DNA of 64,000 bases from Methanofollis sp. W23 (GCF_017875325.1 NZ_JAGGMN010000001.1:2128140-2192139), one strand, 5' to 3'; positions 1-64,000 are shown, counted from the first letter of the stretch. Made by a program: numbers and translations. Notes: generated from the letters alone by a model not told the origin.

Positions 1-307
1 TCCGCGACTCGTCAGGACTCTTAAAGATCGTACACCTCTTCCCGCTCTCGCGGGCAAGGCTGAGCAGACGAGCACGGTCATTGATATTTACCTTTTCAGG
101 CCAGACCGTCGTCTCCTCAGGGGAGGCAAGCACCCAGGTGGCCGTCACGTCACGCATCAACGTCTCCCCGTCGCTGAGACGGACCGCCAGCACCTCCGGC
201 CCTTCGGCTGTCTCTCTGATCAGCCACCTGGAGAGGAAGTAGACCCTCTCACCCAGTGGCTGCGAGGTAGCGATTCCTACATATTTGCATTCTTCTGGAA
301 ATATCAT
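1..307 (-). CDS. Unknown protein, last visible gene of the aks operon (cut by left edge)
   Basis: About 102 codons are open from an ATG at 307-305 to the window edge, so the 3' end is missing. The protein begins MIFPEECKYVGIAT and is soluble-looking, with alternating beta-type and charged segments and no signal peptide or membrane helix. Its start overlaps the stop of the upstream homoaconitase small-subunit gene by four bases (ATGA), the usual sign of translational coupling, so it belongs to the same operon. I do not recognise the family. It is not the dehydrogenase AksF, which would begin with a GDGIG-type motif. Its position suggests a role linked to coenzyme B biosynthesis, but that is inference only. 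Confidence 0.6.
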   Translation of the reverse strand, partial: MIFPEECKYVGIATSQPLGERVYFLSRWLIRETAEGPEVLAVRLSDGETLMRDVTATWVLASPEETTVWPEKVNINDRARLLSLARESGKRCTIFKSPDESR

Positions 308-777
308 CTCTGGCCTCCGCTGAGATAGGAGACAAGACCTCCAGCCTGGAGGATCGCCCGCATCCGCGGGGAGAGAGGACGGAGAGGGCGGCGGGCACCC
401 GACGCCTCGATCCATCCCTCTTCAAGGTCAAAGCACACTTCCCCACCATCCTGGCATGGGATCTCGCACTCAAGCACTGGAAGACCAATATTGACGGCGT
501 TCCTGAAGAATATTCTGGCAAACATCGGAGCGGCCACCGCCACGACCCCTGCCTCTTTCAGGGCGACCGGGGCCTGCTCCCTGGACGAACCGCACCCGAA
601 ATTCGGGCCTGCGACGATCACCGCTCCCTTCAGTCTCCTGGCAAGGCCGGGGTCGAGGTCCTCAAAGACATGGGTGGCCCAGACCGAACGATCCTTGGTC
701 CGCAAGTACCTCCCCGCGATGATCAGGTCGGTATCGATGTCACGGCCCAGGCAGACCGCACGTCCCTCTGCCTTCAT
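304..777 (-). CDS. aksE: Homoaconitase small subunit (AksE/HacB)
   Basis: This 157-residue protein has the LeuD/HacB swivel-domain fold. With AksD it would isomerise homocitrate and its longer homologues during 2-oxosuberate synthesis for coenzyme B. The motif GPNFGCGSSREQAP near residues 57-70 is the family signature. The specificity loop at residues 24-27 reads YLRT, the version typical of methanogen homoaconitase rather than isopropylmalate isomerase; this favours the Aks role over leucine synthesis. The ATG at 777 was chosen over a longer frame because the preceding codons overlap the conserved end of AksD. The gene overlaps AksD by four bases upstream and the unknown gene by four bases downstream. 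Confidence 0.92.
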   Translation of the reverse strand: MKAEGRAVCLGRDIDTDLIIAGRYLRTKDRSVWATHVFEDLDPGLARRLKGAVIVAGPNFGCGSSREQAPVALKEAGVVAVAAPMFARIFFRNAVNIGLPVLECEIPCQDGGEVCFDLEEGWIEASGARRPLRPLSPRMRAILQAGGLVSYLSGGQR

Positions 778-1988
778 AGATATCCCTCCGGTGAGGCGAC
801 CTCGCCGGCAAGGGCAGTCGCCGCCGCAGTCGAAGGGGACGCAAGATAGATCTCGCCGCCGACACCCATCCTGTTCCTGAAGTTCCGGTTCGCCGTCGAG
901 AGGCAGACCTCGCCCTCCCCGATCACGCCCATATGCGCACCCAGGCACGGGCCGCACCCTGGCGTCCCGACCGCACACCCGGCCTTGATAAGCGTCTCAA
1001 GGACGCCGGTCGCAAGTGCACGGAGAAGCACGCTCCGCGACGCAGGGACGACAACGGTCCTGACCGCCACCTTCTTGCCCCTGACAATTCTCGCAAAGCG
1101 TTCCAGGTCCTCATAGCGCCCGCAGGTGCAGGTGCCCAGGAAGACCTGGTCGATCGGCACCCCCTCCTGCTCGGCGACCGGACAGACCGTGTCCACCCTG
1201 GGCGGGAGGGCGATGAGGGGTTCAAGGTTCTCAAGGTCGAGGGTCACCTCGTCAGGATAGCTGTCGATCCCCCGCGGCTGGACCTCGACCTCGTGCCCGA
1301 ACCCGGCGAAGTACTGCCGGGTCGTTTCGTCGGCATAGAAGAGCCCGGCCTTCGCACCGGTCTCCACCGCCATGTTCGACAGGGTGAGGCGGTCGGCCAT
1401 CGAGAGCCCGGCGGCCGCCTCGCCCACGAACTCAAGGGCGCGGTACGTCCCGCCGTCCATCCCGAGGGCGGCGACATAGGCAAGCGCGAGGTCCTTTGCC
1501 TCGACTGCCCCGGAAAGGTGCCCCTCAAGGAAGAGCCCGGTCGTCTCAGGCACCCTGAACCAGGTCTCACCGGTCGCAAAGACCCCTGCAAGGTCGGTCG
1601 CACCCACCCCGGTCGCAAAGGCGCCGAGGGCCCCGAGGGTGCAGGTATGGGAGTCGGCGCCAAGGACCACCTCGCCAGGCAGGGCGGCCCCCTCGGCCAT
1701 CACCTGGTGGCAGACCCCACCGCCGACATCTGAGAAGTGGACCTGCTGCTCCTCTGCAAAGGCACGCAGTTCCTTCTGGAGGTCGGCGGTCAGCGAGGTG
1801 TTGGCCGGGGCGATGTGATCGAAGATCAGGTGCCGGTGGTCAGGATCGGTGAAGACCCCGGTCCCGATCGCCCGCCATGCTTCAAGGGCCAGAACCCCGG
1901 TCCCGTCGTGGGCATAGGCCCGGTCCACCCGCCGGTCGACATACTCGCCGGCGGGTGCGCCGAGGATCGTCTCTGAGAGCGTGCTCAT
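774..1988 (-). CDS. aksD: Homoaconitase large subunit (AksD/HacA)
   Basis: The 404-residue aconitase-family protein binds a [4Fe-4S] cluster and catalyses dehydration/hydration of homocitrate homologues with AksE. The motifs GADSHTCTLGALGAFATG (around residue 110), GTCTCGRYEDL and PGCGPCLG supply the three cluster cysteines and substrate-contact residues expected of the LeuC/HacA family, and the length is typical. The ATG at 1988 is used because it lies just past the AksA stop (four-base overlap); the longer frame would run into AksA. It could in principle be isopropylmalate isomerase LeuC, but its partner has the YLRT loop and AksA lies next to it. Confidence 0.92.
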   Translation of the reverse strand: MSTLSETILGAPAGEYVDRRVDRAYAHDGTGVLALEAWRAIGTGVFTDPDHRHLIFDHIAPANTSLTADLQKELRAFAEEQQVHFSDVGGGVCHQVMAEGAALPGEVVLGADSHTCTLGALGAFATGVGATDLAGVFATGETWFRVPETTGLFLEGHLSGAVEAKDLALAYVAALGMDGGTYRALEFVGEAAAGLSMADRLTLSNMAVETGAKAGLFYADETTRQYFAGFGHEVEVQPRGIDSYPDEVTLDLENLEPLIALPPRVDTVCPVAEQEGVPIDQVFLGTCTCGRYEDLERFARIVRGKKVAVRTVVVPASRSVLLRALATGVLETLIKAGCAVGTPGCGPCLGAHMGVIGEGEVCLSTANRNFRNRMGVGGEIYLASPSTAAATALAGEVASPEGYL

Positions 1989-3115
1989 CCATGCACCCCC
2001 TTCACGGCGGCACAGAGAATGTCCTGGAGCACCTCGGGCGTCACATGACACTTCGCCTCGCTGCGCCGTTTCACCTCGCGCAGCACCCAGCGCACCTCCT
2101 CCCCGTCGAGATGATACCCGAGGGACGCGGCCACATGCTCGACGGCGTGCCGACCAGTGTGCTTGCCCAGCACAAAGGTCCGGTCCCTCCCCACCAGGGA
2201 GGGGCGGACATACTCGTAGGTCGACGGATCTTCGAGCAGGGCGGCGATATGAATCCCGCTCTCGTGAGCAAAGGCGTTCGCCCCGACCACCGCCTTGTTC
2301 CTCGCGACCTCCACCCCTGACGTGTGAGCGACCAGGTCTGAGAGGGCGGCGATATGGGAGAGGTCGTAGCGGTTGAGATCGTTCTTCATCGCAAGGACCA
2401 CGAGCACCTCTTCAAGAGGGGTGTTGCCGGCGCGTTCCCCCAGGCCGTTGACCGTGGTATGGAGCTGGAAGGCCCCGGCCTCCGCGGCGACGAGGGTGTT
2501 TGCGGTGGCGCACCCGAGATCGTCATGACAGTGAATACAGAGCGGGAGGTCGACCGCCTGCCGCACCGCCTGCACCCGTGCAAAGGTCTCCATCGGGGTC
2601 ATGCACCCGACCGTGTCGGCCAGAGTACCGAGATCGGCCCCGGCAGCGGCCACCTGCCGGTATGCGTTGATCAGGTCCTGGAGGTCGGTCCGTGACCCGT
2701 CCTCGGCCCCGAACCTCACCTGGACCCCATGGTCATGGGCGTACTCGACCATCTCGCAGGTCTCGGCCATCACCGCCTCGCGGCTCTTCTTGTACTTGGT
2801 CCTGATATGGAGGTCAGAGGTCGCGGCAAAGAGCCCGATCATGTCGACGTCACAGTCGAGGGCGGCATCGATATCCCCCTTTTTCGCCCGGGCAAGCGCA
2901 CAGATCCTGGCGTCAAGCCCCATCTGGCAGACCGCCTTCACCGCCTCCTGCTCCTTTCCAGAGACTGCAGGGAACCCCGCCTCGATCACCTCGACGCCGG
3001 TCGCGTCAAGGAGGGAGGCGATCTCCATCTTCTCCTCACGGGTGAACGTGACGCCTGGCGTCTGCTCACCATCACGCAGTGTTACATCACAGATCTCTAC
3101 ATTCAACTTTTTCAT
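1985..3115 (-). CDS. aksA: Homocitrate synthase AksA (coenzyme B pathway)
   Basis: This 376-residue HMGL/DRE-TIM enzyme condenses acetyl-CoA with 2-oxoglutarate, and then with 2-oxoadipate and 2-oxopimelate, to extend the chain that becomes 7-mercaptoheptanoate of coenzyme B. The N-terminal DVTLRDGEQTPGV, the metal-binding HCHDDLG and later HESGIH and LGKHTG motifs are all visible. The ATG at 3115 has a GGTGA ribosome-binding site a few bases upstream; a GTG at 3124 is an alternative. The gene overlaps the end of the TPP-enzyme gene by 29 bases. Citramalate synthase and isopropylmalate synthase are close relatives, but the homoaconitase neighbours favour AksA. Confidence 0.9.
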   Translation of the reverse strand: MKKLNVEICDVTLRDGEQTPGVTFTREEKMEIASLLDATGVEVIEAGFPAVSGKEQEAVKAVCQMGLDARICALARAKKGDIDAALDCDVDMIGLFAATSDLHIRTKYKKSREAVMAETCEMVEYAHDHGVQVRFGAEDGSRTDLQDLINAYRQVAAAGADLGTLADTVGCMTPMETFARVQAVRQAVDLPLCIHCHDDLGCATANTLVAAEAGAFQLHTTVNGLGERAGNTPLEEVLVVLAMKNDLNRYDLSHIAALSDLVAHTSGVEVARNKAVVGANAFAHESGIHIAALLEDPSTYEYVRPSLVGRDRTFVLGKHTGRHAVEHVAASLGYHLDGEEVRWVLREVKRRSEAKCHVTPEVLQDILCAAVKGVHG

Positions 3116-4238
3116 GACATTCACCAGCAGGACATTCTCCGCTGACGACCACCGTCTTCGGGCGGTCTGCAGGGACTATCAGCCGCCGCAGTCCTGGCAG
3201 GTCGTCGGCCTGGCAGTATTCAGGTTCGGCCCACCCGAGGTACCGCCTGAGACCAGGGGTCTCCTGGCCGCCGACCATGCCCATACGCCTGTTCTCCAGT
3301 ACGATACAGAGGAGCGGGATCTCTTTTTCATAGATGTCGATGAGGGCATTCACCCCAGAATGAAGGAGGGCATAGTCCCCGATGAGGGCCACCCCGGTGC
3401 TCCGCGCTCCCACCGCCACCGCCGAGCCGAGGCCATAACTGGCCGTCCCGATGCAGTATGGCGGGTTGACCGCAAGGAGGGAACACCCGGCATCGACCGC
3501 GGGCCGCATCCCCCGCTCTGCAAGCAGAGAGAAGAGCGGGCGGTACGGACACCCCCCGCAGAGGGTCCGGGAATAGCCCCTGTGTGAGAACCGCTCAGGT
3601 GGGGCCTCGGGTGCGGGGACTGCAGGATAGGTGACCCTTATCCCCCCCGGGGCCGGGCGGCCCGACAAGGCCGCCATGACCTGGAGGGCATGCTGCCACC
3701 GCCCGAGGGTGGTCAGGCCAGGGTCGGCGAGCGCCCCGGCACCAGGGTTTCTCGGCACAGGCGTTGCCGCCGCGTCGGCACCGAGCACCTCAGGGACGAC
3801 CCTGAGGATAACGACCCTTGAGAGAGACTCTGAGAGCAAGAACGCCTCTTCGACTGCGGCCCCAAGGGCAGACGGATCTTCGGGCTCCACCACCGGGACC
3901 ATCGCCACCTGCCCGAAGGCCCTGGAGTCCTCGGCCACCTGCGAGGCGCGGGCCAGGGGGTCGTCGCCGACCAGGACCACGACCCCGGCACAGAGCCCCT
4001 GGGCCGTCGCCTGGACCAGCGGGTCAGCAAGGAGGTTCATCCCCACGTGCTTGACGACGACCGCCGCGCGCCGACCTGAAAGCGAGTCGCCAAGGGCGTA
4101 TTCCAGGGCCACCTTCTCGTTGACGCAGACCTCGGCCCCGGCCGCCGCGACAACCTCGGTCACCGGGTAGCCAGGCACCCCATAGACATGGTCGGCCGCG
4201 GTCCGCAGGGCGGTGGCCAGAGACTCTGCCCCATTCAT
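3087..4238 (-). CDS. Shortened IorA-like thiamine-diphosphate enzyme
   Basis: The 383-residue protein matches indolepyruvate ferredoxin oxidoreductase alpha subunit (IorA) along its length. The N-terminal part has YGVPGYPVTE, NEKVALE and the VVKHVGMNLLADPL stretch. The C-terminal half has CGGCPYRPLF and the TPP-binding GDYALLHSG followed about 20 residues later by LENRRMGMVGGQETPG. IorA is usually near 600 residues and ends in an 8Fe ferredoxin domain; here that domain and an internal stretch are absent and no CxxCxxC motif remains at the C-terminus. One base separates it from the radical SAM gene and it overlaps aksA. Loss of the ferredoxin module suggests a non-oxidative 2-oxoacid decarboxylase, possibly for 2-oxosuberate; sulfopyruvate decarboxylation is an alternative. 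Family assignment is firm; the substrate is inference. Confidence 0.82.
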   Translation of the reverse strand: MNGAESLATALRTAADHVYGVPGYPVTEVVAAAGAEVCVNEKVALEYALGDSLSGRRAAVVVKHVGMNLLADPLVQATAQGLCAGVVVLVGDDPLARASQVAEDSRAFGQVAMVPVVEPEDPSALGAAVEEAFLLSESLSRVVILRVVPEVLGADAAATPVPRNPGAGALADPGLTTLGRWQHALQVMAALSGRPAPGGIRVTYPAVPAPEAPPERFSHRGYSRTLCGGCPYRPLFSLLAERGMRPAVDAGCSLLAVNPPYCIGTASYGLGSAVAVGARSTGVALIGDYALLHSGVNALIDIYEKEIPLLCIVLENRRMGMVGGQETPGLRRYLGWAEPEYCQADDLPGLRRLIVPADRPKTVVVSGECPAGECHEKVECRDL

Positions 4239-4239
4239 C

Positions 4240-5205
4240 TCAGTCCCTCCCAGGGATCAGGTCACACCCTGCACAGGCCGCACACATTGTCTGCGCCTGT
4301 GCGGGATCGAGCCCGGCCTCCTTCAATGCCCTCTCCAGCATGGCATGGAGGCTGAGCATCCGTTCTGCCGACGGGCGTGCATAGTGGGCAAGCCCTGCCG
4401 CAGGCGCAAGAGGACGGAGGATCGGGATCACCCCGATGGAACAGAGCCGACGGACGACCACCTCCATCTCCTCGTCACTCTCCCCGAGCCCGACGATGAT
4501 GTTGCTCTGGACATGGTCCCGACCAAAGATCCTGACTGACTCCTCGAGCACCTCCCAGAGGAGGGTCCAGTCCTGTCCTGGACACATTTCGGCGAAAAGT
4601 CCGGGCGTCGCTGCTTCGAGGTTGAACTTCACCTCCGCGACCCCTGCCTCCCGCAGCACCCTTGGGGTCTGCGGCGTCGGGTAGATGGAGACCCCGATCG
4701 GGAGACCAAAGGGGACAAGGAGACGGACAATCCCGACGGTCCGCCGTTCTTCCTCGGCCGCACTCACCGGCACCCCGCTCGTGATCGAAATGGCGTCGAT
4801 CTCCCCGACAGCCGACATCACCATCTCGATCACCTCGTCAGGCCTCTTGATCCGGCCCTGCCCGAGCGGGACAGTGCAGTACTTGCATGAGAAGATGCAC
4901 CGTTCAGAGAGAGTGATGTAGGCCTGGCGAGGACAGTGGAGAGGAGCGGGTTCAAGTTCACCGCGCACCAGTTCTCCCTTGAAGGGAATGGTCGCCTTCC
5001 CCATCCCCTCGTGGATAAGTATGAGGGCGGCATCTGGATCGACCAAGAGCCTGACCCTCCGGCCGTCGACCGAGAAAAAAAGAGAACCTGTGCCGCCGGC
5101 GCCAGGGCCGGCCGTCGAAGACGAGATGAATCGCCTCGCCGGCACCCCGACCACCTTCACCCGACCTTCGGCCAGGAGTTCGGCCTTCAGTCTGAGCCAG
5201 TCCAC
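4240..5205 (-). CDS. Radical SAM protein of unknown substrate
   Basis: The 321-residue protein has the radical SAM signature CIFSCKYC (C-x3-C-x2-C) near residue 103, followed by conserved elements of a partial TIM barrel (ISITSGVPVS, FNLEAATPG, SNIIVGLGES). The C-terminus carries a second cysteine group, CAACAGC near residue 310, which could bind an auxiliary iron-sulfur cluster or zinc. The overall architecture resembles biotin synthase-like or lipoyl synthase-like enzymes. It overlaps the Mmp11-like gene by 19 bases and lies one base from the TPP-enzyme gene, so it is co-transcribed with coenzyme B genes. Sulfur insertion into the coenzyme B chain or a methyl-coenzyme M reductase modification are both possible; neither can be decided from sequence. 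Confidence 0.88.
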   Translation of the reverse strand: MDWLRLKAELLAEGRVKVVGVPARRFISSSTAGPGAGGTGSLFFSVDGRRVRLLVDPDAALILIHEGMGKATIPFKGELVRGELEPAPLHCPRQAYITLSERCIFSCKYCTVPLGQGRIKRPDEVIEMVMSAVGEIDAISITSGVPVSAAEEERRTVGIVRLLVPFGLPIGVSIYPTPQTPRVLREAGVAEVKFNLEAATPGLFAEMCPGQDWTLLWEVLEESVRIFGRDHVQSNIIVGLGESDEEMEVVVRRLCSIGVIPILRPLAPAAGLAHYARPSAERMLSLHAMLERALKEAGLDPAQAQTMCAACAGCDLIPGRD

Positions 5206-6101
5206 AGGGCAAGTGCCTCCTCGAAGTCGGTATAGAAGGGGATCGCACCGACCGCACCGATGAGCCCGTTCCCGTCCATCACGACTCTGACCTGAGGGAG
5301 TACATCTTCGAGGTCGGCACGCGAGACCTTGCCCCGCTTCACCGCCTCGCCATATTCGCGGAGGGACGAGGGGTCGAACCCCACCATGGCCGCCATCCCG
5401 GTCTGGTCAGAGAGGGTGTAGCGCCTGAGCAGCGCCGCAAACCGATTGATGAGGCCATCAGGATCGGTGGAGGCGAACTCAACCGCACACCCCACGCAGT
5501 TCTTCGTCCTCTCTGGGACCGGGAAAAGCTGCACGATGGTGTGAGAGAGGTAGACCGAAGCCTCGTCCGCCACCGCCATGGCGATGTTGTGGACCAGGGT
5601 CCAGGTCGCTCCCGCCTCAGGGGTGTCGGTATCGTCCACCCCGATCACCACCCGGTCGCGGCGGGGGAGCCAGATCGTCGAGCCGGCCAGTTTTCCCCCA
5701 CCTGACTCGTCGCACTCGGCCCTGATCACGCCCCGGCCCCGCGCCCGGCAGGCCGAGGCGCCGACGCCACCACCGCCCATGCCAAGATAGGTGACCGAGA
5801 CCTCGTCGTCCTCGACCAAGGCCCCGGCGATCCCGGCAGGAAACTTCGAGCCTTCGAGCCCGAGGTCAGTCGACCCGGTCCGCACGAGGTACCTCGTCGT
5901 CGGTCCGACTGTCCGCACCGACTCGACGAGCGGGCTCTGGGCATAGTGGCGACGGACCCACTGCGCCCCGCCGATACATTCGTAGAACTCGATGATCTCG
6001 ACCTGGTCGCCGCCGGGATCGGCGACGGCGACGATCCCGGGGTACGAGATCACGTAGGGATCTAGAAGGACTTTAGAGGGTTCCTTCTGGTCGTTCGCCA
6101 T
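5187..6101 (-). CDS. Methanogenesis marker protein 11-like (TiaS-type domain)
   Basis: The 304-residue protein has the glycine-rich GMGGGGVGASACRARGRG stretch, then IGVDDTDTPEAGATWTL and TKNCVGCAVEF, which I associate with the methanogenesis marker 11 family and the related tRNA(Ile2) agmatidine synthetase (TiaS/DUF1743) fold, where the DDTDT aspartates bind metal. The family is widespread in methanogens and its function is unknown. The ATG at 6101 (MANDQKEP) overlaps the upstream paralogue by 29 bases; the longer frame extends into that gene and was rejected. It lies in the same operon as the radical SAM and Aks genes. The name Mmp11 is moderately sure; the relation to the adjacent gene is clear. 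Confidence 0.75.
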   Translation of the reverse strand: MANDQKEPSKVLLDPYVISYPGIVAVADPGGDQVEIIEFYECIGGAQWVRRHYAQSPLVESVRTVGPTTRYLVRTGSTDLGLEGSKFPAGIAGALVEDDEVSVTYLGMGGGGVGASACRARGRGVIRAECDESGGGKLAGSTIWLPRRDRVVIGVDDTDTPEAGATWTLVHNIAMAVADEASVYLSHTIVQLFPVPERTKNCVGCAVEFASTDPDGLINRFAALLRRYTLSDQTGMAAMVGFDPSSLREYGEAVKRGKVSRADLEDVLPQVRVVMDGNGLIGAVGAIPFYTDFEEALALWTGSD

Positions 6102-7038
6102 ACAGGCCAGCCGCCTCCACGCCGCAGTTCCCCCAGAGCACAGCCCCGAAGGCACCTATACGGCCCTTGCTTGCTGCAGAATCGATGAAGGTGATCCCGA
6201 GCCTTGCCGCCTCGGCCTCCACCTCGTCCTGGGTGAGCAGTTCGGTCTTGATCTTCTTCATGTACTCGGTCTCTGGCAGACCGATGCCGCGGTAGTATGC
6301 AATTCCGGTATCGCCCGAGACCGCGTGCTCCTCGATATAGTCTTTCACAAAGGCGAGGAGGTCGTCGACCGCCCCTGGCCTGACCGCAAAGTTCAGCACC
6401 GACCCGACACAGTTGGTCGTCTTCTGCGGGGCCTTGGGGTTGAGTTGGACCAATCTCATATTAAGGTACTCTGCTCCTGCAACCTTGCACGCCTCAGCGC
6501 ACTTGAGGGCCAGCACCCAGGTCGCTCCATCCTCCTTGGTGTCGGTGTCGTCGATCCCGATGGTCACCTTCTCGTATTTTGGCGAGACAATCCGCACCCG
6601 GCAGACGCGCGCCCCCCCGATGTGCAGGTCTTCCTCGGTCGGGTACTCGGCCCTGATCACGCCAGGGGCCTGGGGGAGACAGGCGGCGACGCCGACCCCG
6701 GCACCGGCGATCCCGGCCCAGGTGGTCACGACCTCGTCGCCCTCCACCTCGACCCCGGCAAGGGCCTGGCCACCGATTTCCTGACCCGCCGCCCCGAAAT
6801 GGGGTTCGTACTCCCCCAGACGGGCGGCCATGGTCATCGACGACCCCTGAACGTCGACGGCGGTCAGCGCCCCTCCGGCACGCCGACGGTTCATCACGTC
6901 CCACTCGATGGTGCCGCGATGCCGGCAGGTCTCCAGGATCTCGGCCAGGCCCTTCTCCTCGTCTACCATCGCAATAAATTTCTCTGCAAAGAGCGGCCCA
7001 AAGCGCTCTCTCACTTCGTCGGGTGTCAGCACGATCAT
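6073..7038 (-). CDS. Second Mmp11/TiaS-like protein, tandem paralogue
   Basis: The 321-residue protein parallels the next gene motif by motif: GIAGAGVGVAACLPQAPG, IGIDDTDTKEDGATWVL and TTNCVGSVLNFAV occur in the same order and spacing, so the two are tandem paralogues. The ATG at 7038 (MIVLTPDEV) was chosen because it matches the paralogue's N-terminus and has GGTG ten bases upstream. The open frame continues a further 102 codons to 7344, but that part has no counterpart in the paralogue and lies in a promoter-like region. It is the first gene of the minus-strand operon that leads to aksA-aksD-aksE. A metal- and nucleotide-dependent activity is likely from the DDTDT motif, but no substrate is known. 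Confidence 0.78.
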   Translation of the reverse strand: MIVLTPDEVRERFGPLFAEKFIAMVDEEKGLAEILETCRHRGTIEWDVMNRRRAGGALTAVDVQGSSMTMAARLGEYEPHFGAAGQEIGGQALAGVEVEGDEVVTTWAGIAGAGVGVAACLPQAPGVIRAEYPTEEDLHIGGARVCRVRIVSPKYEKVTIGIDDTDTKEDGATWVLALKCAEACKVAGAEYLNMRLVQLNPKAPQKTTNCVGSVLNFAVRPGAVDDLLAFVKDYIEEHAVSGDTGIAYYRGIGLPETEYMKKIKTELLTQDEVEAEAARLGITFIDSAASKGRIGAFGAVLWGNCGVEAAGLYGERPEGTL

Positions 7039-7100
7039 GGTATATACACCGAAAATTTCGTTACCGAAATATTCGGCGTCATCACGGATAAATGAATCGT
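7039..7100 (-). promoter_or_regulatory. Candidate promoter/operator of the aks operon
   Basis: Upstream of the ATG at 7038 the minus strand reads through a palindromic stretch with CCGAATATTTCGG and a second AAATTTTCGG half, then GGTGTATATACC directly before the start codon. A TATA-like CATTTATCC lies near 7090, about 50 bases from the ATG, which would give a short leader. The nested inverted repeats suggest a regulator site. No transcript evidence is available. Confidence 0.4.
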
Positions 7101-7344
7101 AGGTGAGCAGGAGGAGCAGCCCTTCATATGCTCGACCCGACTCAGAGAGAACCACGCCCAAATTGCCCTCCGATCCGGGAGGAGAGGCTCCGATCCGGGC
7201 CCAGATTGAAGAGATTTCAGGAGCATAGCAGAGAAAACCCTGTTCACGAAACATCGGCAATATCATGAACTTTGTCGACCCCATGAAGGCCCAATATGAG
7301 TGAGAGAGATATTGGCATATCTGTTGCCCAGGATGAGGCCACAT

Positions 7345-7529
7345 ATGGCCGCCGGAAACGCGTGGAAATCGCCGCGATTTTTCGGGCAGGCGAAGGCTCT
7401 GTGGCGGCAGAAGCGCGGATGAAAGGGGAGTTTTCCAGTCAGTTCAAGAAAAAAAGGCCCTGTTTCAGGCTTCGTAGAACTGGGCATGAAACGAAACCAC
7501 GTCTCAAGCATACAGGATGAATATTTCCC
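7345..7529. other. Gene-free spacer between the aks operon and an inverted-repeat element
   Basis: No convincing gene is seen. The stretch contains a phrase near 7478-7520 (cgtagaactgggcatgaa followed by ctcaagcatac) that recurs in a diverged form near 37330-37375, so it is probably part of another dispersed repeat rather than coding DNA. Confidence 0.5.
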
Positions 7530-7772
7530 GGCTTTGTAGAAATTATCTTGATGGTTCTCTTCGACAGGGGACTGGCCGCCCCCCGAACCCCCCGTAAAGA
7601 TAGGGGGGAGGACGGCATCCTGTCTATCAGGATCTTTTCTTCGGCCTTCCCGGCCCTATCGTCATCCCGGGGGTCCGGGCGGCACTCGCCCCCGGCGCGA
7701 GCATAAGAGAAGGCGATAGATTCGGTTCACAGGGGAGGGGAGGTGATGAAAAGAGGACGACTTCTACAGAGC
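7530..7772. repeat. MITE-like inverted-repeat element, copy A
   Basis: A 243-base element is bounded by ggctttgtagaaa at 7530-7542 and cttctacagagc at 7761-7772, imperfect inverted repeats of each other. The interior has a C-rich then G-rich block with tcccgggggtccgggcgg and no open reading frame of quality. The same ends and core recur at 13730, 51869 and 54037. The right end abuts the T-rich terminator of the minus-strand surface protein. Confidence 0.75.
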
Positions 7773-7781
7773 AAAAAAAAG
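7773..7781 (-). terminator. T-run terminator of the large surface protein gene
   Basis: A run of eight A residues on the plus strand (T on the transcript) directly follows the minus-strand stop at 7784, as expected for archaeal intrinsic termination. Confidence 0.6.
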
Positions 7782-7783
7782 AA

Positions 7784-10700
7784 TTACCTTCTTCTCATCA
7801 TGACCGCCACCCCGATGGCGACGAGGGCAAGTCCCTCCATCATCGGGGTCTGTTTCGGAGCCGTGGTGCTTGCTGGAGGCGTTGACGTCTCGGTGACCTG
7901 CGCCACCTCTGTTGTCGCTGGGACCGGCGTCTTCTCTGCCGGCACCGACGCCTCTGCAGCAGCGACCTCACCTGAGACGATCGCGAAGTACGAGAACCTG
8001 TCGGCTTCAGCCGAGTAATACACCATCTCGCCGTCCTCGCTCAGGAGCGTGGTCGGAAAGGTCCTCCACCTGTCATTGGCGTACTGCATGAGCGTAATCT
8101 GTTTCGCTGAGAGGTCATGTGCATCCAGCCAGGTCTTTGGTACAGAGAACTCAAGGACTAGCCCGGCGATCGCGGCCGGGTCGGTGTGATACAGGGTCGC
8201 CTTCTGGATCTCATAGACTGTGGAGGCCGGCATCTCGATCTCCACAGGGAGAGAGGCTTTCTCCACGGTGACCAGGAAACCGGAGAGTTCGTCCCAGGCC
8301 TCCACGGTGATCTGGTCGATCGCCGTCCTGTCTATGGTGAAGGTCTGCTTCTCACCTTCCGGGATCGATCCTGCAAAGGACGCCACATCTGAGTGATCTC
8401 CACCAGATGATGGCCCACCCACAGACTCGTGGGACCCTGGCACCGACAGGGACAAGGTCGCGGCGAATCCGAAGAGCGAGAAACCGTTCGGGGAATAGCC
8501 TTCAAAGACCATCTCCCCTGATGCATCAAGACCCACATACTTGGTCTTCAGCACCTCCTGCACATCGTCTTCTGCCCACCTGATGATCCTGACCGCATTT
8601 GGGCCGCCATGGGCGTCGACCCATGCCTCGTCGATCCCCATCCTCACGACCGCACCGGTGATCTCTTCACCGTTCGTCAGGTTCGTCTTCTTGATATTCA
8701 TCGTGAAGCCGACCTCGTCCACCTCCAGGCCAGCGTCGCTCGCGGCGAGGTGGAAGGCGGAGACGACCTCTTCAGGTACGGTCTGGTTGAGGGTGGTCGT
8801 GATGCCCGCACCGGCCGGCAGGCAGGTGAGGTTGGCGCGTATACCCCCTGAGACGGTGCCAGGCACCGGGAGGTCGGCGACGAGGGGATCGGTCTCGAGG
8901 ACCAGTGCGTCATAGGTCGCATTGATCCGTCCGTCCACCGGTTCTTCCATCGACGTGGTCATGACCGTCAGGGTGAAGCCGTCACCCTGCAGGGCGAGGC
9001 AGTCGCCCTCGATATCGGCGGCGCTTGCGTTGACCGAGACAATATGCGTCCCACTGCTGTCTTCAGTGAAGGTGCAGTCCGGCACCTCGAAGGAGATTGT
9101 CTCCGTCTTCTTCGTCGCGGGAACCACCGTGACGACTGCAGACCCCGTGCACCCGTCGCATCCGGCGGTGACCGTCACTTCGCCGGGGGAGAGGGCGTCA
9201 AAGCACCCGGTGGTCGCGTTCACGACACCGCGGGTCGTGTTGCTGCTCGACCACACCGGCACGGCGCGGGGCATCGCCTCGCCACGCTGGTCAAAGACCT
9301 CGGCCGTGAAGTTCACGCTCTCGGTTACTTCAAGGGTTGTGGCAGGCGCGGTTATGGTGATGGTCGTCGGGGTGAGGACGAGATAGTTGTCGATCGGGGA
9401 GATGAGGGGGTGGTAATGATCTGTGCCTCCGGCGGTGAACGGCGTGTCGCCGAGTCCGTCGCCGTCGGTGTCGTTGCCGGTGTAGGTCTGGTACCAGTTT
9501 CCGACAAAGTTGGTGTATATTGTGCCATTATAGATGTAAGTAACTGGTACGGTTGAATTAAGGCTGACACATTTAGACCTCTTAAAATAACAAAACCCAT
9601 ACCTGCTCGAATCACTCACATAGATGTCATTCATATAGAAATTGAGAGACTGTATTGAACGTACTTTGTCAAAATAAAGTGTAGATCTTTTACCTCCCAT
9701 GAAGACATTATTCGATACGGTAACATTACTTAATGAATATTTAAATTGGAGAGCATAATTTTTAGATTGACCTTGATCTAAGAAATTATTCGAGATTACA
9801 CAATCCGACATTATATAAGCAATCATTCTTGACCCAGACCCAGAAGTCCCGGTAAAGGTATTATTTATCACTTGAGTATACTGCTGGGATTTCATATAGA
9901 TCCCATCTGCAGTATTATGCTCGATCAGACCATAATTCACATCTTGAGATGATATTTCTCCTCCAGGCAATAGGTTATCTTTAATGATCACTTGAGAACA
10001 GGATTTAACAGTTATACTCCCCGAATTTAACTTATTCTCTCCAATAAAAATATTAGAGCCACTCAAACTTACAGAACCTCTTTCAAAGTGATTATCCTGA
10101 ATGATTGCTCCATTCGTAGATCCCTGAATGCCACATTCTGAAAATTTATTATTTACAATAGTACAATTATCAGCATCTTCAAGTTTTGTGTCCGTTTCCC
10201 CGAATATAAAGCCAGAAATCGAGACATTATCAGCAGCGACACTCACTTGGCCATTACTTGACTGCTCATCCCCTATTGTAACCGATCCAAGTCCATGTTC
10301 GGATTTTAGCATCACACTGGTCTTAATTTCAAAAGGTTCGGTATATGTTCCATTTCTGACTAAAACTGTATCGCCATCTCGTGCAATTGAAACAGCGTCT
10401 TTAACTGATGTATAGTCACCATCTCCCGTCCTATCAACAATCCAGGTACGTACCGGAAGACTGCTGGGGTATACTTCTACTGTCGCCGAACCATTGACAT
10501 CATTGAAGTTTGCCTGAACAATAGTCTTGCCTGGTCCTGTAGGTGTAAAATAACCCGTTTTATTCACTATACCAACCGAAAGATTGCTGCTTGTCCAAGT
10601 AAGGGGAACATATTGAAGTTCAATGCCATTCCCATCAAATACTTTCGCATGAAACTGGATTGGATCCCAATTATCCCATGTCTTCACCGTAACTGGTGTG

Positions 10701-13009
10701 ACATTAATTTTTTGAACATCAGGAGGGAACTCAAGAGAGATCTCTGTGATCTGTTCAAGATTTCTACCATGATTTGCAATACCAGAACCAGTTAATTTCA
10801 ACGGCCAGAATGTTCGGCCGTCGACAGGTTCCTCCGGGATCTCAAACCCGTTCAACTTATACGCAGTGATAAAGGTCTTGTCCCCTTCGATGAGTTCGCG
10901 GCTGCTGATATGGACTGTCTTATCATTGCCTGCATATTTTCCGACGATGGTGACCGTATAGTCACGGCCCGCCAGCGGGGTATTGAATGTAGCAGGATCC
11001 TGGTCGTCGACAAGTCCGATGACTGCAGAGAGGCGGGCCCCTTCCCATGTTTTCCCGCTGGGGTCAGTATATGGGAGAGGTCCATCTCTGGAGAGGTCGA
11101 TGATCGTGGAACGGTCCAGGGTTCTGTTCACTGCCCCGATCAGGTCGACATCCCAGTCAGGATGTGGTTTGATCACGATCTGTGCAGTCCCGGTCACCGT
11201 ACCGCTCTGTGCCTGTACCTCTGTAGTCCCGACTGAAACACCTGTGAAGGTACCTGAGGAATCCACAGTCCCGACATTCTCATTGGTGCTTGACCATGTG
11301 AATGTCAGTGGCGTGATCTCGTCCCCAAACTGGTCATATCCCGTGGCGGTAAAGACCTGGTCTCTGATATTGTCAGTGTACATCACGGCCGAAGCAGGAT
11401 CCATTTTGATCGATGTCAGTACTTTTTCGACAGGCCCTGTCACCGTAACCTCAACACTGCTGGAGGCTCCCTTTGTCGAGGCGGTGAGCACGGTCACGCC
11501 CTCAGAAGTCGGTGTAAACACTCCATCGTTGTCGACTGTGCCGACTCCAGGGACACTGCTTGACCAGGTGAAGGGAGCACCGACGATCTCTTCACCGTTT
11601 TCGTCATATGCCCGTGCTGAAAACGTCTGCTTGCCGTTGAGGGGCACTATTGCAGATTCTGGAGAGATCACGACCTGCGCAGCAGGAGGAAGGGGGGCAC
11701 CTGAGACATAATATCCACTGAACTCACCAGGGTTTCCAAGGAGACGGTTTGTCCAGCAGGTGATATTGTATATCCCAACATCAGCGTTTTTCGAATATGC
11801 ATAGGCATTCACCGCCATGAAAGAGTTCAGGTTCTCGACCTCGTACTGCACCCTGACCGGCGGCACCCCATGACGGTCGCCAGCATTGAGATCGACGAGC
11901 ATCATCATGAATGGATTGGACTCATCATTCACATCCTGCTCTGGGTACAGGGGATATTTCGTATGTGCGGCAGGCCGCCAGGTCTGCGGACCATAGATGA
12001 GGTCGTCTTTTGTAAACCATTCATCCAGAGTCACAGCTTTGTAATGAACATCCTCCATTGCAGGCGGGGCGTGCGGGACCGGATTTGGAACCCATTGATA
12101 CCCGTCTGCCTTCAGATGAAGTTTAAAATCATCCGAAATTGTCCCGTTGACTGCAATAAGGAGCAAGATCTCATCTTTGTAATAACGTCCCCCGGTGTCG
12201 GTAACCCAGAATGTCCCGGAAGGCCTGTTTGTAAACGTAACTTTTCCAGACTCCGAGAGGTCGTCGGTGATGTGCAGCGCGTTTTGTCCTCCATCGATAT
12301 CAGGGGATGCAGCAGGTTCGCCGATCCACCTGATGTTATAGGTGTGATTCCCGAAATCATTGAACCTGGCGCCATCTTCATTCGAGACCCTGAGGAACAG
12401 ATTGTTGGTATCAGGCATCACGCCCCTGATATCTTCACTGACAGAAGATAGCCTCTCCACCGTTTCTATCGGTACTGGCGGGGTATCGGGCAACGGAGCC
12501 GTCACGCTCACCTCGACAGTGCCGTTCACGGTACTGTTCACGGCAGTGGCGGTGACCAGCGTATCTCCAGCGGAAAGTGCGGTGAACGAACCGGTGCGGT
12601 TCACCGTCCCGACCGACAGGTCGCTGCAGTTCCAGGAAAATGGAACCTCAGGCACGACCTCACCCAAAGGATCGTACGCCACCGCCGAAAACGAACGCAC
12701 CTCGCCCACCATCATTTCAGTGGAGACTGGCGTGATCTTCACCTGTGAGATCTCCTGTTGAGGCGACACCGAGATCGTAGCATTCTCTTCCTCATCTCCT
12801 TCAGTAGTATTCAAAGGAGAGAGCACCGTGTCCCCGACACCAGCACTCTGGTCAGATGTGTTTGTCCCTGAGAGAGAGAAGTCCTCTGCTCCAGCAGGGA
12901 CCATGCAGAGGGTACCGATAGTTATGAGCACAAGGCCCAGCAATACTGATGAGAAAATATTTTTCCGGCATTTCTTTCCGGATCTGGATAAGATATCACG
13001 AATCATCAT
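7784..13009 (-). CDS. Giant secreted surface protein with BIG2, beta-helix and PGF-pre-PGF modules
   Basis: This 1741-residue protein starts with a signal peptide (hydrophobic to about residue 42). Next come Ig-like BIG2 repeats (about 80-170, 450-530, 535-620, 795-870 and 1205-1300), each with a WSSSNxxVGTV-like strand. Between them lie a domain at about 190-440 shared with the 13960-14778 protein, and a block at about 625-790 that faintly resembles the oxidoreductase molybdopterin-binding fold. A right-handed beta-helix follows at about 875-1200, introduced by WIVDRTGDGDYTSVKDAV. A PGF-pre-PGF-type domain at about 1545-1700 precedes a threonine/proline-rich stretch and a C-terminal anchor ending MMRRR. 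It is probably exported and anchored, perhaps through archaeosortase, as a cell-wall or adhesion protein. DNA for the beta-helix is markedly AT-richer than the flanks, suggesting mosaic assembly. A second in-frame ATG lies three bases downstream. Confidence 0.85.
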   Translation of the reverse strand: MMIRDILSRSGKKCRKNIFSSVLLGLVLITIGTLCMVPAGAEDFSLSGTNTSDQSAGVGDTVLSPLNTTEGDEEENATISVSPQQEISQVKITPVSTEMMVGEVRSFSAVAYDPLGEVVPEVPFSWNCSDLSVGTVNRTGSFTALSAGDTLVTATAVNSTVNGTVEVSVTAPLPDTPPVPIETVERLSSVSEDIRGVMPDTNNLFLRVSNEDGARFNDFGNHTYNIRWIGEPAASPDIDGGQNALHITDDLSESGKVTFTNRPSGTFWVTDTGGRYYKDEILLLIAVNGTISDDFKLHLKADGYQWVPNPVPHAPPAMEDVHYKAVTLDEWFTKDDLIYGPQTWRPAAHTKYPLYPEQDVNDESNPFMMMLVDLNAGDRHGVPPVRVQYEVENLNSFMAVNAYAYSKNADVGIYNITCWTNRLLGNPGEFSGYYVSGAPLPPAAQVVISPESAIVPLNGKQTFSARAYDENGEEIVGAPFTWSSSVPGVGTVDNDGVFTPTSEGVTVLTASTKGASSSVEVTVTGPVEKVLTSIKMDPASAVMYTDNIRDQVFTATGYDQFGDEITPLTFTWSSTNENVGTVDSSGTFTGVSVGTTEVQAQSGTVTGTAQIVIKPHPDWDVDLIGAVNRTLDRSTIIDLSRDGPLPYTDPSGKTWEGARLSAVIGLVDDQDPATFNTPLAGRDYTVTIVGKYAGNDKTVHISSRELIEGDKTFITAYKLNGFEIPEEPVDGRTFWPLKLTGSGIANHGRNLEQITEISLEFPPDVQKINVTPVTVKTWDNWDPIQFHAKVFDGNGIELQYVPLTWTSSNLSVGIVNKTGYFTPTGPGKTIVQANFNDVNGSATVEVYPSSLPVRTWIVDRTGDGDYTSVKDAVSIARDGDTVLVRNGTYTEPFEIKTSVMLKSEHGLGSVTIGDEQSSNGQVSVAADNVSISGFIFGETDTKLEDADNCTIVNNKFSECGIQGSTNGAIIQDNHFERGSVSLSGSNIFIGENKLNSGSITVKSCSQVIIKDNLLPGGEISSQDVNYGLIEHNTADGIYMKSQQYTQVINNTFTGTSGSGSRMIAYIMSDCVISNNFLDQGQSKNYALQFKYSLSNVTVSNNVFMGGKRSTLYFDKVRSIQSLNFYMNDIYVSDSSRYGFCYFKRSKCVSLNSTVPVTYIYNGTIYTNFVGNWYQTYTGNDTDGDGLGDTPFTAGGTDHYHPLISPIDNYLVLTPTTITITAPATTLEVTESVNFTAEVFDQRGEAMPRAVPVWSSSNTTRGVVNATTGCFDALSPGEVTVTAGCDGCTGSAVVTVVPATKKTETISFEVPDCTFTEDSSGTHIVSVNASAADIEGDCLALQGDGFTLTVMTTSMEEPVDGRINATYDALVLETDPLVADLPVPGTVSGGIRANLTCLPAGAGITTTLNQTVPEEVVSAFHLAASDAGLEVDEVGFTMNIKKTNLTNGEEITGAVVRMGIDEAWVDAHGGPNAVRIIRWAEDDVQEVLKTKYVGLDASGEMVFEGYSPNGFSLFGFAATLSLSVPGSHESVGGPSSGGDHSDVASFAGSIPEGEKQTFTIDRTAIDQITVEAWDELSGFLVTVEKASLPVEIEMPASTVYEIQKATLYHTDPAAIAGLVLEFSVPKTWLDAHDLSAKQITLMQYANDRWRTFPTTLLSEDGEMVYYSAEADRFSYFAIVSGEVAAAEASVPAEKTPVPATTEVAQVTETSTPPASTTAPKQTPMMEGLALVAIGVAVMMRRR

Positions 13010-13729
13010 AATCCAACCATATTATCACTGGCGCAAAAGCATATGCAGAACGATATACTCAGTATTTGATAATTTGGCGATTAAGATAACTCTTTTGATT
13101 TGCTTTGGAGTTAAACAGATTATGATAACCCCAATTTAAATTTGATATATCTTTAACGATCCTTTCATCCATGTAGCGATGAATTCAAGATTAAATCAGT
13201 TCCGTAGAGAGCCTCATCCATTATTGATGCACCTGATGAAGAGACCCCCGTCCATCGATCGCTTATCTTCGTGCTGGATGTGAGCGGGGCGGACATAAGA
13301 AGGCGGGAAGCCTTCGAATCGCGCGCCTCCATACGATAGAGCCGAGGACAGCAGCATCCTCGTCATGGGCATCCATTCTGCCTTCCCGGATCCATCATCC
13401 TCCCGGGAGTCAGGGGGAAACGAGCGTACGTGAGTTTGAGAAGATCTTTGATCTTCAGGGGGCCACGGCCGACCGATGTGGGAAAAGGAGTCACGACCAT
13501 ACTAAGAATTGGCGGGGGATCCTACAGGGCCATAAAATCAAAAAATTTCTTGAATACACTCATCCATGCCAGAGTAGAGAGAGAGCAAAGATTCTAGAAT
13601 ATCCAGAGAAAGCATGACCCTGGATGCGATCTCAAGGATGGATTCTGGTGGTCTTATGAGAGGGAAATGTTTGATATGGATCAACTCTGAGTCCTGTCTC
13701 CGAGCCTGGATCGATCCAAGTAAAAAAAG
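13010..13729. other. Intergenic region with promoter-like AT-rich start and repeat remnants
   Basis: From 13010 to about 13160 the DNA is AT-rich and probably holds the promoter of the minus-strand surface protein. From 13200 to 13535 the stretch contains degenerate repeat-like phrases (a cttcccggatccatcatcctcccggg block and gggatcctacagggcc at 13516-13531, close to one terminus of the inverted-repeat family). Short open frames here have no start signals, no family resemblance and repeat-derived composition, so no gene is called. Confidence 0.5.
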
Positions 13730-13943
13730 GGCTCTGTAAAAACCCTTTTGATAATTCTCTCTGGCGTGGGGCTTGGTCACCCCCCGAACCCCCCCGCCAC
13801 ACGATAGGTATGGTCATCGATTCTGGCTTCCCGACCCCATCGTGGTCCCGGGGGTCAGGGGGCGCCGCGCCCCCAGCCAAAGGGATAGGAAGGCGGGTGA
13901 CACATGTCTCCCCCACACAAGAGGTGAGGGTTTCTACAGAACC
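13730..13943. repeat. MITE-like inverted-repeat element, copy B
   Basis: The 214-base copy is bounded by ggctctgtaaaaaccc at 13730 and gggtttctacagaacc ending at 13943, a long near-perfect inverted repeat. The core contains caccccccgaacccccccg and a GC hairpin around gggggcgccgcgccccc. Orientation matches copies A and C. It sits directly beyond the terminator of the 13960-14778 gene. Confidence 0.8.
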
Positions 13944-13959
13944 AAAAAAAGGAAGAAGT

Positions 13960-14778
13960 TTAGAAGTTGATTGTCCAGCCGCTGCTCCCCGTATCAGTCA
14001 CCCTGTTTGTCCAGGATACAGACTGCCCTTGCTTCGACTGATTGCACCAGGTGTAGATGTCGAACAATGCGCGGCCATCATACCCTGTGATGTCGTACTC
14101 GATCTTGATCATGCCATTATCTATGAGGTCGGTGTTGTACTTCAGAGTCCCAAGCCCCAGGTCGATGAACATGACCTTGTAGGTGTCTGAGGGGTCAGTC
14201 ATGTCCTGGCCGCAGTACATCGGATAATCCTCATCGAAGTACGGGCGCCAGTTGCAATTAATACGGGTACCATTATCAGACTCAAGGAAATATCCATCAT
14301 CAAATGTACCGACATTGACTGAATCATAATAGGTCACCGACGGCGGGTACATAATCGTCGGCGTCAGCGTCCAGTTGTATCCAGAAGCCGTGATGCTCAA
14401 TGCAAGATCTGTCGTATCAACCTCTCCCGGCACACCAAACATGAGGATCGCAGAATCACTGCACCCAGGATTCTTGCTGGTGTCAGAGATGTAGAACGTC
14501 CCGTTCAGACCCTGATTTGTGTAAACCCCACCATTTTTGTTCGTCGTGCTGTCGGCGATATGGATCGCCTTGAGTCCACCACCCGCCTTTGAGAAGTTGA
14601 AGAAGTAGGTATCGTCACCATAAGGATCATAAAATGCTCCATTCCCCATCTCGATGTACGTCTGGTTGTTCCCGGTAAATTCAGCCGCAGACACCGGCAT
14701 AACACACACGGCACACATCAGCAGCACTGCTGAGACCATCGCCACTTTTAGTGCCCGTGCTCTTCCTTCATTTTCCAT
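13960..14778 (-). CDS. Secreted surface protein, single-domain relative of the giant protein
   Basis: The 272-residue protein begins with a positively charged start and a hydrophobic segment ending in VSAAEF, a clear signal peptide. The rest is rich in aromatic and acidic residues and N-glycosylation sequons. Its pattern (NGTFYISDTS, a beta-rich middle, WRPYFDEDYPMYCGQD, then FDIYTWCNQS and TNR near the end) aligns with residues about 190-440 of the giant protein (GTFWVTDTG, WRPAAHTKYPLYPEQD, YNITCWTNR). No membrane anchor or sorting signal is visible, so it is probably released or held in the cell wall. I do not know a named family or function. The gene has its own promoter region and a T-run terminator at 13944-13950. 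Confidence 0.8.
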   Translation of the reverse strand: MENEGRARALKVAMVSAVLLMCAVCVMPVSAAEFTGNNQTYIEMGNGAFYDPYGDDTYFFNFSKAGGGLKAIHIADSTTNKNGGVYTNQGLNGTFYISDTSKNPGCSDSAILMFGVPGEVDTTDLALSITASGYNWTLTPTIMYPPSVTYYDSVNVGTFDDGYFLESDNGTRINCNWRPYFDEDYPMYCGQDMTDPSDTYKVMFIDLGLGTLKYNTDLIDNGMIKIEYDITGYDGRALFDIYTWCNQSKQGQSVSWTNRVTDTGSSGWTINF

Positions 14779-15127
14779 TTAAAACTCACCTTCGTACAAT
14801 CCCAGAGTCCACTCTGACTCCAGGGTTCTATCAACTGAGGGCCAGATCGCACAGGTCAAACACACTCACCAAACATCTGCCCACAGTCAACAAGATCCAG
14901 TACTGATTCAGGCGAGCTTATATTTTTCGGATTAATATTGTGCTCCATTTACCCCAGGAATACAACTCAACTCCAAGCTTCGCTCATATATGCCCTGGTC
15001 CAACCCCTCACCTGACCGGGGTTCCACCGATCCCCTATTCAGGACAAACACCACCACCCTGTCCGGTCGGCAGATCGACCCAGCACCCTCTCAGCCCCGC
15101 GCACGAGGAGAGATCAGAAAAAAAGAT
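14779..15127. other. Intergenic region with promoter of the surface protein and ftr terminator
   Basis: On the minus strand an AAAAATATAAGC TATA-type element lies near 14918-14935, giving the 13960-14778 gene a leader of over 100 bases. The stretch 14940-15110 shows no gene. An A-run at 15118-15124 is the T-run terminator of ftr. Confidence 0.5.
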
Positions 15128-16012
15128 TTAGAAGAGGTCCTTGAGCTCGATCTTGAACGGCCCAAGGTTGCCGCCGAAGTTGCCGGCACTGATGAAGACG
15201 ACCCCCGGCACCCCGGCCGCCGCCTTGACACCGGCGGCCATCGCGGCCTTCACCGACGCCTCGTCGACACCATCGATGACGATCTCGTAGAGCGCCTTCA
15301 CGCCCTCAGGCACCATGGAGTCCTCAACCTGGTCGCGCAGCGTCGGGCAGTACTTCTCGTTCGTGGTGGCAGTCATGAACTTGTACTTGTTGCTGCCGAC
15401 CTTTGAACCCGAAGCGACGATGCCGCCAGGGAACGGAGTGACAACACCAGGAACATCGGCGATCGCGTCGACCGCCGCCTGAGCGGCCATGAGCGCGGCC
15501 ATCTGGTTCTCGCCCATGATGAAGAAGTTGCCGCCCGCGACACCCTTGACGATCCCGAAGTCCTCCTCGCCAATGTACTCGCCGTTCATGATCGGAATGG
15601 CCCAGCACTGCCGGCCGCCGACTTCCTTCTTGTACTCGTAGCCGTCACCGAAGAAGTGGAGTTTCAGCGGGATCCGCTCCTCAGCTTCAGGCATACCGTC
15701 AAAGACTGCAGTCGTCGGAGCAGTGAGGACACACTCGGACAGGCGCTCAAGAACCCGCCCCTTGATCTTCTTCTTGCCGGCACAGACAAGGATCGCATAC
15801 CCTGGCCGTCCGTCAGGAGTCTCATCGGCCGGGACAAATCCCTCGATCCCCGCCTCGCACGGGCACCCGATCGCCGAGGTGGCAAACCCGGTCGCCTCAA
15901 CCGCGGCCTTATGCGCCCACTCCTTGGTCACAGCAGTAATGATTGCCCTCGCGACCCAGGTCGGGAACGCTTCAGCATATGTCTCGTCAATGGTCACACC
16001 ATTATATTCCAT
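15128..16012 (-). CDS. ftr: Formylmethanofuran:H4MPT formyltransferase
   Basis: The 294-residue cytoplasmic enzyme moves the formyl group from formylmethanofuran to tetrahydromethanopterin (or sarcinapterin), the second step of CO2 reduction to methane. The family start [19 protein letters not shown], the stretch [19 protein letters not shown] and the C-terminal [11 protein letters not shown] are conserved Ftr features, and the length is as expected. The ATG at 16012 is preferred over an upstream in-frame start because it matches the family N-terminus. It is transcribed away from the fwd-hdr operon across a 306-base divergent spacer. Confidence 0.97.
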
Positions 16013-16318
16013 ATGTGTACACCGTACAGATGGTGCAACAGGTAAATAGAAGAACATTTCTAAATCACCCGTGACCGGTCGGTCCAACTGCACGATCACA
16101 CAGAACCGACGCGAGACCAGATGAACGGCCTGAAAAATCCGGTTTGAGAGACCAATAGAGTACTCTCGCTTAATGATCTGTTAAAATCAACAGAATGTCA
16201 TTATCAGAGACCCTCTCCGGGCGTTTTTCAAGAGTGTCGTGATTCAGAAAGTTTATCTATATTATTTGCCAACTCTTTCATAATCGATTTTCAATCGATA
16301 TAGCTGGTGCGTGAAACC
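16013..16318. promoter_or_regulatory. Divergent promoter region between ftr and the fwd-hdr operon
   Basis: This 306-base AT-rich spacer carries promoters for both directions. For the plus-strand operon a gaaagtttatctat TATA-type element lies at 16247-16260, placing a start near 16283 and a leader of about 35 bases. On the minus strand several weak TATA-like sites are present and none stands out. No gene is seen inside. Confidence 0.55.
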
Positions 16319-16597
16319 ATGGCATTTGCAGTGCACGTCAACATGGAACGTTGTACCGGTTGTAACAATTGTGTGGTCGCGTGCCCAGTGGACGCACTGG
16401 AGCTCAACACCGTAGATCCTGTCACCACTGACAAGATCTACAAGGTGATGAACGGCAAGGCAACTGTCCTTGACGTTGATCACGAGCTCTGCGCCGGGTG
16501 CGGCGTATGCGTCGAGGCATGCCCATACAATGTGATACGACTGGTCGTTGGATCAATGCAGTCCGGGTCTCCTGCCCCGATGACAGCAAAGGAGTGA
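16319..16597 (+). CDS. fwdG: Formylmethanofuran dehydrogenase ferredoxin-type subunit G
   Basis: The 92-residue protein carries two [4Fe-4S] motifs, CTGCNNCVVACP and CAGCGVCVEACP, as in FwdG/FmdG, the small ferredoxin that passes electrons into the formylmethanofuran dehydrogenase core. The ATG at 16319 was chosen because the family N-terminus begins just before the first cluster. It is the first gene of fwdG-fwdF-hdrC-hdrB-hdrA-mvhD-fwdD-fwdB-fwdA-fwdC. A generic 8Fe ferredoxin is the alternative, but its place before fwdF supports FwdG. Confidence 0.85.
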   Translation: MAFAVHVNMERCTGCNNCVVACPVDALELNTVDPVTTDKIYKVMNGKATVLDVDHELCAGCGVCVEACPYNVIRLVVGSMQSGSPAPMTAKE

Positions 16598-16606
16598 GGG
16601 TTACTC

Positions 16607-17773
16607 ATGGCGATCTTTCCGAAATTCTCGAAAACAAGAGATGGTGTGAATATCATCAACGAGCAGCGGCTCCTCAAGCAGGTCAACCACCTCATCCTCG
16701 ACACCCAGCGGTGTACAGGATGTGGGATCTGCTCGGAGTCCTGCCCTGAAGAAGCAATCACAGTCAGCATGGTCGGTGCGACCAAGAGGAAAAAGGGTAT
16801 CAACTACGCGTCCCCCGTGAACATTGACGAAGTCAAGTGTTCATACTGTGGAGTCTGCGTGGTCATGTGCCCCTTCAACTCGCTGACTCTGAAGATCGAC
16901 GGCGAAGAATCTCTTCCAATCGTAGAGCGGGAAGGCTTCCCGCAGTACGATATGCTCGCCAAGATCGACGAAGAAAAGTGTGTGCGGTGTACCGTCTGCG
17001 AGGACGTCTGTCCCCGTGACGCCATCGACCGCGACGTCCCCGCCTATGAAGGCAGCGTCGAGGGCGGGCGCGAGCGCCAGACCGCGCTGACCGCAAAGAC
17101 CACCTTCGAGGTCGACACCGACAAGTGTACGGTCTGTGGCATCTGCGGTTCGCTCTGTCCGGCAATCACGGTCAAGCGCAAGGACTTCACTGCTGAGACC
17201 GGCGCAATCGAAGGCGACGTCCTCTGGGACGAGAACCTCTGTGACGGCTGTAAGGTCTGCACAGAAGCCTGCCCAGAAGAAGCGATCACCGTCAACCGCG
17301 AGGTTGAGGCCAAGAAACTCCCGGGCAAGGTCAACATCATCGAGGATGACTGCTGCACCTGCCGCTGGTGTGCCGAGAACTGCCCAACCGAGGCGATCAC
17401 TGTCGAGAAGATCTTCGAGGGCGAGATCGAGTTCCACGCCGAGAAATGTCCGGGTGGCTGCTCGACCTGTGCCGAGATCTGTCCGGCCCACGCGATCTAC
17501 CTTCCCTCCCCTGCACCCGTAGCCGAGATGAAGGGCGAGAAGGAGCCGAACATCGCCGTCAACAAGGATCTCTGTATCCTCTGCGGCGCATGTGTCAACG
17601 CCTGCCCCGGCGAGGACATCATCGTCCTGAAGCGGACCGGCATCCGCATGAAGGGCAAGGAGACAGACCTGTTCAACAAGATCAAGGCGAAGCTCTTCAC
17701 CCCGCGGACTTCCAGAGTAAAGGAAGAGGTCACGCCCGGCGAAGTGGAACTCAAGGCCCTTGAAAACGCGTGA
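16607..17773 (+). CDS. fwdF: Polyferredoxin FwdF with eight [4Fe-4S] motifs
   Basis: The 388-residue protein carries eight tandem cluster motifs: CTGCGICSESCP, CSYCGVCVVMCP, CVRCTVCEDVCP, CTVCGICGSLCP, CDGCKVCTEACP, CTCRWCAENCP, CPGGCSTCAEICP and CILCGACVNACP. This matches FwdF/FmdF, the electron wire that links formylmethanofuran dehydrogenase units and, in Hdr-Fwd supercomplexes, connects them to heterodisulfide reductase. The ribosome-binding site GAGGGT lies just before the ATG. The gene is placed directly between fwdG and hdrCBA, consistent with such a wiring role. Confidence 0.93.
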   Translation: MAIFPKFSKTRDGVNIINEQRLLKQVNHLILDTQRCTGCGICSESCPEEAITVSMVGATKRKKGINYASPVNIDEVKCSYCGVCVVMCPFNSLTLKIDGEESLPIVEREGFPQYDMLAKIDEEKCVRCTVCEDVCPRDAIDRDVPAYEGSVEGGRERQTALTAKTTFEVDTDKCTVCGICGSLCPAITVKRKDFTAETGAIEGDVLWDENLCDGCKVCTEACPEEAITVNREVEAKKLPGKVNIIEDDCCTCRWCAENCPTEAITVEKIFEGEIEFHAEKCPGGCSTCAEICPAHAIYLPSPAPVAEMKGEKEPNIAVNKDLCILCGACVNACPGEDIIVLKRTGIRMKGKETDLFNKIKAKLFTPRTSRVKEEVTPGEVELKALENA

Positions 17774-17782
17774 GGTAGTGAC

Positions 17783-18364
17783 ATGGCAAAAGGATATAAT
17801 GACCCTGCGATGGAAGAAAAGTTCCAGGACAGGTACTTCCACGCTACAACAGAAACAAACCCCGAATTTATCAAAGAGATAGAGCGGCTCGGCCGTACTC
17901 CCGCACATATGTGCTTCCAGTGCGGGACCTGCACAGGCTCCTGCCCCTCGGCACCCAGGTCGAGTTACCGGATCAGGAAGTTCATGCGCCGTGCCGTGCT
18001 TGGACTTGAGAAAGAGGCCCTGACCGACCCGGACCTCTGGCTCTGCACCACCTGTTACAGCTGCGCTGACCGGTGCCCGCGTGACATTGCCCCGACCGAC
18101 GTCATCATGGCAATGCGCAACCTCGCGTTCAAGGAAGACATCGTCCCCAGGAACTTCCTCAAGACGATCCAGCTCATCTACAAGACCGGTCACGGCGTGC
18201 CCAACAACGACGCGAACCGGGCTGCCCGGCTTAAACTCGGACTTGAGGCCGAACCTGAGACGACCCACAAGTACCCAGAGTTCATTCCAGGCATCCAGAA
18301 GATCTTGGACCATTACCATATGAAAGAGACTGCAGACAGAATCCTCTCAGAGGGTGAGCAGTAA
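17783..18364 (+). CDS. hdrC: Heterodisulfide reductase subunit C
   Basis: The 193-residue iron-sulfur protein has two canonical motifs, CFQCGTCTGSCP near residue 45 and CTTCYSCADRCP near residue 90. With HdrA and HdrB it forms the soluble complex that reduces CoM-S-S-CoB and bifurcates electrons to ferredoxin. HdrC carries electrons from the HdrA flavin to the HdrB catalytic clusters. There is no membrane helix, so this is the cytoplasmic HdrABC type. The stop runs directly into the hdrB start. Confidence 0.95.
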   Translation: MAKGYNDPAMEEKFQDRYFHATTETNPEFIKEIERLGRTPAHMCFQCGTCTGSCPSAPRSSYRIRKFMRRAVLGLEKEALTDPDLWLCTTCYSCADRCPRDIAPTDVIMAMRNLAFKEDIVPRNFLKTIQLIYKTGHGVPNNDANRAARLKLGLEAEPETTHKYPEFIPGIQKILDHYHMKETADRILSEGEQ

Positions 18365-19255
18365 ATGCACGAATATGCGTTTTTCCTCGGGTGCATTGCA
18401 CCGAACCGTTACCCAGGCTGCGAAGCGGCCGCCATCAGGACAAGCCGGAACGTCGGCATCGAACTTCTCCCTCTGAAGGGCGCAAGCTGCTGCCCGGCAC
18501 CGGGGGCATTCGGCGCGGTCGACCTCCGCGTCTGGTATGCGATGGCCGCCAGGAACATCTGTCTTGCCGAAGAGATGGGCAAGGACATCACCCTCATCTG
18601 CAACGGCTGCTACAAGTCGATCTACGAGGTCAACGAGCGGCTGAAAGAGGACGACGAGCTCCGTGACGAGGCCAACGAGGTTCTCGCCGAGATCGACATG
18701 GAGTTCAAGGGCTCAGTCGATGTCTACCACCTCGCCGAGCTCTACTATGACCCCAAGGTCTGCGGTGTCGAGAAGATCCGCGAGTCCGTGGTCAGGCCCC
18801 TCGACGGGACCAAGATCGCGGTCCACTACGGCTGCCACCTTCTCAAGCCACTCAAGGAGCGCCGGTTCACCAATTCCGAGAACCCGATGTGGATCGAGGA
18901 ACTCGTCGACGCCCTTGGTGCAGAATCTGTCCAGTACCGCAACAAGATGCAGTGCTGCGGTGCAGGCGGCGGTGTCCGCGGCTTTGACCTGGCCCACTCG
19001 CTCGATATCACGAACGAGAAGATGATCAATATCGCTGATGCAGGCGCAGACGCCCTCACTGAGGTCTGTCCGTTCTGTCAGCTCCAGTTCGACCGCGGTC
19101 AGGTCGAGATCAAAGACAAGTTTGGCATCGAATGGGGTCTTCCGGTGCTTCACTACAACGAACTGCTGGGACTTGCCCAGGGAATGAGCCCCCAGGAGCT
19201 TGCACTTGACCTCCACGCCATCGACTGCAAGCCGTTCCTGGACAAGATCCTGTAA
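18365..19255 (+). CDS. hdrB: Heterodisulfide reductase subunit B (catalytic)
   Basis: The 296-residue protein holds the two CCG-type cysteine motifs that bind noncubane iron-sulfur clusters: one around CNGCYKS with the preceding CCPAPGAFG, and one around CCGAGGGVRGFD with CPFCQLQF. These sites reduce the heterodisulfide CoM-S-S-CoB. The start MHEYAFFLGCIAPNRYPG and the length match the soluble HdrB family. It is coupled to hdrC upstream and hdrA downstream (13-base gap with GGGAGGA-type ribosome-binding site). Confidence 0.96.
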   Translation: MHEYAFFLGCIAPNRYPGCEAAAIRTSRNVGIELLPLKGASCCPAPGAFGAVDLRVWYAMAARNICLAEEMGKDITLICNGCYKSIYEVNERLKEDDELRDEANEVLAEIDMEFKGSVDVYHLAELYYDPKVCGVEKIRESVVRPLDGTKIAVHYGCHLLKPLKERRFTNSENPMWIEELVDALGAESVQYRNKMQCCGAGGGVRGFDLAHSLDITNEKMINIADAGADALTEVCPFCQLQFDRGQVEIKDKFGIEWGLPVLHYNELLGLAQGMSPQELALDLHAIDCKPFLDKIL

Positions 19256-19268
19256 GGGAGGAATATTC

Positions 19269-21284
19269 ATGGCAGAAGAGAAAAAACAGCCCAGAATAGG
19301 TGTGTTTGTGTGCCATTGCGGTACCAACATCGCCGGCACCATCGACGTGGAGGCAGTCAAGGATTATGCCACGACCCTCCCCAATGTCGCGGTCGCCGAT
19401 CACTATCAGTACATGTGCTCGACTCCGGGCCAGCAGATGATCAAGGACGCCATCAAGGAAAACGACCTGACCGGCGTCGTGGTCGCTGCCTGTACGCCCC
19501 GTCTCCACGAGCCGACCTTCAGGACGGCCACACAGGAAGGCGGTCTCAACCCGTTCAGGTTCGAGATGGCCAACATCCGTGACCAGAACTCCTGGGTCCA
19601 TATGCACGACTCCGAGGGTGCAACCGAAAAGGCAAAGGACGCCGTCAGGATCGCCGTTGCCAAGGCATCCCTTCTTGAGGATCTCTACCCCAAGAGCGTC
19701 CCGGTCGAACACGCCGCCATGGTCGTTGGTGGCGGTGTCGGTGGTATCCAGGCGGCACTCGACCTTGCAAACGCCGGGATCAAGACCTACCTCATCGAGA
19801 AGTCCCCGACGGTCGGCGGACGTATGTCCCAGCTCGACAAGACCTTCCCGACCCTCGACTGTTCACAGTGTATCCTTACCCCGAAGATGGTGGACGTCGG
19901 GCGTCACCCGAACATCGAACTCCACACCTACACCGAGGTCGAGGCAGTCGACGGCTACATCGGCAACTTCGAGATCACCCTCAGAAAGAAGGCCAGGGGG
20001 GTCATGAGCCAGGACGAGGCCACGGCCAAAGGGATCATCGGCGGCGGGTGTAACGGCTGCGGCGACTGTGAAGCAGCCTGTCCGGTCATCAAGCCCAACC
20101 CCTTCGAGCTCGGGATGGCACCAAGAAAGGCCATCTACATCTACCACCCGCAGGTTGTGCCTCTGGTCTATACCGTCGACTTTGACTCCTGTGTGAAGTG
20201 CGGTCTCTGTGTCGAGGCCTGTGGCGACAAGAAAGCCATCGACCTTGAGATGGAGGACACCTTCGAGACCGTCAAGGTCGGAAGTGTCATCCTCGCAACC
20301 GGGTACGAGATGTTCCCGATCGAGAAAAAGCGCGAGTGGGGCTACAAACAGTTCGACAACGTCATCACCTCACTCGAGTTTGAGCGCCTCATCTGTGCCT
20401 CCGGTCCGACCGGCGGTCACCTGGTCCGCCCGTCTGACGGCGAGACCCCGATGAAGGTCGCCTTCCTGCTCTGTGCAGGCTCTCGTGACAACACTGGTGT
20501 CGGCAAGCCGTACTGCAGCCGGTTCTGCTGCATGTACTCGCTCAAGCACGCCCACCAGGTCATGGAAAAGATCCCGGGATGCCAGCCCTACATCTTCTAC
20601 ATGGACATCAGGTCCTTTGGCAAGATGTACGAGGAGTTCTACTATCGTATCCAGAACGAGGGTGCGAAGTTCATCCGTGGCCGTGTGGCCAACATCCTCG
20701 AAGACCCGAAGACCAAGAACCTGCACGTCTATGCAGAGGACACCCTGCTCGGGCGTCCGGTCGACATCGAGGTCGACATGGCCGTGCTCGCCGCGGCGAT
20801 TCAGCCTGCAGCAGATACCGACCACGTCAGACACCTGTTTGGCGTGTCCTGCTCACAGGACGGATGGCTTCTTGAGGCCCACCCGAAGCTGAACCCGTGC
20901 GGGACCACGACCGCGGGGATCTTCCTCGCCGGCGTCTGCCAGGGGCCAAAGGATATCCCTGACACCGTCGCCCAGGCCGAAGGTGCAGCTTCCGCCGCAT
21001 CCATCCCGATCCACATGGGCAAGGTCGACCTCGAACCGTACTTCGCCCAGTGCATCGAGGAGAAGTGTGCGGGTTGTGGGATGTGCATCAACCAGTGCCC
21101 GTACTCCGCACTCGAACTCATCGAGAAGGACGGCAGGACGGTCATGCACGTGACCGAAGCAAAGTGTAAGGGCTGCGGGACCTGTGGTGGGTTCTGTCCA
21201 GGTGGTGCGATCTACATGCAACACTTCACCACACCGCAGATCGTGGCCCAGATCGATGCATTCCTCCTTGGAGGTGAGGAGTAA
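19269..21284 (+). CDS. hdrA: Heterodisulfide reductase subunit A (FAD, electron bifurcating)
   Basis: The 671-residue flavoprotein contains an N-terminal cysteine-rich part, the FAD-binding VVGGGVGGIQAALDLANAG and the Hdr-specific CSQCILTPKM. It then has CNGCGDCEAACP, CVKCGLCVEAC, and two C-terminal ferredoxin motifs, CAGCGMCINQCP and CKGCGTCGGFCP. In the complex it splits electrons between heterodisulfide and ferredoxin. The ATG at 19269 follows a GGGAGG site; the upstream frame overlaps hdrB and was rejected. It is followed without a gap by mvhD. Confidence 0.96.
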   Translation: MAEEKKQPRIGVFVCHCGTNIAGTIDVEAVKDYATTLPNVAVADHYQYMCSTPGQQMIKDAIKENDLTGVVVAACTPRLHEPTFRTATQEGGLNPFRFEMANIRDQNSWVHMHDSEGATEKAKDAVRIAVAKASLLEDLYPKSVPVEHAAMVVGGGVGGIQAALDLANAGIKTYLIEKSPTVGGRMSQLDKTFPTLDCSQCILTPKMVDVGRHPNIELHTYTEVEAVDGYIGNFEITLRKKARGVMSQDEATAKGIIGGGCNGCGDCEAACPVIKPNPFELGMAPRKAIYIYHPQVVPLVYTVDFDSCVKCGLCVEACGDKKAIDLEMEDTFETVKVGSVILATGYEMFPIEKKREWGYKQFDNVITSLEFERLICASGPTGGHLVRPSDGETPMKVAFLLCAGSRDNTGVGKPYCSRFCCMYSLKHAHQVMEKIPGCQPYIFYMDIRSFGKMYEEFYYRIQNEGAKFIRGRVANILEDPKTKNLHVYAEDTLLGRPVDIEVDMAVLAAAIQPAADTDHVRHLFGVSCSQDGWLLEAHPKLNPCGTTTAGIFLAGVCQGPKDIPDTVAQAEGAASAASIPIHMGKVDLEPYFAQCIEEKCAGCGMCINQCPYSALELIEKDGRTVMHVTEAKCKGCGTCGGFCPGGAIYMQHFTTPQIVAQIDAFLLGGEE

Positions 21285-21710
21285 ATGGCAGAAGAAGAAT
21301 GGCAGCCGAAGATCATCGCAATCATCTGCAACTGGTGTTCTTACGCTGGTGCAGACCTCGCGGGCAGTGCCCGTACCCAGTACCCGCCTGACGTCCGTGC
21401 CATCCGTGTGATGTGCACCGGGCGTGTCGACCCGCTCTTCATCATGAAGGCCTTTGCCGACGGTGCCGATGGGGTGCTCGTCTCCGGGTGCCACTTCGGT
21501 GACTGTCACTACATCGCGGGCAACTACAAGTGTGCCAAGAGGATGTTCCTCCTCAAGAGTGTCCTCAAGGACCTTGGGATCGATGACAAGCGTCTTAGAA
21601 TGACCTTTGTCTCTGCATCTGAGGGTGCCAAGTGGGCAATGGTCATGGAAGACGTCGTCAAGACCGTCAAGGAACTGGGTCCAAGCCCCATCAACCAGCT
21701 GAAGCAGTAA
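21285..21710 (+). CDS. mvhD: MvhD-type electron-transfer subunit
   Basis: The 141-residue protein matches the [2Fe-2S] subunit MvhD, which connects HdrA to an electron-donating hydrogenase or formate dehydrogenase. Conserved cysteines are in CNWCSYAGADLAG, VMCTGRVDP and GCHFGDCHY. No mvhA or mvhG (NiFe hydrogenase) genes follow; instead fwdD does, so the donor enzyme is encoded elsewhere, perhaps formate dehydrogenase or F420-reducing hydrogenase. The start immediately follows the hdrA stop, so the two are coupled. Confidence 0.93.
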   Translation: MAEEEWQPKIIAIICNWCSYAGADLAGSARTQYPPDVRAIRVMCTGRVDPLFIMKAFADGADGVLVSGCHFGDCHYIAGNYKCAKRMFLLKSVLKDLGIDDKRLRMTFVSASEGAKWAMVMEDVVKTVKELGPSPINQLKQ

Positions 21711-22130
21711 ATGCCGGAGGTTATTACGGTGCCAGAAATCGAATTAAACCTCATATCCGGGCGGAGCATCCAGCAGGGTGTTTCAATGGAGGCGGGCAAG
21801 GAAAAGCCCGCCTACACCAAGGCTTGCGGCATCATCGAGATGGATGATGCCGACTTCAAGCGTCTGGGCGCCTGGAGAAATACCAATGTCCGTGTCACCA
21901 GCGAATACGGTAGCGTCGTCGTGAAAGCAGTGCAGACCACCCAGGGCCCCCACCCTGGGCTTGCCTTCATCCCCATGGGACCGTGGGCAAACATGGTCAT
22001 CAGCCCGAAGACCTACTCGACCGGGATGCCGACCTTCAAGGGCGTACCGGTCACCGTCGACGTTGCTGAAGATGAGCCAGTGTACGATTCACTCGACCTC
22101 GTCCGCAAAGCCTGCAAGGGTGAGATCTAA
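21711..22130 (+). CDS. fwdD: Formylmethanofuran dehydrogenase subunit D
   Basis: This protein of up to 139 residues is the C-terminal-like molybdopterin-binding (dinucleotide-binding) domain of the formate-dehydrogenase-type core, encoded separately in Fwd/Fmd enzymes. The typical TKACGIIEMDD and GPHPGLAFIPMGPWANMV stretches are visible. The annotated ATG is at 21711, but GGAGG at 21715-21719 is better placed for a GTG at 21729 (VPEIELNLISG), which may be the true start. It works with FwdB to hold the tungsten or molybdenum cofactor. Confidence 0.9.
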   Translation: MPEVITVPEIELNLISGRSIQQGVSMEAGKEKPAYTKACGIIEMDDADFKRLGAWRNTNVRVTSEYGSVVVKAVQTTQGPHPGLAFIPMGPWANMVISPKTYSTGMPTFKGVPVTVDVAEDEPVYDSLDLVRKACKGEI

Positions 22131-23446
22131 TGGCAAAGATTATCTCTGACGTAGTCTGTCCGTTCTGTGGAACGCTCTGTGACGACCTGGAAGTCAAGGT
22201 CTCTGACGACGGCAAAGAGATCCTCGAGGTCTACAATGCCTGTGTCATCGGCACAGAGAAGTTCCTTCACTCCCAGGCAGAAGACCGCCTGAAGGTCCCG
22301 CAGATGCAGGATGAAGAGGGCAACTCGAAGGACGTCAGCGTCGACGACGCCGTCGAGTACACCGCCCAGATGCTCTGCAACGCAAAGAAGCCCCTCATGT
22401 ACGGCTGGTCCTCCACCAACTGTGAGGCACAGTCGGTGGGCCACGAGATCGCCGAACTTGTCGGAGCGGTCGTCGACAACACCGCCACGGTCTGTCACGG
22501 CACCACCCTCATCGCACTCCAGGATGTCGGTGTGCCAAGCTGCACCCTTGGTGAGGTCAAGAACCGTGCCGACCGGATCGTCTTCTGGGGCTGCAACCCT
22601 GCCCACGCTCACCCAAGGCACATGAGCAGGTACTCCATCTTCCCACGTGGGTTCTTCACCGGGAAGGGCCACAAGGCACGCAAGATGGTCGTCGTCGACC
22701 CGCGCAGCACTGACACGGCAAAGATGGCCGACCTCCACATGCAGATCGAGCAGGGCCGCGACTACGAACTGCTCAGCGCCCTGCGTGTTGCCATCCGCGG
22801 CAACCCGCTGCCTGAAACCGTCGCCGGGATCCCGAGAGAGACGATCCAGGATGTCGCCGAAACTCTTAAATCAGGCCGCTTCGTGATCATCTTCTTCGGT
22901 ATGGGAGTCACGCAGTCGCTCTCCAAGAACCACAACATCGATATAGCCATCTCGCTGACCCGCGACCTTAACGACTACACCAAGGCGGCCATCATGCCGA
23001 TGCGTGGTCACTACAATGTCACGGGCTCAGGGCAGGTGCTTGGCTGGCAGTTCGGATACCCGTTCTGCGTGGACCTCTCCCGCGGCTTTGCCCGCTACAA
23101 TCCAGGGGACTCCACCTCAAACGACCTGCTCCGCAGGGGCGAGGTCGACGCGGTCTTCGTCCTGGGATCTGACCCGGGTGCACACTTCCCGATCTCCTCG
23201 GTGAAGAAGATCGCACACCTCCCGTCAGTCTGTGTCGACCCGCATTTCACCCCGACCTCCGCCGTCTGCAAACTCCACATGCCAGTCGCGTTCGTCGGTG
23301 TTGAGGAGGCGGGTTGTGCCTACCGGATGGACAATGTCCCAATCGAGACCAGGAAGGTCGTCGATGCCCCAGAAGGCATGCTCAGCGACGAGGAATTCCT
23401 CAAGCGTGTACTCACACGGGTAAAGGAGATCAAGGGGGTTGCGTGA
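22130..23446 (+). CDS. fwdB: Formylmethanofuran dehydrogenase subunit B (W/Mo catalytic)
   Basis: The 438-residue protein is the molybdopterin-dependent formate-dehydrogenase-like subunit that reduces CO2 to formate before FwdA attaches it to methanofuran. The N-terminal CPFCGTLCDD binds a [4Fe-4S] cluster. Cys122-His123 in TVCHGTT corresponds to the metal-ligand cysteine and adjacent catalytic histidine of characterised Fwd. A cysteine rather than selenocysteine codon is used. The start overlaps the fwdD stop by one base. Tungsten or molybdenum use cannot be decided from sequence. Confidence 0.95.
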   Translation: MAKIISDVVCPFCGTLCDDLEVKVSDDGKEILEVYNACVIGTEKFLHSQAEDRLKVPQMQDEEGNSKDVSVDDAVEYTAQMLCNAKKPLMYGWSSTNCEAQSVGHEIAELVGAVVDNTATVCHGTTLIALQDVGVPSCTLGEVKNRADRIVFWGCNPAHAHPRHMSRYSIFPRGFFTGKGHKARKMVVVDPRSTDTAKMADLHMQIEQGRDYELLSALRVAIRGNPLPETVAGIPRETIQDVAETLKSGRFVIIFFGMGVTQSLSKNHNIDIAISLTRDLNDYTKAAIMPMRGHYNVTGSGQVLGWQFGYPFCVDLSRGFARYNPGDSTSNDLLRRGEVDAVFVLGSDPGAHFPISSVKKIAHLPSVCVDPHFTPTSAVCKLHMPVAFVGVEEAGCAYRMDNVPIETRKVVDAPEGMLSDEEFLKRVLTRVKEIKGVA

Positions 23447-23447
23447 A

Positions 23448-25157
23448 ATGGTAGAATATCTGATCAAGAACGGTTTCGTCTTCGACCCGGTGCTCGGGAT
23501 CAACGGTGACAAGACCGATGTTGCCATCAAAGACGGCAAGATCGTCAAGTCGACCGAGATCAAGAACCCGAAGGTCATCGACGCAGCCGGCAAAACAGTG
23601 ATGGCTGGCGGGGTGGACATTCACGCCCACGTCGCCGGGCCAAAGGTCAACCTCGGCAGAAACTACCGTCCTGAAGATAAACTCTTCAATTGCAAACCTG
23701 GAAAGGGTGCAATGAGGATGACAGGCGGGTTCTCGGTCCCAACAGTCTTCAGGACCGGGTACAAGTACGCCCAGATGGGCTACACGACCGTAATGGAAGC
23801 GGCAATGCCGCCGCTGTACGCCCGTCACGTCCATGAAGAGATGCGGGACACTCCGATCCTTGACCAGGGGGCCTACCCGGTCTTCGGGAACAACTGGTTT
23901 GTCCTTGAGTACCTCAAGAACCATGAGGTCGAGAATACCGCGGCCTACATGTCCTGGCTGCTGCGGACCACCAAGGGTTACGCCGTCAAGATCGTCAACC
24001 CGGGCGGCACCGAAGCCTGGGGCTGGGGTCTGAACTGCAACTCGATCCATGACCCGGTCCCGTACTTCGACATCACCCCGGCCCAGATCATGAAGGGATT
24101 GATGGAGGCAAACGAGGCCCTGAGGCTCCCGCACTCCGTCCACATCCACACCAACAACCTGGGCAACCCTGGCAACTACGAGACCACCCTCGACACCTTC
24201 AAGCTCTTCGAGGGCGAGAAGCCGAACAACGACTTCGGGCGTAACCAGGTCATGCACCACACCCACGTACAGTTCCACTCGTACGGCGGGGACAGCTGGC
24301 GCAACGTGGAGTCCAAGGCCGACAAGATCATGGACTATGTCAACAGCCACGACAACATGACCATGGACCTTGGCTGTGTCACCCTGGACGAGACCACGAC
24401 GATGACCGCAGACGGTCCGTTCGAGCACCACCTCACCGAGCTCAACCACCTCAAGTGGGCAAACACCGATGTGGAACTTGAGACCGCAGCAGGCGTCGTC
24501 CCGTACATCTACGCACCAAATGTCAAAGTCTGCGGCATCCAGTGGGCTATCGGGCTTGAACTCGGCCTGATGGCCAAGGACCCGATGCGGGTCTTCATCA
24601 CCACCGACCACCCGAACGCAGGTCCGTTCTTCAGGTACCCGCGGGTCATGAAGTGGCTGATGAGCAAGGACGCCCGTGAAGCCCAGATGGACTCGTTCAA
24701 GTGGGCAGAGAAGGTCAGGGACGCCACGTTCCTCTCCGGCATCGACCGTGAGCTGACACTCTACGAGATCGCGGCAATGACCAGGGCAGGCACGGCCCAG
24801 GCGCTCGGTCTCAAGGATAGGTACGGCAGTCTTACCCCAGGTCTTGAAGGAGATGTTGCAGTCTATGACTACAACCCCGAGACCGCGGAGGACCCAGAAC
24901 TCATCGAGAAGGCCTTCAGCAACGCGGCGTACCTCTTCAAGGGCGGCGAAATGGTCGTCAAGGAGGGCGAGGTCGTCAGCAACGGGAACAAGAAGACGCT
25001 GTGGGTCGACGCCAAGGTTGCGGAGAACCCACAGGTCCAGAGGGACGTCGCCGAGAAGTTCCTGCGGTACTACACGGTCACCCAGGCAAACTATGAGGTG
25101 AACGAGAAGATCTTCATGAAGAACCCGTACAGGATCGAGGTCGACGCAACCCAGTGA
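23448..25157 (+). CDS. fwdA: Formylmethanofuran dehydrogenase subunit A (amidohydrolase)
   Basis: The 569-residue protein belongs to the amidohydrolase superfamily. GVDIHAHVAG near residue 55 supplies metal-ligand histidines, and KIVNPGG and HTNNLGNPGN are further conserved stretches. It condenses formate from FwdB with methanofuran at a dinuclear metal site reached through an internal tunnel. The ATG at 23448 overlaps no coding sequence and follows AGGGGGT; the listed in-frame TTG nine bases earlier is less likely. It is followed by fwdC. Confidence 0.96.
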   Translation: MVEYLIKNGFVFDPVLGINGDKTDVAIKDGKIVKSTEIKNPKVIDAAGKTVMAGGVDIHAHVAGPKVNLGRNYRPEDKLFNCKPGKGAMRMTGGFSVPTVFRTGYKYAQMGYTTVMEAAMPPLYARHVHEEMRDTPILDQGAYPVFGNNWFVLEYLKNHEVENTAAYMSWLLRTTKGYAVKIVNPGGTEAWGWGLNCNSIHDPVPYFDITPAQIMKGLMEANEALRLPHSVHIHTNNLGNPGNYETTLDTFKLFEGEKPNNDFGRNQVMHHTHVQFHSYGGDSWRNVESKADKIMDYVNSHDNMTMDLGCVTLDETTTMTADGPFEHHLTELNHLKWANTDVELETAAGVVPYIYAPNVKVCGIQWAIGLELGLMAKDPMRVFITTDHPNAGPFFRYPRVMKWLMSKDAREAQMDSFKWAEKVRDATFLSGIDRELTLYEIAAMTRAGTAQALGLKDRYGSLTPGLEGDVAVYDYNPETAEDPELIEKAFSNAAYLFKGGEMVVKEGEVVSNGNKKTLWVDAKVAENPQVQRDVAEKFLRYYTVTQANYEVNEKIFMKNPYRIEVDATQ

Positions 25158-25167
25158 GGAGATGACG

Positions 25168-25968
25168 ATGGAGACGGTAACACTGACACCAAAGGAGCAG
25201 TCCGAGCTCTATATCGATGCGGAGAACATCACCCCTGACACCTTTGCAGGGAAGTCCGCCGCGGAGATCGCCGAACTGCAGGTCTTTGAAGGGAACCAGA
25301 CCCAGACCCTGGGCCAGTACTTTGAGGTCGCCGGCACGGCCGGCGCCACGGCCGAGGAGACGAAGATCGTCATCAAAGGCGATGTCACCAAGGTCAAGTA
25401 CATTGGTATGCGGATGACTGGCGGCGAGATCGTCGTCGAAGGCTCAGCCGACATGTACGTCGGGGCCTGGATGGAAGGCGGCAGGATCCATGTGCAGGGG
25501 AATGTCGACTCTTTCTCTGGTACCGGTATGAAAGGTGGCGAGATCGAGGTCGACGGCAATGCCGGAAACTACCTCGGTGCCGCCTATCGCGGGGACTGGA
25601 GAGGTATGCAGGCTGGCACGATCCGTGTGCACGGAGATGCCGGATCTGACCTTGGAACCTTCATGAATGGCGGGACCATCATCGTCGAGGGCGACGTGGA
25701 CGTCCACGTCGGCACCCACGCCGAGGGTGGGACCATCATCGTCAAGGGGAATGGCACATCCAAGATTGGCGGTCAGATGGTGAAAGGGGAGATCTATGTC
25801 TTCGGCACCATCGACGTCATGATGCCCGGCTATATCTACCGAGAAGATGTGGACCTTGAAGTCGATGGCGATTCGGCCAGGTTCGCCCTCTTTGAGGGCG
25901 ACATGGGCGAGCGTCATTCAAAGCGGAAAGGTCAGGTCATCTACGGTAAAATTTACCAGAAATACTAA
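25168..25968 (+). CDS. fwdC: Formylmethanofuran dehydrogenase subunit C
   Basis: This protein of 266 residues shows the repeated GG-I-V-x-G pattern (for example MTGGEIVVEG, MEGGRIHVQG, MKGGEIEVDG, MNGGTIIVEG) of the glutamate-synthase C-terminal-like beta-helix fold. In Fwd it scaffolds the A and B subunits. A GAGGAG site ends at 25161, so the ATG at 25168 (METVTLTP) has better spacing than the ATG at 25162. It is the last gene of the operon and is followed by a T-run. Confidence 0.94.
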   Translation: METVTLTPKEQSELYIDAENITPDTFAGKSAAEIAELQVFEGNQTQTLGQYFEVAGTAGATAEETKIVIKGDVTKVKYIGMRMTGGEIVVEGSADMYVGAWMEGGRIHVQGNVDSFSGTGMKGGEIEVDGNAGNYLGAAYRGDWRGMQAGTIRVHGDAGSDLGTFMNGGTIIVEGDVDVHVGTHAEGGTIIVKGNGTSKIGGQMVKGEIYVFGTIDVMMPGYIYREDVDLEVDGDSARFALFEGDMGERHSKRKGQVIYGKIYQKY

Positions 25969-25975
25969 ATATCAC

Positions 25976-25990
25976 CCTTCTTTTTTTCTA
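25976..25990 (+). terminator. T-run terminator of the fwd-hdr operon
   Basis: An uninterrupted run of T residues follows the fwdC stop within about twenty bases, typical of archaeal termination. Confidence 0.6.
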
Positions 25991-26322
25991 CAAAAGAGCG
26001 CAAGCCCGGATGTTATATTTCCCGAAGTATAATATCATATCGTAACACGCATTGCAAATTATCTCGCACAACCCCTTGCTCCACACGTGGCATGAGGCCA
26101 CCCTATTTGAATCTTCTTCCATTACATCAATATATCTATGTATATATACCTCGGCAGACAGGTCCAAAGATAGCAATGCTTATATGCCGAGATGGTGACT
26201 ATGCAATTGTCCCTTGAGGGACGTGCAGTAGCATCATCAGCAATTATCAGCGATTCCTTTAGCGATTCACTACACAGTTCCTGTATTGTATTGGTAGATA
26301 CATCTCATTTGGAGGAAATTAT
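25991..26322 (+). promoter_or_regulatory. mcr promoter and leader
   Basis: This AT-rich spacer contains two TATA candidates, tgtatatata at 26139-26148 and cttatatg at 26179-26186. Use of the second predicts a start near 26210 and a leader of about 115 bases, long for an archaeal mRNA. A strong ribosome-binding site, GGAGG, lies at 26311-26315, eight bases before the mcrB ATG. The leader includes cccttgaggg and several short inverted repeats that could fold. No open reading frame of quality is seen. Confidence 0.6.
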
Positions 26323-27630
26323 ATGGCTAAATACTCAGACACGATCGACCTCTACGATGACGAAGGAAAACTTCTGAAGAGTGGGGTCACACTTGAGAAG
26401 GTCAGCCCGGTCGTCAACCCGGCGATCAAAAGAATCATCGACATGACCAAGCGGACGATCGCGGTCAATCTGGCCGGGATCGAGAACGGGATCAAGACCG
26501 GTGCGGTCGGCGGCAAAGCAAACCAGATCGCCGGACGGACCCTTGACCTCGACATTGTCAAGGATGTCGATGCCATCAAGGCAAAGATCCAGGAGATGGT
26601 CCAGGTCGAAGAGGGCGACGACACCAACATCAAGGACTTCGGAGGCAAACTTCTCCTTGTCGAGGTGCCGAAGGCCCGTATCGACGCGGCCGCCACCTAT
26701 GACGCGGCGACCACCGCAGTCGCGGCGGCGACCACCTACGCGATCATCGACCAGTACGACATCGGCCCCTTCGACGGCCCGATGGTCAAGGCGGCGGTCT
26801 GGGGCACCTACCCGCAGACCATGGACATGAGCGGAGCAAATGTCAGCTCGATCCTGTCCATCCCGCAGAAGAACGAAGGCCTTGGCTTTGCCCTGAGAAA
26901 CATCCCGGCCAACCACGTCGTGATGATCACCGGCCGGAACGCCATGCAGGGTGCGGCCCTTTCCTCGACCTTCGAACAGGCGGGCCAGTTCGAGATGGGC
27001 AACGCCATCGGCCCCTTCGAGCGTGCCCAGCTCCTTGGCTACGCCTACCAGGGCCTCAACGCCAACAACCTGGTCTACGACCTGGTCAAGACCAACGGCC
27101 AGAGCGGGACAATTGGTACCGTGGTCCAGTCCCTGGTCGAACGCGCGATCGAGGACAAGGTTATCGCACCGGGCAAGAAGGGCGGGTACTTCCAGTATTA
27201 TGACACCAAGGACCCGATGCTCTGGAACGCCTATGCGGCAGCCGGCACCCTGGCCGGGACGATGGTCAACTGTGGTGCCGGGCGGTTCGCCCAGGCGGTC
27301 TCCTCGACGCTCCTGTACTTCAACGACCTGCTTGAGCACGAGACTGGCCTGCCAGGCTGTGACTATGGCCGTGTGATGGGGACCGCAGTCGGTTTCTCCT
27401 TCTTCAGCCACTCCATCTATGGCGGCGGTGGCCCCGGGGTCTTCAACGGCAACCACGTCGTGACCAGGCATTCGGCCGGCTTTGCCATCCCATGTGTGGT
27501 CTCGGCCTGCTGTCTTGACGCAGGCACACAGATGTTTGCACCGGAGGGCACCTCCAAGATCTATGGCGAGACCTATGGCCAGATCGAGGAGTTCGCACGG
27601 CCGATCCAGAACATCGCAAAGGAAGTGTAA
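26323..27630 (+). CDS. mcrB: Methyl-coenzyme M reductase subunit beta
   Basis: The 435-residue protein is the beta subunit of the alpha2-beta2-gamma2 enzyme that makes methane from methyl-coenzyme M and coenzyme B. The C-terminal FFSHSIYGGGGPGVFNGNH is the signature that helps line the coenzyme B channel and F430 pocket. Length and start (MAKYSDTIDLYDDEGK) are typical. It leads the operon mcrBDCGA, the canonical gene order. Confidence 0.97.
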   Translation: MAKYSDTIDLYDDEGKLLKSGVTLEKVSPVVNPAIKRIIDMTKRTIAVNLAGIENGIKTGAVGGKANQIAGRTLDLDIVKDVDAIKAKIQEMVQVEEGDDTNIKDFGGKLLLVEVPKARIDAAATYDAATTAVAAATTYAIIDQYDIGPFDGPMVKAAVWGTYPQTMDMSGANVSSILSIPQKNEGLGFALRNIPANHVVMITGRNAMQGAALSSTFEQAGQFEMGNAIGPFERAQLLGYAYQGLNANNLVYDLVKTNGQSGTIGTVVQSLVERAIEDKVIAPGKKGGYFQYYDTKDPMLWNAYAAAGTLAGTMVNCGAGRFAQAVSSTLLYFNDLLEHETGLPGCDYGRVMGTAVGFSFFSHSIYGGGGPGVFNGNHVVTRHSAGFAIPCVVSACCLDAGTQMFAPEGTSKIYGETYGQIEEFARPIQNIAKEV

Positions 27631-27642
27631 AGGTAGCCGCTG

Positions 27643-28113
27643 ATGACAGAAGCCACATATCCCCAATGTAGGATTGTGCCTGCGCGTTTCCTCAACCCAG
27701 AGACGGTGGAACGTCTCCTCAACAGGATCCTGGAGGTTGGCGGGATCAGGCGGTTGGTCCTGAACGGACCCCGCCTCCCCACCACCGTTCCCTATGGCCC
27801 GGCCCGGGGTACCCCAAACCCCCACCCGATGCGAAAGGTGATCAGGGTCGGAGACCAGGACATGGAACTCCAGGTACATGTAGGAACGATCCTCCTCGAA
27901 CTCGAAGACCGGTCGTACATCGACCCTATCAGACAGGCATGTGACGAAGTCTTCGTGAAGTTCCCGTACGGTTTCACGGAAGGGAAATTCATAAAGACCC
28001 AGGCGACCGTTTCAGATTATGCAAAATACGGACCCGACGCCGACACATTCATCCTCGGGATGACAGACCCGAAGAGCCGGGGCGGGCCCCTTATTATTCA
28101 AGGACTCAAGTGA
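27643..28113 (+). CDS. mcrD: Methyl-coenzyme M reductase operon protein D
   Basis: The 156-residue protein matches McrD, a conserved small protein encoded between mcrB and mcrC. It is not part of the final enzyme and has been linked to assembly or F430 delivery. The stretches GPRLPTTVPYGPARGTPNPH and KVIRVGD are family features. It begins 12 bases after the mcrB stop and overlaps the earlier GTG frame of mcrC. Confidence 0.93.
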   Translation: MTEATYPQCRIVPARFLNPETVERLLNRILEVGGIRRLVLNGPRLPTTVPYGPARGTPNPHPMRKVIRVGDQDMELQVHVGTILLELEDRSYIDPIRQACDEVFVKFPYGFTEGKFIKTQATVSDYAKYGPDADTFILGMTDPKSRGGPLIIQGLK

Positions 28114-28118
28114 TTACT

Positions 28119-28751
28119 ATGCCGATCGGAAGGGTAACCCAGGTAGTGGACTGCAGAGAGAGTATGGGCATGGGCAAAGGCGGAGGCCTTGCCCAGCGAG
28201 GGACCATTTCAGAATGCCGCAGCCCCGACGTGATCGTCGTCGGGATGTCGCCAGGACGCAGGCATGTGACAAAGCCGGTCTGCGACATCACGTCCGCCCT
28301 GAGAAGAGAAGGGGTGGAGTTCTCGGTGAGCACGCTCGTGCTGAACGCGGGGAGCGGTGTTCCTCCTGATGCCCCCGGAATTGCGGGGTCAGTCCTTGGC
28401 GCCTACTTCGGGCTCACCCCCCAGGAGATCGAGCAGATCGAAGAGCATAAGGTCGCGATTCTCCACCACGGGAACGTCAGGTCCCATGTGGTACAGAAGG
28501 TCAGGTTCATCCTGGAGCATGTCGACGTCAAGGCGGTCGTCGTCTCCCAGTGCCCGATCGATTATGAGGATCTCGCAAAAGAGGGCGTCAAGACCGCCCT
28601 CGTCATGCCACCGCCCGATAGGGTCAAGACCAGGGGAACCGTCGAGGCGATCGTCTCCGGGATCACCCGTGGCCAGACCCCTACAAGGGAAAAGATGGCT
28701 GAAGTCATCTCAACCGTTACCAGATTGATGAAAGAACAAAACCCAAGGTGA
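28119..28751 (+). CDS. mcrC: Methyl-coenzyme M reductase operon protein C
   Basis: The 210-residue protein is McrC, known from other methanogens as part of the ATP-dependent complex that activates methyl-coenzyme M reductase. The family start MPIGRVTQVVDCRESMGMGK fixes the ATG at 28119 rather than the in-frame GTG at 28110. The motif GLAQRGTISECRSPDVIVVG follows. Its stop lies just before the mcrG start. Confidence 0.94.
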   Translation: MPIGRVTQVVDCRESMGMGKGGGLAQRGTISECRSPDVIVVGMSPGRRHVTKPVCDITSALRREGVEFSVSTLVLNAGSGVPPDAPGIAGSVLGAYFGLTPQEIEQIEEHKVAILHHGNVRSHVVQKVRFILEHVDVKAVVVSQCPIDYEDLAKEGVKTALVMPPPDRVKTRGTVEAIVSGITRGQTPTREKMAEVISTVTRLMKEQNPR

Positions 28752-28759
28752 AATTGTCT

Positions 28760-29524
28760 ATGGCATATAAACCACAGTTCGGACCGGGCACCACTGTCGT
28801 CGCCGAGAACCGGCGCAAGCAGATGAACCCGGACTACCAGCTTGAGAAGCTGCGTGAAGTAACTGACGAGGACATCGTCCTGATCCTTGGCCACCGCGCC
28901 CCTGGTGCGGCCTATCCAACGGCCCACCCGCCCCTGGCCGAGCAGCAGGAACCCGCATGTCCGATCAGAAAGATCGTCGAGCCGACCGAGGGCGCAAAGG
29001 CCGGCGACCGCGTCCGCTATATCCAGTTTGCGGACTCCATGTTCAACGCACCCTGTCAGCCGTACCAGAGGACATACAGTGAGTGCTACCGCTTCCGCGG
29101 CATCGACCCGGGCACCCTCTCTGGCCGCCAGATTGTCGAGTGCCGCGAGCGCGACCTGGAAGGATATTCCAAGGAACTGATCAACACCGAGGTCTTTGAC
29201 CCGGCCAGGACCGGTATCCGCGGTGCGACCGTGCACGGCCACTCCCTCCGTCTTGCAGAGGACGGTATGATGTTCGACATGCTCCAGCGCTGCGTCCTCG
29301 GCGACGACGGCGTCGTCAGGTATGTCAAGAACCAGATCGGTGAGCCTCTCGACCGTGCAGTCGAGGTCGGCAAGCCGATGGACGAGGCCTGGCTGAAGAC
29401 GCACACCACCATGTTCCACTCCCTCGCAGGGACCGGGTTCCGCGAGGACCAGGAATATGTCGAGTATGTGCAGCGGATCCACTCGCTGAGAACGAAGTAC
29501 GGCTTCATGCCGAAGGAGGAGTGA
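28760..29524 (+). CDS. mcrG: Methyl-coenzyme M reductase subunit gamma
   Basis: The 254-residue gamma subunit begins [10 protein letters not shown], the family start, so the ATG at 28760 is preferred over an upstream in-frame TTG-type start. The stretches [19 protein letters not shown] and [16 protein letters not shown] contribute to the F430 and coenzyme M pocket. It is followed by mcrA with only a few bases between. Confidence 0.96.
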
Positions 29525-29529
29525 TAGAC

Positions 29530-31236
29530 ATGGCAAAGATTGAAAGGGCGCAGAAGCTGTTCCTCAAGTCACTCAAGGAGAAGTTCCAGGACCAGGATGT
29601 CCAGTCCGAGAAGACCGAGTTCTACAAGTTCGGTGGCATCCGCCAGTCCCCAAGAAAACTTGAGTTCATGAAAGCAAGTCAGGCCGTAGAGATGCAGCGC
29701 GGGATGGCGATGTACGACCCCGAACGTTGTCATCTCGGCGGTCTGCCGATGGGGCAGCGTCAGCTGATGACCTACGAGGTCTCTGGCACCGGAGTCTATG
29801 TCGAGGGCGACGACCTGCACTTCGTCAACAATTCTGCGATGCAGCAGATGTGGGACGACATCCGCAGGACAGTCATCGTCGGCATGGACCTTGCCCACGC
29901 CACCCTCCAGAAGAGGCTTGGCAAAGAGGTCACCCCTGAGACGATCAACGAGTACCTCCACATCCTCAACCACGCCATGCCTGGTGCGGCCGTGGTTCAG
30001 GAGCACATGGTCGAGACCCACCCGGGACTTGTCGACGACTGTTATGTGAAGGTCTTCACCGGCGACGACGAACTCGCCGACGACATCGAACCCCAGTTCC
30101 TCCTTGATGTCGAGAAGCTCTTCCCGGCCAAGTCGGCAGAGGCCCTCAAGGCCGCGGTCGGCAAGTCGATGTGGCAGGCGATCCATATCCCGACCATCGT
30201 CTCCAGGACATGCGACGGCGGTACCACCTCCAGGTGGTCTGCGATGCAGATCGGGATGTCCTACATCGCCGCGTACCGCATGTGCGCCGGCGAGGCGGCG
30301 GTCGCCGACCTCTCCTTTGCCGCAAAGCACGCGGGCGTCATCCAGATGGCCGACATCCTGCCGGCACGGCGTGCCCGCGGTCCGAACGAGCCGGGCGGGA
30401 TCAAGTTCGGTCACTTCTCCGACATGATCCAGACCGACCGGAAGTACCCCAACGACCCGGCCAAGGCGGCTCTCGAGGTCGTCGGTGCAGGTACCATGCT
30501 CTTCGACCAGATCTGGCTTGGTTCCTACATGTCAGGCGGTGTCGGGTTCACCCAGTACGCCACTGCGGCGTACACCGACAACATCCTCGATGAGTACACC
30601 TACTATGGGATGGACTACATCAAGGACAAGTACAAGGTGGACTGGCAGAACCCGAACCCGGCCGACAAGGTCACGGCCACCCAGGACGTCGTCAACGACA
30701 TCGCCTCGGAGGTCACCCTCAACGCGATGGAGCAGTACGAGCAGTTCCCAACCCTGATGGAAGACCACTTCGGCGGTTCCCAGCGTGCAGGCGTCATCGC
30801 TGCAGCTTCCGGCCTCTCATCCGCAATCGCAACAGGGAACTCGAACGCAGGTCTTAACGGCTGGTACCTCTCCATGCTCCTGCACAAGGAAGGCTGGAGC
30901 CGTCTCGGCTTCTTCGGCTACGACCTGCAGGACCAGTGCGGTTCATCCAACTCCCTCTCGGTCAGGCCTGACGAGGGTGCGATCGGTGAATTCCGCGGTC
31001 CGAACTACCCGAACTACGCGATGAACGTCGGCCACCAGGGCGAGTACGCCGCCATCGTCGGCAGCGCCCACTACAGCCGCGGCGACGCCTGGTCCATGAA
31101 CCCGCTGATCAAGATCACCTTTGCCGACCCGTCCCTCCAGTTCGACTTCGCCGAACCGAGGCGTGAGTTTGCGAAGGGTGCGATCCGCGAGTTTGAACCT
31201 GCAGGCGAGCGCTCGCTCATCATCCCGGCCAGGTAA
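29530..31236 (+). CDS. mcrA: Methyl-coenzyme M reductase subunit alpha
   Basis: The 568-residue catalytic subunit shows the stretches that carry post-translational modifications in characterised enzymes. [20 protein letters not shown] holds the methylhistidine site and, in its arginines, the methylarginine region. [16 protein letters not shown] holds the thioglycine, didehydroaspartate and methylcysteine region. The ATG at 29530 ([11 protein letters not shown]) follows a GAGGAG site. It is the last gene of mcrBDCGA; a T-run at 31255-31262 ends the operon. Confidence 0.97.
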
Positions 31237-31250
31237 GGAAATCAATCAAC

Positions 31251-31263
31251 ACAATTTTTTTTG
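31251..31263 (+). terminator. T-run terminator of the mcr operon
   Basis: Eight consecutive T residues follow the mcrA stop by fewer than twenty bases. Confidence 0.6.
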
Positions 31264-31341
31264 CACTACTTCAAATGGGCATGCGAAAATCCCAGAATTA
31301 TGCCCAAATTAGTATTTTAAAGGATATAAGGAGAGAATTCC

Positions 31342-31381
31342 CAGTCGTTTCCGAAACATTTAATTGAATAATAAACGACTG
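31342..31381 (+). promoter_or_regulatory. mtr promoter flanked by a perfect inverted repeat
   Basis: A 9-base inverted repeat, cagtcgttt at 31342-31350 and aaacgactg at 31373-31381, encloses the TATA-like catttaatt at 31357-31365. The predicted start lies near 31388, giving a leader of about 88 bases to mtrE. The arrangement looks like an operator on which a dimeric regulator could block TBP; it could also be chance or a transcript hairpin. This belongs to the mtr operon rather than the mcr operon. Confidence 0.5.
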
Positions 31382-31475
31382 TTAAATGAACCACAAAGAG
31401 TTTGTACTCCATCTGTGTGGTAACGCGAACAGAAACTCTCGTGCATCGATCTTGTGTGCGCTGGGAGGGAGACGA

Positions 31476-32381
31476 ATGGAAAGCGTATTATTTGGCATTG
31501 GAGTAACAGCATTGGCAGGTGCTCTCGCTACAATTGCAGGCGCTGCTGAGGATACTGAATCAAACATAGGGTCACAGGGTGACCCGAACTCTCAGGTCCA
31601 GTTGGCTCCACAGATGGGCTATATTCACCGGATTTACAACAAGGCTGTGTCCGGTGAACCGCCCGCATATGGTCTGTGGGTCACCATCAGCGCAGGTGTA
31701 GCCTGGGCATTCATGGTCGCCGGGATGAACCCGGTACTTGCCCTTGTTATCGCTTCTGCACTCGCAATCTTTGTGCAGGGTGTGTATGCAACGACTGCCT
31801 ACCTTGGAAGGACGGCCAGTCTTGCGAAGTTTGAACAACCGGTATACATCGATGTGATCAAGTCGGTGACCACCGTGACGATGGCACACGCCTTTGTCGC
31901 CGTGTTCCCGGCAGTGGCGATGTGTTACCTTCTCGTCGCGGCACTCAACCACCCGTTCCCACTTGCTCTTCTGGGAATCGTCTGGGGTATCGCTCTCGGT
32001 GCCGCCGGCTCTGCGACCGGCAACCCGTTCTATGGTAAGGAACGTCAGTACCAGTCCCAGAAGTTCGGCGCCGGGGTGCCGATCTCTGCGTCCGGCAACA
32101 TTGTCAGGTACGCCGAGGCCGGTCAGCGCAGCTCCCTTGACAACGGCTGGTTCACCGCAAAGCTCGCCGGTCCGGCATCAGGTCTCTGTTTCGGACTGAT
32201 CGTGTTCTTTGAACTCTGGAGGACGGTGCTCTTCGAGAGCGTCGCTGCAGGGTGGGGCGCCATCATCGCCGGTGTCGTAATTATCCTGATCTTCATGATC
32301 ATCGACCGGTACATCGAGGTCTGGGCACGGAAGAACTACGGTCCATACCAGCCTGAAACCACCGAGGAGGTGTCCGCGTGA
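31476..32381 (+). CDS. mtrE: Tetrahydromethanopterin S-methyltransferase subunit E
   Basis: The 301-residue membrane protein has about six hydrophobic helices and starts MESVLFGIGVTALAGALATI. MtrE with MtrD and MtrC forms the membrane part that moves Na+ out as the methyl group passes from methyl-H4MPT to coenzyme M. The ATG at 31476 follows a GGGAGGGAG site; an upstream in-frame ATG at 31386 lies in the promoter leader and was rejected. Its stop overlaps the mtrD start. Confidence 0.95.
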   Translation: MESVLFGIGVTALAGALATIAGAAEDTESNIGSQGDPNSQVQLAPQMGYIHRIYNKAVSGEPPAYGLWVTISAGVAWAFMVAGMNPVLALVIASALAIFVQGVYATTAYLGRTASLAKFEQPVYIDVIKSVTTVTMAHAFVAVFPAVAMCYLLVAALNHPFPLALLGIVWGIALGAAGSATGNPFYGKERQYQSQKFGAGVPISASGNIVRYAEAGQRSSLDNGWFTAKLAGPASGLCFGLIVFFELWRTVLFESVAAGWGAIIAGVVIILIFMIIDRYIEVWARKNYGPYQPETTEEVSA

Positions 32382-33220
32382 CCGCAATTGAAGCGAGCTC
32401 AAGTGGAGGCGAAGGGATCAACCCTGTCGCGTCAGTCATTGGTATCATTCTTATTCTTATCGCAATCGCAATTACCTACTCCGTGGCCCCGCCTGCCGCC
32501 CTGGCGGCACTTATCGGCGTCATCGTCGGTGGACTTCTCATCGGCTTTGGCGTTCACTTCGTGCCAGTCGGTGGTGCTCCGGCTGCGATGGGGCAATCTC
32601 CAGGTATTGCGACCGGTGTGGCGATGCTCGCCGCCGGTGCCGGTCTCGCCGGTCTCTTCGGCGGGGCGTGGGCTGCGGCCAATCCTGAGTTCGGTTTTGC
32701 AATCGTCATTGCGTCCGGCGCCATCGGCGGCGGTCTGCTGATGGCGATCACCTGTCTGATGGTCAACATCGTCTACATCTTCGGCATGGGTATCCCGGCG
32801 GCGTCCGGTAAGGTCGCCAAAGATCCGATCACCGGCGACACCCAGGAGGCATACAAGTCTCAGGGTACCGAGGGTCACGGTCTGCCGTTCATCTCCTATG
32901 TCGGCGGTGTCATCGGCGGGCTTCTCGGCGGTGCTGGGGGTACGCTCATCTACTACGAGCTCCTCAAGCTCTACTCTGCGTTGCTGCCCGACATTCTCAC
33001 TGCTGATGTCGCTCAGATTATGCCGATCGCGGTCTCGCTCGCCGGGATCTTCGCCATCGGTATGTTCCTGGTGAACGCCGTGCTCGCCGCGTACAACATC
33101 ACAGGTACCATCGAAGGCCCTCACGACCCGAAGTTCAAGCGCTTCCCGCGTGCCATCATCGGGTGTGCTACCGCTTCGGCCGTCTGCGGGCTCTTTGCAA
33201 TTCTGATTGTGGTGGTGTGA
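32378..33220 (+). CDS. mtrD: Tetrahydromethanopterin S-methyltransferase subunit D
   Basis: The 280-residue membrane protein has several long alanine/glycine-rich helices. The GTG start at 32378 overlaps the mtrE stop by four bases and follows GAGGAGGTG. The loop GIPAASGKVAKDPITGDTQE and helix GLLGGAGGTLIYYEL are typical MtrD features. It is part of the Na+-translocating core of the Mtr complex. Confidence 0.94.
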   Translation: MTAIEASSSGGEGINPVASVIGIILILIAIAITYSVAPPAALAALIGVIVGGLLIGFGVHFVPVGGAPAAMGQSPGIATGVAMLAAGAGLAGLFGGAWAAANPEFGFAIVIASGAIGGGLLMAITCLMVNIVYIFGMGIPAASGKVAKDPITGDTQEAYKSQGTEGHGLPFISYVGGVIGGLLGGAGGTLIYYELLKLYSALLPDILTADVAQIMPIAVSLAGIFAIGMFLVNAVLAAYNITGTIEGPHDPKFKRFPRAIIGCATASAVCGLFAILIVVV

Positions 33221-33224
33221 AAAG

Positions 33225-34091
33225 ATGACTGTACAAGTTACTGCATCCGAAGGCGGCATCCCGCACAACACGATCATGGCAGTCGGCCTGGTCGGCTCTC
33301 TGGTCTGTCTGTACCTGACCTATGCCAACCAATTCCTGAACGCCGAATATGCCGCGTTCTTTGGCGGGCTGGCCGCAGTGTTCGCTCTCCTCTGGGGGAC
33401 CGACACGATCAAGCACCTCTGCAGTTATGGTATCGGTACCGGTGTCCCGTCGGCGGGTATGATCGCCTTCGGTACCGGTGTCATCGCCATGCTGCTTGCA
33501 ACCAAAGTAGAGGCTGCGATGCCCTACTCCGCCCCGATCGCCGCCGTCGTCTTCGGCGCCATCGTCGGTGCGGTGGCAGGCTGGATCGCAAACAGTGTCC
33601 TGAAAATGAACATCCCGGTCATGGTCCGCTCGATCACCGAGATGGCCATCATCGGTGCGATCGTCCTTATGGGCTTCACCGCAGTCATGGCAGGCGGCTT
33701 CAGCTTCGACGCTCTTGCTGCACGGGAGATCGCCATCCTTGGACCTCTCTCCATGACGTCCTACGCAGGCTCACTCCTTGGGGGCTGTCTGCTTGCGGTC
33801 TCATTCATGCTCGGCAGCATTGCGCTGCAGCACCCGTTCAACGCGTGCCTTGGCCCAGGTGAACAGCAGGACAGAACCCTGATGCTCGCTGCAGAGTGTG
33901 GATTCCTCTCGATGATCGTCGTCGCAGTGATCTCGTTCGCATTCGTCGCCTTCGCCGCGGCCATGCTCTCGTTGATCGTCGCCATTGTCGGGTTTGTCTA
34001 CACCTACATCCGCTTCATCGAGCTCTCCAAGCGCGACGCCTTCGCGTGGCTCGACGCAAAGCCGATTCTTGAACCAGAGGGTGAGGACTAA
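33225..34091 (+). CDS. mtrC: Tetrahydromethanopterin S-methyltransferase subunit C
   Basis: The 288-residue membrane protein has about seven hydrophobic segments and the stretch LQHPFNACLGPGEQQDRTLM conserved in MtrC. The ATG at 33225 lies just after the mtrD stop, preferred over an upstream in-frame start that overlaps mtrD. It forms the third membrane subunit of the Na+-pumping core. Confidence 0.94.
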   Translation: MTVQVTASEGGIPHNTIMAVGLVGSLVCLYLTYANQFLNAEYAAFFGGLAAVFALLWGTDTIKHLCSYGIGTGVPSAGMIAFGTGVIAMLLATKVEAAMPYSAPIAAVVFGAIVGAVAGWIANSVLKMNIPVMVRSITEMAIIGAIVLMGFTAVMAGGFSFDALAAREIAILGPLSMTSYAGSLLGGCLLAVSFMLGSIALQHPFNACLGPGEQQDRTLMLAAECGFLSMIVVAVISFAFVAFAAAMLSLIVAIVGFVYTYIRFIELSKRDAFAWLDAKPILEPEGED

Positions 34092-34375
34092 TGGGATACG
34101 TGCAGGTATTGCCCGAATTCGGGCTTGTCGCCGACCCAGTAGTCGGCCTGGTCACCACCGCAGGCGTCTCATACCAGCCGGTCATCGACAAGGTCGAGGA
34201 ACTTGAGATGTATACCGACGACCTCGTCGGAATGCTCTCTGGTGAAGGTTCCTTTGTTGCTTCCTTCCCTGGCAGGGAGAAGTCACTGGCCATTGCCGGC
34301 GGTGTCACCGCCCTGTGGTATGGTATCGCAGTCGGACTGCTCATCGCAGGGGTCATTGCCCTTGCACTGATGTGA
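34091..34375 (+). CDS. mtrB: Tetrahydromethanopterin S-methyltransferase subunit B
   Basis: The 94-residue protein has one C-terminal membrane helix (AIAGGVTALWYGIAVGLLIAG) and a soluble N-terminus with VSYQPVIDKVEELE. It is the small MtrB subunit of the Mtr complex. Its ATG shares one base with the mtrC stop (TAATG). Confidence 0.92.
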   Translation: MGYVQVLPEFGLVADPVVGLVTTAGVSYQPVIDKVEELEMYTDDLVGMLSGEGSFVASFPGREKSLAIAGGVTALWYGIAVGLLIAGVIALALM

Positions 34376-34387
34376 GGTGAAGAGATT

Positions 34388-35110
34388 ATGGCAGACAAGA
34401 CATCACCAGCGAGTGGATGGCCCCTGATCAAGGGTGACTTCCACTCTGGCGACGCAAACTCGTGTGTCGCCGTTGTCACCATGGGTTCTCACCTCGACGA
34501 GCAGGGGATCTGTGATGCAGGCGCCGCACTCTGCGGTTCATGCAAGACAGAGAACCTCGGCCTGGAGAAGGTTATTGCAAACGTCATTGCAAACCCGAAC
34601 ATCAGGTTCGTCCTCCTCTGTGGTACCGAAGTCAAGGGCCACCTCTCTGGCCAGACCCTCAGCGCACTCCACGAAGGAGGAGTCGAGGGCGGCAAAGTCG
34701 TGGGCTCGAAGGGTGCCATCCCGTTCATCGAGAACCTTGATGACGCAGCGATCAAGCGCTTCCAGGAGCAGGTCGAGATCGTCAACATCATGGAGTCCGA
34801 GGACTTCGGCGAGATCAAGGCAAAGATCTCTGAACTCGCCGGAAAGGATCCGGGTGCGTTCGGCGAAGCGCCAATCGTCGTCGAGGTCAAGGAAGAAGAA
34901 GGAGGGGGCGGAGAGGAAGTCGGCGAGGCAGTAGAACTCAACGGCGACCTTGCGCTCATCCACGCCAGGTTCAAGACCATCGAGAAGATGGTGACCGACA
35001 TCGGATACCGGGACAGGTTTGCCGCCGGTGTCTACTCAGGCAAGATCGAAGGACTGATGATCGGCCTGATCGTGTCGTTTACCATCCTCGGATTCCTCCT
35101 GCTGGGGTGA
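34388..35110 (+). CDS. mtrA: Tetrahydromethanopterin S-methyltransferase subunit A (corrinoid)
   Basis: The 240-residue subunit holds the cobamide cofactor. His85 in EVKGHLSGQ corresponds to the histidine that ligates cobalt in known MtrA, and [17 protein letters not shown] is also conserved. The C-terminal part is canonical: a charged linker, then [20 protein letters not shown] and one terminal membrane helix. Over the first roughly 176 residues it is almost identical, also in DNA, to the second MtrA-type gene at 35336; only three residues differ. Confidence 0.96.
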
Positions 35111-35116
35111 TTTGAA

Positions 35117-35323
35117 ATGGCGGAAGAAGAGAAAAAGTCAACTGGCGCGATCAGGATGGCCGCGATCGACAGTATCGTCGCAGACATCCAGTACAAGTCG
35201 CAGATTATCGCCAGGACAAATAAGATCGATTCAGGCATCATGGACTCCGGGATCCCCGCCTTTACTGTCGGGTTGCTCATCTCGTTGATCCTTGTCGTGG
35301 TGCCTGTCATGGTACTAATGTGA
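35117..35323 (+). CDS. mtrF: Tetrahydromethanopterin S-methyltransferase subunit F
   Basis: The 68-residue protein has a soluble N-terminal segment (IRMAAIDSIVADIQYKSQII) and one terminal membrane helix, as in MtrF. It lies between the two MtrA-type genes, in the usual mtrF position. The ATG follows a GATTTGAA stretch without a strong ribosome-binding site. Confidence 0.9.
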   Translation: MAEEEKKSTGAIRMAAIDSIVADIQYKSQIIARTNKIDSGIMDSGIPAFTVGLLISLILVVVPVMVLM

Positions 35324-35335
35324 GGTGGGTAAGAC

Positions 35336-36067
35336 ATGGCAGACAAGACATCACCAGCGAGTGGATGGCCCCTGATCAAGGGTGACTTCCACTCTGGCGA
35401 CGCAAATTCGTGTGTCGCCGTCGTCACCATGGGTTCTCACCTCGACGAGCAGGGGATCTGTGACGCAGGCGCCGCACTCTGCGGTTCATGCAAGACAGAG
35501 AACCTCGGCCTGGAGAAGGTTATTGCAAACGTCATTGCAAACCCGAACATCAGGTTTGTCCTCCTCTGTGGTACCGAAGTCAAGGGCCACCTCTCTGGCC
35601 AGACCCTCAGGGCCCTCCACGAAGGCGGGGTCGAGGGCGGCAAAGTCGTAGGCTCGAAGGGTGCCATCCCGTTCATCGAGAACCTCGATGACGCAGCGAT
35701 CAAACGCTTCCAGGAGCAGGTCGAGATCGTCGACATCATGGAGTCCGAAGACTTCGGCGAGATCAAGGCAAAGATCTCTGAACTCGCCGGAAAGGACCCG
35801 GGTGCGTTCGGCGAAGCGCCAATTATCGTCGAGGTCAAGGAAGCCGAGGGCGGTGCGGAAGGCGGAGCAGTCGCCGGCGCAAGCCCGCAGTTCCTCGAGA
35901 TCGAGGAGAGACTCGACGAGATCGAAACGAAGATTGAGTTCGTAAACGCCGAGGTCACCCAGCGTGTCGGTCGCAAGATCGGCCGTGACATCGGTATTCT
36001 CTACGGATTAGTAGCAGGACTGATCGTCTTCATGATGCTGATATTCCTGCTCCCCAAGTTGATGTAA
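35336..36067 (+). CDS. mtrAG: MtrA-MtrG fusion: corrinoid domain joined to the MtrG helix
   Basis: The first roughly 176 of 243 residues repeat MtrA nearly exactly, including His85 in EVKGHLSGQ that ligates the corrinoid. After the linker [19 protein letters not shown] the C-terminus is not MtrA-like: [20 protein letters not shown] and [19 protein letters not shown] match MtrG, a coiled coil followed by one membrane helix. The gene occupies the place of mtrG in the order mtrEDCBAF-(AG)-mtrH, and no separate mtrG exists in the operon. So MtrG seems to have gained a whole corrinoid domain by duplication of mtrA. A corrinoid-carrying second site in the complex is the likely result; a mere assembly role is possible. 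Sequence DNA of the shared part suggests recent duplication or gene conversion. Confidence 0.9.
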
Positions 36068-36082
36068 GGAGGCAAGATCAGA

Positions 36083-37105
36083 ATGTTCAAATTCGAGAAA
36101 GAACAGGCCGTTTTCGACTTTAACGGCATCAAGATCGGTGGCCAGCCGGGCGAGTACCCAAGGGTGCTCGGCGCATCCATCTTCTACAACAAGCACGAGA
36201 CCGTGCTTGACGACCACACGGGAAAGATCGACAAGGCAAAGGCCGAGGCGCTCTGGAACCGTACGCAGGAGCTCTACGACCAGACTGGCAACCCATTCTT
36301 CTGCCAGATCATCGCCGAGTACGGCGAGGCGTTCGAGAGTTACATCGACTGGTTCTGCTCCATCGACGATAAGACGCCGTTCCTGATGGACTCATCAGCC
36401 CCAGAAGCGCTCGCTCACGCCTGTGAGTACGTCACTGAGGCCGGTATCGCAGACCGTGCGATCTACAACTCGATCAACGGTTCCATCGTCCCCGAGAACA
36501 TCGAGGCCCTGAAGAAGTCCGACGTCAACTCAGCCATCGTCCTCGCCTTCAACCCTGGCGACCCATCAGTCGCAGGGCGTGAGAAGGTGCTGGCCGAGGG
36601 CGGTGTCGCCGGCCAGGAAAAGTCCATGCTCGCGATCGCCGAGGAGTGCGGCGTCACCCGTCCGATCCTCGACACGGCGGCAACCCCGCTCGGTATGGGC
36701 TCTGGCGGTTCGTTCCGTGAGATCCTCGCCTGCAAGGCGATCCACGGTCTGCCGACCGGCGGTGCATACCACAACATGACTGTCTCCTGGACCTGGCTGA
36801 AGCGCTGGAGGAAGAGCGTCCTTGCCGGGCAGTACGAGGGCAACGATGTCCTGCTGGAGCAGATGTCCCACCACCACTTCGGCGGGATGGAAGGTATCAG
36901 GCAGACCGCATGGGCCTCCCCTGATATCGGCTGCAACATCATGGCCATGACCCTTGGCGCAGACCTGATCATGTTCGGGCCTATTGAGAACATGGAAGGT
37001 ATGGCCACGGCGGCCGCATTCTCCGACGTCGTCCTTGCCGAGGCTCTCAAGGAACTCGGCGGCGAGGTCCAGGCAGAGAAGCACCCGATTACGCTTCTCG
37101 TCTAA
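36083..37105 (+). CDS. mtrH: Tetrahydromethanopterin S-methyltransferase subunit H
   Basis: The 340-residue soluble subunit is the methyltransferase that takes the methyl group from methyl-tetrahydromethanopterin to the corrinoid of MtrA. FNGIKIGGQPGEYP at the start and RPILDTAATPLGMGSGGSFR and HHHFGGMEGIRQTAW further on are typical. It ends the mtr operon; a T-run at 37116-37123 follows the stop. The length is slightly longer than the usual 310-320. Confidence 0.95.
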   Translation: MFKFEKEQAVFDFNGIKIGGQPGEYPRVLGASIFYNKHETVLDDHTGKIDKAKAEALWNRTQELYDQTGNPFFCQIIAEYGEAFESYIDWFCSIDDKTPFLMDSSAPEALAHACEYVTEAGIADRAIYNSINGSIVPENIEALKKSDVNSAIVLAFNPGDPSVAGREKVLAEGGVAGQEKSMLAIAEECGVTRPILDTAATPLGMGSGGSFREILACKAIHGLPTGGAYHNMTVSWTWLKRWRKSVLAGQYEGNDVLLEQMSHHHFGGMEGIRQTAWASPDIGCNIMAMTLGADLIMFGPIENMEGMATAAAFSDVVLAEALKELGGEVQAEKHPITLLV

Positions 37106-37111
37106 ACCCAA

Positions 37112-37125
37112 TCTCTTTTTTTTCT
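37112..37125 (+). terminator. T-run terminator of the mtr operon
   Basis: An eight-base T-run follows the mtrH stop by about ten bases. Confidence 0.6.
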
Positions 37126-37817
37126 CTGGTTTTGTAGCACGTCTCTCCCTTCTGTCGCAGTGATCCCTTCACCCTAGGAATCCCAGGACAATGGTGGGCA
37201 GAGGAAGACCGCAATGGAGAGCCCGCTCACTCGTCGTATGACAAAACAGCAGACGAAGAACACAGCACCTCGCCGCCCATCAGTTATCTTCGTCCGTGAG
37301 GGGACAACCGAAGGGAGTCGAGAGAATTTGGCTTTGTAGAATCAGTCATGAACCCGAGGCTCAAGCATACACGATGAAAATTTTTCGTCACTTGATCTCT
37401 CAATTTCAAGACAGAAGAATCGGGGGGATCTTGTTCCATCGCCGCACCCCCCCATCCCCTCGCGAGATGGCAGGAAAGATCGTGCGATAAGGGGCGGCAC
37501 GTCTGATCATCATGCCTTCCCCCACCATCGTCCGAGGGCGCTCTCGAAAATTAAAAATTTTCTCGAACTCGCTCTCGCTCGTTCCCCCGAGATGAAGATT
37601 GGGCCGGGAAGGCTCAATCGATGCACCTGAAGAGGGGAGTACCGTCCCCGGGCCCATCCTGACGTGGGGATCTGGGATCTCCTCTGGCGTGAAGGAAAGA
37701 GGGAACATTCTTCACCTGATTATGGGGCGGGATGCATGATCATCACACCGCTCCCGTCGTCATGACCCAGAGGACCTAACCCACGGGACGGAGTCGAAGA
37801 ACGCAACAGGTTCAGGC
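37126..37817. other. Gene-free region with degenerate repeat sequence
   Basis: Nothing gene-like is seen in nearly 700 bases. Around 37329-37342 ggctttgtagaatc resembles one end of the inverted-repeat family, followed by catgaacccgaggctcaagc, a phrase shared with 7478-7520. Later blocks (ccttcccccaccatcgtccg, gggccgggaaggctcaatcg) look like decayed copies of the family core. Confidence 0.5.
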
Positions 37818-38555
37818 TCACGCCCTCTTCTTCCCTTGCAAAAACTCCATGCTCGGCCGCACTGCCCCCGGGTCATGCACCTCGACGACGGCCGTCGCCG
37901 ACGAAGGGATGGCCGCCATCACCGCTGAAAAATCGATGCAACCGCTTCCGCAGGCGGCATGGAGATCATGTGTGCCGTCATTGTCATGGAGGTGAAAATG
38001 CACCGGCCGTGCCTCTGCAAGAAAGGCTTCAAGAGTGCCGGTGAGCACGGCATGCCCGATGTCAAGGGTAAACCCGAGTCCCAGGTCGTCAAGAAGCGGG
38101 AGGAGACTGGTGTCCCTGAAGTGGCAACAGGTCCATGAGCCCATGTTCTCGACCGCAAGGACGACCGAGACCTCGTCCTGGAGCGCGGCAAGGTCGTGGA
38201 GAGACCGTAGCAGGGCCTGTTCTGAGGCCTGCCAGAGGTGAGGTTCCATACAGAAACCAGGATGGACGACAAGTCGGCATGCCCCGACCTCGTCACAGAT
38301 CCTGGCAAGATCGGCGATCGCCTCGACCGAGGCGCACCGCATCGTCTCGTTCTCCGCAGCGAGGTTGATATCGGTGGTCGGAGCATGGACGGTATAGGAA
38401 AAGTCGAAAGAGTCGCAGGCCTCCTGGTAGAAGAACAGGGAATGGAGCGAGTCGGAGAGCACCTCGACAAGCCTGGTCTCGGCGGCAAGCAGACCAAGTG
38501 CCTCCTCGAGCGGACGGTCCATGAGGCAGTAGGTAGAACATCCAGGAAGTTTCAT
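37818..38555 (-). CDS. Sugar-phosphate isomerase/AP-endonuclease-type TIM barrel protein
   Basis: The 245-residue protein fits the xylose isomerase-like TIM barrel (AP endonuclease family 2) fold. It starts MKLPGCSTYCL and has strand motifs such as YTVHAPT, RLVVHPGF, LAVENMG, LTLDIGHA-like TLDIGHAVLTG, HFHLHDNDG and VVEVHDP, which place the metal-binding histidines, glutamates and aspartates at strand ends. Its start overlaps the extended BtuD stop by four bases, so it belongs to the corrinoid transport operon. Its substrate is unknown; a function in corrinoid or sugar metabolism is inference from position. Confidence 0.82.
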   Translation of the reverse strand: MKLPGCSTYCLMDRPLEEALGLLAAETRLVEVLSDSLHSLFFYQEACDSFDFSYTVHAPTTDINLAAENETMRCASVEAIADLARICDEVGACRLVVHPGFCMEPHLWQASEQALLRSLHDLAALQDEVSVVLAVENMGSWTCCHFRDTSLLPLLDDLGLGFTLDIGHAVLTGTLEAFLAEARPVHFHLHDNDGTHDLHAACGSGCIDFSAVMAAIPSSATAVVEVHDPGAVRPSMEFLQGKKRA

Positions 38556-39832
38556 CTCTTCCCTCTCTTCCTGAGAGCCGCAAGGTGCGCCACGAGCATG
38601 GGGATGTCTTTGACTGAGACAGCACCGCCATGACAGAGGGACGAGAAGATCGCGGTCGCCTCTCCCCCGGTATAATCACGGCTCGAGAGCGAGGAACCGT
38701 CCCGTGCCAGCACAAAAATCTTCGGGCCATGGGACTGTCCCAGGACCTTGAGATTGGCGATATTGCCCGGGCCGACCGGCATCTCGGTGATGACCACGGC
38801 GTCGACCTTCTCAAGGAGAGCAGCATATTCATCAAGTGAACGTGCAGAGACCGGTGCAAAGGGTGGTTCCTTGACGACCGGGATCCCGAGCCCTTCGGCG
38901 GTGGTGCAGTCAGAGTCGTTGGCCGAGAGGACACCGGCGGTGACCCTGTACCCCTGCGAAGAGAGGGCATACATCGTCTCGGCCCCGGTGCCCCCGCCAC
39001 AGACAACATGGACGTGCAACGGTGCAGTGTCCTGGGGCGCCGGCGCTGGCGCCGGTTCATACCGCGGGACCAGGTACGGTCTCCCGGTGAGCGGGTGGGT
39101 CCTGACCATCATCGGGACGCCAAAGACCTGCCTGATATGGGCGTCGGTGAGCACCTCTTCAGGCGAACCTGCGGCAACGATCTTTGCTCTCTCCATGAGG
39201 ATGAGGCGGTCGCAGAAGTAGGCGGCAAGGTTGAGATCATGGAAGACGGCGACCACCGTCACCTCGGGAGTGAGGCCCCTGATGATCGAGAGAACCTCGA
39301 TCTGGTGGTTGATGTCGAGATGGGAGGTCGGTTCGTCGAGGAGCATAGCCCTGGGCTGCTGGGCGAGGGCGCGGGCAATGAGCACCCGTTGCCGTTCGCC
39401 CCCGCTGATCTCGGTGATGAGACGGTCGGCCAGGTGGGCAGTGCTGGTCAGGTCCATCGCCTTCTGGCAAACGGCGTAGTCAGCCTCTTTCATCGACGAG
39501 AGCCGTCCGAGATAGGGGTGGCGACCCATCTGCACGATCTCCTCGACTGTGAACCCGAAGGAGACCATCGTCTCTTGCGGGACGGCGCCGAGTCTGGTGG
39601 CCAGTTCCCTGGGCGAATATCCGGCGATCTCTCTGCCGTCGACATAGACCGCACCGGCCGCCGGGTTGATGACCCGCGAGATCGTGCGGATGAGCGTGGT
39701 CTTCCCGCACCCGTTCGGTCCCAGGATCCCGATGAACGACCCTTCGTTCACGGCGAGCGAGACGGCGTCCAGCACCTGGACATCGCCATACCTGACATCG
39801 AGGTCCTCTGCCCTGATCATCTCTGTTGTCAT
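38552..39832 (-). CDS. btuD: Cobalamin-type ABC transporter ATPase BtuD with C-terminal extension
   Basis: The 426-residue protein starts with an ABC ATPase domain (residues 1-250): Walker A GPNGCGKTT, signature ISGGERQRV, Walker B AMLLDEPTSHLDI and a switch histidine in VAVFHDLNLAA, all of the FecE/BtuD type. Residues about 270-426 form an extra domain starting LHVHVVCGGGTGAETMYALS that looks like a Rossmann-type fold and ends LVAHLAALRKRGKR; its role is unknown. The gene overlaps the BtuC gene upstream and the TIM barrel gene downstream by four bases each. Haem or siderophore transport is possible, but the neighbouring BtuF-type protein favours corrinoids. Confidence 0.88.
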   Translation of the reverse strand: MTTEMIRAEDLDVRYGDVQVLDAVSLAVNEGSFIGILGPNGCGKTTLIRTISRVINPAAGAVYVDGREIAGYSPRELATRLGAVPQETMVSFGFTVEEIVQMGRHPYLGRLSSMKEADYAVCQKAMDLTSTAHLADRLITEISGGERQRVLIARALAQQPRAMLLDEPTSHLDINHQIEVLSIIRGLTPEVTVVAVFHDLNLAAYFCDRLILMERAKIVAAGSPEEVLTDAHIRQVFGVPMMVRTHPLTGRPYLVPRYEPAPAPAPQDTAPLHVHVVCGGGTGAETMYALSSQGYRVTAGVLSANDSDCTTAEGLGIPVVKEPPFAPVSARSLDEYAALLEKVDAVVITEMPVGPGNIANLKVLGQSHGPKIFVLARDGSSLSSRDYTGGEATAIFSSLCHGGAVSVKDIPMLVAHLAALRKRGKR

Positions 39833-40776
39833 GTCCGTGTCCTGCTCCGTAAGAGATAGATGAAGAATGGCGCTCCAAAGAACGCCGTGACGATCCCGAC
39901 CGGAATTTCATTGGGCATGGTGCGGGCAAGGGTGTCGGCCCACATCAGGATGACCGCACCGGCCATCATGGCCGAGGGGAGGAGCACCCGGTGGTCAGGG
40001 CCAACGATGATACGCATCACGTGCGGGGTGATGAGCCCGATGAACCCGATGGCCCCGGCGACCGAGACGGCGATCCCGGTGATAAATGAGGAAAGAAGGA
40101 GGAGCGCGAGTTTGAGTTTTTCGACGTCCACTCCCAGGTGCAGGGCGTCCTCCTCGCCAAGGGAGATGACATTGAGGTCCCTGGCAAAGAAGAAGAGCAT
40201 GATACACCCGACGAGAATGAGGGCGGCGACCTTGACATCATCCCACCAGACATTCCAGAGGCCGCCCATCAGCCAGAACATGATCTGGTGGAGGCTCTTG
40301 CCTGAGATGTACATCACAAAGGAGAGGAGGGCCGAGAGGAAGAGGGAGACCGCGATCCCTGAGAGGAGAAGGGTCTCGACTGCCACCCGTCCATCACGGC
40401 GCGAGATGAGGTAGACGACAATGGTCGAGGCGGTGGCACCGATGAAAGCAAAGACCGGCAGCCCCCATCCCATCAAAAATACAATCGAGAGAGACGCACC
40501 CAGGGCACCTCCCGACGACGTCCCGATGATGTAGGGGTCTGCCATCGAGTTCTTGAAGAGCCCCTGCATCGCGGTCCCTGCAGCCGCAAGCCCCGCACCG
40601 ACAAGGAGGGCAGCGAGCACTCTGGGGAGGCGGACGTCAAAGAGGATCTGGGTGATCCCGGCGGGGCCAAGGTCGAGAAGGGAGAGGCCGCTGGTCCCTA
40701 TGGCGGTGGTGAGGATGATGCTTATACCCAGGATGAGAATGAGGGTGACCAGCACGATCCAGGTCTTCTTCTGCAT
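39829..40776 (-). CDS. btuC: Cobalamin-type ABC transporter permease BtuC
   Basis: The 315-residue membrane protein belongs to the FecCD/BtuC permease family, with about nine or ten hydrophobic helices and the motifs RLPRVLAALLVGAGLAAAGT, GTSSGGALGASL and VAGAIGFIGLITPHVMR at the ATPase-contact region. It would form the import channel with BtuD. A TATA-like ACTTTATTTTCC lies about 40 bases upstream of the start. It heads the minus-strand operon btuC-btuD-TIM barrel. No BtuF is on this strand; the binding domain is on the divergent operon. Confidence 0.9.
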   Translation of the reverse strand: MQKKTWIVLVTLILILGISIILTTAIGTSGLSLLDLGPAGITQILFDVRLPRVLAALLVGAGLAAAGTAMQGLFKNSMADPYIIGTSSGGALGASLSIVFLMGWGLPVFAFIGATASTIVVYLISRRDGRVAVETLLLSGIAVSLFLSALLSFVMYISGKSLHQIMFWLMGGLWNVWWDDVKVAALILVGCIMLFFFARDLNVISLGEEDALHLGVDVEKLKLALLLLSSFITGIAVSVAGAIGFIGLITPHVMRIIVGPDHRVLLPSAMMAGAVILMWADTLARTMPNEIPVGIVTAFFGAPFFIYLLRSRTRT

Positions 40777-40920
40777 GATAGTCTTCTTAAACGTATCTTA
40801 CCCTAAGGAAAATAAAGTTACCCAAATGATTGGCACCCACGCACACTACCAGAGGGTGTGGTTCAGAGCATAAGCGGCATAGGATACAGGACCGTTTAAA
40901 TAAAAAGCGAGATGAGGCCT

Positions 40921-41112
40921 TCAGACCTCATATGCCACGAGCGACAGCCCCGGTTCTTTCTCGAAGTCCTGGATCCTCCTGAGGTCCGTGTCCTTCAGCG
41001 ACGAATAGGATGGCCTGGCGTACGCAAGGAGCGTCACTCTCATCTCTTTCTCAAGTTTTTTTACCATCTCCACCTGTTCGGGAGAGATGCTTGCATATCC
41101 CATACAGATCAT
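40921..41112 (-). CDS. Small conserved-looking protein between the two transport operons
   Basis: The 63-residue protein (MICMGYASISPEQVEMVKKL at the start) is charged, without a signal peptide or membrane helix, and has a plausible helix-strand pattern. The ATG at 41112 follows GGTGA at the right distance, and an ATATCACAATATATG TATA-type element lies upstream on the minus strand near 41150. I do not recognise a family. It sits alone between btuC and the first DUF4430 gene. The promoter and ribosome-binding site make a real gene likely. Confidence 0.6.
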   Translation of the reverse strand: MICMGYASISPEQVEMVKKLEKEMRVTLLAYARPSYSSLKDTDLRRIQDFEKEPGLSLVAYEV

Positions 41113-41252
41113 GGCATTCACCTGGCCATCACATATCCATTCGTCATATATTGTGATATGAATACTGGAGGGGGGGGCGAAGATCAGTCCTCATTCAACA
41201 CCAAACAGTCAGAATGAAGATGTATGCGTAGGTTCGTGTGGAGACTGGAAAT
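41113..41252. promoter_or_regulatory. Divergent promoter region of the small gene and the first DUF4430 gene
   Basis: The cgtcatatattgtgatatg stretch at 41141-41160 contains overlapping TATA-like sites on both strands, with atatattgtgatat being nearly symmetric. It may drive the minus-strand small gene and the plus-strand frameshifted surface protein together. Confidence 0.45.
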
Positions 41253-41952
41253 ATGAAATGGTTTTCGTGTACAGAGACGGCATCCGCCTTTCTCATCCTT
41301 CTTGCCGTACCTGTTGCGGCAACAGGATTTACCGGGTGGGAAGGAAATGTCACCCTTGATCCTGAGACGAACATCACCCTCGGGGAACATGAGACCTGGG
41401 GCGAGGCGCCAGACTACGCATCCTCGCCGATAAACGAGTCGGATGCCATCGTCAAACATCACGTCCATGATCTCCTCCAGCGGGGTATCCAGCAGAGAAG
41501 GGAATGACGGGATCGTCTGGGAGGAGGTGGCGCTCGGGCCGGGCACCTTCACCGTGACCTCCGAGAACAGGACCAAGTACGAGGTGGAGGAGCGCACTGC
41601 TCTTGGTGCCCTCAATGCTTCGAATGCCACCTATGTCCTTGACGATATGTGGTATGAGCAGTACGGCACACTGTTCATCTCGTCCATCAACGCCTTCGAG
41701 GGCGAGGGACTGGCCGGATGGGTCTACCACGTCAACGACGAGACGCCGGAGATCGGCGCCAACATCTATGCTGTGGAGGAGGGCGATGAAGTCGTCTTCT
41801 ACTACAGTAAAAGCATGTCGGCAGAGCCCGAAGACTCGGCTGAGGCGATCTACCTGAAGGTCGTCTTTGAAAATGGTGCCTCCGGTGGCTACGAGAGGAT
41901 CGTCGCCGCGAAGGGTCCTGAGAACCTCAAGGAGATACAGGATCACTCTTAA
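41253..41952 (+). pseudogene. Secreted DUF4430 (transcobalamin beta-like) protein with a frameshift
   Basis: The N-terminal part from ATG 41253 encodes a signal peptide (FLILLAVPVAATG) and a short acidic stretch, and stops at 41505. The remainder, in the next frame, gives EEVALGPGTFTVTSENR and then a complete DUF4430 domain with RTALGALNAS, WYEQYGTLFISSI and GWVYHVNDETPEIG, closely matching the 44453-46036 protein. Removal of one G in the gggg run near 41484 would join the two frames, so the gene is one base from intact. It could be a recent inactivation, phase variation or a sequence error. Alternatively, the second frame may start separately at 41443 without a signal peptide. Confidence 0.7.
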
Positions 41953-42551
41953 TCCCCTTTCTAAATTGAACATGCGACTCCTTCTGCACCCCGCTCATGC
42001 TCATACGCGTTGTATCCTGTAGGAAGAAGTGAACAGCGCGGGGAGACTCTCCTGCAGAAAAGGACAAGAACTCAAGGGAAGGGGGAGGAGGTGGCCCTGT
42101 GAAATCTTGGCATGAACCCCGGGCTCAGGCAGAGGGGATGACCATGATCGTGGGTCTCTGGATCGTGCACTGATCTGTGTTCCTCCCTGGGAGCACGACA
42201 CCACAGAGAGCACCATCGAAGGGCCGCCCCGCCTATCTTCATCCTGGGGGGTCCTGGGGGTCTCTCTCAACGCGAGACGATGGCGAAGATCCGGCGATTG
42301 AGGGCAGCAGATCTGACCGACTGCCTTCCCCTACCATCATGCCAGGGAAAGGGGCCCCTGGGGCGTATGACTGGGGGAGGGTGAAGAATCACGCTCGCAC
42401 CCTGGATAGGTGAGAGATTCTACAATGTCCTATTGTACAGGGAATTTGTCGCCTGCACGTATCTGCGAAAGCATTATAGAAAAATCTATTAACTTAACAT
42501 CAGATAATTTGTGTGAATACATGGGATAAATATTTTTATGGGGAGAAAATT
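41953..42551. other. Intergenic region with a diverged repeat and the promoter of the surface operon
   Basis: No gene is seen. A diverged copy of the inverted-repeat element may span 42093-42430, bounded by ggccctgtgaaatc and gagattctacaatgtcc. From 42440 the DNA is AT-rich with gcattatagaaaaatc near 42470, a promoter candidate for the operon that starts at 42552, preceded by a GGGGAG ribosome-binding site. Confidence 0.5.
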
Positions 42552-44456
42552 ATGGCACACTTTCCTTGTACAGGGATGATATGCATCCTTCTGATCGTTC
42601 TTGCCGCTCCTGTTGCGGCCGACTACCCGATGTTTGGCGCGGACGAAGCGCGGACCGGGGCCATTACAACAAGTGGTCCCCTGACCAATGCCACCCTCTG
42701 GGTGGAAGAGACTGCAGAGTACGCCGATGGGTCTCCGGCAGTCCATGACGGCAAGGTCTTTGTCCCGACCTGGCCGGACATGGTCTTCGACGACAACGGA
42801 CTTACAGGACTGGTCTGCTATGACGCCGCCACCGGTGAAGAACTCTGGACCAATGAACTCGGGGGCGCGGCCGTCGGGTCGGTCTCGGGCACCGCCGTCA
42901 TGGATGGGAAGATCTATCTTGGCGGGACCGACGGCAAGCTCTACTGCATCGACGAAGAGACCGGGGCAACTCTCTGGTCAAGCGAGAAGATCGACGAGAC
43001 CGGATACTTCGGGCTTTCCTCGTCTCCACTCGTATACGATGGAAAAGTGTACACTCTTTCAGCCTCTGACGGCGTACTCCACGAATTCGACCTTGACGGC
43101 ACCGAGACATGGTCGTTTACGACCGGCGGCGCGGCAGGATATTTCGTCTCACCTGCGGCGGCCGACAGGAAGGTCTACTGCTCGAACATGACCGCCCTCT
43201 TCTGTATCGACCCCTCGACGCAGGGCGAGATCTGGAACACCAGCGTCAGTGACGTCCTCCTCTCGACACCGACCGCGGGCGAGAACGCGATCTTCTGCGC
43301 CGGGGCCATCAACACCTATGCCTTCGACCGCGAGACCGGCGACGAACGCTGGAATGTATCTCTCGCCGGCACCTCATCTTCCCCTGCAGTTGACGCCAGC
43401 CACCTCTATGTCGGCGCAAAAGATGGCCTCCACTGCCTGGACACCATCACCGGTGCAGAGCGCTGGACCTTCCCCTCCGCCCAGATCACCGTCTCGCCGG
43501 TGGTCGCAGACGGGACGGTTTACTTCGCGACAAATGAAGAAACAGGGACTGTGTATGCGGTGAACACCACCACAGGCGACGAAGTATGGTCATACACCCT
43601 AGAAGCACCTGGAGACAACACCTTTGCTTCATTCTACGCCTCATCACCTGCAGTCTCAGAGGGTGTCCTGTACCTCGGGGCCGAGAACAACCACCTCTAC
43701 GCCTTCGGCGAAGGGTCACCCCATCCTGAGATCATCTTCGACGGCACGGTCAGTCTCACCGACGCCACCTTCACTTTTATCCCGTCGAACAACGCTTCTG
43801 CGTCCTATGAAGTCAACCACACCACCGACCTCGGCGCCCTCGGCGACGCCGCTGACCTTGGAGAATTCACCTTCAAGGCAAGCGACTCATGGTACGATTC
43901 ATACAGTTCCTTCAGCCTCGAATCGATCGACGGCATTGCCAACGAGGACTGGACCAACCCTGACGCACGGTCCTGGTCCATCTTCATCAACAACCAATCG
44001 GCACCCATGGGCCTTGGCAGAAACTCCCTTGACGACGGCGACCTCCTTGAGTTCTTCTACTGCCCTGTCAACGAGACGACCTATGCTCCCCTCACCGACG
44101 AGGCCGACGCCGTCGTCAGGATCCGTGTGAGCATGACTGAGGCCACACTCTCCGCACTCACCCTCACCGACGGGAACCGCGGCGGGAGCGTCCGCGCCGA
44201 TGTCACGGCCTCTGCCGTGAACGAAGGGCGGTATGTCATCGTGGTGAGCGGGACCGATGAGAATGGTGAGTCCCTTGCAGGTACAGGCACCGTCTATCTC
44301 AATACCGGCGAGAGTATCGGGGTCCCGGTCCTCGTCACCGTGCCCCTCCAGGCAAAAACCGGCACTTACACGCTCCATGCAGGCATCTACCAGATCGAAG
44401 AGTATCCCCAGCGCTGTCTCTTCATGAGCGAGGGAGTGGAATGCGCCATCACATGA
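42552..44456 (+). CDS. Secreted PQQ-type beta-propeller protein with DUF4430 domain
   Basis: The 634-residue protein has a signal peptide ending near VAADYPMFG. About 380 residues of PQQ-type propeller blades follow, with repeated GxxYCxDxxTGxxxW-like units such as LVCYDAATGEELW, LYCIDEETGATLW, VYAVNTTTGDEVW and LYAFGEG. A DUF4430-type domain (about 420-525) has DLGALGDAAD, SWYDSYSSFSLESI and SWSIFINNQSAPMGLGRNSL. A beta-sandwich tail with no obvious anchor ends the protein. The GGGGAG site before ATG 42552 fixes the start. It is the first of four genes linked by four-base ATGA overlaps. A role in capturing corrinoids at the surface is inferred from DUF4430 and context. Confidence 0.8.
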   Translation: MAHFPCTGMICILLIVLAAPVAADYPMFGADEARTGAITTSGPLTNATLWVEETAEYADGSPAVHDGKVFVPTWPDMVFDDNGLTGLVCYDAATGEELWTNELGGAAVGSVSGTAVMDGKIYLGGTDGKLYCIDEETGATLWSSEKIDETGYFGLSSSPLVYDGKVYTLSASDGVLHEFDLDGTETWSFTTGGAAGYFVSPAAADRKVYCSNMTALFCIDPSTQGEIWNTSVSDVLLSTPTAGENAIFCAGAINTYAFDRETGDERWNVSLAGTSSSPAVDASHLYVGAKDGLHCLDTITGAERWTFPSAQITVSPVVADGTVYFATNEETGTVYAVNTTTGDEVWSYTLEAPGDNTFASFYASSPAVSEGVLYLGAENNHLYAFGEGSPHPEIIFDGTVSLTDATFTFIPSNNASASYEVNHTTDLGALGDAADLGEFTFKASDSWYDSYSSFSLESIDGIANEDWTNPDARSWSIFINNQSAPMGLGRNSLDDGDLLEFFYCPVNETTYAPLTDEADAVVRIRVSMTEATLSALTLTDGNRGGSVRADVTASAVNEGRYVIVVSGTDENGESLAGTGTVYLNTGESIGVPVLVTVPLQAKTGTYTLHAGIYQIEEYPQRCLFMSEGVECAIT

Positions 44457-46036
44457 AGTGGACCCTCTCCCTCCTCTTTCTCCTCGTGCTCGCAGCGCCG
44501 GCAGCGGCGCTCACCATGGATGTCGCCGGGTCGTCCCCAGGTTCGGCCGTGACCGTCACCCTCGACACCGAGGCAAACGTGACCTTCCAGATGAACAGTG
44601 GGACACCATACTACGCCCATGGGACGACGGTGAAGTTTGTCCCGCACCTCACCGGCACACTCACGGTCACTGCAGAGGCAAAGGGCCAGAGCGTCGAAAA
44701 GAATGTCAAGATCACCTCTGGGGGCACCAATGACGGAGGAGGAGACCTCGATGACGATTCAGGACCATGGAAGACCGTCACCCTCGGTCCAGGCACCTTC
44801 AACGTAACCACCGAGAACGGTGAGGTCTATTCTGTGAAGCAACGGACCGCCCTCGGTGCCCTGGATGCCTCAGGCGCTGATTATGTCCTCGACGACAAGT
44901 GGTACGAGGAGTACGGCACGCTGTACCTCAAGTCAGTCAATGGTCGTGAAGGCGAGGGACTGGCCGGATGGGTCTATCAGGTCAACGAAAAGTCGCCGTC
45001 GGTCGGCGCCAACTCCTATAGCGTGAAGAAAGGCGACAAAGTCATCTTCTACTACAGCGAGAGCATGTCGGCAGAACCCGAAGACTCGACCGGGGCGATC
45101 TACCTCAAGGTCGCCTTCGGCACCACCACTTCAAATGGGGGCGACGGCGGCGAGGGGTCGGAGACCATACAGGAACGCCTTGCGCCGGCCGAAGATCCCG
45201 CCATCTCCCTCAACCTCCCTCAGGGCGTGACCCTGACCTTTGGTGCAGGAGGCGCGCGGATCTCGGTCCGCCAGGACGCAGGCGGCGACGGGGAGGAGGT
45301 GATCGTCAGGGGCGATCGGGTCATTCTCATACGTCCAGGGCTCCTGCTCACTGTCCTGACCGGTGATATGAAGGCAGCAGACAACTCCTCGACTGCCCGG
45401 ATAAAGAGCGTCACCGCCGAACTGATGCCTGCCGCGGCAGGACTCAACGGGACGGCCGGGACCGCAGGAAAGATCATCCTCTCTCTTGCCGGGATCCCGG
45501 CCGAAGGAGTCATCACGACAGATTTCAGCGACCTGATGTCTCCCGACATGACAGAATCCCTCACAGATCTCGCCGCCACAGAGGGACGGTCCCTCCTGGG
45601 CATCGCCTATGTGATGGACGTGAACAAGACCAACCTCAGGAACGGCGAAGACATCCTCGGTGCGACCGTCAGGATGGAGGTCGACCCTGCCTGGGTGAAA
45701 GAGCATGGTGGCGCCGGGGCCGTCAGGATCGCACACCTCACCGACGACGGGACAGTAGAACTCCTCGAGACCAGAATGGTTCAGGAGAGCGAAAAAGTTC
45801 TCACCTTCGAGGCGGAGTCCCAGAACGGCCTCTCTTCATTTGTCCCCCTCGCCCTTGGAGACAAAAAAGAGACTCCACCAGACCTGGTGACACCACTGCC
45901 GCCAGAGGCAGAGGGCGGCACGACCCCACCGACGACCCCCTCACAGCAGACGCCCTTATGGGCCCTGACACCATTTTCAGCACTCTTAATCGTGGGTGCT
46001 ACACATCTGATAAAAAGAAACGAGGAAAAAAAATGA
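44453..46036 (+). CDS. Membrane-anchored DUF4430 (transcobalamin beta-like) surface protein
   Basis: The 527-residue protein starts MKWTLSLLFLLVLAAPAAAL, a signal peptide. After an N-terminal beta-rich part come a DUF4430 domain (about 100-225; TLGPGTFNVTTENG, RTALGALDASGADYV, WYEEYGTLYLKSV, GWVYQVNEKSPSVGANSY) and a PGF-pre-PGF-like domain (about 240-470). A proline/threonine-rich spacer and a terminal hydrophobic helix ending KRNEEKK follow. The ATG at 44453 overlaps the upstream stop as ATGA. DUF4430 is the fold of the C-terminal domain of intrinsic factor and transcobalamin, so corrinoid contact is plausible but not shown. Confidence 0.82.
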   Translation: MKWTLSLLFLLVLAAPAAALTMDVAGSSPGSAVTVTLDTEANVTFQMNSGTPYYAHGTTVKFVPHLTGTLTVTAEAKGQSVEKNVKITSGGTNDGGGDLDDDSGPWKTVTLGPGTFNVTTENGEVYSVKQRTALGALDASGADYVLDDKWYEEYGTLYLKSVNGREGEGLAGWVYQVNEKSPSVGANSYSVKKGDKVIFYYSESMSAEPEDSTGAIYLKVAFGTTTSNGGDGGEGSETIQERLAPAEDPAISLNLPQGVTLTFGAGGARISVRQDAGGDGEEVIVRGDRVILIRPGLLLTVLTGDMKAADNSSTARIKSVTAELMPAAAGLNGTAGTAGKIILSLAGIPAEGVITTDFSDLMSPDMTESLTDLAATEGRSLLGIAYVMDVNKTNLRNGEDILGATVRMEVDPAWVKEHGGAGAVRIAHLTDDGTVELLETRMVQESEKVLTFEAESQNGLSSFVPLALGDKKETPPDLVTPLPPEAEGGTTPPTTPSQQTPLWALTPFSALLIVGATHLIKRNEEKK

Positions 46037-48012
46037 AGAAACTATGTGCACTCGTCATTCTCCTCTGCACCGCCTGCATCATCGGCGGTGCGGCCTACCC
46101 GCTTGCCGCAGAGGACAACACCATACAGGAGAGTCTTAACTATCTCGAATCCTGCCAGCACCCAGACGGCGGATTTGCCGAACCAGAACGGGAGACCAAC
46201 CCAGGCACCTCATGGTTTACGGTAATGGCGATCGTCGCCGCCGGCCAGGACCCCTCGACCTGGACAGTGAACGGCACCTCGGCGGTCGACTACTGGACAG
46301 CCAGCGAGGACCTCACGACCGAAGGGACTGCGGAACTCGGGCGGATGGTGACACTCATCGCTGCCGTCGGGGGCGACCCACACGACTTCGGCGGCAAAGA
46401 CTATCTTGCCGACCTGAAGGCGCAGATGAAATCCTCCGGTCAGTTCGGCGACTTCGTCTACACCACTTACTGGGGGATCTTCGGGCTTGTCGCTGCGGGT
46501 GAAGATGCGTCAAAGTCCCTCGCCTGGCTGAAAGATCAGCAGAACGAAGATGGCGGGTTTGGCTGGATGCCAGGTGCCGAAAGCGACTGCGACGACACCT
46601 CCGCATCGGTGATGGCGATGATCGCCGCCGGAGAACCACAGGACTCTCCGGCAGTGAAGAACGCACTGGGTTATCTCAGAGATGCCCAGATGGATGACGG
46701 CGGGTTCAACTACGGCGGATCCTCGTCCTCGAATGCGGCGTCGGCCGCGTGGGTGACGCAGGCGATCGTCGCAGCAGGTGTAGACCCCTCGACCTGGACG
46801 AAGAACGAGAAAGACGTCATCTCATATCTCACCGACATCCAGCAGCCTGACGGATCGTTCAAATGGACCGCCCAGGTCACCGACAACCCCTGCCGGATGA
46901 CCGCCGCCGCCGTCCCCGCCCTCCTGGGCCGACCATACCCCATCCTGCCTGGCCAGACCACACCTGCACTCTCTGGACAGACCAGGAAGGCGGAGACGAC
47001 ACCCGCCACCGCCGCAACCGCGCCGGTCGGCGCCGCCACGACAGTCCAGAATGCCGGCGGCCCCTGGGAACTGGTCACGGTCACCGACGACTTCGGTGAA
47101 AAAGTCGCCATCACAGAAGAGCCCATGCGCATCGTCTCCCTCTCCCCGGCCAACACCGAGATCCTCTTTGCCCTTGACCTGGGCGACCGCATGGTCGGGG
47201 TGACCGACTACTGCAATTACCCCGAAGAAGCCACCGAGAAGCCAAAGGTCGGCGGGTTCTCCACCGTGAACATCGAGCGGGTCGTGGCGGAGAAACCTGA
47301 CCTGGTCTTTGCCGCCCTTGGCAACACCGAAGAGGTGGTCGACCACCTCAGGAAACTTGGCCTGACCGTCGTCACCCTCAACCCCGACTCGGTCCAGGGA
47401 ACGCTCCATGACATCAGACTCGTCGGCGAGGCAACTGGCAAGGGGGCAGAGGCCGAGACACTTGCCGCCTCGATGCAGAAACGGATCAACGCTGTTGAAA
47501 CAAAAGTGGAGGACGCCCCTGAGCACCCGACCGTAATGCATGTCGTCTGGTACGACCCCATCTGGGTGAGCGGCAACAACACCTTCCAGGACGAGCTGAT
47601 CGATATCGCCAGCGGAGAGAATGCCTTCCCTGATATTGAAGGCTGGCAGATCGTCACCCTCGAAAAAGTGCTCACCACCGACCCTGACGTGATCCTGGTC
47701 AACTCTGGCACCGGGATGGACGGGGGGGAGAGCGACCTCATCTACCGGTACTTCGCCGAGGAGCCGCGCTTCCAGAACCTCAAGGCAGTGAAGAATGATC
47801 GGATCTACATTGTGCCCTCAGACATCATCGACCGCGGCGGTCCCAGGATCGTGGACGCCATCGAAATGGTGGCGGCCGACATCCACCCTGATCTCTTTGG
47901 CACAGAAGAGGAGACACCCACACCATCAGGCGCACAGACCCCAGGGTTCGGGATCTTTGCAGCACTGGCCGGGGTGGGGGGTGCATGTTTCCTCCTCAGG
48001 AGGATTGGATGA
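46033..48012 (+). CDS. Alpha-toroid plus BtuF-like corrinoid-binding fusion with PGF-CTERM
   Basis: The 659-residue protein has a signal peptide (residues 1-27). Residues about 30-300 form an alpha-alpha toroid with repeated Q-x-x-DGGF units (YLESCQHPDGGF, WLKDQQNEDGGF, YLRDAQMDDGGF, YLTDIQQPDGSF) like squalene-cyclase/prenyltransferase repeats, the same fold class as the N-terminal domain of intrinsic factor. After a threonine/alanine linker, residues about 350-620 are a BtuF/FecB-type periplasmic-binding domain (RIVSLSPANTEILFALDLGD, VGGFSTVNIERVVAEKPDLV). The end TPGFGIFAALAGVGGACFLL with RRIG is a PGF-CTERM archaeosortase signal. The ATG at 46033 overlaps the upstream stop. It is the only substrate-binding protein near btuCD. 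Confidence 0.85.
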   Translation: MKKLCALVILLCTACIIGGAAYPLAAEDNTIQESLNYLESCQHPDGGFAEPERETNPGTSWFTVMAIVAAGQDPSTWTVNGTSAVDYWTASEDLTTEGTAELGRMVTLIAAVGGDPHDFGGKDYLADLKAQMKSSGQFGDFVYTTYWGIFGLVAAGEDASKSLAWLKDQQNEDGGFGWMPGAESDCDDTSASVMAMIAAGEPQDSPAVKNALGYLRDAQMDDGGFNYGGSSSSNAASAAWVTQAIVAAGVDPSTWTKNEKDVISYLTDIQQPDGSFKWTAQVTDNPCRMTAAAVPALLGRPYPILPGQTTPALSGQTRKAETTPATAATAPVGAATTVQNAGGPWELVTVTDDFGEKVAITEEPMRIVSLSPANTEILFALDLGDRMVGVTDYCNYPEEATEKPKVGGFSTVNIERVVAEKPDLVFAALGNTEEVVDHLRKLGLTVVTLNPDSVQGTLHDIRLVGEATGKGAEAETLAASMQKRINAVETKVEDAPEHPTVMHVVWYDPIWVSGNNTFQDELIDIASGENAFPDIEGWQIVTLEKVLTTDPDVILVNSGTGMDGGESDLIYRYFAEEPRFQNLKAVKNDRIYIVPSDIIDRGGPRIVDAIEMVAADIHPDLFGTEEETPTPSGAQTPGFGIFAALAGVGGACFLLRRIG

Positions 48013-49085
48013 GAATCATCGGCCCCATCCTCTTCCTATTCTTTCTCTCGGCACTTCCCGCGATCGCGACGGCAGCGACACCTGAAGAAACACCGCTCTC
48101 TGAGGTGGCAGTCCCTGGCGAGGTGAAACAGGTTGCCTTGAATGCCGACGGCACCAGGGTGGCCGTCCTCTCAGATCAGACACTCTCATGGTACGATAAA
48201 GATGGGACACTCTCATGGCATGTCCCGGCAAACAATGTAGAGACATTCGGGGCCTCTGATGATGGGGCGCTCCTTGTCACGGGCGGCGCCGACCTCAGGG
48301 CCTATGACCACCGTGGCGACCGGGCTTTCAGGCTTGACACCGGGTATTTCGCCCTGGGGGTCGGGGTGTCCCCTGACGGTTCCTGTATCGCCGCCGGGTT
48401 TGACAACAGGAGTCTGGTCCTCTTCAGGGGCGACACCTCCAAAGACTTCGAACCTGCCTGGACGATTGAGACCTCAGAGGACGTTATCAGCGTGGCACTC
48501 ACCGACAATGGATCCTCTCTCGTAGCCTGCACCAGGGACGGGATGGTAAACGTCTACACCGGGGACGGAAGACTGCTGTGGCGCTATGACACCGGGGGGA
48601 GCGAAAGACTCACCTGCGCCGTCACCCACGACGGAGCATATATTTTCGTCGGAGCCGACCATGGAAAGGTCTTCTTGTTGAACAGAAACGGGATCCTCAT
48701 CTGGGAAGAGGTCATCGGGAAGCGCCTTCCTGCGGTCTCAATCTCGGCCGAAGGCTCGGTCATTGCTGCGGGTGGAGACGAAGGGGTCGTGCTCCGCACT
48801 CTCCAGGACGACGACCATGAGCCGTTCGGAAACAGGAGCGTGCAGGTGGTCGCACTCTCTTCCGACGGGAGAAGACTGGCGATCGCCGGACAGGGAGGAG
48901 ATATCGGATTCTTTTCGACAGGGAGAGAGGAAGGGTCGCCAGGGGCCACGCTCGCCCCCCTGGCCGCCCCTGCAGGGCGTGTCACCTCAGGGAGTAGCAC
49001 AGAACCGACCGCGACCACACACGCAAGCCCTTCCATCCTGCCAGGACTTGCAGCCGTCGCTCTCCTGTTATGGAGGAGGCGGTAA
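48009..49085 (+). CDS. Surface beta-propeller (WD40/NHL-like) protein, membrane anchored
   Basis: The 358-residue protein has a signal peptide (ILFLFFLSALPAIATAA) and about seven repeats with alternating short strands (for example VKQVALNADGTRVAVLSDQT, VISVALTDNGSSLVACTRDG, VQVVALSSDGRRLAIAGQGG), a WD40-like propeller. A threonine/proline-rich stalk and the C-terminal helix ILPGLAAVALLLWRRR suggest PGF-like sorting or a simple anchor. The ATG at 48009 overlaps the upstream stop by four bases (ATGA). A T-run at 49089-49095 ends the operon. Its partner or function is not known; it may organise the surface complex. Confidence 0.8.
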   Translation: MRIIGPILFLFFLSALPAIATAATPEETPLSEVAVPGEVKQVALNADGTRVAVLSDQTLSWYDKDGTLSWHVPANNVETFGASDDGALLVTGGADLRAYDHRGDRAFRLDTGYFALGVGVSPDGSCIAAGFDNRSLVLFRGDTSKDFEPAWTIETSEDVISVALTDNGSSLVACTRDGMVNVYTGDGRLLWRYDTGGSERLTCAVTHDGAYIFVGADHGKVFLLNRNGILIWEEVIGKRLPAVSISAEGSVIAAGGDEGVVLRTLQDDDHEPFGNRSVQVVALSSDGRRLAIAGQGGDIGFFSTGREEGSPGATLAPLAAPAGRVTSGSSTEPTATTHASPSILPGLAAVALLLWRRR

Positions 49086-49097
49086 GCCTTTTTTTCG
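49086..49097 (+). terminator. T-run terminator of the surface corrinoid operon
   Basis: Seven T residues follow the stop of the last gene directly. Confidence 0.6.
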
Positions 49098-49376
49098 GAC
49101 CTGGAGAGAGCCCCACTCATCCCTGGGGGGAACGCAATGAGACCGCCTCCCCTCATCGATCGTGCCGCAGGGGTCCGGGTGGGCATTCGTCTCCAGGCAG
49201 AGTCGCCTCGCTTTTCATGAGGGATTGCCTGAAACACGCTCTCGGTCCATGCATGGTTCACCAGAGCCCTGAGAGCACGAAAGAACCTCTGGGACATCTT
49301 AAATCTCTCCAGAAACGCGCCGCCCCATCCATACTTTCATATCCGCAGACCTCTATTTTTCAGGTACGGTGAACCC

Positions 49377-49940
49377 ATGGACTTAGCCACCATCATAGTA
49401 ATCGCAGTCGTCGTGCTGGTCATCCTCGCCCTCATCGGCTGGATCATCAGCATCTACAACCGGTTCATGAACCTGAAAAACTCGGGCGAGGCCACCCTCG
49501 GCCAGATCCGTGTCGCCATGAAGAAGCGTCTCGACCAGATCGAGCAGCTCCTCGGATCTGTCAAGAGTTATGCCTCCTTCGAGAAGGAGACCCTCACCAG
49601 GGTCACCGAGATGCGGGCAGGCGTCGGGAAGGCCGATCCCGGCGACCTCAACGAGGTCGAGCGGCAGTCGCGCTCGATCATCGGTCGGCTCTTCGCCGTC
49701 GCCGAGGCCTACCCCGACCTCAAGACGCAGGCGACAGTCTCTGAACTGATGGCGTCCATCAGACAGATCGAGGACGAGATCGCCCGCCAGCGCTACACCT
49801 ACAACAACATCGCCCAGCAACTCAACACCATGACCGAGACGATCCCTTCCAACATCGTCGCCTCCATGGCCCATGTCCAGAGACTCGACTACCTCGAGTT
49901 CGAGGAAGAGATCGAGCAGGCGCCAAAGATCGAGTTCTGA
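49377..49940 (+). CDS. lemA: LemA family protein
   Basis: The 187-residue protein has one N-terminal membrane helix (TIIVIAVVVLVILALIGWII) and a long coiled-coil-rich body with NRFMNLKNSGEATLGQIRVA and YPDLKTQATVSELMASIRQI, typical of LemA. The biological role of LemA proteins is poorly known. It is followed at ten bases by a DUF2207 membrane protein, a pairing seen in many genomes. The ATG at 49377 follows GGTACGGTG, and a cttTCATATCC element lies about 40 bases upstream. Confidence 0.92.
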   Translation: MDLATIIVIAVVVLVILALIGWIISIYNRFMNLKNSGEATLGQIRVAMKKRLDQIEQLLGSVKSYASFEKETLTRVTEMRAGVGKADPGDLNEVERQSRSIIGRLFAVAEAYPDLKTQATVSELMASIRQIEDEIARQRYTYNNIAQQLNTMTETIPSNIVASMAHVQRLDYLEFEEEIEQAPKIEF

Positions 49941-49950
49941 GGTGGACGTG

Positions 49951-51771
49951 GTGAGTGAAAACCGGCAGATCGCCACCCTCCTCATCGTCACCCTTTTTCT
50001 CGGCGTTGCGGCCCTCGGCCTCAGCGCCGCTCTGCCCTTCCTCACCGAGGGCGACCTGGTCGTCGACGATTATCAGGCGGTCCTGTACGAGAACGGCACC
50101 TTTGTCGAACGCTACACCTATGACGTCGCGCGCTCTGATGAGTACAGGATGCTCTTCCGCTTCTTCGACGACCGCCTCACCTTTGCCGATGCGTCAAGTC
50201 CGCACGTGAAGTTCGAGGAGATGACGGTACCAGAGGGAGTGATCGGATACGTGAAGGACGCCTCTGGTGAGGTCAGGACCTACCCGACCGCGACCGAGGC
50301 CGAGACCGAGTTCATCAGGAGCAAGGCCTATCCCAACGAGGTCGGGCTCTACAACCCTGGATATTTCGACGCAGGCACATATGTCGTCGAGTACCACTCG
50401 GTCATGCGCCCACCGGTGGAGTACGACGGCGAGGTGGCCCATGTCAACCTCAAACTCGTCCGCGAGCATATCCCGTACCGCCACCTCACCCTCACCCTCC
50501 CTGACTGGGAGGGGATCGAGACGGTCTATGCCTACCCGCCCTGGCTCTCGGTCGAACGGCAGGACGGGACGGTGACGATCACAGGTAGTGCCGCCGCAAA
50601 CGATCCCGTGGCGGTCGAACTCCTCCTGCCTCTCTCCTACCTGGACCAGACGAGCGGGTTCCCGCACCCGGTCGACGACCTGAGACAGAAGACCGAAGAA
50701 GGCGCCTTCTGGTATAACTTCCCGTACCATGCGGCCTCGGTCTTCCAGACGGTTGCGGCCTTCCTGGTCCTCGTCCTCCCCTTCGCGCTCCTCCTCCTAT
50801 ACCGCAGGTATGGGCGGGAGAAGACCTTCACTGTCCCCGAGTATCTCAGTTTCACGCCCAACACCGCCCTCAAACCCTGGCAGGTGAACCTCCTCTTCAA
50901 GGGGGACGTGAATGAGTCAGACGAGGACGCCTTCTACGCCACGCTCCTCGACCTCCACAGGCAGGGCGTGGTCACCGTCAGGGAGAAGGACGATGCAAAG
51001 GGGATCACGGTCACGGTCAACCGCGGCCATTCAGACGACCCCTATGAACAGCGGGTGCTCAACTACATCTCCGGTGTCGGGGGCAACGGGGTCTTTGACT
51101 CTGGTGAACTGGAGAGGATGGCAACGCGGGCGGCAGAGGGCAGGGCCGACCTGGCCACGGTGCAGGGCTACCAGCGGAGTCTCCAGGCGCTCTTCAACCC
51201 GACAGACACGCGCCTCTCCAGGAAGTACGCGGTGGACGGCAGGAAGTTTGTCTCACCCCTCCTCTTCCCGCCTGCATTCCTCCTCGGGCTTGCAGTCCTG
51301 GTCTTCGTGCTTGCCCCGGCCACCGGGGCGGCGTCGGTGCCGGCGATCGTCCTCTCGGTCGCAGGGCTCGTCGAGGTGGGCATCGCCCTCCTGATGCCCT
51401 CGACCCTCTTTGGCCACTGGAAGGGCGACCACTTCAAGGAAAAACTGGAATGGGAAAGTTTCGAGAATTTCCTCTCCGACATGGCGCAGATCCAGAAGTA
51501 CGCCCCAGAAGACCTCTCGATGTGGGGCGAGTGGATGGTCTACGGCACCGCCCTGGGCCTGGGCGAGCAGGTCGAGAAGGCGATGGAGCACCTGCATGTC
51601 TCCTATGCCGAGGTGGGGATGCCGGTCTACTCCCATATGCCCCTGGCCTTCATACCGATCGCTCACTTCTCCGCGCCCTCCACCGGCAGCGGTGGCGGCG
51701 GCTTCGGTGGTGGAGGGGGCGGTTTCGGTGGCGGCGGCGGCTTCGGCGGTGGCGGCGTCGGAGGGCGTTGA
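49951..51771 (+). CDS. DUF2207 membrane protein with glycine-rich tail
   Basis: The 606-residue protein has an N-terminal signal-anchor helix (ATLLIVTLFLGVAALGLSA), a large extracytoplasmic beta-rich domain to about residue 255 and a helix (VAAFLVLVLPFALLLLY). A cytoplasmic part and two further helices near 430-470 follow, and the tail is GGGGFGGGGGGFGGG-like. This is the DUF2207 (YciQ-like) architecture. GTG at 49951 is chosen because GAGGTGG lies correctly upstream and overlap with lemA is avoided; the longer frame would begin inside lemA. Function is unknown; its partnership with LemA is by context. Confidence 0.88.
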   Translation: MSENRQIATLLIVTLFLGVAALGLSAALPFLTEGDLVVDDYQAVLYENGTFVERYTYDVARSDEYRMLFRFFDDRLTFADASSPHVKFEEMTVPEGVIGYVKDASGEVRTYPTATEAETEFIRSKAYPNEVGLYNPGYFDAGTYVVEYHSVMRPPVEYDGEVAHVNLKLVREHIPYRHLTLTLPDWEGIETVYAYPPWLSVERQDGTVTITGSAAANDPVAVELLLPLSYLDQTSGFPHPVDDLRQKTEEGAFWYNFPYHAASVFQTVAAFLVLVLPFALLLLYRRYGREKTFTVPEYLSFTPNTALKPWQVNLLFKGDVNESDEDAFYATLLDLHRQGVVTVREKDDAKGITVTVNRGHSDDPYEQRVLNYISGVGGNGVFDSGELERMATRAAEGRADLATVQGYQRSLQALFNPTDTRLSRKYAVDGRKFVSPLLFPPAFLLGLAVLVFVLAPATGAASVPAIVLSVAGLVEVGIALLMPSTLFGHWKGDHFKEKLEWESFENFLSDMAQIQKYAPEDLSMWGEWMVYGTALGLGEQVEKAMEHLHVSYAEVGMPVYSHMPLAFIPIAHFSAPSTGSGGGGFGGGGGGFGGGGGFGGGGVGGR

Positions 51772-51868
51772 ACCGAGATCCTCATCTTTTCTTTTGGCTC
51801 TGAACAGATCCCAAAACTCTCTGGAAGCGAACATCTTCTGGAACTGAAACACATCTTTCCAGAAATTC
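51772..51868. other. Short spacer before an inverted-repeat element
   Basis: Only a short T-rich stretch and no gene are seen between the DUF2207 stop and the repeat element. Confidence 0.4.
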
Positions 51869-52057
51869 GGCTCTGTAGAAATCTTCCGGACAGGTATCTC
51901 TGGCGGGGGATGGCATCACGCTCTTCATGACGATTGATTGTGCCCTCCCGACCCTATCTTCATCCCGGGGGTCCGGGGGCAGCGCCCCCGGCCGAAGAGG
52001 TGGGAAGGCGGGCGACACACATCCCCACACACAAGAGGCAAGGGATTCTAAAGAGCC
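51869..52057. repeat. MITE-like inverted-repeat element, copy C
   Basis: The 189-base copy is bounded by ggctctgtagaaatc at 51869-51883 and ggattctaaagagcc at 52043-52057. The core holds cttcatcccgggggtccggg with a hairpin gggggcagcgcccccgg, and the same accompanying words as copy B (gaaggcgggcgacacacat, acaagaggcaaggg). Confidence 0.8.
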
Positions 52058-52391
52058 GAAATTCTAAACCCTGTCCTCCACCGGGGGCGGCCGCACCCGG
52101 TGCAAGCTTCGGGAAGGAGATGGATGCAGGTCTGCGTGACAACAGGAGGAGGATCTTTCAGCCATAATCCAATCACTATCGTCTGCACGAGGAAGGTCGG
52201 AATGGACATCATAAGCAAGAGTGCAGGGGTGCGGTATCGTCTTTCTCTTCCCTCTCAAGGTGGTGTCCAGGAGAGCATTCACATCATGGAAGGAGGGCGC
52301 CGTCCTCATACCTCTCCACATGCATGGGGGTCCAGTCCAGGCACCAGGCAGTGCCAGAGTATTTATCAGAGCAGATGGCAGAAGGGGCCTC
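52058..52391. other. Intergenic region with promoter of the flavodoxin fusion gene
   Basis: No gene is seen. A TATA-like gtatttatc lies at 52359-52367, about 25 bases before the ATG at 52392, which implies a nearly leaderless transcript. The earlier in-frame codons lack a start signal and family resemblance. Confidence 0.5.
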
Positions 52392-53366
52392 ATGCTCAGG
52401 ACATGTGTCGTCTATGAGAGCAAATACGGGACGACCGCCGAGGTGGCCAGGGCGTTCGCCCTCGTCCTGGGGCCGTCCAGGATGTGCCGGCCCGAGGCAT
52501 TCTCAGAGGACCTGAAATCCTCTGACCTCTTTGTGATCGGCACACCCATCTACAATGGGGAGGTCGTCCCCTCGGTCAGGCGATTTGTCGAGACCAATGC
52601 CTCGTGGCTGCGAGAAAAATCGGTGGCCCTCTTCTGCACCTGTGTCAAACTTCACAGGGGGCGGACATACCTCACAGGACTGCGGGCCTTCCTCGGCGAA
52701 GAGGTGCCGGCCGTCGCCTTCGGCGGACAACTCAGGACCGCGGACCTCGACCGGGAGGACAGAAACGCCCTCACCTTTTATGCGAAACGGACCGGGTTCA
52801 TCCTGCAGGACCACGACCTCCTCGACATGAAGGCGGTCGCCGCGTATGCCCTGAGCCTGCGCGAGAAACTGGAGGGCATCGACCAGATGCCTGAAGAGGA
52901 CTTCAAGGCCAGGGCCGAGCGGTTCCTCATCGCCCATTCAGAATGTGTGCTCGCCACCGCCCATGGCACCTCGGTACGGGCGACGCCGGTCAACTACTTC
53001 TATGCCGACGGGCGGGTCTATATCTTCAGCGAGGGCGGGGCAAAGTTCGCCCACCTGGTCCAGAACCCCCGCGCCTCGGTCGCGATCTACGACCCTCGCG
53101 CCACCATGGAGGAGGTGCGCGGCATGCAACTCACCGGCAATGTCGAGGTGATCTGTCCAGGGGACCAGGGCCACAAGGAGGCACTCGACCTCTGCGGGAT
53201 CTCAAAAGAAATGCTTGCCTCTTTTCCGGCAGACCTCAACGTGATCACGATCACCCCCGACGAGACGGTCTACCTGGACACGTCCCTTCAAAATGAGGGG
53301 TATGCGGCGCGGCAGGTCCTGCGTGAGCGGACCTTCACCCCTTCACCGCGGCGACAAAGCCCCTGA
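52392..53366 (+). CDS. Flavodoxin and pyridoxamine-5'-phosphate-oxidase-like fusion
   Basis: The 324-residue protein joins an N-terminal flavodoxin-type domain (residues 1-160; VVYESKYGTTAEVARAFA at the FMN phosphate loop and IGTPIYNGEVVPSVRRFV) to a C-terminal FMN-binding split barrel (about 185-300; ECVLATAHGTSVRATPVNYF, VYIFSEGGAKFAHLVQNP). Both domains usually bind FMN. Such fusions may act as electron carriers or reductases, and the first half resembles HemG-type menaquinone-dependent protoporphyrinogen dehydrogenase. Substrate unknown. The 3' end overlaps the convergent trpF gene by 32 bases. Confidence 0.85.
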   Translation: MLRTCVVYESKYGTTAEVARAFALVLGPSRMCRPEAFSEDLKSSDLFVIGTPIYNGEVVPSVRRFVETNASWLREKSVALFCTCVKLHRGRTYLTGLRAFLGEEVPAVAFGGQLRTADLDREDRNALTFYAKRTGFILQDHDLLDMKAVAAYALSLREKLEGIDQMPEEDFKARAERFLIAHSECVLATAHGTSVRATPVNYFYADGRVYIFSEGGAKFAHLVQNPRASVAIYDPRATMEEVRGMQLTGNVEVICPGDQGHKEALDLCGISKEMLASFPADLNVITITPDETVYLDTSLQNEGYAARQVLRERTFTPSPRRQSP

Positions 53367-53922
53367 CCAGGGCCGGATCCTTCACCCCGGGTCTGGTCTC
53401 AACCCCTGAGCAGACGTCCACCGCATAGGGGCCGACGGCCCTGACGGCGGCGCGCACGTTCTCAGGGGTCAGTCCCCCGGCCAGCACCACCGGCACCCCA
53501 CTCTTCTCGATGATCCTGCGCGCAGAGACGGGATCAAAGAGGCGGCCCCGCCCCATACTCTCGTCCACAATATAGGCGTCCGCATGAAGAGGAGGGACCG
53601 GACGGTCCCGACCGACCACCCTGATCACCGCCGTCCCGCACGTCTCAGGGACGTCATGGGGATATGAGATCTGGACCGCGGTCGGGCCGAGGGCGAGTAC
53701 TTCCGCAAGATCCTCTGGCGAGGGGGTATGGGTGACCACCACCCGCGCCATGAATGGGCCGAGGGCCGAGAAGATCGCCGACGCCTTGTCTGGACTGACT
53801 GACCTGGGAGAGTCCGAGTACATCACCACCCCGACGGCGTCGGCCCCCGCCGCCTCGGCCGCCCGCGCGTCTTCAGGCCGTGTCACCCCGCAGATCTTCA
53901 CCCGCACGTACTCCTGTGTCAT
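53335..53922 (-). CDS. trpF: Phosphoribosylanthranilate isomerase
   Basis: The 195-residue TIM-barrel enzyme catalyses the third step of tryptophan biosynthesis, isomerising phosphoribosylanthranilate. KICGVTRPEDA near the start with the catalytic cysteine, VVLAGGLTPENV and AVDVCSGVETRPGVKD near the end are characteristic. Other trp genes are not beside it. It is convergent with and overlaps the flavodoxin fusion gene. Confidence 0.93.
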   Translation of the reverse strand: MTQEYVRVKICGVTRPEDARAAEAAGADAVGVVMYSDSPRSVSPDKASAIFSALGPFMARVVVTHTPSPEDLAEVLALGPTAVQISYPHDVPETCGTAVIRVVGRDRPVPPLHADAYIVDESMGRGRLFDPVSARRIIEKSGVPVVLAGGLTPENVRAAVRAVGPYAVDVCSGVETRPGVKDPALVRGFVAAVKG

Positions 53923-54036
53923 ACCGTATCTTCTCGACCTCCTGCCTGATGGATTCTCCGGGAGGAGCAGATGAAGATCAAAGAGTTTTGCGGTGTGATA
54001 GGAGCAGCGAACGTGAGGATAAAACTCTTATAAATT
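53923..54036. other. Short spacer upstream of trpF
   Basis: Presumed trpF promoter; AAGAGTTTTAT on the minus strand is TATA-like. No gene is seen. Confidence 0.35.
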
Positions 54037-54269
54037 GGCTCTGTAGAAACCCTCACCTATTCCTGGTGTGAGCGTGACTCGCCCACCTTCCACATCTCCG
54101 TGCCTGGGGCGAGTCCCGCACTGACCCCCGGGATGAAGAGAGGGCCGGGAAGGGACAATCAATGGACCAGACGAGAGATGTGACGTTCACGACCAATTGT
54201 GTGGCAGGGGGTTTGGGGGGCGGCACACCCCCTGGCAGACAAAAACATCCTGAGAATTTCTACAGAGCC
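54037..54269. repeat. MITE-like inverted-repeat element, copy D (inverted, perfect 13-base ends)
   Basis: This 233-base copy has perfect 13-base terminal inverted repeats, ggctctgtagaaa at 54037-54049 and tttctacagagcc at 54257-54269. Its core is in the opposite orientation from copies A to C (gacccccgggatgaag, ggcagggggtttggggggcg). It is the best-preserved copy in the window and lies in the gene-poor stretch. Confidence 0.85.
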
Positions 54270-55345
54270 TTAAAAACTACTTATTGGGGTCTCGATCAAC
54301 GTACTGATGGGGGTCATCCCAAAACTCTCCAACCTTACCTTCACAGAAGATAGCGATGGATGATGGTTGAAAGATCCTCACCCCCTCGTAGCGTAAAGAA
54401 GCACCTCTGGCCTTCCCACACGCTCGTGCCGGGGGCTCGGCCCCCTGACCCCCAGGATGGCGATGGGGACGGAAAGACATCCTTGATGATCCTGAAAAGG
54501 GGACAAGCGTCCTCCTCCCTATCTTCTGCGGGGGGACCGGGGAGCGGCACGCCACCCGCCGGAAGATTCGCACTCTAAATTCCTGGAAAGGAGTGTTTCA
54601 GTTCAAGCCTCAGAGAGTTTCGGGATATGTTCATGGAGAATTCTTCGACCACCGCCCTCCCCCTCTCCTGGCCATGGAGGGGGCCAGGGGGGTGCACCCC
54701 CGGGTGCGTGCAGGACAGGGATGAAGATCCCATGGGCGAAGGCGGCCGATTACGCATAGGAAGTTTTTATCCCGCGTATACTGGTATCTATGGGATCTGG
54801 CGAGTTAAAATCCTCATGAAAATCTATACACATAATTTTTGAGAGCGTTTTCCTGGAGATCGTCCCAGAACTTTCCGGGCCTCCGCTTCCCAGGAGAGCG
54901 CGATTGGATACGGGGGGGAAGAGTCTCCCCCTTTCGTTGCGCCCCCATGCATGCCTTCATTCAAGCCTTCCCACACCGCCGCGCCGGGGCGGCACGCCCC
55001 GGTGGAGGATGGTTTGGAGTTTCTGGAAGAAGACGTTTCAGTTCGAGGACATCTTCACCCCAGGAGAGGGTTTAGGGGTATGCTCGTGAGAGATGCTCTT
55101 GATGTCTCTCTGTACCTGGGGGGGTGGCGGCGGACAGCAGCAACCCTCTTTATGGACACCCACTCTGCCTTCCCGCCCCTATCTCCCTCCCCACGGCACA
55201 AGGGCAAGGGAAAGGCATGGATAGAGGCATAGGTGCGCAGCGAAGTTCTTCCTGTGAGGATAAGGCCAGGGAGACCTGGGATGAATACAGGGCAAACACG
55301 ATGAGGAACTCACAAATGCTATAAACCATCCCGCCGCCCCAGGGG
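54270..55345. other. Gene-poor stretch with decayed repeats and the F390-synthetase promoter
   Basis: No credible gene is seen over about 1.1 kb. Blocks such as ccttcccacacgctcgtgccgggggctcggccccctgacccccagg, taken in short pieces (cggccccctgacccccagga, gccggggcggcacgccccgg), are decayed cores of the inverted-repeat family. At the right end gctataaac at 55318-55326 is a TATA element placed about 20 bases before the ATG at 55346. Confidence 0.45.
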
Positions 55346-56695
55346 ATGATGGCACCGAGGTACTGGGACGAGACGATCGAGACGATGGAACGGGGCGACC
55401 TTGACGCCCTTGTCGACGAGCGCATCCGTTACACCGTCAGGTACGCCGCCGAACATTCTCCCTTCTACAGAAAATGGTTTGCAGAAGAACAGATCGACCC
55501 GACCGCCGTCACCTGCCACGAAGATCTCCTCGACCTCCCGGTCATCTCAGGCCAGGTGATCAGGGAGCACCAACCCCCGGCCGCCCCCGACTTCGCCTTC
55601 CGCTCGATAGGATGGGAGAAAGTCTTCACGGTGCATGAGACAAGCGGGACAAGCGGGGTGCCAAAGACCTTCTTCCTCACCTGGGAAGACTGGGAGCGAT
55701 ATGCCGAGAAGTATGCCAGGGCTTTTACCGCCCAGGGGATCGGCAAAGGAGACCGTCTTGTCCTCTGCACCTCGTATGGGATGAATATCGGGGCAAACAC
55801 CATGACCCTTGCCGCCAGGGACATGGGCGTCGCTGTCATCCCTGAAGGAAAATGCACCTTCCCGGTCAGAGTGATCAGGAACTACCGGCCCACCGCCATC
55901 GTCGGAAGCGTCTTCAAGTTCCTCAGGCTTGCAAGACGACTCAGGGCCGAAGGGATCGAGCCACAGAACGCAGGGGTGCGGAGTCTCGTCATCGGGGGGG
56001 AGGGGTTTGCCGAAGAGTCCCGTGCCCATCTGGAAAAGGTCTGGGGCTGCAAGGTCTACAACACCTACGGCTCCACTGAAGGCACGATGTGCGGAGAGTG
56101 CCCTGTCAAAAACGGACTGCACTGCCCCGAAGACCTCGTGCACGTCGATCTGTACGATCCAGCGCTCGAACGTTTCGTCAGAGACAGAGAAGACGGGCGC
56201 CTTGTCCTCACCACCCTCCTCCCCCCTGGCGGGAAAGCCGGCACCCTCCTCCTCAATTACGACACCGAGGACTGGAGCCGGGTGGTGAGCCGCAGCACCT
56301 GCGCCTGCGGGCGGACGCACCTCAGGATCGAACCCCCCTGGAGGGAGGCCGAGACGGTAACCGTTGCGGGGTGCGCGGTCAACCGGGTCGATATTGAGCG
56401 GGCGGTCTTTCAGCCCGAGAACATGGCATACCTGACCGGCGAATATGAGGCCTTTCTCTATGGTGACGAGGACGAGACCGTCCTCAGGGTCAGCATGGAA
56501 TGCGAAGACCTCGCCTCGGCCGACCAGAATGCCGTCAAACACCAGTTTCTTGAGAGACTCTTCACAGATAAACCGACACTTGCAGAAGCCTGTGAGGAGA
56601 AGAAGTGCAGAGTGCTCTTCCACTTCACCGCGCCCGGAGGACTTGAACTCGCGGCGGTGAAGGGGCGACCAAAACGGATCGTGGACCGAAGGTGA
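55346..56695 (+). CDS. Coenzyme F390 synthetase / phenylacetate-CoA ligase family protein
   Basis: The 449-residue adenylate-forming enzyme fits the PaaK/F390 synthetase family: HETSGTSGVPKTFFLTWEDW is the nucleotide-binding stretch, YNTYGSTEGTMCGECP includes the adenine-binding part with cysteines, and CACGRTHLRIEP is a zinc-like motif. In methanogens such enzymes adenylate coenzyme F420 to F390 under oxidative stress; an aryl- or acyl-CoA ligase is an alternative. The start has two adjacent ATG codons; the TATA element suggests a leaderless transcript. A TG-rich AT-rich intergenic region follows. Confidence 0.85.
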   Translation: MMAPRYWDETIETMERGDLDALVDERIRYTVRYAAEHSPFYRKWFAEEQIDPTAVTCHEDLLDLPVISGQVIREHQPPAAPDFAFRSIGWEKVFTVHETSGTSGVPKTFFLTWEDWERYAEKYARAFTAQGIGKGDRLVLCTSYGMNIGANTMTLAARDMGVAVIPEGKCTFPVRVIRNYRPTAIVGSVFKFLRLARRLRAEGIEPQNAGVRSLVIGGEGFAEESRAHLEKVWGCKVYNTYGSTEGTMCGECPVKNGLHCPEDLVHVDLYDPALERFVRDREDGRLVLTTLLPPGGKAGTLLLNYDTEDWSRVVSRSTCACGRTHLRIEPPWREAETVTVAGCAVNRVDIERAVFQPENMAYLTGEYEAFLYGDEDETVLRVSMECEDLASADQNAVKHQFLERLFTDKPTLAEACEEKKCRVLFHFTAPGGLELAAVKGRPKRIVDRR

Positions 56696-56763
56696 GGATC
56701 AACCGATTAACACTGAGGGAAAGTTAAATGCATAGATTTAATAAGCGCCACGACAAGAAGATA

Positions 56764-56840
56764 CATAGCCGGAGTTGTTAGGCACACCTTTCGGGCATCA
56801 ACTTCGAGCTCAGTTTCTGGCACCAAATATCTTCTTTTTT
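56764..56840 (+). ncRNA. Candidate small RNA with own promoter and terminator
   Basis: A TATA-like atttaata at 56736-56743 would start transcription near 56764. The following 75 bases fold plausibly: gccgga at 56768-56773 pairs with tctggc at 56816-56821, and inside it ggagttg pairs with caacttc. The stretch ends in cttctttttt at 56831-56840, a terminator-like T-run. It is not a tRNA. The T-run could instead end the ligase transcript. Confidence 0.35.
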
Positions 56841-56849
56841 AGGCCGTAA

Positions 56850-56858
56850 ATAAAAAAA
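56850..56858 (-). terminator. T-run terminator of the 56865 gene
   Basis: A run of seven A residues on the plus strand lies just beyond the minus-strand stop at 56865. Confidence 0.5.
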
Positions 56859-56864
56859 GAAAAT

Positions 56865-57287
56865 TTAAAGATTACCCAGCACCGGTGTGCCATCAGGAGT
56901 CCAGAGATTGCTGCTCGACCAGATGACCTCACTGCCCCGTACCGCATAGGATCCAAGGTAGAAGAGGTCGACATCCTCCATCTCAGTTGAGACCTCAACA
57001 TCCTGTGGCACCACGAGGAGCATCTTCTTCACCGGCGCCTTCTTTGCAAGAAGACCTTCGGCCGCGGCCCGCAGACGGGCCACATCATCAGCCCCAATCA
57101 CGGGGGCGATCCTGACGTTCGCCACGATCTGCTCGAGAGAGCCAGGCCTGCCCCTGCTCAACAGGAAGTCAGGCGCAGTATCGCCACCATCAGGACTGCG
57201 CTCGATTCTCCAGCCGTCTTCACCTCTGTACGCCTGTTTCAGGTCGCGCTCGACCGTGTTGTAATACGCCTCTTTACACGCACCCAT
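56865..57287 (-). CDS. Conserved hypothetical protein
   Basis: The 140-residue protein starts MGACKEAYYNTVERDLKQAY and looks soluble with mixed alpha/beta content: ARLRAAAEGLLAKKAPVKK is a helix and KMLLVVPQDVEVSTEMED a strand with acidic loop. No family is recognised with confidence; strand pattern may suggest a DNA-binding or restriction-like fold, but no catalytic motif is clear. The ATG at 57287 is preferred because the longer frame passes through an AT-rich promoter-like region. It is divergent from the YwbE-type gene. Confidence 0.7.
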   Translation of the reverse strand: MGACKEAYYNTVERDLKQAYRGEDGWRIERSPDGGDTAPDFLLSRGRPGSLEQIVANVRIAPVIGADDVARLRAAAEGLLAKKAPVKKMLLVVPQDVEVSTEMEDVDLFYLGSYAVRGSEVIWSSSNLWTPDGTPVLGNL

Positions 57288-57356
57288 TGTAAATTCACTC
57301 TCATTACCTATTCCACAGGGAACATTAAAAGCGTTGTTCAATGAACTTGTTGGTCC

Positions 57357-57593
57357 ATGAACGGACAGCACCGCAAGGACATCAAACCAGGGCTTACTGT
57401 CGACATCGTCTTAAAGGCAGACCAGAAAACCGGCAAACGTACCCGCGGCATCGTTGCAACCATTCTCACCAACTCGTCCTTTCACCCTCATGGGATCAAG
57501 GTCAGGCTGAAGGACGGGAAAGTGGGGAGGGTCCAGGAGATCATCTCTCCCTCAGGCAACCAGGAGAGCGACAAAGGGGATGGTCCCAACTGA
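57357..57593 (+). CDS. YwbE-family (DUF2196) small protein
   Basis: The 78-residue protein contains IKPGLTVDIVLKADQKTG and RGIVATILTNSSFHPHGIKV, typical of the YwbE family of small basic beta-rich proteins found in bacteria and archaea. Function is unknown, but nucleic-acid binding is suggested by its composition. Its 3' end overlaps the convergent transporter gene by 42 bases. Confidence 0.88.
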   Translation: MNGQHRKDIKPGLTVDIVLKADQKTGKRTRGIVATILTNSSFHPHGIKVRLKDGKVGRVQEIISPSGNQESDKGDGPN

Positions 57594-58478
57594 AAAAAGT
57601 GTTGAGAGAAACACTCCCTGTGAAGCCAGTTTTGTATCAGTGTGACACTCCTCTGCAAGGATTGCCGCAAAAGCAGCGGCCGGCATCGCCGCCATGACCA
57701 CCGGCACCCCCAGCAGATAGGGGTCATGGACAAAGGGCACAAGGACCGCCCAGACGACGACCGGCATCAGGAGAAGGCGCGCTCCCGTGACCGCATAGAC
57801 CCGCCACCCACGAAAGACCTCGGCAGGATTGACCCGTGCGAGCATCGCCCCGACGACGATCATCGAGAGAGGGGTAGTCAGAGACCCAAGAGATGCAAGT
57901 GCCCCTTCAACCGGGAGGGGCGGGCGCACCGAGGTGACGAAGAGGACCAATCCGATGATGACCGAGATGATCCCAGGGTTGAACAGGATCTTCGGGTCAA
58001 GGCGAGCCCTCTCCCCCGACGCCCCCCAACGGAGCATGATGATCCCGATGGAGAAGACCAGCAGGTTGAAGGGCAGGTTAAAGATCGCGGCATAGAATAG
58101 TGCATCCTTTCCAAAGATTGCCTCGATGACCGGGAACCCCATGAACGCCGTGTTCGAGAACATCAGGAGAAAACCGTACACCCCGAGGTCGGTCTCAGGC
58201 GACCCAAGGACCCTCGGGACCACCCAGGCGACGACAAGAGAGATCGCATAGAAGACGACCGAGATGACAAGCATCTCGCCGCATGCCGTCAACCGTTCCG
58301 CGCTGAAGGGGACCATCATCGAGGAGATGATCAGGGCCGGCAGAGTAACCTTCACCAGCAGACTGCAGAGACCACTGGTCGTCTCATCGTCAAAGACTTC
58401 AAGCCAGCGGGCCGCATATCCAGCCAGCACCAGGAGGAAGAGAAGTAAGATCTGGTCAAAGACCGTGATAAAGTTCAT
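57552..58478 (-). CDS. Auxin efflux carrier (AEC) family transporter
   Basis: The 308-residue membrane protein has about ten helices with the start FDQILLLFLLVLAGYAARWL and GFPVIEAIFGKDALFYAAIF, typical of the AEC (malonate/auxin efflux) family. The substrate in archaea is unknown. It is convergent with and overlaps the YwbE-type gene. The length fits the family. Confidence 0.88.
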   Translation of the reverse strand: MNFITVFDQILLLFLLVLAGYAARWLEVFDDETTSGLCSLLVKVTLPALIISSMMVPFSAERLTACGEMLVISVVFYAISLVVAWVVPRVLGSPETDLGVYGFLLMFSNTAFMGFPVIEAIFGKDALFYAAIFNLPFNLLVFSIGIIMLRWGASGERARLDPKILFNPGIISVIIGLVLFVTSVRPPLPVEGALASLGSLTTPLSMIVVGAMLARVNPAEVFRGWRVYAVTGARLLLMPVVVWAVLVPFVHDPYLLGVPVVMAAMPAAAFAAILAEECHTDTKLASQGVFLSTLFSVGTIPFVALLVA

Positions 58479-58609
58479 AAAGTAAGACTCCGTGCAGAAT
58501 CATCATATGATGCGCCCCATCAATACTCCCTGATTCCTGTTATATGGAAATAAATGAGGTCGGAGATCACGTAATTGGCGATCTCACCTCTCATGGCGGG
58601 GCATTGTGC

Positions 58610-58631
58610 AGTGCTTTTATAAAAAGGCACT
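58610..58631. promoter_or_regulatory. Palindromic TATA region upstream of a small gene
   Basis: The 22-base stretch agtgcttttataaaaaggca-ct is a near-perfect palindrome centred on a TATA box. It lies about 100 bases upstream of the gene at 58733 and about 130 from the minus-strand transporter start. It may be an operator over the core promoter. Confidence 0.4.
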
Positions 58632-58732
58632 AATTCGATAAATACTTTCTCCTGATGCCTCAAAGTTCAATAGGATAAATTAACATATCCCATTTATTTG
58701 AGAAAAACAATTACCATGTACAGGTGAAAGCA

Positions 58733-58972
58733 ATGCATCATTTTGAAGACGGAACAGTATTCCGACTCTATCTTTCAGTTAAAGATGACAATGAACCGAT
58801 GGTCAACGACATCCAGCGCGACGCCGTGGACCTCCTTGGCATCATGGCACAGAAAGGGAACACTGAGGCACACGACGCCCTCAGCGCCCTTGCCGACGCA
58901 CCGATGATCCACCCGATCCTCCGCGAACAGATCAGGCAGGCCGCAGGGATCGCGCCGTCGGCCAGCAGATAA
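58733..58972 (+). CDS. Small conserved-looking hypothetical protein
   Basis: The 79-residue protein starts MHHFEDGTVFRLYLSVKDDN and is soluble and acidic, with a helical C-terminal half (DAVDLLGIMAQKGNTEAHDAL). AGGTGA precedes the ATG at a good distance; a GTG nine bases earlier is an alternative. I do not recognise a named family. Helical repeat-like features suggest a protein-interaction role, but that is only impression. Confidence 0.7.
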   Translation: MHHFEDGTVFRLYLSVKDDNEPMVNDIQRDAVDLLGIMAQKGNTEAHDALSALADAPMIHPILREQIRQAAGIAPSASR

Positions 58973-59368
58973 AATCCCCTCTAATAACTGGCAGATACCA
59001 CTCAGAACCTTTTTTCCCGGTGCGGCACCCCCCGCACCGGGCACCCCACAGGTCAGATCACCGGTACCGACCCGTGCCCCTGCACCACCGATGATCATTC
59101 TGAAAGAGCTTCTCTCCTCTGCATATCGACCTCACCGGGCAAACCAAGAGGTCACCGCAACCTTTCAAGCCCTTCCCCCACCACCGCGCCGGGGGCAGCG
59201 CCCCCGGTGTGATTGTGCGGGAAGGCGAGTGAGTCTCCCTTGGACCGAGAGGAAGTGAGGGGTTCTACAGGGCCGATAATTTCCAACCGCGTAGGCATGA
59301 GCCGACCCTACAGATCACACCATCATGCAAACCCCGAAAGGCAACCCCCGGAGCACAAAAAAAGAGAA
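58973..59368. other. Intergenic region with partial repeat and cmk terminator
   Basis: No gene is seen. A partial repeat copy, with core cgccgggggcagcgcccccgg near 59186 and terminus gggttctacagggcc at 59260-59274, is present without a clear opposite end. A T-run for the minus-strand cmk gene lies at 59357-59363. Confidence 0.5.
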
Positions 59369-59896
59369 TTACTCATGCAGGGAAGCAATCGCCGCATCGA
59401 CGATCGCACCCAGCCCGTCGACATCCCAACGCTCTGAACTGAGGACCAGGTCATAGACCGAGAGATCATCGATATCAATATTATAATACGAGAGATAACG
59501 CCCCCGCTCACAGGCCTGCCTCTCCTCAGTATGCCTGCGCGCTTCGTCCTCTCCCTCGCCGTCGCGCGACGAGATCCGTACCGTCCGGCAATCGATCGAC
59601 GCCGACAACCAGATCCTCAGGTCCGCGTTTGCGACCATCCATCCAGACAGCCTCCCCTCGGCCACGATATCGTCCTCGGCCTCGGCTGTCTCCTTCTGGC
59701 GTGCATCGATAAGTTTGTCTACCGCCGGGTCGGACTCAGCAAGCGTCCCAAACTCGGCAAGACTGACCCCGCGCTCTTTTGCAAGCGTCCTGAACATCTC
59801 ACCGGCCGAAATCGCCCTGAGCCCGTGCTTTTCAGCAAGGTACCGGGCAAGCGACGTTGTCCCGCTACCCGGCGACCCGCTGACAGTAATCCGCAT
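59369..59896 (-). CDS. cmk: Cytidylate kinase
   Basis: The 175-residue P-loop kinase starts MRITVSGSPGSGTTSLARYL, a Walker A motif with the archaeal CMP kinase spacing, and has RLSGWMVANADLRIWLSASI around the substrate lid. It phosphorylates CMP/dCMP. It follows the EMC3-type gene directly in the ribosomal operon, a usual archaeal order. Confidence 0.92.
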   Translation of the reverse strand: MRITVSGSPGSGTTSLARYLAEKHGLRAISAGEMFRTLAKERGVSLAEFGTLAESDPAVDKLIDARQKETAEAEDDIVAEGRLSGWMVANADLRIWLSASIDCRTVRISSRDGEGEDEARRHTEERQACERGRYLSYYNIDIDDLSVYDLVLSSERWDVDGLGAIVDAAIASLHE

Positions 59897-60496
59897 CTAC
59901 AACCCCCCAATATTGAGTGATTTCCTGATCACCTGACTGATCGCCAGCGAACAGATCATGTACCACAGGATCCAGATCGGGAAGAACCCAAAGGCGAGAT
60001 CCATGAACCCGAGCGTTCCCACATAGGGGATTGTCATCGTCTGCTCAACACCAGGGAGACGGAAGAGCAACCAGAAGAAGATCGGCACTGTAAGGAGCAG
60101 AATAAACGCCATCGGTTTGAACTGCTGTTTGGAAAGATCCAGCTGCTCCTGCATCATCCGGTCCCTCTTTGCCTCAAGTTTCTTCAGTTTCTTCTCATCG
60201 CCGCCAAGTTGTGCCTCACGAAACTCCTTCTGGAATTCCTTCATCCTCGCCTGGACCCGCTGCATCTTCTCATAATCGATGGTGTACTTCTGGATCAGCG
60301 AAGAGTACAACCCCGTGATCGCCGAGAGGATCATAATCAGCACAAAGAATGGGATACCATAGACGTCCACCAGGTGCCCGAAGATCAGGTCCATTGCACC
60401 GCCGACGCTCTCCCTCACCCAGGGGATCGCGTATGACATCATCAGCACCAGCGTGAGGAGGATCAAGATTATGCTGCTACGATCCTTGGCTCCCAT
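59897..60496 (-). CDS. EMC3/TMCO1 (DUF106) membrane protein insertase homologue
   Basis: The 199-residue membrane protein has a first helix, a long charged cytoplasmic coiled coil (KMQRVQARMKEFQKEFREAQ) and two C-terminal helices, the pattern of the archaeal Oxa1/YidC-EMC3 family. It would help insert membrane proteins beside SecY. It lies between adenylate kinase and cytidylate kinase genes in the conserved archaeal operon. Confidence 0.93.
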   Translation of the reverse strand: MGAKDRSSIILILLTLVLMMSYAIPWVRESVGGAMDLIFGHLVDVYGIPFFVLIMILSAITGLYSSLIQKYTIDYEKMQRVQARMKEFQKEFREAQLGGDEKKLKKLEAKRDRMMQEQLDLSKQQFKPMAFILLLTVPIFFWLLFRLPGVEQTMTIPYVGTLGFMDLAFGFFPIWILWYMICSLAISQVIRKSLNIGGL

Positions 60497-60499
60497 GCC

Positions 60500-61072
<573 letters not shown>

Positions 61073-62506
61073 TCATTCTCTCCCAAAGAACTGCCGCATG
61101 AACGGATACATCTCCATAATCTGTTCGCTTGCCACTTCCTCATACAGCCGATAGGTGATACTGACCGTCAGCAACAGCCCTGTACCAGTTACTCCGCCTA
61201 TCACACCAAAGAGGTTTGCAAACACACTCAACAGACCAATGAGCACGCCACCGATGACCGTGACCCTCGGGATATACCGGTCGAGGTACTTGATGAGCAC
61301 CTGCGTGTTCCGCCGATATCCAGGGATCTGCATCCCTGACATCTGGATCTGTCTGGCCACATGCTTCGAGTCAAGACCGGCCGTCTTCACCCAGAACAGG
61401 GCGAAGACCGCACCGCCGACCACCATGAACGTGGCATCGATCCCGAGCCTGAGCATGACCTCCCAGGGAGCATGCCCGAGGTCGTGGACCCACCACATCC
61501 AGTCCTGCGGGTTGTTGATCGGGGCCAGGAAGTACATCAGCCCGTCGACCGGAGCCTGGTTTTCAAACCGCCCGAGCACGGTGATCCCGATATTGGAGAG
61601 AAACATCCCAAACATCTGGATGTTTGCCTGGAGCACCCTCACCAGGATCATCGGCAGGACTGATGCGTAAATGAGTTTCACCGGGAAACGCGCCCGCGCT
61701 CCACGGACCCGTGCATGGGCAAGCGGGATCTCGATCCGTGTGGACTCCACATAGACCACGATCAGGAAGATCGCAACCGTCGTCACAAATGCCAGGAGGT
61801 CTGCTCCAAAGTACTGGAGAAAGTTCCCGCCAGAGACGCCAATCGCGAAGATCCTGGGGAAGAAACCCACCGGATAGGGGTCGGCCACTGCTTCCCAGTT
61901 TAAGAAGCCGTTGATCAGACTCTGTGAGATCCCGGCAATGATAAAGAGCCCGACACCAGAGCCAAGCCCCCACTTGGTGACCACCTCATCCATGAGGAAG
62001 ATCAGCACCCCGCCAAGACAGATCTGCAGGAAGATCAGGAACGAGACCGCAGCCGCACTCCCCCCGAAGAGCGCCTGGGCTATCTCCATATCCGGACGCA
62101 TAAATCCTCCAAAGAGGTTCGGCGCCGCCTCAAGAACGATCATGACGAAGATCAAGAGTTTCTGGAGCCCCATATACATGATCTGCCCGCGTGCTTCAGA
62201 GGTATCGATCTGGATCAGATCCGCACCTTTCAGGAGCTGGAGCACGATGGACGCCGTCACGATCGGCCCAATACCCAAGTGCACAATTGACCCGCTCGCA
62301 CCAGCAAGAAGGGCACGGAAGTACAGGAATGTGTCCTGGGAGCTGGGGTCGAGGCCAAAGACAGGAATATTGGTCAGGAAAAAGTACAGCAACAAAATTG
62401 CAGCGGTCCACATCAACTTGTTCTTGAAGTGAACATGGCCTTCAGGAGACTTTACTGCGGGCATCGCCGCAAGCAAAGGCTCCATTCTATCCAGCAGATT
62501 CCCCAT
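61073..62506 (-). CDS. secY: Preprotein translocase subunit SecY
   Basis: The 477-residue protein has ten hydrophobic helices and conserved SecY parts such as GPIVTASIVLQLLKGADLIQ, GLGSGVGLFIIAGISQS and the RNTQVL region. It is the channel of the archaeal Sec translocon. ATG at 62506 follows GGTGGG, preferred over an upstream TTG at 62524. It lies between rpl15 and adkA. Confidence 0.95.
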   Translation of the reverse strand: MGNLLDRMEPLLAAMPAVKSPEGHVHFKNKLMWTAAILLLYFFLTNIPVFGLDPSSQDTFLYFRALLAGASGSIVHLGIGPIVTASIVLQLLKGADLIQIDTSEARGQIMYMGLQKLLIFVMIVLEAAPNLFGGFMRPDMEIAQALFGGSAAAVSFLIFLQICLGGVLIFLMDEVVTKWGLGSGVGLFIIAGISQSLINGFLNWEAVADPYPVGFFPRIFAIGVSGGNFLQYFGADLLAFVTTVAIFLIVVYVESTRIEIPLAHARVRGARARFPVKLIYASVLPMILVRVLQANIQMFGMFLSNIGITVLGRFENQAPVDGLMYFLAPINNPQDWMWWVHDLGHAPWEVMLRLGIDATFMVVGGAVFALFWVKTAGLDSKHVARQIQMSGMQIPGYRRNTQVLIKYLDRYIPRVTVIGGVLIGLLSVFANLFGVIGGVTGTGLLLTVSITYRLYEEVASEQIMEMYPFMRQFFGRE

Positions 62507-62536
62507 GTGGTTCCCACCAAACAAAAAACGAGGGGC

Positions 62537-62962
62537 TCAGTTGGTCAGAGCCTGACCGCCGGCCGCCTCGATCTTCTCTTTCGCCTGCGTTGAAAACGCC
62601 GCTGCACTCACCTTCAGGGCATGGGTGACCCGCCCGCCACCAAGAACCTTCTCGACCCCGATCTCTGCAAGATCAAGGGCGATCAGGCCCTCGCTTTCCT
62701 CGGCGATCCCGATCTGCACCAGGAACTCGACCATCTGATCGACGTCCCCGATGTCCAGCACCGGAACCTCAGCCTTGCCGACACTGGTAAACCCATGCTT
62801 ACCATTGTGGATCTGGTTTGCAAGGAGGTAATGAGTCAGGCGGTGATCACGGTGTCCAGCCCGTCCTCTGCCACCACGGTTCCCGGCACCACGACGGTTC
62901 TTGTGCGTTCCGCCACCGCAGGTCTTGGATCCGCGATATTTCGAGCGTGTATTCGTAGGCAT
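62537..62962 (-). CDS. rpl15: Ribosomal protein L15 (uL15)
   Basis: The 141-residue basic protein starts MPTNTRSKYRGSKTCGGGTH and has NRRGAGNRGGRGRAGHRDHR, the arginine- and glycine-rich tail of uL15 that contacts rRNA. The ATG at 62962 matches the family start. It lies between rpl30 and secY. Confidence 0.95.
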   Translation of the reverse strand: MPTNTRSKYRGSKTCGGGTHKNRRGAGNRGGRGRAGHRDHRLTHYLLANQIHNGKHGFTSVGKAEVPVLDIGDVDQMVEFLVQIGIAEESEGLIALDLAEIGVEKVLGGGRVTHALKVSAAAFSTQAKEKIEAAGGQALTN

Positions 62963-62967
62963 CGCAT

Positions 62968-63429
62968 TCACCTCATCCTGTAGAGGAGGTCATTGATGTC
63001 CTCCCCATAGTTCCCGAGCGCCCCGCCCTGCTGGAAGGTGCGCTTGATCGTCCGGTAGCCCTTACGCGGCGGGTGAAGACGCAGAACAGGCTTCAGTTCA
63101 GGAATGTCCTGCATCGTCGCCTCACCCTTGCAGACCGCTGCCGCGAACTCTTCAATGCTCGCAAACTGGGAGTGGTCATGGACATACGCATCGGTAAGCC
63201 TGACATTCCCGGCCAGACGGCCCCGAGTGGAGAGAAGCGTCGCAATTGTCCGCTCGTCCACCTCGCCATAGGCGACATAGTCCTTGACCTTCCTGATCAT
63301 CCCCAGGTATGCCGGGGTGTCAGGGACCAGCACACAGTGGTTGATGTGGTGGAGACGGAGCATCTTGAGCGTGTCTTTGATATCGCGGCGCGTATTCACG
63401 ACGCCACGGACCTGCACGACTGCAAACAT
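62968..63429 (-). CDS. rpl30: Ribosomal protein L30 (uL30)
   Basis: The 153-residue protein starts [20 protein letters not shown] and is the archaeal-length uL30. [20 protein letters not shown] near the end is conserved. It lies between rps5 and rpl15 in the usual order. Confidence 0.95.
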
Positions 63430-63430
63430 G

Positions 63431-64000
63431 TTACTCTGCCCCTCCGGTCCGGATCATATTCGTTGCCTTCAACGCATTGAAGGTCGCCTTGGCATAGTTG
63501 ATCGTCGTCCTGGTCTTCCCGCTTGAGAAAGCCCAGATATCCTTGACACCCGCGAAGTCGAGCACTTTCCTGCCGATTTCACCAGTGACCAGACCGATCC
63601 CCTGCGGAGCCGGCATCAGGGTGACCCTGACACTGCCAGCCTTGCCCTTGACCTGCACCGGGATCGAGTGTGTGGCTCCACACCCGCACTCCCAGCTCCC
63701 GCAGCCGCGGCGTACCTTGATGAGGTTGGTCTTTGCGTTATCAATTGCCTTTCGGATTGCGTTTCCGACCTGTGCATCCTTGGCCTGCCCCAGACCGATG
63801 TAGCCATCGTGGTTCCCGACGATGACCACAGCCCTGAATTTCACACGCCTGCCAGAGTCGGTCATCCGCTGGACCATCGAGATGTCAAGTACCTCGTCGT
63901 CCAGGTCAGGGAGGAAGGTATCGACGATCTGAGCCTCTTTAATTGGCTTCCCGCTATCGAGCACCTCGTCGATGCTCGCGATCTCGCCTGCCGCAACGGC
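63431..64000 (-). CDS. rps5: Ribosomal protein S5 (uS5), 5' end beyond the window
   Basis: The 190 visible residues include [20 protein letters not shown] and [20 protein letters not shown], signature parts of uS5. The frame stays open to the right edge ([20 protein letters not shown]), so the N-terminus lies outside. Only a short piece of the start is missing, judging from archaeal S5 lengths. Confidence 0.94.

Follow-up and report, generated by a model that had tools for sequence, protein, structure and literature searches.

The genome of Methanofollis sp. W23 (2.9 Mb) contains a locus in which genes for a BtuFCD-type importer are found together with genes for exported proteins carrying DUF4430, toroid and propeller domains, which raises the question of what these proteins bind at the cell surface and whether they deliver it to the importer. 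The transcobalamin-like clade of the SLBB superfamily was defined by Burroughs, Balaji, Iyer and Aravind in 2007 (PMC1796856), and the portion of that paper drawn on here names euryarchaeal members and already describes fusions to propellers and toroids as well as neighbouring paralogues. It proposes B12 scavenging for bacteria, where members are linked to CbiO/CbiQ-type genes, and doubts a B12 role in archaea, whose members might scavenge a distinct metabolite; the archaeal ligand was left open there because archaea usually make B12. The original prediction for this locus, made from the sequence, was of a surface module that captures corrinoid and feeds it to BtuF and BtuCD. The DUF4430 fold, single-chain relatives in other archaea, linkage to CbiZ or CbiR-like genes and co-occurrence across genomes all speak for that prediction, and we consider it likely that the locus serves in cell-surface capture and salvage of corrinoid as a two-part module grafted onto BtuFCD; it is from these lines of evidence that we infer the ligand, its sandwiching between the two parts and its hand-off to the importer.

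Organization and conservation of the locus

The window, a stretch of 64,000 nucleotides (GCF_017875325.1, NZ_JAGGMN010000001.1:2128140-2192139), contains two divergent gene sets at positions 37818–49085 (Table 1). ORF, Pfam and NCBIfam calls agree with the prediction that one set encodes BtuC, an extended BtuD and a TIM-barrel protein, and they also bear out a toroid/BtuF fusion, with both domains on one open reading frame, and a propeller in the other set. Adjoining coding regions in the minus-strand operon share 4 bases, including the start of the CbiR-like gene and the end of btuD. On the plus strand, all four intact genes encode signal-peptide-like hydrophobic N-termini and three of the four encode C-terminal hydrophobic segments. 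DUF4430 is confined to this locus in the Methanofollis genome. Three exported DUF4430 proteins had been predicted; two of these stand as intact genes with signal peptides, one of them the PQQ propeller whose own DUF4430 match is below the cut-off (19.0 bits versus 23.8), and the third, beginning at 41253, is frameshifted.

Table 1. Features of the Methanofollis locus, in window coordinates
Feature	Position	Strand	Evidence
mtrH, end of neighbouring mtr operon (context only)	36083..37105	+	Pfam MtrH 1.1e-96
CbiR-like TIM barrel, putative cobamide-remodelling phosphodiesterase	37818..38555	-	AP_endonuc_2 7.9e-26; NF041277 CbiR 64 bits
BtuD, ABC ATPase, C-terminal extension of ~160 residues	38552..39832	-	NCBIfam PRK09536 366 bits, 2.4e-109
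BtuC, FecCD-type permease	39829..40776	-	Pfam FecCD 2.6e-90; NCBIfam vitamin B12 BtuC 339 bits, 3.9e-101
Frameshifted DUF4430 relic	41253..41952	+	signal peptide 41253-41507; DUF4430 41443-41952, other frame
Exported PQQ/BamB-type propeller with DUF4430-like domain	42552..44456	+	PQQ_2 7e-40; DUF4430 0.0019; signal peptide
Exported DUF4430 protein; PGF-pre-PGF-like region, C-terminal membrane segment	44441..46036	+	DUF4430 7.9e-14
Exported alpha/alpha-toroid fused to BtuF, PGF-CTERM anchor	46033..48012	+	Prenyltrans 1.3e-13; Peripla_BP_2 1.4e-42; NCBIfam BtuF 3.9e-35
Exported WD40-like propeller, C-terminal membrane segment	48009..49085	+	WD40 1.2e-10; signal peptide; C-terminal hydrophobic tail

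The mtr operon that had been placed next to the locus was confirmed by Pfam, which found MtrA, an MtrA-MtrG fusion and MtrH. This operon encodes a corrinoid-dependent methyltransferase, and MtrA is its corrinoid-carrying protein. The adjacency is kept in other Methanofollis loci whose flanks extend to mtr, and in Methanoculleus-type loci mtr adjoins plain btuCD operons. No cobalamin riboswitch or other Rfam element was found within the window at gathering threshold.

In 20-kb neighbourhoods from four GTDB families of the order Methanomicrobiales, a block consisting of btuC, btuD, often the CbiR-like gene, the PQQ/DUF4430 gene, the DUF4430 gene, the toroid-BtuF fusion and the WD propeller is found repeatedly. 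It recurs around 59 distinct toroid domains, which is more than chance would give. The PQQ/DUF4430 propeller is a conserved partner across these loci, and the WD40-like propeller lies downstream of the fusion in Methanofollis and in many other Methanomicrobiaceae loci. Part of the 59-locus set was found by a query that included BtuF, so BtuF adjacency within the set is biased. Co-occurrence across genomes, which had been suggested as a check, proved to be near one-to-one for the two domains: among 199 genomes of the order, strong matches to both toroid and DUF4430 were found in 46, to DUF4430 only in 3, to the toroid only in 5 and to neither in 145 (Fisher p = 1e-35, uncorrected for shared ancestry). 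A DUF4430 of the same type lies at most 5.5 kb from the toroid in 53 of the 59 distinct loci, the other six being short, truncated or broken contigs or belonging to divergent gut strains.

The DUF4430 and toroid domains and their single-chain relatives

A profile search of the DUF4430 alignment against PDB sequences gave no significant match, and a fold search was therefore used. When the AlphaFold (AF2) model of the DUF4430 domain from the 44441 protein, at about 44756–45115 (pLDDT 92), was compared with the whole PDB using Foldseek, the best 18 matches consisted only of transcobalamin, haptocorrin, intrinsic factor and 3u7z, a bacterial DUF4430-like protein labelled as putative metal-binding. 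The E-values of these matches are modest (0.006–0.12, with probabilities of 0.90–1.00 and TM scores of about 0.4–0.57), but the unanimity of the top matches is telling, and the model indicates that the DUF4430 domain is of the transcobalamin beta-domain (beta-grasp) fold. For this domain the proposed comparison of predicted structures favours kinship with the B12 carriers. The toroid, at 46102–46992, is modelled as a 12-helix alpha/alpha toroid (pLDDT 92.5) whose best 50 PDB matches are class II terpene cyclases (squalene-hopene cyclase and others), prenyltransferases and a glycosidase, with no transcobalamin-family entry among these 50; similarly, its sequence gave no match to transcobalamin, and squalene-hopene cyclase and prenyltransferases were matched instead. 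The fold class of the modelled toroid would suit the transcobalamin-like half, and taken alone it gives no pointer to transcobalamin.

The connection between the two domains comes from a toroid-only search across the phylum, which led to 12 Archaeoglobales-type loci that were examined. DUF4430 and the toroid are in one open frame in 12/12 of these loci, with BtuF adjoining in 11/12 and CbiZ in 6/12, and the fusions adjoin PQQ-DUF4430, BtuF and often BtuC/BtuD. In Geoglobus and Archaeoglobus the fusion is a protein of ~770 residues with DUF4430 (e.g. 9e-16), a toroid (SQHop_cyclase_C 3.3e-19) and a signal-like N-terminus, and a separate BtuF is adjacent; the DUF4430 domains of the window and of the Archaeoglobus fusion are 38% identical. 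Since relatives carry DUF4430 and toroid on a single chain, the Rosetta-stone argument predicts that the DUF4430 protein of the window and the adjacent toroid-BtuF protein function jointly.

The best-surviving alternative accepts that BtuFCD imports corrinoid and assigns to the DUF4430 proteins, toroid and propellers the role of a surface scaffold or adhesion structure, for example in S-layer docking, that holds BtuF and binds no ligand. Archaeal surface proteins often contain propellers and DUF4430 repeats, such repeats are found in several loci that have no Btu genes, and in a distant clade the toroid, DUF4430 and propellers have no BtuF nearby; a scaffold would also agree with a toroid that is not specifically transcobalamin-like and is joined to BtuF by a low-complexity linker. 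Against it stand the DUF4430 fold, with its precise match to the B12-binding beta domains, the fusion of the two domains in one clade, their near one-to-one co-occurrence and the strong conservation of the toroid around specific polar residues, and we regard this explanation as unlikely.

The transporter, its cargo and a possible route

The corrinoid models of NCBIfam score above the siderophore, haem and F420-0 models for both BtuC and BtuD of the window: BtuC matches the vitamin B12 model with 339 bits and then the F420-0 permease with 245, and BtuD matches the corrinoid ATPase model with 366 bits versus 267 for haem. For the BtuF domain, the BtuF model ranks second, behind a PGF-anchored subfamily. 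All three miss their equivalog cut-offs (BtuC 339/461, BtuD 366/537 and BtuF 121/234 bits). The best NCBIfam match of the CbiR-like protein is NF041277 (64.3 bits, 1.2e-17), below the cut-off of 105, and a second, unlinked CbiR homologue in the genome scores nearly as high at 52 bits. His, Asp and Glu positions of the CbiR-like protein are invariant in 18 homologues, and we take these to be the typical metal-site residues of the AP endonuclease 2 superfamily. For the co-occurrence analysis the CbiR-like superfamily was dropped, since its paralogues made it useless (homologues were present in 197 of the 199 genomes at a loose threshold).

The gene order btuC-btuD-cbiR is found in many Methanomicrobiales loci whether the module is present or absent, and plain operons reading btuC-btuD-cbiR-btuF are found in those genomes of the order that lack the module. 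The remodelling gene varies with lineage: it is CbiR-like in Methanomicrobiales, and several Archaeoglobales operons have CbiZ, a corrinoid amidohydrolase. One such locus (L132) reads btuC-btuD-cbiZ-PQQ/DUF4430-DUF4430/toroid-btuF, with a CbiZ match to PF01955 of 2.1e-44. The DUF4430 fold, the presence of CbiR-like genes or CbiZ within the operons and the plain operons without the module are the three independent lines on which the proposal of corrinoid as the ligand is based.

Another cargo, such as haem, a siderophore, coenzyme F430 or an F420 precursor, would mean that the corrinoid names reflect only general FecCD/BtuF similarity. This would be consistent with Btu matches that all fall under the equivalog cut-offs, with the BtuD of Archaeoglobus, for which the F420-0 model slightly outscores the corrinoid model, with the presence of cbiD in the host and with the distinct archaeal metabolite suggested in the portion of the 2007 paper cited above (PMC1796856). 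We find it improbable, more so than a scaffold, as CbiZ and CbiR-like genes are within the same operons, the DUF4430 fold is that of B12 carriers, and the BtuC and BtuD scores of the window favour corrinoid over F420-0 and haem, respectively.

The Methanofollis genome contains cbiD and a CbiZ homologue, so the host probably makes corrinoid itself, to judge from gene content, and salvage would supplement this synthesis. Because cbiD is also found in most toroid-bearing genomes, auxotrophy or a dependence on salvage is not indicated.

If corrinoid is the ligand, a transcobalamin-like binder would be made up of two halves, the exported DUF4430 protein and the toroid that is joined to BtuF; the corrinoid would sit at the toroid, and the beta-grasp domain would close over it. 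The tether between toroid and BtuF would then let the ligand move to the BtuF cleft, from which BtuCD would import it. Inside the cell, lower ligands that do not suit the host would be removed by the CbiR-like enzyme or, in Archaeoglobales, by CbiZ, and the stripped corrinoid could be remade into the host's own cobamide, with the neighbouring MtrA as one possible recipient. The propellers may add to capture, in the manner of Bacteroides BtuG (PMC6143338), or may serve as a scaffold; either role is putative, as is the activity of the CbiR-like enzyme.

Relation to known B12 carriers and importers

The archaeal proteins share with the animal B12 carriers transcobalamin, intrinsic factor and haptocorrin their export, the beta-domain fold and the pairing of this domain with an alpha/alpha toroid, on one chain in Archaeoglobales. 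In contrast to the animal carriers, the halves in the window are on separate proteins, the toroid is fused to BtuF and an ABC importer is linked, the order in Archaeoglobales is DUF4430 and then toroid, and the archaeal toroid is closer to terpene cyclases than to known B12 carriers. With BtuFCD importers associated with CbiR or CbiZ, the locus shares the BtuC, BtuD and BtuF domains and the linked remodelling gene, but its BtuF has an N-terminal toroid and its CbiR-like protein is divergent; the paper describing CbiR (Mok et al. 2020, PMC7733943) includes one archaeal taxon only. The surface proteins BtuG, a beta-propeller, and BtuH of Bacteroides (PMC6143338, PMC8941943) capture B12 before the transporter and would be functionally analogous, although the archaeal locus has no TonB system. 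BtuG was not among the PDB sequence matches listed for either propeller of the window, these being designed propellers, BamB, quinoproteins and WD40 proteins.

The DUF4430 domain is the same as that of the SLBB transcobalamin-like clade, and the BtuFCD link, the toroid-BtuF fusion and the CbiR/CbiZ link do not appear in the portion of text available from the 2007 paper (PMC1796856). No paper on the archaeal locus, including after 2007, was found in the open-licence literature. What is new here is the toroid-BtuF fusion, the linkage to BtuCD and CbiR/CbiZ and the single-chain form of Archaeoglobales, by which the question posed in 2007 is turned towards corrinoid. With these domains tied to BtuFCD and to corrinoid-remodelling enzymes of two unrelated kinds, the question of the ligand becomes directly testable. 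Surface B12 capture by archaea that synthesise their own B12 was not previously known; if the corrinoid-capture reading is true, methanogens and Archaeoglobales are surface competitors for corrinoids from their surroundings even though they make their own. That would be relevant to how cofactors are exchanged within anaerobic communities, and it would mean that archaea contain close functional analogues of the animal B12 carriers, which may even be related to them.

The origin of the toroid is a separate matter. A DxDDT motif aligned with the acid motif of squalene-hopene cyclase is kept in 53 of the 59 toroids; together with the structural matches this could describe an enzyme of the class II terpene cyclase type, whether active or decayed, that acts on an isoprenoid at the surface and has no relation to corrinoid, a reading that we consider highly improbable given that the six toroids without the motif, all from Methanocorpusculum members, retain the BtuF fusion and that the domain is exported, fused to BtuF or DUF4430 and linked to corrinoid genes. 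The toroid tree gives the BtuF fusion a single origin (99/93), with the DUF4430-fused and separate forms on the opposite side. It is quite possible, though somewhat less likely than not, that the module is an archaeal transcobalamin-type corrinoid carrier wired into an ABC importer, split in Methanomicrobiales and single-chain in Archaeoglobales. Its B12-binding toroid, which retains the acid motif, may then have been recruited from terpene cyclases, and surface capture of this design would be older and microbial, with the animal carriers as one of its branches.

In the frameshifted DUF4430 gene of the window, the frame of the signal peptide begins with an ATG at 41253 and ends with a stop at 41507, and the DUF4430 region is in a different frame. 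Over this region its DNA and that of the 44441 gene are 76% identical, the signal-peptide DNA resembles that of the 42552 gene, and the two nearest congeners are without the gene. Based on the split frames, the likeness to two neighbouring genes and the absence from the nearest congeners, the most fitting description of this gene is a mosaic duplicate that has decayed.

DxDDT motif of the toroid

The alpha/alpha-toroid domain of the toroid-BtuF fusion contains a DxDDT motif, which aligns with the acid motif of squalene-hopene cyclase and is kept in 53 of the 59 distinct toroids compared from the window and its relatives; the six toroids that lack it belong to members of Methanocorpusculum.

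Related loci in other genomes

One MAG of Methanofollis sp. (neighbourhoods L040 / L104) holds a second, divergent set of DUF4430 and toroid-BtuF genes, accompanied by a propeller protein of >1,800 residues. In the distant relatives L176-L180 the toroid, DUF4430 and PQQ propellers are present with no BtuF nearby, and in L179 and L180 a single protein of >1,800 residues holds both toroid and DUF4430; here the domain trio is put to a different use.

At L121, L122, L116, L139 and L140, genes for the corrinoid amidohydrolase CbiZ lie beside or divergent from the btuF-btuC-btuD operons, some of which also include a CbiR-like gene. These last loci would each combine a pair of remodelling enzymes within a single corrinoid locus.

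Genes on either side of the locus

In the adjoining mtr operon, two MtrA genes stand in tandem. Their N-terminal halves are almost identical, and MtrA doublets were found again when related loci of Methanofollis and of the Methanoculleus type were compared, which together suggest gene conversion. The LemA/DUF2207 pair is ordinary, without a corrinoid link.

Positions of the features in the window
Feature	Position	Remark
MtrA tandem pair	34388-36067	second MtrA fused with MtrG
DxDDT motif	46585-46599	
LemA and DUF2207 membrane protein genes	49377-51771	immediately downstream of the locus
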